From a virus: a DNA stretch of 21,947 bases. A program made the translations under genes and the position numbers. The notes beneath the pieces were generated by a model, which saw only the letters and a program-made list of their open reading frames with translations, did not search any database and was not told where the DNA came from. Shown one piece after another: positions 1 through 21,947 of the stretch; the stretch's first letter is position 1, and every line of letters begins with the position of its first letter. The stretch is taken from positions 1 to 21,947 of IMG/VR virus record IMGVR_UViG_3300025120_000639; one strand, 5' to 3'.

Positions 1-387
1 GGCAAAAGACTATCACAAAGACTATCATTTGAAACAATGACATTAAGTTTAAACTGCCACGGATTTACTGGCCTATCAGTAGGAGAACTCATCTCCTTTG
101 AAATGCCAGCATTTGAACCATCTGGTATGGACAACCCTTTAGACATTGACCCCTATATGTCTGGTCGTTATCTAGTTAAATCAATACGCCACCAAGTCAA
201 TACAGTTGCTGATAAACATAGAATGATTGTAGATTGTATAAAAGATAGCGTTATGAGGCCATATCCAATAGAAACAACAGATACATTTACAAATAAAGAA
301 AATTTAGAGAACAAGATAAACGTATTACAGGACCAGTTAGATGAACAAGTCTTACAAGACCTGGGAGGTAATAAGATATTGAAATAG
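1..387 (+). CDS. Baseplate central hub protein, gp27-like, C-terminal part (5' end outside window)
   Basis: The frame is open from base 1, so the gene starts upstream; 128 codons are visible, ending in TAG at 385-387. The first ATG, at 37, is probably internal. A compact domain with a pattern of the type SGRYLVKSIRHQVN, followed by KHRMIVDCIKDS, resembles the last domain of T4-like hub proteins (gp27 family). These form the trimeric ring that holds the gp5 spike under the tail tube. A charged, Leu- and Gln-rich tail follows and could form a short coiled coil. The next structural gene, 418 bases on, is the gp5-like spike, which is the expected partner. The hub role is an inference from motif resemblance and context; the exact family name is less certain. 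A GC-rich hairpin and an open frame follow the stop codon. Confidence 0.6.
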   Translation, partial: GKRLSQRLSFETMTLSLNCHGFTGLSVGELISFEMPAFEPSGMDNPLDIDPYMSGRYLVKSIRHQVNTVADKHRMIVDCIKDSVMRPYPIETTDTFTNKENLENKINVLQDQLDEQVLQDLGGNKILK

Positions 388-399
388 GCTGAGAGAATC

Positions 400-413
400 C
401 GCCGAGTCCGGCG
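400..413 (+). other. GC-only hairpin just after the hub stop codon
   Basis: CGCCG at 400-404 pairs with CGGCG at 409-413 around a four-base loop, 13 bases after the TAG stop. No T-run follows, so it is a poor intrinsic terminator. It could stabilise the mRNA or slow ribosomes at the stop codon. Confidence 0.5.
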
Positions 414-518
414 CTTCCGTGATAATATAGGCCACCCAGCAGGCCATAACAGAAACAATGAGAGAAGGCAAGCTGAAAATATGATAGAGAGACTTCCTCA
501 ACAACAACAGAGAAAACA

Positions 519-713
519 ATGAAAAATATAATAGACAACATAAGAAACTCATATAAGACCTCTCTAGCGGCCGCTGAAGATGGACTATATACCATAAAAA
601 CACTATATTTCTTTAAGGGATTGAACGGTGTCAGAGAATATATCAATGATAAAGTCAGTTTAGCAACTGCCTTGTCTCGGATAATAGGCCGTAATAAGGG
701 AAAAGACAAGTAA
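519..713 (+). CDS. Small hypothetical protein, 64 aa
   Basis: I do not recognise this protein. It has 64 residues, is basic at the C-terminus (ending RNKGKDK) and has no membrane segment, signal peptide or cysteine. Its ATG overlaps, as ATGA, the TGA that closes the open frame running on from the hub stop codon at 387. There is no clear Shine-Dalgarno sequence, only a purine-rich CAGAGAAAA just upstream, so translational coupling is plausible. It lies between the hub gene and the gp5-like spike gene on the same strand. A role as a baseplate accessory or assembly factor is possible, but rests on position alone. Base composition (GGCC-rich, with a NotI-type octamer at 567-574) matches its neighbours on both sides. 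Confidence 0.6.
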   Translation: MKNIIDNIRNSYKTSLAAAEDGLYTIKTLYFFKGLNGVREYINDKVSLATALSRIIGRNKGKDK

Positions 714-804
714 CAATGTCTGGCGTACACTTTATAGAAATGGCTGTTTATGGCGTATAGTGAGTGTATTAAAAGAAAACATATATCGGTAAAAAAATAA
801 AAGT

Positions 805-1896
805 ATGAATGATAAATTTTTAGGGTTTAACGGTTTTGTCTGGTTTGTCGGCGTAGTAGAAGGCCGTAATGACCCTACTTACACAGGCCGTTTAAAAGTC
901 AGAGCGTTAGGCCATCACACAGGAAACAAAGAGATATTACCCACGGCCGATTTACCTTGGGCCTCTTGTATGTTACCTGTTACAGCGGCCGGCATTACAG
1001 GACTTGGCCAATCTCCTAGTGGCCTTGTTGAAGGTAGTTGGGTGTTAGGATATTTTAGAGATGGCAATACAAGGCAAGAGCCTATTATAATGGGTAGTTT
1101 ACCTGGGAGGCCAAGTGAGTTAGCCAATACGTCAAAGGGGTTTTATGACCCTAACGGAGTTTATCCCAAATACAAAAATGAGCCGGACACCAATAGGCTG
1201 GCCGTTAATCTCAAAGAGAGCAATACAGAATTAAATCCACATCTTTCATTAACATTAAGACGGTCAACACGTATTACAGGAGTGGCAACAGCCGACTTTA
1301 ATCCTGTTACGGCGGCCGACGGATCAATCGTATCGGCCTCTGATGGAGATACATTTGATCAACCAGAAATACCCTATTCGGCCACCTATCCGTACAATCA
1401 CGTAAACGAAACAGAGTCAGGCCATATTGTTGAATTTGATGATACGCCTAACAATGAACGAATACACGAAAGACATAGAACAGGTACATCTTACGAAATT
1501 TCCCCATCAGGAACCCGAACAGACATTATAAAAGGTGACCACTTTACCCTTTTATCAGGGGCCAACAAAGTAAGTGTAGGTGGTAACAATGATATTTCCA
1601 TAGACGGCCGCCACAAGATTTACATTAACAAATCCAATACGGCCAACAATCACTACGATATACAAGTAGGCTCAAACGCCAACGTAAACATACAAGTGGA
1701 CAAAGGTGATGTCAACTTGGTTACCGTAGATGGTAAGATAAATGTAAACGCAGGTGGTGATTACAATGTCAAAGTAGATGGCAATTACAATATGACGGTG
1801 GCCGGTAGTAGAACCGTTACCGTAGAGGGTACAACAATAGATAACACAACAGGCTCTGTTACTCATAGAGGCAGTAGAATAGATTTAAATCCATAA
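805..1896 (+). CDS. Baseplate spike protein, gp5-like, without lysozyme domain
   Basis: Residues about 10-105 look like the gp5 OB-fold domain: FVWFVGVVEG, a GRLKVRALGHH strand, then VEGSWVLGYFRDG and PIIMGSLPG. Residues about 225-363 are short alternating beta repeats of V-x-V-x-G type (KVSVGGN, NVKVDGNYNMTV), as expected for the trimeric beta-helix needle of gp5 and VgrG proteins. At 363 residues it is much shorter than T4 gp5 (575), and the central lysozyme domain is missing. It should sit below the hub and carry the PAAR tip (6433-6732) at its end to puncture the outer membrane. The start at 805 fits the usual gp5 N-terminus; the ribosome-binding site is weak and A-rich. The gene stops with TAA at 1894-1896, and an open frame continues in frame 2. 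Confidence 0.88.
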   Translation: MNDKFLGFNGFVWFVGVVEGRNDPTYTGRLKVRALGHHTGNKEILPTADLPWASCMLPVTAAGITGLGQSPSGLVEGSWVLGYFRDGNTRQEPIIMGSLPGRPSELANTSKGFYDPNGVYPKYKNEPDTNRLAVNLKESNTELNPHLSLTLRRSTRITGVATADFNPVTAADGSIVSASDGDTFDQPEIPYSATYPYNHVNETESGHIVEFDDTPNNERIHERHRTGTSYEISPSGTRTDIIKGDHFTLLSGANKVSVGGNNDISIDGRHKIYINKSNTANNHYDIQVGSNANVNIQVDKGDVNLVTVDGKINVNAGGDYNVKVDGNYNMTVAGSRTVTVEGTTIDNTTGSVTHRGSRIDLNP

Positions 1897-2170
1897 AAAC
1901 CTGGTAGAGAAAACGACTATTGCCAGCTGGCCTGCTTTTCTAATCTATAAATGTAATAAAGATGTTAAACAATACATTTTAACGCAATTTTTTTCTCCAG
2001 GTTCCTGGATAGATGGCCACCCTTTCAATACTCACATATTATACATAGTGGTGTTAAACCATCAGGAAAAGCTTAGAGTCCAACTGGAAGCCTTAATACA
2101 CTTCCTTTTAGAGAAAAAACCCCTCGGACAAAAAACGGCCTCCAGAGTTGCCTATATAACTAATATATGA
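1889..2170 (+). other. Open frame without ATG, about 93 codons, after the spike gene
   Basis: This 293-base gap (1897-2189) has no ATG-started gene, but frame 2 is open from 1889 to a TGA at 2168-2170. The translation looks protein-like, with hydrophobic stretches such as ILYIVVL and a SWIDGHPF motif, and uses GGC and GCC codons like the genes to its left. I recognise no family. Possible explanations are a non-ATG start (CTG at 1901 or ATT at 1919), a +1 frameshift off the end of the spike gene at CCA-TAA, a decayed gene, or chance in a stretch with few stops. The first 110 bases also pair as RNA: CCTG plus GAGAAAA at 1900-1913 with TTTTCTCCAGG at 1991-2001, and the palindrome GCCAGCTGGC at 1922-1931. 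Confidence 0.35.
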
Positions 2171-2189
2171 TATAGTACCATTTGACTTT

Positions 2190-2765
2190 ATGATTAGAGA
2201 TATATTTAAAATACCCTTATACGAGACGCCTTTATCACTAGATTTAAAATCAATTCGGTCTCATTGTCTATCATTGGCCAAAATCGAAAAGGGTCGTACA
2301 TTAACAAATATTGGTGGTTGGCAATCAAATGATCTTTCATTAAAAGAGCCGCCATTACAACCCTTTTACAAAGATATTACATACCACGCTCATAAGTTTT
2401 TAGAGACATTAGAGTTTAATGGTGTTTTATCTTTAGCTAATGTATGGGTTAATATAAACGGTTACAAAGATTATAATTTAACACACCAACACAATCATAG
2501 TTTTTTAAGTGGTGTTTATTATGTACATACACCTAAGAATTGTGGTAATATAGAATTTCACAGGCCTGGTATTGATGTATTTAACTATGATTGGAATACT
2601 CAAACAAATTTTAATTGGTACAACTCTGCCACTAGGTGGCAACGTCCTTCACCGTCTATGTTATATCTCTTTCCTAGTTGGCTACAACATTTGGTAGAGC
2701 CTAATTTAAATAAAAAAGAAAAGCGTATATCTATCTCTTTTAACTTTTCTTTAAAGGCTCACTAA
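2190..2765 (+). CDS. 2-oxoglutarate/Fe(II)-dependent oxygenase-like protein (TIGR02466 type)
   Basis: The 191-residue protein has the layout of the small 2OG-Fe(II) oxygenases common in marine phages. A histidine-rich metal site lies at about residues 99-103 (HQHNH), followed by FLSGVYYVHTP. A second region at residues 161-186 reads FPSWLQHLVEP, then RISISFNF. Likely iron ligands are H101 and H167 plus a residue near H103; R179 is the likely 2-oxoglutarate contact. The family couples oxidation of a substrate to decarboxylation of 2-oxoglutarate; the substrate here is unknown. It heads a block with an Fe-S carrier (2823) and an unknown gene (3137), and is clearly richer in AT than the genes to its left. 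No exact late promoter is seen just upstream; TATAAATG at 1946 is a weak candidate. Confidence 0.75.
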   Translation: MIRDIFKIPLYETPLSLDLKSIRSHCLSLAKIEKGRTLTNIGGWQSNDLSLKEPPLQPFYKDITYHAHKFLETLEFNGVLSLANVWVNINGYKDYNLTHQHNHSFLSGVYYVHTPKNCGNIEFHRPGIDVFNYDWNTQTNFNWYNSATRWQRPSPSMLYLFPSWLQHLVEPNLNKKEKRISISFNFSLKAH

Positions 2766-2776
2766 ACCACCGGAAA

Positions 2777-2802
2777 CTCGGAAATTCTCTCGGATTCTCG
2801 AA
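2777..2802 (+). repeat. Three short CTCGGA-like direct repeats between genes
   Basis: CTCGGA occurs at 2777-2782 and 2789-2794, and CTCGAA at 2797-2802, each followed by a TTCT- or GCTT-like stretch. They fill the short gap before the Fe-S carrier gene. They could be an operator, or an imperfect repeat with no function. Confidence 0.3.
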
Positions 2803-2822
2803 GCTTTATCCTAAATAATTGT

Positions 2823-3137
2823 ATGATTAAACTATCCGATAATGCCTTATTAAGGTTAAGAGAATTACGAACCAAGAACAATAAGCCTTTTGTACGTTTA
2901 GATATAAAAGGTGGTGGTTGTGCTGGCTTTGAATATACTTGGTCTTATGCGGACGAAGAACAACGAAATGATTGTCTTGTTGATAATGTGTTGTTGGTAA
3001 GTAGAGATTACGAATTGTATCTTATGGGTTTAGAATTAGATTATAGTTTTGATGATTTTGAATCAATGTTTAAGTTTAACAATCCAAAGGCGACAAGTTC
3101 TTGTGGTTGTGGTACATCATTTAGTATAGGGTCATAA
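2823..3137 (+). CDS. A-type Fe-S cluster carrier, IscA/HesB-like
   Basis: This 104-residue protein has the three conserved cysteines of the HesB/IscA/ErpA family: C33 in GGGCAGFEY, and C94 and C96 in SCGCGTSF near the C-terminus. The length is typical of the family, which has about 105-120 residues. Such proteins bind a [2Fe-2S] or [4Fe-4S] cluster, or iron, and pass it to client proteins. HesB-like genes are known in marine T4-like phages, where they are taken as host-derived auxiliary genes. The gene ends at 3137, where the next gene's ATG begins (TAATG overlap), so the two are likely translated together. An iron-dependent oxygenase lies just upstream; an iron-related shared theme is an inference. 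All key residues are intact. Confidence 0.87.
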   Translation: MIKLSDNALLRLRELRTKNNKPFVRLDIKGGGCAGFEYTWSYADEEQRNDCLVDNVLLVSRDYELYLMGLELDYSFDDFESMFKFNNPKATSSCGCGTSFSIGS

Positions 3138-4120
3138 TGTTAGAAGGATTAATAAAAGATATAAACTTTGTTAAAGGTAGTAAGTTTGAAAGAAAAGGGC
3201 GAAATCTCTTAATAAGAAATTCAGATAGAACCACATTACAAGAAAATTTAGAAAAGTATTTTAAATCTAAAAAGATTAAGTTTACAAGAAGAAAGAAACC
3301 AACAGAATTAGAGATTGATGGTTTTGATGGTGTATTAATATTTAAACCTATAAAAGCAAAAGGTACAGGTGGCCTAAAATTTGAGTCTCAATTTGAAAGT
3401 GATATAAACGATTGGTTTAAAGGGGTTGAACCTGAAGATTTAAAACACGGTGACACCGTTATGGAAGTTGCTAAAGTTCTTAAACTAAAAAGAAGTTCAA
3501 AGTTTTATGCTAAGGCTGTTGGTAGTCGTAATTCAAAAAGACCACCAAACTTTAATGGCTCAAAGATTACATTGTCAAACAATACAGGTATGGCCGTATC
3601 TGATATAGATTTATTTGCTACAGGTGCTAATAGACCATTTTATCTATCACTTAAATTTACAAAACAATTTTACATTGCTAACTTTTCAATAGGTGCTTTG
3701 TTTGAAGATAAAAGACAAAAGAAATCTATTAATGAATACTTTGGTTTTAATGGCTTACGTATGAGAGACTTTGGTAATGAGTATGTTGTAAGAACAAAGA
3801 AACCTGTATATTCAGGTGTGTTAAAAAATCTATCAGACTTAATTAAACAAGCATTAGGTCCAGATGTTGTATTAGTAAACAAGGTTACAGATAGAAATAA
3901 TATTGTATCACAAGTAAGAGGCTTTACTCATAAAGTTAGGCTATCTGGTCTATCAGACGCCAGTTATGGTTATCCTGAAAAAGGAAAAAGAAAGTATGCT
4001 TTTATTAATGTTATGGGTAATATTAACAATCATAATTATAAAGTAACTTTTCAATTTAGAGGCACAACAGCAACCGACAAAGGCCCTCGTTATTGTCGTA
4101 TTTTGTTTACCGTAGTTTAA
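3137..4120 (+). CDS. Unknown protein with possible PD-(D/E)XK nuclease core, 327 aa
   Basis: I do not recognise this protein with confidence. The middle contains acidic residues at E83 and E87, then SDIDL (D156, D158), followed twelve residues later by LSLKFTKQF with K173. An acidic strand, a short gap and a strand ending x-L-K is the shape of a PD-(D/E)XK nuclease active site. The N-terminal 80 residues are lysine- and arginine-rich, which would suit nucleic-acid binding. There is no signal peptide or membrane segment. The start overlaps the stop of the Fe-S carrier gene (TAATG). A late promoter box follows 12 bases after its stop. A virion or DNA-processing protein without nuclease activity is the main alternative. 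Confidence 0.45.
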   Translation: MLEGLIKDINFVKGSKFERKGRNLLIRNSDRTTLQENLEKYFKSKKIKFTRRKKPTELEIDGFDGVLIFKPIKAKGTGGLKFESQFESDINDWFKGVEPEDLKHGDTVMEVAKVLKLKRSSKFYAKAVGSRNSKRPPNFNGSKITLSNNTGMAVSDIDLFATGANRPFYLSLKFTKQFYIANFSIGALFEDKRQKKSINEYFGFNGLRMRDFGNEYVVRTKKPVYSGVLKNLSDLIKQALGPDVVLVNKVTDRNNIVSQVRGFTHKVRLSGLSDASYGYPEKGKRKYAFINVMGNINNHNYKVTFQFRGTTATDKGPRYCRILFTVV

Positions 4121-4131
4121 TGTTTAGTTGG

Positions 4132-4139
4132 TATAAATA
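4132..4139 (+). promoter_or_regulatory. T4-type late promoter box
   Basis: Exact TATAAATA match in the gap after the 327-residue gene. Transcription would start about 6 bases downstream, giving a roughly 70-base leader before the small gene at 4218. The leader contains a small hairpin, CGTTT pairing with AAACG. Confidence 0.65.
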
Positions 4140-4217
4140 ATAATACAATCGTTTATCCTAAAACGGACGGAAGTAAACCATTAAGGTTGAAGAAACGCTC
4201 TTTTAAAAGGAGTATGT

Positions 4218-4373
4218 ATGGACTTAATAAAAGACCTACGAGCTCTCAAAAAAGAGAAAAGATATAAAATCTCTGCTAGAGCTCAATTAAGAAAAAGAAG
4301 TAAAGATAGTATTGCCAGACCAAAGGCAAAGAAAAATCTTTTTTCTAATGATCCACGTTTACAAGGGATTTAG
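4218..4373 (+). CDS. Small basic protein, 51 aa
   Basis: This short gene encodes 51 residues with a strong excess of lysine and arginine and ends NDPRLQGI. The ATG at 4218 is preceded by AAAAGGAG with about five bases of spacing, the best ribosome-binding site in this part of the window. A competing ATG at 4214 opens a 17-codon frame and is less well placed. A late promoter box lies at 4132 and another follows the stop at 4376. I know of no function. A small nucleic-acid-binding or virion-associated protein would fit the composition, but this is a guess from charge only. Late expression is supported by the promoter. Confidence 0.6.
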   Translation: MDLIKDLRALKKEKRYKISARAQLRKRSKDSIARPKAKKNLFSNDPRLQGI

Positions 4374-4375
4374 TT

Positions 4376-4383
4376 TATAAATA
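4376..4383 (+). promoter_or_regulatory. T4-type late promoter box ahead of a hairpin region
   Basis: Exact TATAAATA three bases after the stop of the 51-residue gene. No + strand gene follows; two perfect hairpins do. The box therefore probably drives a short untranslated RNA, unless transcription runs on antisense to the reverse-strand island. Confidence 0.5.
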
Positions 4384-4388
4384 ACTAT

Positions 4389-4457
4389 ACCACACCACGA
4401 TAGAGTTTAACTCTATCATAGAAACGGTGCCTCACCTCCACATTACGGCACCGTTTC
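4389..4457 (+). ncRNA. Candidate two-hairpin small RNA with anti-Shine-Dalgarno-like loop
   Basis: A late promoter at 4376-4383 would start RNA near 4389. The RNA would fold into hairpin 1 (GATAGAGTT at 4399-4407 with AACTCTATC at 4409-4417) and hairpin 2 (GAAACGGTGCC at 4421-4431 with GGCACCGTTTC at 4447-4457). The 15-base loop of hairpin 2 contains UCACCUCC, the same eight bases found at the 3' end of bacterial 16S rRNA that pair with ribosome-binding sites. Read the other way, the loop is GGAGGUGA, a perfect Shine-Dalgarno sequence. A terminator between convergent units is the simpler explanation. The ncRNA call is an inference from promoter and structure only. Confidence 0.35.
4421..4457. 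terminator. 11-bp perfect hairpin between convergent transcription units
   Basis: Perfect 11-base arms close a 15-base loop between + strand late genes and the reverse-strand island. The + strand tail is ACTTTCAT, with no real T-run, and the - strand has none either. Termination in both directions is plausible from position, but weak by sequence. Confidence 0.45.
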
Positions 4458-4486
4458 ACTTTCATAACAACAAGGAATTAAAATTT

Positions 4487-4560
4487 TGGTACAGGTGACC
4501 TGAATCGAACAGATAATTTTTGTACCACAAACAAACGTTTTACCATTAAACTACACCTGC
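4487..4560 (-). tRNA. tRNA-His (anticodon GTG), CCA encoded
   Basis: The reverse strand folds into a full cloverleaf of 74 bases including CCA. The acceptor is GCAGGTG with CACCTGT (a G-U pair at 1:72). The D-stem is GTTT/AAAC, with GG in the loop. The anticodon stem TTTGT/ACAAA closes loop TTGTGGT with anticodon GTG. The T-stem is ATCTG/CAGGT with T-loop TTCGATT. The discriminator base is A73 and the base before position 1 is A, so the extra G(-1) paired with C73 that marks most histidine tRNAs is absent. Published work reports this loss in a group of alphaproteobacteria including Pelagibacter. The tRNA begins four bases after the stop of the gene at 4565 and is probably processed from the same transcript. 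Confidence 0.92.
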
Positions 4561-4564
4561 TTGT

Positions 4565-4837
4565 CTATCTATGGTAGATAGCAAAAGTATCAGCGTAAGC
4601 CATATGGCAAAAAGAAGTAGGCCTATTATAGCCTTGTTTTGAATTACCTCTATAACGTATTCTTAAAGGTTTTACTTTTTTAGAAAACTCTTTATAGAAA
4701 GATAGATACTTCATAGGTATACCCTTAGCTACACTACACTCAAATTTTGTAGATAGATATTGCTTAGCAATCTTATTGCCTACATCTTTAAGTTCTTTGT
4801 ATCTTTCTGTATTCATAATTTTATCAGCGTACAGCAT
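4565..4837 (-). CDS. Hypothetical protein, 90 aa, reverse island
   Basis: I do not recognise this protein. It is lysine- and arginine-rich, with a tyrosine-rich C-terminus (RIRYRGN, then CHMAYADTFAIYHR). The frame is open back to an ATG at 4888, but I prefer the ATG at 4837. That codon overlaps the stop of the upstream gene as TAATG, the same coupling used by the gene pair at 5547, and AGAGG lies a few bases upstream; the longer form would overlap its neighbour by 52 bases. It is the last protein gene before the tRNA-His. Reverse orientation within late genes suggests early or accessory expression. No function can be assigned. Confidence 0.6.
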   Translation of the reverse strand: MLYADKIMNTERYKELKDVGNKIAKQYLSTKFECSVAKGIPMKYLSFYKEFSKKVKPLRIRYRGNSKQGYNRPTSFCHMAYADTFAIYHR

Positions 4838-5136
4838 TAAGAGGCCTCTAACATATTCATAGGTACTCTGTAAGTTGTAATTGAACATTTAACTAAACAT
4901 TTTGACCTCATAATTTTAGTAATTACGCCAGGCGTCTTTTTAGTTTTTTGTACAATGTTAACTTTAGAACCAACTTTAAGTGTTGATTTAATCTTAACCT
5001 CAATTAAGTCTTTAATATAATCTTTTGTTATATTTAAGTCCTCAACGTTAAGGCTAGATAATTGTTTATTCAGTTCAGTTAATAGTATCATAGTGCCTTT
5101 CTTTTCTTCTTCAACTAATGGTGCTTTTAGTGTCAT
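4837..5136 (-). CDS. Hypothetical protein with SH3-like C-terminal half, 99 aa
   Basis: Residues about 1-50 look helical and charged (NKQLSSLNVEDLN, then DYIKDLIEV). Residues about 54-97 read like a small SH3-like barrel: LKVGSKVNIVQKT, then TPGVITKIM and KCLVKC, ending TYRVPMNMLE. Such barrels often bind RNA, DNA or a protein partner; which applies here is unknown. The ATG at 5136 has AGGA about five bases upstream (GAAAGGACACT). An internal ATG 15 codons later also has AAAGG upstream and could be used. The stop at 4837 overlaps the next gene's ATG. It is the third of four genes in the reverse island. Confidence 0.6.
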   Translation of the reverse strand: MTLKAPLVEEEKKGTMILLTELNKQLSSLNVEDLNITKDYIKDLIEVKIKSTLKVGSKVNIVQKTKKTPGVITKIMRSKCLVKCSITTYRVPMNMLEAS

Positions 5137-5154
5137 AGTGTCCTTTCTATATTA

Positions 5155-5547
5155 TTATCTTAATCTTCTTTGGCTATCCATATATAACGGACCAGTCCAA
5201 TTAATGTAATAGTTACCAGTAAGAACATTACCTCTAGCAGCATTTTGAGCAGGGGCATTGTAACCAGCAGCTTTTAATATATCGCCTTTTTTAAATTTAT
5301 CAGTATCTTCTTTTACAATAAAAGCAAATACGCTTCTCTCTTGTACAACTTTGATAAATTTTTTACCAAAACTAACTTTAGTATTAGAGTCATATTCTTT
5401 TAATTGAATATCACCATATGATCCTGATACTATTTCTTTTTTACCATTAGAAGTATGAAACCTCTCATAGTCAGCTTTAGCACCTAACATCATATTTGAT
5501 ATACCTTCGTCTAAATCTTTAGCAGTCCAATTTACGTGTATAGTCAT
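5155..5547 (-). CDS. Hypothetical protein, 130 aa, reverse island
   Basis: I do not recognise this protein. It is soluble-looking, with mixed alpha and beta character, no signal peptide and no membrane segment. It has a central beta-rich part (KVSFGKKFIKVVQERSVFAF) and a C-terminus containing YYINWTGPLYMD. The start is well supported: GGAGGT lies six bases before the ATG at 5547, and the ATG overlaps the stop of the upstream membrane-protein gene as TAATG. The complement of that GGAGGT (ACCTCC) appears in the loop of the hairpin at 4421-4457 on the + strand. An early, host-directed role would suit the island but is not shown by the sequence. Confidence 0.65.
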   Translation of the reverse strand: MTIHVNWTAKDLDEGISNMMLGAKADYERFHTSNGKKEIVSGSYGDIQLKEYDSNTKVSFGKKFIKVVQERSVFAFIVKEDTDKFKKGDILKAAGYNAPAQNAARGNVLTGNYYINWTGPLYMDSQRRLR

Positions 5548-5720
5548 TATTTTACCTCCGATTGTAGAATTAATGTTAAAATACCTGTTGAAATACCAAC
5601 AAGAGCCATTATAAAACCAACAAGGTAATTGTCAGCTTCTACAGCGCCAGTAGCAAGTATCATACTGAATATAAAAACGATACCAAAAAATATCGCCATA
5701 TTTTCTTTTATTTTCGTCAT
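5547..5720 (-). CDS. Small membrane protein, two transmembrane segments, 57 aa
   Basis: The protein has a short positive N-terminus (MTKIKEN), a hydrophobic segment at about residues 8-28 (AIFFGIVFIFSMILATGAV), a short acidic loop (EADN) and a second segment at about 32-54 (VGFIMALVGISTGILTLIL). It is predicted to sit in the inner membrane. The frame is open back to an ATG at 5750, which would add ten residues. I prefer 5720 because AAAGGA lies nine bases upstream, and because the promoter at 5760-5788 would leave almost no leader for the longer form. It is the first gene of the reverse island and is coupled to the next by TAATG. Possible roles include superinfection exclusion or lysis control; nothing in the sequence decides this. 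Confidence 0.65.
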   Translation of the reverse strand: MTKIKENMAIFFGIVFIFSMILATGAVEADNYLVGFIMALVGISTGILTLILQSEVK

Positions 5721-5759
5721 AGTGTTTTGTCCTTTTGTTTTTGTTGTCATTACTCGTAT

Positions 5760-5788
5760 ATCCTATAACAAATAAATAGGAAAGTCAA
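5760..5788 (-). promoter_or_regulatory. Sigma70-like promoter of the reverse-strand island
   Basis: On the reverse strand, TTGACT (5788-5783) and TAGGAT (5765-5760) are separated by 17 bases. This is a good match to host -35 and -10 boxes. Transcription would start near 5753, just upstream of the first gene, suggesting early expression by unmodified host RNA polymerase. Confidence 0.5.
5771..5778 (+). promoter_or_regulatory. Late-promoter-like box, one mismatch
   Basis: AATAAATA differs from TATAAATA at one base and lies 28 bases before the lipoprotein start at 5806, the same distance range as the exact boxes ahead of other genes. Confidence 0.3.
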
Positions 5789-5805
5789 CTAAAAAAAGCA
5801 AAAAA

Positions 5806-5985
5806 ATGAAGAAAAAAGCATTATTTTTACTAATTGTTCTGGTTTTGTTCACTTCCTGCTCAAGGAAAGTAGAAAAATGTAAATTTTCGCCAGATTTTGA
5901 GCTTTCAAACGAATCAATGAGCGAATCACTTGACGGAATTGTTCAAATTGAAAAATTACAAGCAAAAACACGTTGTAAATTCTAA
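5806..5985 (+). CDS. Small predicted lipoprotein, 59 aa
   Basis: The protein starts MKKKALFLLIVLVLF and continues TSCS: a positive start, a hydrophobic core and a cysteine at residue 18, which is a lipoprotein signal peptide (the lipobox is slightly unusual in having F at -3). The mature part is about 42 residues with two more cysteines (C25, C57) that could form a disulfide in the periplasm. It is divergent from the reverse island and followed by a late promoter box. Small outer-membrane lipoproteins in phages include outer spanins for lysis and superinfection-exclusion proteins. Either would fit; no inner spanin gene is seen next to it. The ribosome-binding site is A-rich and weak. Confidence 0.6.
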   Translation: MKKKALFLLIVLVLFTSCSRKVEKCKFSPDFELSNESMSESLDGIVQIEKLQAKTRCKF

Positions 5986-5993
5986 TATAAATA
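5986..5993 (+). promoter_or_regulatory. T4-type late promoter box
   Basis: Exact TATAAATA directly after the lipoprotein stop, 36 bases before the ATG at 6030. It should start the three-gene unit that ends with the PAAR protein. Confidence 0.65.
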
Positions 5994-6029
5994 GTATAAA
6001 AGAGTAAATTTTGAATATAGGATAAAAAA

Positions 6030-6287
6030 ATGGCAAAAATGAGAAAATATCTGTTTTGGAATGAAGCAGGCGAAGAAAAAGAAAAAGAATCAATGAGTTT
6101 AAAGAAGGCCGTAATGTCTGTACAAGGCGATTACAAAGATAGATTTATAAGTGTTGAATATATCACTAAAAAAGGCAAACAAATTAGTCAATCTATTCAA
6201 ATACCAATGGGAAGAAAGATTAGACAATCAATCGCTATAGAAAAAAAGAAAGCAGCTCTAAAAGCAGCTAGAGAAGCAGGTAGATAA
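6030..6287 (+). CDS. Hypothetical protein, 85 aa, first gene of PAAR operon
   Basis: I do not recognise this protein. It begins MAKMRKYLFWNEAGEE and has a central part with beta-like alternation (DRFISVEYITKKGKQ). It ends in a long, Ala- and Lys-rich helix (EKKKAALKAAREAGR). It is strongly charged, with no membrane segment. AGGAT lies eight to nine bases upstream of the ATG and a late promoter at 5986 precedes it. The stop overlaps the ATG of the next small gene (TAATG), which in turn overlaps the PAAR gene, so the three are probably translated in series. This suggests a role tied to the virion or to spike assembly, by context only. Confidence 0.65.
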   Translation: MAKMRKYLFWNEAGEEKEKESMSLKKAVMSVQGDYKDRFISVEYITKKGKQISQSIQIPMGRKIRQSIAIEKKKAALKAAREAGR

Positions 6288-6433
6288 TGGCAAAACTAGC
6301 AAAAAGTTTTGTTGCTCATCAAACTATGCCAAAAAAGACTTCTCAAGCGTCTAAAAAAGGTAAGTGTAAAATGAGTTCAATGAATAAACACAAAAAAAGA
6401 AGTCTAAAATTTTATAACGGTCAAGGTAAGTAA
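6287..6433 (+). CDS. Small basic protein, 48 aa
   Basis: This 48-residue gene sits exactly between two others. Its ATG overlaps the stop of the 85-residue gene and its stop (TAA 6431-6433) overlaps the ATG of the PAAR gene, both as TAATG. That exact fit is the main support for its being real. The protein is rich in lysine, has one cysteine, and ends KKRSLKFYNGQGK. I recognise no domain. It may assist or bind the spike tip, or simply couple translation of its neighbours. Confidence 0.65.
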   Translation: MAKLAKSFVAHQTMPKKTSQASKKGKCKMSSMNKHKKRSLKFYNGQGK

Positions 6434-6732
6434 TGCCAGCCGCTTGTAGAAAAGGTGATAGTTTATCAACAGGTCATATTTGTAGTTCAACCACTACATT
6501 AACAACACCTGCTCAATCTACCGTATTTGCTAATAGTTTACTAATGGCAAGAATAACAGATAAGACGGTACCTCACCCTTTTCCACCAAACCCTCCTTGT
6601 GCTAATCACGTGGCACAAGTAAACGCTGGTTCTTCAACGGTATTCGTAGAGGGCTTAGCATTAGCAAGAATAGGCGATAGTGCTGACGCTGGAGCAATGA
6701 CTTCAGGTTCTTCTAACGTATTCTCTGGATAG
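6433..6732 (+). CDS. PAAR-domain spike tip protein, gp5.4-like
   Basis: At 99 residues it matches the length of T4 gp5.4 (97) and has the PAAR layout: an early RKGD and TGH, a central HPFPPNPPC segment, and a late AxxGDSADAG followed by SGSSNVFSG. Candidate zinc ligands are H15, H48, C56 and H59. PAAR proteins form a cone that caps the beta-helix of gp5 or VgrG and sharpens the membrane-piercing tip. The partner is the spike at 805-1896, about 4.5 kb upstream, separated by the accessory genes and the reverse island. It is the last of three overlapping genes under the late promoter at 5986. Confidence 0.9.
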   Translation: MPAACRKGDSLSTGHICSSTTTLTTPAQSTVFANSLLMARITDKTVPHPFPPNPPCANHVAQVNAGSSTVFVEGLALARIGDSADAGAMTSGSSNVFSG

Positions 6733-6735
6733 TCT

Positions 6736-6743
6736 TATAAATA
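6736..6743 (+). promoter_or_regulatory. T4-type late promoter box close to the gp25 start
   Basis: Exact TATAAATA ending nine bases before the gp25 ATG at 6753. The expected start near 6749 would leave a leader of about four bases, so the transcript would be nearly leaderless for gp25, or serve mainly gp6 and later genes. Confidence 0.55.
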
Positions 6744-6752
6744 TTAGGTGTT

Positions 6753-7181
6753 ATGCCAAGTTATAGTGTAGAAAACGTATCAAATAAAAGTAAAAGAACA
6801 AGTCGGATTTACAAAGACTTGGATTTAGACTTTGGTCGTAACACTACAACTAATGATGTTAACAAATTGACAGATGTTGAAGCAGTGAAAAGATCAGTTC
6901 GTAATTTAATCAATACTAGTCATTATGAGAGACCTTTTCATCCTGAAATAGGATGTGGTATTAGAGGATTATTATTTGAACCGATAACACCTTTAACGTC
7001 TTTAAATTTACAAAGAAAAGTTGAAGAAGTTTTAACAAATTTTGAGCCTAGAATTAGATTAGTTCAAGTTCTATCTCGGCCAAATGCTGACTTAAATCGT
7101 TATTCATTAAGAATATCTTTTTATGTAATTGGCTCAACTTTACCTGTAACAGTAGAAACTTTTTTAGAAAGATTAAGATAA
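6753..7181 (+). CDS. 25: Baseplate wedge protein gp25
   Basis: The 142-residue protein (T4 gp25 has 132) carries the gp25 core: AVKRSVRNLINTSHYERPFHPE, then GCGIRGLLFEP and a long helix (LQRKVEEVLTNFEPRI), ending in beta strands. gp25 is a small, very conserved wedge protein shared by myophages and type VI secretion systems. It helps tie the wedges to the hub and takes part in starting sheath polymerisation. It is followed after one base by gp6, its usual neighbour in marine T4-like phages and its partner in the wedge. The ribosome-binding site (TTAGGTG) is close to the ATG. Confidence 0.93.
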   Translation: MPSYSVENVSNKSKRTSRIYKDLDLDFGRNTTTNDVNKLTDVEAVKRSVRNLINTSHYERPFHPEIGCGIRGLLFEPITPLTSLNLQRKVEEVLTNFEPRIRLVQVLSRPNADLNRYSLRISFYVIGSTLPVTVETFLERLR

Positions 7182-7182
7182 T

Positions 7183-9045
7183 ATGGCCAGCAATAAATTA
7201 GAAGTATCAGAATTAGATTTTGACGCAATAAAACTAAATCTAAAAACATTTTTACAGAATCAATCAGAGTTCCAAGATTATGATTTTGAAGGATCAGGTT
7301 TTGCTGTACTATTAGATTTACTCGCATACAATACACACTACCTAGGTTTCAATGCTAATATGTTAGCAAATGAAATGTACCTAGACTCAGCAGATATTAG
7401 AAAAAATATTGTATCATTAGCAAAGATGTTAGGTTACACACCAACATCATCAAAAGCTCCTTCAGCTTTACTTGATGTAACAATGAATAATGTAACAGGC
7501 ACTCCTGCTACAATCACGGCCGCTAAAGGCACAGTTTTTACAACAACAGTTGATGGCACTTCTTATCAATTTGTTACAAATGCTGAAACAACAATTTCAC
7601 CGTCAGAGGGTGTTTATCAATTTCAAAGTTTACAAGTTTTTGAAGGCACTTTAGTTACTTTTAAATATACAGTTGATAGTTCAGATGTTGACCAAAGATT
7701 TATTATACCTTCAATAAATGCTGACACAACAACATTAAAAGTTTCAGTTCAAAGCTCAGCAAACGATACAACTACAAACACTTATTCAAAGGCTACAAGT
7801 TTTACAAGTTTAAATAGTGAAAGTAAAGTTTACTTTTTACAAGAAAGTGATGAAGGCAAATTTGAAGTTTATTTTGGTGATGGTATTATAGGCCAATCTT
7901 TAACAGATGGTAATATTGTACTTTTAGAATATGTTGTGACTAACAAAACGGAGGCCAATGGTGCTTCTGCTTTTACTTTATCAGGAACAATTGATGGATT
8001 TTCAGATGTTTCAATTTCAACATCTTCAAATGCTCAAGGCGGTTCAGAACCACAAACAAAAGAGTCAATTAGATTTAACGCTCCTTTACAATACTCAGCA
8101 CAAGACAGAGCAGTTACTACAAGTGATTATGAAACAAAAATTTTAGAATTATATCCTAATGCTCAGGCCGTTTCAGCTTGGGGTGGAGAAGATGAAGAAA
8201 CACCAGTTTATGGTACGGTAAAAATTTCAATTAAGGCTGCTTCAGGTTCTACTTTAACAAATGCTACTAAACTTGATTTAGTAACACAATTAAAAAAATT
8301 CAATGTTGCTTCTGTAACACCTGAAATAGTTGATCCAGAAACAACAAAAATACTATTAACAAGTAATGTTAAGTATGACACTAATGCTACAATAAAAACA
8401 ACAGATACTATTAAGTCTGATATTTTAACTACTGTAACAAATTTTAGTACAGTAAATTTACAAAAATTTGATAATGTTTTTAGATACTCTAAACTATCAA
8501 AAGCAATTGATGATACTGATACATCAATACTATCAAACATAACAACTTTAAAAATTAGAAAAGAGTTTACACCAACTTTATCTAGTTCAACATTATATAA
8601 TGTTTACTTTAGAAATACTTTGTACAATCCACACTCTGGACACAATACAGCTGCTGGTGGTATTTTAGAATCATCAGGATTTAAAGTAGATGGCGACACA
8701 ATAAACGAAATGTTTTTAGATGATGACGGTCAAGGTAATGTTAGAAGATATTATGTAGTTTCTGGTGTTAGAACATACTCTAACAGCACACAAGGTACAA
8801 TTAATTATACTACTGGTCAAATTACTCTTAATTCTTTAAACATAGCTTCTATATCAAACATAAGAGGCTCAGCTTCAACAGTTGTTGAGTTAACAGTAAA
8901 ACCAAATTCAAATGATGTTGTACCTGTAAGAAATCAAATATTAGAAATTGATACTGCTAATTCATCAATTACTGTAACTGCTGACTCGTTTGTTGGAGGT
9001 TCTGCTGACGCTGGCGTAGGATACACAACGACAAGTAGTTACTAA
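7183..9045 (+). CDS. 6: Baseplate wedge protein gp6 (baseplate J-like)
   Basis: At 620 residues it compares well with T4 gp6 (660). Residues about 13-70 hold the conserved start of the family: FDAIKLNLKTFLQNQ, then FEGSGFAVLLDLLAYN and LANEMYLDSA. Residues about 297-350 show the baseplate J-type core, with the RAVTTSDYE motif typical of the family. gp6 forms the inner ring of the baseplate and pairs with gp7 in each wedge. It starts one base after gp25 ends, and its stop overlaps the next ATG (TAATG), so gp25, gp6 and gp7-like are one translational run. Confidence 0.93.
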   Translation: MASNKLEVSELDFDAIKLNLKTFLQNQSEFQDYDFEGSGFAVLLDLLAYNTHYLGFNANMLANEMYLDSADIRKNIVSLAKMLGYTPTSSKAPSALLDVTMNNVTGTPATITAAKGTVFTTTVDGTSYQFVTNAETTISPSEGVYQFQSLQVFEGTLVTFKYTVDSSDVDQRFIIPSINADTTTLKVSVQSSANDTTTNTYSKATSFTSLNSESKVYFLQESDEGKFEVYFGDGIIGQSLTDGNIVLLEYVVTNKTEANGASAFTLSGTIDGFSDVSISTSSNAQGGSEPQTKESIRFNAPLQYSAQDRAVTTSDYETKILELYPNAQAVSAWGGEDEETPVYGTVKISIKAASGSTLTNATKLDLVTQLKKFNVASVTPEIVDPETTKILLTSNVKYDTNATIKTTDTIKSDILTTVTNFSTVNLQKFDNVFRYSKLSKAIDDTDTSILSNITTLKIRKEFTPTLSSSTLYNVYFRNTLYNPHSGHNTAAGGILESSGFKVDGDTINEMFLDDDGQGNVRRYYVVSGVRTYSNSTQGTINYTTGQITLNSLNIASISNIRGSASTVVELTVKPNSNDVVPVRNQILEIDTANSSITVTADSFVGGSADAGVGYTTTSSY

Positions 9046-11639
9046 TGGCCAATTTTAAAGATAAATTATCCTTACTCATAGAAAAACAAGCTCCTGAGTT
9101 TGTTTTATCCGATCACCCTAAATTTTTAGAGTTTATTAAAAGTTATTATACATTTATGGAATCGGCAGAAATGTCCGTTACAAGTATTGAATCAACAGAT
9201 GGTATTACACTAGAAACAGAAACAGCTCAAGATAATAAGTTAATATTAGACGCTTCTCGTTTAGATACTGATAGAACACAATTAGACGCTGGTGATAAAA
9301 TTATTTTAGAAGATACATCTTTTGGTAAGTTTACTAGAGGTGAAGTAATTACAGGTGCCACTTCAGGTGCCACATCAACCGTATTAACCGAAGACTTAAC
9401 AAACAATAGATTATTCATATCAGCACAAGATAAATTTGTTATGAATGAAATTGTAACTGGTGCTAGTTCAGGTGCTCAAGCAGTTATTAATAATTACAAA
9501 CCTAATCCTGTTACTAACATACAAGAGTTATTAAACTTTCGTGATCCTGATAAAGCTATATCAAACTTCTTAACAAAATTTAGAACAGAATTTTTAAATA
9601 CTTTACCTGAAACATTAGCAACTGGTTTAAGTAAAAGAAATTTAATTAAAAATATAAAAACACTTTACAGATCAAAAGGTACTTCCAGAGGCCACGAATT
9701 ATTTTTTAGATTGTTATTTAACGAAAGCGCTGAAGTAATTTATCCTAGAGAACAAATGTTAAGAGCTTCAGATGGACAATTTGATACTAGAAAAATTATG
9801 AGGGCTATACAATCAACAGCTCAATCATTAACAGGTGATACAACAGATTTAATTGGCCGAACAATAACAGGTGAAACCTCAGAAGCAACTGCTATTATTG
9901 AAAACGTATTTAAATTTCAAATAGGCGAAAATCTTGTTACAGAATTTATTTTAAATGAAGATACTATTGTAGGTACTTTTCAAATAGATGAAATCATACG
10001 AGGTACAGAAACAGATGAATCAGATGTTTTTATTAAGGCAACTGTTACAGGAATACCAAGTGTAATTTCAATTACAAATGATGGTGCTTTATATACAACT
10101 GGCGAGGCATTAGGTATTTCAGGTGGTGGATCAGGTGCTTCAATTAACATTGATGATATTGGTCGTGGCTCTCTTTCACAAATTTTTGTAGATAGTGCTG
10201 GATCAGGTTATTCAATTGGTGATGATATAGTTTTTAATAATACAGATACAGGTGGTGGTTCTGCTCAGGCAAAAGTTTCACTTGTAAATGGTGGTATTGT
10301 GGCCGAAGAAGGCACAACTAATATGACAGAGGGTATAGATCATTTAGTTTTAGAAGATGAAACTCAAAGAGGCGATCCTTTTACAGGTAATAAAATTGTA
10401 CAAGAATCTGGATCAGGCTCAGGCGATATTACAGATATTAGAATTATAAATGGTGGTAATAATTATGGTTCTTTACCAACAGCTACTATTACAAGTGAAG
10501 GCTCAAGTGCTACAATAAAAGTTTTTGGTCCTGAAATTGGCAGAGTTCAATCAACAAAAATTATTGAATCAGGTGCTGAACATCAACAGTCACCATCTCC
10601 ACCTACATTATCGTTAAGATCAAAACTTGTTGTAACAGGTGTTTCTGGTACTTTTGTAACAAGTGATACTGTATCAGGAATTAGTGATGACGGTTCAACA
10701 ACCGTTTCAGGTACTTTTGTTTCTTTAGATACTGACAGAGGTTTAATGACTTTAAGTGATGTGACAGGTAACTTTGGTACAGACGTTACAGTTACAGGCT
10801 CAGGTTCAACGGCAACCGCTACAGTTAAAGCAGGTAGTTTAGCAACTGCCACAACCACGGTTTCAGCAGTAGCAACTACTTCAGGTTCATTTTTAAATGA
10901 AGATGGCCACATTTCAGAAACAACAATGAGAATACAAGATAGTTTATACTATCAGGATTATTCTTATGTAATTAAAGTAGGTAGATCAATTGCTGACTGG
11001 AGAGATAGTTTTAAAAAGACAATGCACGGTGCTGGTTTTTATTTTACAGGTCAAGTAAACATAGCTTCACAAGTTAATAACAGAATTAGAAGCTTTACAG
11101 GTGTTAATTCTAGTGTTGATTATGATGGCGTGGCACTAATAATTAATACACTATTCTCTACAATATTTGGTAGAAGATTAGGAACAGAAACAGATGGTAC
11201 ATCATTAAGAGGCAGTCCACAGGCTGGTGTTGATCCAGACTTTAATGATAGCACAACTGAACACTTTACTACAAATACAAGGGATGTTACGTTAAAACAG
11301 GCTATCACTTTAAAATTTGATACTAGACAAACACACACTATTAGAGAAAACACAACTAGATTTGGTGTTGTAGTGGCAGGCCCTCGTATGAGAAGTATTA
11401 ATAGATTTTACAGATTGTATAGTGGAAGTAGCTTTCCACAAACAGGAGCCGTTGGTGCTGATAGTACCACAACATCATATATACAACCATTAACTCTGGC
11501 AGACTGGAATCAGCACAAAGTTATTGGCACACAATTAGATAGTGTTGACGGTACTACTGTTCAATTTGGAGAGATAAACACACCGACACTAAAGACTTAT
11601 TTAGCTTTTCCAACGGAAATTACAATAAGCTATAGTTAA
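9045..11639 (+). CDS. Baseplate wedge protein, gp7-like, 864 aa
   Basis: The N-terminal 70 residues (FKDKLSLLIEKQAPEFV, then FLEFIKSYYTFME) and a segment at about 207-224 (LYRSKGTSRGHELFFRLLF) match the pattern of tail protein I and T4 gp7-type wedge proteins, where YRxKGT is a hallmark. The middle is built of beta repeats of two kinds: GEVITGATSGA-like units at about residues 98-155 and 265-300, and GSGYSIGDDI-like units at about 345-490. The C-terminal part (DWRDSFKKTMHGAGFYFTGQV) is conserved-looking and may contact fibres. T4 gp7 has 1032 residues. Position directly after gp6 supports the wedge role; the exact equivalence to gp7 is inferred. Confidence 0.78.
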   Translation: MANFKDKLSLLIEKQAPEFVLSDHPKFLEFIKSYYTFMESAEMSVTSIESTDGITLETETAQDNKLILDASRLDTDRTQLDAGDKIILEDTSFGKFTRGEVITGATSGATSTVLTEDLTNNRLFISAQDKFVMNEIVTGASSGAQAVINNYKPNPVTNIQELLNFRDPDKAISNFLTKFRTEFLNTLPETLATGLSKRNLIKNIKTLYRSKGTSRGHELFFRLLFNESAEVIYPREQMLRASDGQFDTRKIMRAIQSTAQSLTGDTTDLIGRTITGETSEATAIIENVFKFQIGENLVTEFILNEDTIVGTFQIDEIIRGTETDESDVFIKATVTGIPSVISITNDGALYTTGEALGISGGGSGASINIDDIGRGSLSQIFVDSAGSGYSIGDDIVFNNTDTGGGSAQAKVSLVNGGIVAEEGTTNMTEGIDHLVLEDETQRGDPFTGNKIVQESGSGSGDITDIRIINGGNNYGSLPTATITSEGSSATIKVFGPEIGRVQSTKIIESGAEHQQSPSPPTLSLRSKLVVTGVSGTFVTSDTVSGISDDGSTTVSGTFVSLDTDRGLMTLSDVTGNFGTDVTVTGSGSTATATVKAGSLATATTTVSAVATTSGSFLNEDGHISETTMRIQDSLYYQDYSYVIKVGRSIADWRDSFKKTMHGAGFYFTGQVNIASQVNNRIRSFTGVNSSVDYDGVALIINTLFSTIFGRRLGTETDGTSLRGSPQAGVDPDFNDSTTEHFTTNTRDVTLKQAITLKFDTRQTHTIRENTTRFGVVVAGPRMRSINRFYRLYSGSSFPQTGAVGADSTTTSYIQPLTLADWNQHKVIGTQLDSVDGTTVQFGEINTPTLKTYLAFPTEITISYS

Positions 11640-11643
11640 GAGG

Positions 11644-11657
11644 TATAAATATAAATA
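11644..11657 (+). promoter_or_regulatory. Two overlapping T4-type late promoter boxes
   Basis: TATAAATA occurs at 11644-11651 and again at 11650-11657, sharing two bases. The gp8 ATG is at 11674 with AAAGGA before it. Two start points six bases apart could raise gp8 and downstream output. Confidence 0.7.
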
Positions 11658-11673
11658 GATTAAAAAGGAATTT

Positions 11674-13137
11674 ATGGCAGCAATAATAACAAACAAATTT
11701 AGAATCCACAACCAAGAGCAATTTGTGGAATCTTTTTCAGAATCTTCAGCTAATGTCTATTACTTGGGCATAGGAAGACCACAAGCATTTACAACACAAA
11801 CAAGAGGTGATAGCCGTACAGAATATCAAGGTTCTGATAGTGCTCCACCAACACCAATTGATTCAAACTACGAAGAATTTAATACTTTTAACGAATTATT
11901 AGCTGCTAAAAAGGTTACAAGTACAGATTCATCTATTGTAGTTCCTAGAAGAAATTGGGCAACAGGTACAACATACGATTATTACAGACACGACTATGGT
12001 CATTTTGTAACTGGTTCAACTTCAAGTGTTCAAACAGCTTCTAGTGGTGCTACAACTTTATTTGATTCAAACTTTTATGTATTAACAGATGACTTTAATG
12101 TTTACAAATGTTTAGAAAATGATGGCGATACTGCTTCTACGGTAAAACCAACAGGCACGTCAACATCTATTTTATCAACAGGAGACGGTTATAAATGGAA
12201 ATATATGTACACATTAACAGCTGCTCAAAGAACAAACTTTTTATCTACTGATTTTATGGCTGTTGCTACAGATTCAACGGTGGCTGCCGCTGCTGTAGAT
12301 GGCGCTGTAAATCAAGTTAGAATTAAAACTGCCGGTTCAGGTGGTACAAATGGTTCACACACAGGTGTTGCTATTAGAGGAGATGGTTCAAGTGGCGCAG
12401 CTACGGTAACAATCTCAGGTGGTGCTGTGTCAGCAGTTACGGTAACTACACCAGGAACAGGATATACTTTTGGTTATATTAGAGTTGCTGATATTAATAC
12501 TGCTGGCGGTAGTTCATTATCTGGTTCAGAGTTAGATGTAATTATAGAACCAAAAGGTGGTCACGGTAAAAATGCTATAGAAGAATTAGGCGGATTTTTT
12601 GTAATGTTAAATACAAACTTTGAAGCTGGTGAAACTTCAAACACAGGTGACTTCACAACATCAAACGATTTTAGAAAAGTTGTTTTAATGAGAGATATTT
12701 TATCAGGCGGTTCAGCTGCTAGTGCTACTACATTAAGAGGCACAAAAGCAGTATTAGTAACATCACCATCAGGAACATTTACAGCAGATGAAGAAATAAA
12801 TCAAGCTTCAACAGGCGCAGTAGGTAAAGTTGTTGAATGGGATAGTTCAAACAATATTTTATATTATATTCAAACAAGATTTAATGATGAGGGCGTTGAT
12901 AGTAATGGTAACTTAACGGCCTTTTCAGGAGCAAATGCTATATCTGGTCAAAGTTCAAGTGCTTCGGCCACACCATCAACTTCATCAACAACTGTTGATA
13001 GTGTAGTATTTTCTAGTGGATATAATTCAGGTGAGATTGACGCTGACACAGGTGACGTGATGTATATAGAAAATAGATCACCAATAACTAGAGCAGCAGA
13101 TCAAACTGAAAACGTTAAACTGATTATTGAATTTTAG
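11674..13137 (+). CDS. 8: Baseplate wedge protein gp8, enlarged
   Basis: The N-terminus (MAAIITNKFRIHNQEQF) and the segment FYVLTDDFNVYKCLEN at about residue 133, followed by KPTGTS and DGYKWKYMYTL near 171, are typical of gp8. The protein forms a dimer in each wedge and links the inner wedge to fibre-side proteins. At 487 residues it is longer than T4 gp8 (334). The extra length is beta-repeat sequence: a GTGYTFGYIRV-type unit near residues 220-275 and an ADEEINQASTGAVG-type unit near 370-385, also found in the neighbouring large proteins. It has its own doubled late promoter and an AAAGGA ribosome-binding site. Confidence 0.88.
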   Translation: MAAIITNKFRIHNQEQFVESFSESSANVYYLGIGRPQAFTTQTRGDSRTEYQGSDSAPPTPIDSNYEEFNTFNELLAAKKVTSTDSSIVVPRRNWATGTTYDYYRHDYGHFVTGSTSSVQTASSGATTLFDSNFYVLTDDFNVYKCLENDGDTASTVKPTGTSTSILSTGDGYKWKYMYTLTAAQRTNFLSTDFMAVATDSTVAAAAVDGAVNQVRIKTAGSGGTNGSHTGVAIRGDGSSGAATVTISGGAVSAVTVTTPGTGYTFGYIRVADINTAGGSSLSGSELDVIIEPKGGHGKNAIEELGGFFVMLNTNFEAGETSNTGDFTTSNDFRKVVLMRDILSGGSAASATTLRGTKAVLVTSPSGTFTADEEINQASTGAVGKVVEWDSSNNILYYIQTRFNDEGVDSNGNLTAFSGANAISGQSSSASATPSTSSTTVDSVVFSSGYNSGEIDADTGDVMYIENRSPITRAADQTENVKLIIEF

Positions 13138-13147
13138 AGGGAAATAA

Positions 13148-16100
13148 ATGCCAAGTCCAACAGACTTTAACCTCTCGCCTTACTATGATGACTTTACGGA
13201 AAGTAAAAAATTCCATAGAGTTCTTTTTAGACCAGCATTTGCTGTACAGGCTAGAGAGTTAACAACATCACAAACAATATTACAAAACCAAATCGAAAGA
13301 GTTGGCGATCACCTATTTAAAAAAGGTGCGATGGTTATTCCTGGTCAAGTATCTATTGACACACAATATTATGCTGTCAAGTTAACAAGTATTGATAGTT
13401 CAAACACTTTATCTCACTTTACAGTAGGAACAATTTTAACTGGTGGTACTTCAGGTGTAACTGCTGAGATTACAAAAACAGAAGCTACAGACGGTACTGA
13501 TCCAGATACAATATTTGTAAAGTATTCTAAAACAGGTTCAAACAATTCTATCACAACTTTTAGTGATAGTGAAACAATTACAGGAACAAATAGTGATAGT
13601 GTTTCTTTATCTGCTGTTGTAAACACAACTGCCACAGGTTCAGCGGCTGGTGTTCAAGCAGGTGTATATTATATAAATGGTTTTTTTGTACAAGTTGACT
13701 CTTCAACTTTAATACTAGACAAATATACAGACACACCATCATATAGAATAGGATTTACGGTAACAGAATCATTTGTAACACCAAGTGATGACACAACTTT
13801 AAATGATAACGCTGCTGGTTCATCAAACGTAAATGCTCCAGGTGCTCACAGATTTAAAATTTTATTAACACTTGCTAAGAAAACTTTAGCTTCTACCGAA
13901 GATGAAAACTTTTATGAAATTGCTAGAGTTGTAAATGGTAATATTAAAACAATTGTAAGAAATACAGAATATGCTGTACTAGAAGACACACTTGCTCGTA
14001 GAACATTTGACGAATCAGGTGATTATGTTTTAAGAAATCCAGATTTTGATGTAAGAGAACATTTAGCCTCAGGTAATAATAGAGGTATTAATACATTGGC
14101 TAATGGTGGTGACGCTACTAAACTCGCTTTAGGTGTATCGCCCTTTAAAGCATATGTAAAAGGTTATGAAGCTGAAAGATTAGGAACAACTTTTGTTGAT
14201 GTTGATAAAGCAAGAGATTTTGAAACAGCAAACAATAACAAAACAAGATTTAATGTTAAAAACTTTTTTAATGTTACAAATGTTTTTGGTTCGCCAGACA
14301 TAGGATTTGTTTCTGGTGATGTAGAGGCATTTAAAACTATAAACTTATATGATACGGCCACAAGCGCTAGAGGTACAGAGGTATCAACAGTTGGTACAAC
14401 CGTGCCACAAATTGGTCGTGCTAAATCTCGTGGCTTTGAAACTGTATCTGCTACAGACACAGATGATATAAACGCTACAAGTTCAATATTCAAACATTTC
14501 TTATTTGACATTGAGATGTTTACACACTTAAATGCTTTAGGCACAGCTTCATACACAACAGGTGAAGTTGTATCAGGAGCTACTTCAGGTGCCACAGGTA
14601 TTGTACAAAGTATAACGGCGACTAGAAATACAGCAGTTACTTCTATCACAGCTTCAGGCACAGATATGGAAGGCCAGTTTTCAGCGGCCGTTGTTACTTT
14701 AAGTAATCACGGTATTACAGATGGTCAACAAATTCATTTAACAGGTGGTAGTTTTCAAATAGACTCAACAGCAACAAGTGATACCACAGTTTACACAGCT
14801 AGAAATACAACAGCAAATACTTTTGAATTATTTGACTCTGCTGGTACAACATTAGTAAATGTAACATCATTTAGTTCAGCACCTACTTTAGAACATACAA
14901 CAATTGTTGTTGGTAATGTTGAAGGAACATTTAGTGCTGGTGAAGTTATAACAGGTCAAACTTCAAACGCAGCTTTAACTTTACAATCAAACGCTTTAGG
15001 TTTTAAAGCAGTAGTCACAAGAGATATTACGGCAGTTAAACAAATTGGTATGGCAGGATCGCCAGCTTACACTGCTGATACATCATTAACATCAACTCAC
15101 GGTACAAACACTACAATTACAGGAAACGTTACGGTAGCTAATTCAGACGCTACGGTTTTTGGTAAAGGTACAAACTTTACAAATGATATTAAAATTGGTG
15201 ATTCAATTTCATTTACAAGTAACGCTGGTTCAACAATAACAGGTATTGTAAAATATATTGTATCTCAAACAGAATTAGAATTAACTGCCAATGTTGGTAG
15301 TTCAGATGTCACCACTGCTTCAGTTTTAACAAGAAAAAGAGCTAAATTAAATAATCCAGAAAACAATATTTCTTTATTTAAATTACCTTATGTGACAGTT
15401 AAAACTTTAAAAACAACAGCAAATAGTGGAGCAACTGATACTAACTTTAGTATTAGAAGAAACTTTACAGGCACATTATCATCTAACGGAGATGTTACAA
15501 TAACTGCCGGTACAAATGAAACATTTGCTTCTTTAGCGAGTGATGATTTCACAGCAACTATTATGACAACTGGCTCTGGTGGAACAGGCTCAGTTGGTGA
15601 TGTATTAAATTTATCAGGTAATAACCACGAGGGCGATGCTATATTTAATTTAACAGGTTCGCCAACTGGTAAAACTTTAAACCTTGACTTTGGTGCTAAC
15701 TTTCAAGGTCATAAAATAAAAATTTTAGCAACGGTACAAAGAACAGTTGCTGGTTCAAAAACAAAAACTTTAAACTCTGATCAAACGGTTGCCATCTCAA
15801 CACAAGCTACTATTGAAAGTGGTGTAATTGGTTTAGGCAAGGCTGATGTTTTTGCTTTAAACAATGTTTATATGTCATCTGGTTTTGGCTCAGCTGCTTC
15901 TTCAAGTGATACAGATATTACAAGTAGATTTGAATTAGATACAGGTCAAAGAGATAACTTCTATGACATAGGTAGAATTAGATTAAAACCTGGTGCTTTA
16001 AAACCAACAGGTAGATTACTTGTAGATTTTGATTTCTTTGCTCACGGTTCAGGCGATTACTTTGATGTAGATTCATATTCAGGTGTTGTTGATTACGAAA

Positions 16101-19100
16101 ACATACCAAATTATACTTCGGATACAACAGGTACAAAATTTGAATTAAGAGATGTAATAGATTTTAGACCTAGAGTTGATGACGCTAGTACAATTAATTC
16201 TGGTTCAAACGATAGAAGTTATGATGGAACAGGTGCTTCAACTGTTGATGTTGTACAATTTAATTCAGATATTACAGCAGATTTAGAATTTTTCTTAAAC
16301 AGAATAGACAAAGTTTTTATAACAAGAGAAGGTGTCTTAAAAGTATTAAAAGGTGCTTCTGCTTTAAATCCGTTACAACCAGAAAATTTAGATGGTCATT
16401 TATTATTGGCCACATTAACAATACCTAGTTATACATTAAATACAGACGAGGTACAAATAGAAAAAGAAGACAATATCAGATACACAATGAGAGATATTGG
16501 TTCTTTAGAAAATAGAATTAAAAATATAGAGTATTACACACAACTTTCACTATTAGAAGCTGACGCACAATCTTTACAAATACAAGACGCTGATGGCTTT
16601 GATAGATTTAAAAATGGTTTTGTTGTAGATAACTTTACAGGACATAATGTTGGTGATGTAGGTAATAATGATTATAAACTATCAATAGATAGAGCAAGAG
16701 GTGAGGCAAGAACACCGTTTAATGAAGACGTTATAGAATTAGAAGAAGTTGATGATGATTTAACTTCTATATTAACTGCTGATAGAACAGCAGCTAATTA
16801 TCAAAAAACAGGTGACCTTATATCTTTACCATATACTGAAGCTAATTTTTTAGAACAACCATTTGCTTCTAAAACAGAAAATTTAAATCCTTTTTTAATT
16901 TTTGATTGGATAGGAAATATAGAATTAGATCCGCCAGTTGATGAGTGGAAAGAAACAAGAAGAGCTCCAGAATTAACAATATTTACAGGCCTTGGTACTT
17001 TTGACAATATGTTAAGAGAAAGAGGTTTAGCAAACACATCACAAGAAATACCAGTTGGTACAGAATGGAACGAGTGGCAAGATCAATGGTCAGGTAATCC
17101 TAGAACAAGTCAAACTTGGCAAGGTAATTCATTAGTACAAACAACAAGTAGAGATGTTGTACAAACAAGAGCTGGTATTAGAACAGCAATTGTTCCACAA
17201 ACTTTAAGACAAAGTTTAGGTAATAGAGTTATGTCAGTTGCCTTTATACCATTTATTAGAAGTAGAACAGTATCGTTTACAGCAAGAGGTATGAGACCTA
17301 ACACAAGAGTTTATCCTTTCTTTGATAACATAGATGTTTCAATTTATATAACACCAGATGGTGGTTCTTCCGGTGGTAATATTGTAACAGACGCTAATGG
17401 TTCGGTAACAGGATCGTTTGCTATACCTGATCCAAATGTTGATTCAAATCCAAGATGGCGAACAGGTAAAAGAATATTCAGATTAACAGCTTCAGCTACA
17501 AACGACCAAGATAGAACAAATGTGGCTACTTCAGCAGAGGCAGATTATGACGCTAAAGGTTTATTGGAAACTACACAAGAGGCTATAATTGCTACAAGAG
17601 AGGCAACAACTCAAAGAAGAAGTGTAACAGGTAATAGAACGACAAGTAGATCAGCAAGTAGAGTTATTGCTACACGACAACCTGATAACGGAGGTGGAAG
17701 AGACTCAAACGATGGTGGCGATAATGATCCGTTAGCACAATCATTTGTGATTGATGAAGAAGACGGTTTATTTGTAACAAGTTTAGATATTTTCTTTGCT
17801 ACAAAATCATCTACAATACCTGTTAGAGCAGAAATAAGAAATATGGTAAACGGTTATCCAGGTCAAAAAGTTATACCTTTCTCACAAAAATATTTAAATC
17901 CAAGTGCTATTAATACAAGTTCAGACGCTTCAACAGCAACGACATTTACTTTTGACGCTCCTGTTTATTTACAAGAGGGTGTTGAATATTGCACGGTATT
18001 ATATTCAGACTCATTAGATTATACGGTTTACATAGCGAGATTAGGTGATACGGTAATTGGTTCAGATAGAACGGTATCAAAACAACCAGCTGCTGGTGTA
18101 TTATTTAAATCATCTAACTATCGTACTTGGACACCTGAACAAATGGAAGATTTAAAATTTACTATGAAAAAGGCCGTATTTAATACAACTGCTTCAGGTA
18201 CTTTAACTTTAGCAAATCAAACTTTACCTGTAAAAACTTTAGAGGCTAATCCAATTAGAACATTTAATGGTACAGGTTTAATTAGAATATTCCACAAAAA
18301 TCACGGAATGCATTCAACAAGTGACAATGTTACAATTGCTGGTGTTTCATCTGGTACTTACAACGGTATTGCTCACTCTACTATTAACGGAACATATACA
18401 AGTATTTCAAACATCACACTTGATAGTTATGATGTTACAACTGCTGGCACAGCAAATGCTACCGGTGATGTTGGTGGTTCAAGTGTAACTGCTACACAAA
18501 ATAGATTATATGATGTATTACAACCACAAATTGGTCACGTAGTACACCCACAAACAAGTTTAACATCTACTTTAAGATCAGCAACTGGTAAATCAGTTAA
18601 TGGATCAGAAACACCATTTAGTTTACAAGCTACAACAGCGGCCGAAAATGTTGTATTAGGTGATAACTATTATTTTGATAATCCAAGATTAGTAGCAAGT
18701 GATATAAACCAAACAAACGAAATGTCTGGTTCAAAATCTTTTGTTATGAATTTAACAATAAGTTCATCAAATGCTAATTTATCTCCTATTATTGATTTAA
18801 AAAGAATAAATGCTTTTGCTATTTCAAACAGATTAAATAATCCATTAGTATCATCAACTGATACGCTTTCAGGAGATGGTTCAACAACAACATTTACTTT
18901 ATCAGGAGCTCCATCAAGTGTACATTTATTAGCAATTAAAAAAGATGGTAAAAAATTACAACCAATTGATGACTTTACAGTTTCAGGTACAACTTTAACT
19001 ATGGACTCAGCACCAGCTAATGGTTCAAAAGTTATTGCTAAATTAACTAATACAGTTGATTTTGAAGAAGATACAGCAACAGAGGGTGGTGCTTCTTCAG

Positions 19101-19462
19101 GTTCTTATATAACTAAATCAATTAATTTAGAAAATGCTTCAACAGCTTTAGAGGTTAGAGTGGCGGCTAGTGTTAGATCATCTTCATCAATTAAATGTTT
19201 CTTTAGATTATCAGGTGGTGAAGAAACAAGAAGAATAGAAGATATACCTTACACACCATTTAATACAGATGGTAGTTCAGATACATCAATTGATCCATCA
19301 AATGGAGATGTTGTATTAGATTTAGATTTCAAAGATTACAAATTTAGTGCTAGTTCTTTACCAGAGTTTACATCTTTTCAAATTAAGATTGTAATTAATG
19401 GTACGGTATCAGCTCTACCAGCAAGATTAAAAGATTTAAGAGCATTAGCATTGGCGGTATAA
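13148..19462 (+). CDS. Giant DUF4815-type tail/fibre structural protein, 2104 aa
   Basis: The N-terminus (SPYYDDFTESKKFHRVLFRPAFAV, cut here) with QARELTTSQTILQNQIE is the mark of DUF4815 proteins of marine T4-like phages, which are virion parts near the baseplate rim or fibres. Later blocks include GxITGxTSGA units near residues 95, 470 and 595; a NHGITDGQQIHLTGG unit near 514 with a looser copy near 1715; a conserved block near 937 (GRIRLKPGALKPTG); a domain at about 1325-1450; DPLAQSFVID near 1527, opening a possible carbohydrate-binding-like beta domain; and a GDGSTTTFTL unit near 1907, also found in the last gene of the window. It starts 10 bases after gp8, with GAGGG upstream. Structural role is likely; exact place in the tail is not known. 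Confidence 0.8.
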   Translation: MPSPTDFNLSPYYDDFTESKKFHRVLFRPAFAVQARELTTSQTILQNQIERVGDHLFKKGAMVIPGQVSIDTQYYAVKLTSIDSSNTLSHFTVGTILTGGTSGVTAEITKTEATDGTDPDTIFVKYSKTGSNNSITTFSDSETITGTNSDSVSLSAVVNTTATGSAAGVQAGVYYINGFFVQVDSSTLILDKYTDTPSYRIGFTVTESFVTPSDDTTLNDNAAGSSNVNAPGAHRFKILLTLAKKTLASTEDENFYEIARVVNGNIKTIVRNTEYAVLEDTLARRTFDESGDYVLRNPDFDVREHLASGNNRGINTLANGGDATKLALGVSPFKAYVKGYEAERLGTTFVDVDKARDFETANNNKTRFNVKNFFNVTNVFGSPDIGFVSGDVEAFKTINLYDTATSARGTEVSTVGTTVPQIGRAKSRGFETVSATDTDDINATSSIFKHFLFDIEMFTHLNALGTASYTTGEVVSGATSGATGIVQSITATRNTAVTSITASGTDMEGQFSAAVVTLSNHGITDGQQIHLTGGSFQIDSTATSDTTVYTARNTTANTFELFDSAGTTLVNVTSFSSAPTLEHTTIVVGNVEGTFSAGEVITGQTSNAALTLQSNALGFKAVVTRDITAVKQIGMAGSPAYTADTSLTSTHGTNTTITGNVTVANSDATVFGKGTNFTNDIKIGDSISFTSNAGSTITGIVKYIVSQTELELTANVGSSDVTTASVLTRKRAKLNNPENNISLFKLPYVTVKTLKTTANSGATDTNFSIRRNFTGTLSSNGDVTITAGTNETFASLASDDFTATIMTTGSGGTGSVGDVLNLSGNNHEGDAIFNLTGSPTGKTLNLDFGANFQGHKIKILATVQRTVAGSKTKTLNSDQTVAISTQATIESGVIGLGKADVFALNNVYMSSGFGSAASSSDTDITSRFELDTGQRDNFYDIGRIRLKPGALKPTGRLLVDFDFFAHGSGDYFDVDSYSGVVDYENIPNYTSDTTGTKFELRDVIDFRPRVDDASTINSGSNDRSYDGTGASTVDVVQFNSDITADLEFFLNRIDKVFITREGVLKVLKGASALNPLQPENLDGHLLLATLTIPSYTLNTDEVQIEKEDNIRYTMRDIGSLENRIKNIEYYTQLSLLEADAQSLQIQDADGFDRFKNGFVVDNFTGHNVGDVGNNDYKLSIDRARGEARTPFNEDVIELEEVDDDLTSILTADRTAANYQKTGDLISLPYTEANFLEQPFASKTENLNPFLIFDWIGNIELDPPVDEWKETRRAPELTIFTGLGTFDNMLRERGLANTSQEIPVGTEWNEWQDQWSGNPRTSQTWQGNSLVQTTSRDVVQTRAGIRTAIVPQTLRQSLGNRVMSVAFIPFIRSRTVSFTARGMRPNTRVYPFFDNIDVSIYITPDGGSSGGNIVTDANGSVTGSFAIPDPNVDSNPRWRTGKRIFRLTASATNDQDRTNVATSAEADYDAKGLLETTQEAIIATREATTQRRSVTGNRTTSRSASRVIATRQPDNGGGRDSNDGGDNDPLAQSFVIDEEDGLFVTSLDIFFATKSSTIPVRAEIRNMVNGYPGQKVIPFSQKYLNPSAINTSSDASTATTFTFDAPVYLQEGVEYCTVLYSDSLDYTVYIARLGDTVIGSDRTVSKQPAAGVLFKSSNYRTWTPEQMEDLKFTMKKAVFNTTASGTLTLANQTLPVKTLEANPIRTFNGTGLIRIFHKNHGMHSTSDNVTIAGVSSGTYNGIAHSTINGTYTSISNITLDSYDVTTAGTANATGDVGGSSVTATQNRLYDVLQPQIGHVVHPQTSLTSTLRSATGKSVNGSETPFSLQATTAAENVVLGDNYYFDNPRLVASDINQTNEMSGSKSFVMNLTISSSNANLSPIIDLKRINAFAISNRLNNPLVSSTDTLSGDGSTTTFTLSGAPSSVHLLAIKKDGKKLQPIDDFTVSGTTLTMDSAPANGSKVIAKLTNTVDFEEDTATEGGASSGSYITKSINLENASTALEVRVAASVRSSSSIKCFFRLSGGEETRRIEDIPYTPFNTDGSSDTSIDPSNGDVVLDLDFKDYKFSASSLPEFTSFQIKIVINGTVSALPARLKDLRALALAV

Positions 19463-19463
19463 T

Positions 19464-19685
19464 ATGAATTATGTAAAAATACAAGGTTTTGAAAGTTTAG
19501 TAAAAGATACAAAATCAAATGCTATTGTAAATACAAATAAAACTGATTTTCAACTTTATATGAAAAGAAAAAAAGAAAGAAATCAAACAGGTGATAAATT
19601 AAGAGACGTGTGTAAAGAAATAAATACTATAAAAACAGAATTTAAAGAAATTAAAAGTTTATTAATAAAGGTATTAGAGAAATAA
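19464..19685 (+). CDS. Small protein with C-terminal coiled coil, 73 aa
   Basis: The first half (MNYVKIQGFESLVKDTKSNAIVNTN, cut here) resembles short proteins that follow the large structural gene in marine T4-like phages. The second half (LRDVCKEINTIKTEFKEIKSLLIKVLEK in full) has regular hydrophobic spacing, as in a coiled coil. It starts one base after the 2104-residue gene and ends one base before the fibre gene at 19687. It may be a minor virion part or a trimerisation aid for the adjacent fibres, by position only. There is no clear function and no cysteine-based motif. Confidence 0.65.
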   Translation: MNYVKIQGFESLVKDTKSNAIVNTNKTDFQLYMKRKKERNQTGDKLRDVCKEINTIKTEFKEIKSLLIKVLEK

Positions 19686-19686
19686 A

Positions 19687-20508
19687 ATGGCCGCAAGATC
19701 AGTAACAACAACAAATACACTAGAGCAGTTTCGTACAACTTTTAATAGTTTGTCGGGTACTGATATAGGTGATGTAGCTAGTCTATCAACGACAGCCTCA
19801 TCAATTGTTGGTGCTATAAATGAAATTAATTCATCTGTAACTGCTACAGGTTTTATATTAGAAGATGATAGTTCTACAACACAAACTATTGTAGCGGGTA
19901 ATACATTAAAAGTTTCAAGTGGTTCAGGTATTTCTGCTCTTGTATCAGCAACAGATACTTTAACTATATCAGTAGCAGGTGGTGATATAAGTCAAAATGT
20001 TTATTTTGACCAAATTGGTGTTCAACACAACGCTGATGGTTCTAATACTTACACAAGTTTAACGGTGGCTGTAGCTTCAAAAACTACTGCTCATATCTAT
20101 CAAGGTACAGGTTCTAGTAACGGTTATACAATTGATGGTGTAGAAGGCCCTTTTTTAAATATGAAAGTGGGCAATACATACAGATTTGACCAAGCAGACA
20201 GTACAAATAGTGGACACCCATTAAGATTTTATTATGACGCTGGTAAAACAACAATATATTCAACAGGTGTAACAACAAATGGAACGCCTGGTAGTTCTGG
20301 TGCTTATACTCAAATTGTAGTATCAGAAACAACACCAAATATATTGTATTATCAATGTAGTTCACACGCTCATATGGGTAGTCGGGTGGATACAGATTCG
20401 TCAACCAACGTTATTGATTCATCAACAGCATTCGTAGATTCAACTGGAACAGCAACAATATTTGCCTCACAAGCATTTTCAATTGCTCAGGCGGTTGCTC
20501 TAGGATAA
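19687..20508 (+). CDS. Tail fibre-like protein with cupredoxin-type C-terminal domain
   Basis: Residues 1-50 (TLEQFRTTFNSLS, then SIVGAINEIN) look like the helical attachment segment of marine phage fibre proteins. Residues about 55-100 are beta-rich. Residues about 133-233 form a domain with GNTYRFDQAD, GHPLRFYY (H177), AYTQIVVS and YYQCSSHAHMG (C224, H227, M230). One His, then Cys-x2-His-x2-Met, is the ligand set and spacing of a type 1 copper site as in amicyanin. Related domains are common in marine phage structural proteins, as I recall. Whether metal binds is not shown. The last 40 residues are Ser/Thr-rich and may be a tip. A late promoter follows the gene. Confidence 0.7.
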   Translation: MAARSVTTTNTLEQFRTTFNSLSGTDIGDVASLSTTASSIVGAINEINSSVTATGFILEDDSSTTQTIVAGNTLKVSSGSGISALVSATDTLTISVAGGDISQNVYFDQIGVQHNADGSNTYTSLTVAVASKTTAHIYQGTGSSNGYTIDGVEGPFLNMKVGNTYRFDQADSTNSGHPLRFYYDAGKTTIYSTGVTTNGTPGSSGAYTQIVVSETTPNILYYQCSSHAHMGSRVDTDSSTNVIDSSTAFVDSTGTATIFASQAFSIAQAVALG

Positions 20509-20511
20509 TAT

Positions 20512-20519
20512 TATAAATA
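20512..20519 (+). promoter_or_regulatory. T4-type late promoter box
   Basis: Exact TATAAATA in the 30-base gap before the gene at 20539, which also has an AAAGGG ribosome-binding site. It marks a new late unit for the last two genes. Confidence 0.7.
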
Positions 20520-20538
20520 GTAAAAAGGGAAAACTTAA

Positions 20539-20907
20539 ATGGCTAACGATTTTAAAAGATTTGCGAAACCAAGTGTAGGAACAAGCACAGGAGCTTCAGC
20601 TGACGCTGTATATACAGTTCCAGCAGGGGCAGGATCATCAGCGTTAGAATCAATCATAATCGGAATAACTTTAGCAAATAAAACATCAACAGGTGTAACT
20701 GCTTCGGTATTTTTAGATAACGAAGATGGTTCAAATGATGTTTTTATTGTAAAGGACGCTACAGTCCCAGCAGGCTCTTCATTAGAAATAATGGCAGGAA
20801 ATAAACTAGTAGTACAAAACGATGGCAGTAATGCTGACGTTGTTAGAATTTCTTGTGGAACAGGTTCTGCTTTAGATGCAATTGTAACTGTACTTGAAGA
20901 CGTATAA
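20539..20907 (+). CDS. Small virion structural protein, beta-rich, 122 aa
   Basis: The protein starts MANDFKRFAKPSVGT and consists of alternating beta strands (SIIIGITLANKT, then VTASVFLDN and DVFIVKDATVPAGSSLEI), with Gly/Ser-rich turns. This is consistent with a compact jelly-roll or Ig-like sandwich of the kind found in small phage tail and fibre-associated proteins. It has its own late promoter (20512) and a good ribosome-binding site, so it is probably made in quantity. It lies between two fibre-type genes. I cannot name a T4 counterpart; the structural role is inferred from composition and context. Confidence 0.65.
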   Translation: MANDFKRFAKPSVGTSTGASADAVYTVPAGAGSSALESIIIGITLANKTSTGVTASVFLDNEDGSNDVFIVKDATVPAGSSLEIMAGNKLVVQNDGSNADVVRISCGTGSALDAIVTVLEDV

Positions 20908-20913
20908 TAAATA
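20906..20913 (+). promoter_or_regulatory. Late-promoter-like box, one mismatch
   Basis: AATAAATA overlaps the stop of the previous gene and lies 25 bases before the fibre ATG at 20931. The single mismatch to TATAAATA makes this a weak candidate. Confidence 0.3.
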
Positions 20914-20930
20914 AAAAAAAGAGAGATTAA

Positions 20931-21947
20931 ATGGCGTATATTGGTAAAAAACCAGAAGATTTAATTAGAGGTAATTCTACGTATAATAGTTTTACCGGAG
21001 ATGGATCTACAACAGCTTTTGATGTAACTAATATTCTACCTGACGGTGGTCAATATGATGTTGAAGTTTTTGTTGATAACGTAAGACAAGAAGCTGGTGC
21101 TAGTAAATCATATACAATTGGTAACGATGGAAGTGGTGATTTAAAAAGAATTACTTTTAATGTTGCGCCTGATAGTGATTCAGAAATTTATGTAATTAAT
21201 CCTGGTAGAGAAACTTCTTTAATTACAGTTAATGATAATACAATTTCAGCTGCCAAAATTCAATCAGACGCCGTAATAACAGCCAAAATTTTAGACTCAA
21301 ATGTCACAACTGGTAAAATAGCTGCTGACGCTATTACAGGTGCTAAAATAGCTGATGACGCTATTAACTCTGAGCACATAACAGATGGTTCAGTTGACAA
21401 TATACATTTAGCAGGTTCAATAACAAATGCTAAATTATCAAATTCAAGTATTACAATTAACGGAACGGCCGTTTCTTTAGGTGGTTCTGTAACAGCAGGA
21501 ACAGACTGGCAAGCAGTTACCGTGGCAGACGGTTCTACAACTTTAGCCGCAGCTGCTGGTAAAGGATATTTTTTAGATACAAACACAGGTGTTATAGAGG
21601 TATTTTTACCTGCTTCACCTACAAGAGGTGATACAATAATTTTAGTTGATTACTCAGGAACATTTTCTACAAATATGGTTATTGTAAATACAGGTGGTAA
21701 ATTAATTGATAGTACAATTGGTGGTCCAACTCCTGGAAATGAATTTAAAATTACAACTAATAATTCTGTTGTAGAATTAGTTTTTGTTGATAATGACAAA
21801 GGTTGGTTAATAAAAGATAACACAGCTCCTTCAGCATTAAGTACAATAACAGCTTCAGGTGGTGGTTACGACTCAGCAAACTTTATAGAGGCTACAGGCG
21901 GTACAGTATCAGAAACAGGTGATTATAAAATTCACCAGTTTACAGGC
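20931..21947 (+). CDS. Tail fibre protein, N-terminal part (3' end outside window)
   Basis: The frame is open from ATG 20931 to the window edge, 339 codons with no stop. AGAGAG lies seven to eight bases before the ATG. Residues about 1-90 form a module (SFTGDGSTTAFDV, then VEVFVDNVRQ and SEIYVINPG) that occurs at the base of many marine phage fibres and resembles a block near residue 1907 of the 2104-residue protein. Residues about 104-180 are short repeats around AKI (SAAKIQSDAV, then TGAKIADDAI), as in trimeric fibre shafts. A second beta domain begins near residue 190 (DWQAVTVADGSTTL). It should be a distal fibre involved in host recognition; the receptor-binding tip is not in view. Confidence 0.82.
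   Translation, partial: MAYIGKKPEDLIRGNSTYNSFTGDGSTTAFDVTNILPDGGQYDVEVFVDNVRQEAGASKSYTIGNDGSGDLKRITFNVAPDSDSEIYVINPGRETSLITVNDNTISAAKIQSDAVITAKILDSNVTTGKIAADAITGAKIADDAINSEHITDGSVDNIHLAGSITNAKLSNSSITINGTAVSLGGSVTAGTDWQAVTVADGSTTLAAAAGKGYFLDTNTGVIEVFLPASPTRGDTIILVDYSGTFSTNMVIVNTGGKLIDSTIGGPTPGNEFKITTNNSVVELVFVDNDKGWLIKDNTAPSALSTITASGGGYDSANFIEATGGTVSETGDYKIHQFTG

Follow-up and report, generated by a model that had tools for sequence, protein, structure and literature searches.

The stretch of DNA analysed here (the window, 21,947 bases) is the entire IMG/VR virus record IMGVR_UViG_3300025120_000639. On the 5' side of the gene of interest, which encodes the protein P0001 (Table 1), lie genes for a gp5-like hub (PF06714), a PAAR protein (PF05488), a gp6-like wedge protein (PF21379) and a gp8-like wedge protein (phrog_438, E 2.3e-140). 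When gp8 was compared with phages of known host, Pelagibacter phages were nearest (Mosig, 68% identity; HTVC008M, 50%). The source is a T4-like marine phage, and its nearest known-host relative by the gp8 gene is a Pelagibacter phage.

Table 1. Features of the window, numbered from its first base.
Feature	Position	Strand	Basis or remark
Putative 2OG-Fe(II) oxygenase	2190..2765	+	PF13759, E 8e-24
Iron-sulphur cluster biosynthesis protein	2823..3137	+	PF01521, E 5.5e-12
Glutamine riboswitch (RF01739)	4148..4201	+	50.8 bits; cut-off 35
51-aa lysine/arginine-rich ORF	4218..4373	+	Just downstream of the glutamine riboswitch
tRNA-His gene, anticodon gtg	4487..4560	-	
2104-aa gene, phrog_358	13148..19462	+	Upstream; shared context
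73-aa gene, phrog_473 (virion structural protein)	19464..19685	+	Upstream; shared context
P0001, 273-aa predicted tail-fibre protein	19687..20508, including stop codon	+	ORF translation; phrog_30742, E 2.7e-45
P0001 N-terminal part, residues 1-104	19687..19998	+	Low confidence in full-length model
Predicted cupredoxin-type domain, residues ~121-238	20047..20400	+	AlphaFold2 model; fold matches
H177, proposed ligand	20215..20217	+	Translation; His in 193/193 distinct relatives
C224-x2-H227-x2-M230 loop, three proposed ligands	20356..20376	+	190/191 testable relatives
P0001 C-terminal tail, FSIAQAVALG	20476..20505	+	Conserved with same-slot proteins
122-aa gene	20539..20907	+	Downstream; shared context; 71% identity in L018

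Several features elsewhere in the window are worth recording. The adjoining oxygenase and iron-sulphur genes are two iron-related genes amid tail genes. A glutamine riboswitch and a tRNA-His gene were also found, and a snoRNA match at 4197-4297 was dismissed as far below cut-off. In the phage Melnitz, a glutamine riboswitch is reported to control a viral tmRNA (PMC9004378); a search of the window for a tmRNA found none.

P0001 matched three PHROGs families: phrog_30742 (tail fiber), phrog_677 (labelled baseplate wedge/tail fibre connector; E 1.6e-11) and phrog_693 (E 6.4e-7). Its relatives are labelled tail fibre in Mosig, Melnitz and P-SSM2, baseplate wedge tail fibre connector in S-RIM2, and gp7 baseplate wedge initiator in P-HM1 and P-HM2. 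The best PHROG match spans residues 118-246, which is the domain itself, and therefore gives no independent proof of fibre identity. Together, the protein families, the annotated relatives and the gene position indicate that P0001 is likely to be a fibre or baseplate-attached protein.

The first-pass annotation had placed a candidate metal site, H177 and C224-x2-H227-x2-M230, in this protein, and translation of the ORF returned the four residues at exactly those positions (codons 20356-20358 for C224, 20365-20367 for H227 and 20374-20376 for M230). C224 is the sole cysteine of P0001 and is thus without a disulfide partner in the same chain. A single cysteine was likewise found in each of 13 same-architecture proteins (P0001 and 12 relatives), which leaves no partner for a disulfide within the chain; the fourteenth aligned row, the domain-less protein of locus L018, contains no cysteine at all. 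When P0001 was shuffled 200,000 times, the C..H..M pattern arose in 44 shuffles, and in 27 with a histidine 20-80 residues before the cysteine. A chance motif is disfavoured by these shuffles and by conservation, and the conservation in scans whose queries lacked the C/H/M stretch (see below) is the stronger of the two arguments.

The structure of the domain was predicted with AlphaFold2 from 20047-20406 (120 residues), using an alignment of 51 domain sequences (A2). The resulting model had nine strands, a mean pLDDT of 96.9 and a pTM of 0.89. A full-length model of P0001 had a mean pLDDT of 67.5; it was confident over residues 121-238 and little else folded, although it was computed as a single chain and the protein may be a trimer, so that the prediction can mislead. 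The stretch singled out in the first-pass annotation (20083-20385, residues 133-233) is slightly shorter than the predicted domain.

A Foldseek search of the PDB with the domain model placed rusticyanin at the top (E 3.2e-3); none of 1,290 matches fell below E 0.001. Among the matches listed, 49 of 50 were cupredoxin-fold proteins by name, including rusticyanin, nitrite reductases, laccases and amicyanin, and one was a semaphorin; the count takes the A domains of coagulation factors V/VIII to be of cupredoxin fold, which is our assumption. TM-scores by query length were ~0.34-0.55 among the matches listed. With VIA-align, 50 of 50 of the matches listed were laccases or nitrite reductases, and the best superposition was on the N-terminal part of the Hyphomicrobium nitrite reductase 2dv6 (Z 9.6, r.m.s.d. 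2.6 over 100 residues), a score that is good rather than overwhelming, since the tool warns that top Z values of 7-8 are common in their own right. Within the model, H177 immediately precedes the strand after the Y-x-F strand, C224 closes the penultimate strand, and the loop leading into the last strand contains H227 and M230; this order is the arrangement of cupredoxins. The beta-sandwich-like domain proposed in the first-pass annotation is thus borne out by the AlphaFold2 model, Foldseek and VIA-align, all of which point to a cupredoxin-type beta-sandwich.

In a library of viral structures, 67 matches to the domain model passed E 0.001, and the named ones included phage tail fibre and structural proteins. 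The close structural neighbours also included giant-virus 'beta-sandwich proteins' (E 1e-8 to 3e-7) from Pithovirus LCPAC302/304 (A0A481Z6J5, A0A481Z7Q7) and Marseillevirus LCMAC201/202 (A0A481YWX9, A0A481YY19).

Conservation was read from a diverse alignment of 30 rows (A4), made up of the window, 15 annotated phages, eight further viral contigs and six cellular-assembly sequences. Its mean column identity was 35%, and six of its 120 columns were invariant: Y165, F167, H177, C224, H227 and M230. All four proposed ligands, which had been named beforehand, fall among these six, an outcome with a chance of 1.8e-6 on the assumption that the columns are equivalent and do not depend on one another. 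The 15 annotated phages, drawn from 60 among the matches listed of 179 records, lean towards keeping the motif, as the search query that found them contained it.

Because some rows of A4 had been found with motif-containing queries, viral contigs were scanned three times with queries lacking the C/H/M stretch, taken from the window, from the Synechococcus phage S-B68 and from S-RIM2. The best 80 loci of each scan were retained (of at least 593 for the window, at least 599 for S-B68 and 481 for S-RIM2), which after removal of duplicates left 75, 79 and 39 distinct places, respectively. A histidine at the position of H177 was present in all 193 distinct places among these best loci; one of the six patterns in the S-B68 scan contained this histidine, and without that scan the count was 114 of 114. 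C-x2-H-x2-M was present in 190 of 191 places among the same best 80 loci per scan, two others being cut by the contig end. The sole exception (L143, downstream of 103-384) has C-x4-H-x2-M, a longer loop with all ligands, and a further variant (L193, 1501-1773) has C-x2-H-x3-M, again with all ligands present. Variation in loop length with every ligand retained is the behaviour expected of a metal site. H136 (20092-20094) is a histidine in 72 of 72 close relatives; it was set aside as a further ligand because it is missing in many distant ones.

Profile searches against the PDB (177,635 sequences, matches at E<=10) gave a weak link between copper proteins and the family. With A1, a profile built from 11 relatives, there were three matches, all weak and all copper proteins: pseudoazurin (E 0.016), a multicopper oxidase (E 0.032) and a copper nitrite reductase (E 0.94). 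The phage Cys-x2-His was paired with the Cys-x2-His of pseudoazurin and of the second domain of nitrite reductase, and in the multicopper oxidase the cysteine alone was paired. Profile A2 recovered two of the three, pseudoazurin and the multicopper oxidase. The more diverse A4 gave ten matches at E<=10, of which six were copper proteins (E 0.015-0.28) and the others were SUMO-2, a cerato-platanin-like protein, a mutarotase-related protein and VibO (E 0.16-1.1), so that the all-copper outcome of A1 and A2 hinges on the alignment used. The single P0001 sequence, searched against the PDB at E<=10, matched no copper protein and had one match, alpha-dystroglycan (E 0.67).

The family was also compared by hhalign with 22 Copper-bind (PF00127) domains, collected from the phylum of the Flavobacterium assembly, where 26 of 80 genomes have one. 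All four ligands were paired with their counterparts (His/His, Cys/Cys, His/His and Met/Met), with an E of 2.4e-4 for this single comparison and a probability of 44%. The C-x2-H-x2-M spacing, which is that of amicyanin, also occurs in 9 of the 22 fetched domains. The residue after the first histidine differs: it is asparagine in 18 of the 22 PF00127 rows and proline in P0001. Among 239 distinct domain cores, which were chosen by a ligand-containing pattern and are informative only for the residue after this histidine and the number of cysteines, that residue was Pro in 218, Ala in 8, Gln in 7 and Ser in 6, and 239 of 239 cores had one cysteine each.

The first-pass annotation had likened the site to type 1 copper proteins such as amicyanin. 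The ligand set does align with that of Copper-bind domains and the C-x2-H-x2-M spacing is the right one, but proline replaces the usual asparagine after the first histidine, so that the likeness holds for the ligands and their spacing and fails at the neighbouring residue. In such proteins the residue after the first histidine donates a backbone NH to the cysteine sulfur, which proline cannot do, and an altered redox potential would therefore be expected in the phage site.

No match to P0001 was found for PF00127 at E<=10 or in NCBIfam, none of the curated cupredoxin models reached its cut-off for P0001, and for 30 relatives the families listed at E<=0.1 did not include PF00127. The only Pfam family that matched P0001 was PF25489 (At5g54830-like domain; E 0.0045), over residues 187-235, a region that takes in C224, H227 and M230. 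Its scores (17.4 bits for whole P0001, 20.1 bits for the domain) lie below the 27-bit gathering cut-off; among the 30 relatives, ten matched this family at E<=0.1 (best 7.3e-6). As the profile and Asn-after-His tests came out negative, we keep the domain out of PF00127 and of the amicyanins and plastocyanins. With a histidine followed by Cys-xn-His-xm-Met at the family positions, it is by sequence pattern a type-1-copper-like domain.

The first-pass annotation had also called similar domains frequent in marine phage proteins, and pattern scans of viral contigs (590, 481, at least 593 and at least 599 relatives, in sets that may overlap) together with the annotated phages agree with this. Among the matches listed, the named carrier phages infect marine Synechococcus, Prochlorococcus, SAR11 and OM43. 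The motif was found in 128 complete ORFs from 190 viral loci, a number that includes repeats of contigs fetched twice and near-identical pairs; these ORFs are 220 to 1934 residues long and have many different N-termini. Two domain copies were present in three of the 128 ORFs, two of these three being near-identical. No copper annotation was present in the records and families examined for relatives of the domain.

Two related loci hold the same gene slot without the domain. In L018 (4001-4663), the neighbouring genes correspond to those of the window: the two upstream (2104 aa, 44% identity; 73 aa, 50%) and the one downstream (122 aa, 71%). The L018 fibre shares its first ~50 and its last ten residues with P0001, and an unrelated repeat replaces the cupredoxin. 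The second locus (L017, 4001-5431) has the same upstream genes and fibre N-terminus, again without the domain. The start M-A-x-R-S-V...T-L-x-x-F-R-T-T-F-N of P0001 is common to these same-slot proteins. The presence or absence of the domain in one gene slot, and its occurrence behind many N-termini, show it to be a cassette exchanged between virion proteins. By these sequence comparisons it is an interchangeable unit that many proteins of marine phages carry.

The domain is rare in the sampled bacterial genomes. Of 198 genomes from the phylum to which the Flavobacterium assembly belongs, 4 had it; with a more stringent cut-off it was found in 2 of 299 genomes from the phylum of the Pelagibacterales assembly, each set including the assembly it was drawn from. 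Three of the bacterial relatives (L226, L227 and L228) are ORFs of 532-902 residues in which the ligands are kept in A4. Two others (L390 and L391), of 191 and 201 residues, are neighbours in one genome. The bacterial relatives possibly represent a cellular reservoir of the domain.

That the domain has a cupredoxin fold with a conserved metal-type site appears highly probable from the model and the alignments. It is quite probable that the site holds a metal in the virion, and fairly likely that this metal is copper. The site may instead bind a metal other than copper, such as zinc or iron acting as a staple in the fibre structure, which we consider unlikely. Two histidines and a cysteine can take zinc, and sequence alone fixes no metal. 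A point against the copper reading is that phage fibres are produced in the cytosol, which has very little free copper. An invariant methionine together with a cysteine and two histidines in such spacing is, however, the type 1 copper set, and the PDB families matched are copper proteins. Iron, for its part, has been described in T4-type fibres (PMC11705849).

A slightly smaller chance is given to the residues being kept for folding or for an apo function, as a packed loop with a buried cysteine that binds no metal. AlphaFold2 reaches high confidence without a metal, and close relatives are alike overall (59% mean column identity in A2), so that conservation among them is not specific. In the diverse alignment, by contrast, exactly the four ligands make up four of the six invariant columns, and the loop varies in length in L143 and L193 while all ligands stay. 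An ordinary immunoglobulin-like or carbohydrate-binding fibre domain with an incidental likeness to a copper site is very improbable: phage fibres contain many beta-sandwich domains, PF02018 (CBM_4_9) weakly matches 2 of 30 members (best E 0.0083) and among the viral structural neighbours one bears the name of an immunoglobulin-domain protein, but these matches are weak and scattered, whereas the fold and profile searches point to cupredoxins and the four ligand residues are invariant.

Taken as a whole, we consider it likely that the virion carries, in this domain, a metal-binding module of cupredoxin type, with copper as the probable metal. The stretch highlighted in the first-pass annotation would be the core of a cupredoxin-type domain that folds independently within a probable fibre protein, and in this domain H177, C224, H227 and M230 would form a type-1-like site for, most likely, one copper ion. 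By locking or stiffening the C-H-M loop, the metal may give that end of the sandwich a fixed shape, and the fibre may offer this metal-fixed end to the host surface. The module is flanked by conserved parts on both sides, an N-terminal attachment part and a C-terminal tail. Its position between conserved ends and its exchange among virion proteins suggest that its likeliest job would be a surface-exposed, metal-stabilised contact or adhesion. Such a structural or adhesive role seems likelier than electron transfer, for which no partner is known. A role specifically in host contact remains tentative, with rather less than an even chance.

A more far-reaching proposal, which we regard as improbable, is a copper-dependent step of infection, in which type 1 copper centres on the fibres of picocyanobacteria, SAR11 and OM43 phages would, for example, dock on a copper-handling surface protein of the host or undergo a redox- or copper-triggered change on contact. 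If true, it would be for copper what the 'Trojan horse' proposal is for iron, and virions would form a marine pool of organically bound copper. Should the domain bind copper, phage particles would be among the organic copper ligands of seawater. Electron carriers and enzymes are the known settings of type 1 copper sites; a strictly conserved type-1-like site as an exchangeable part of virion proteins would be a new one, and the metal-dependent adsorption step that it implies could be tested. Among the listed matches of searches in open-licence PubMed Central papers, none described a copper or cupredoxin domain in a phage fibre; an earlier description elsewhere is possible.

In its predicted fold and aligned ligand pattern, the phage domain resembles the cupredoxins (amicyanin, pseudoazurin, plastocyanin, rusticyanin and the T1 domains of nitrite reductase). 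It differs from them in belonging to a virion protein rather than being a free electron carrier or an enzyme domain, and in being too diverged for the curated profiles. Its cores carry His-Pro (218 of 239), in contrast to the His-Asn of Copper-bind rows (18 of 22). The likeness of P0001 to PF25489, a family named after a plant protein, is a weak sequence match below cut-off. By sequence, P0001 belongs with phrog_30742, phrog_677 and phrog_693, the labels of which, unlike the reading proposed here, mention no metal site. The closest idea in print that we found is that HxH motifs bind iron in the fibres of phages, together with the Trojan Horse hypothesis, as set out for T4 gp37 and alterophage R22Y (PMC11705849). 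Both cases concern a putative metal in a phage fibre that is proposed to serve host recognition, whereas the phage domain described here has other ligands and, presumably, another metal than the iron of those fibres (PMC11705849).
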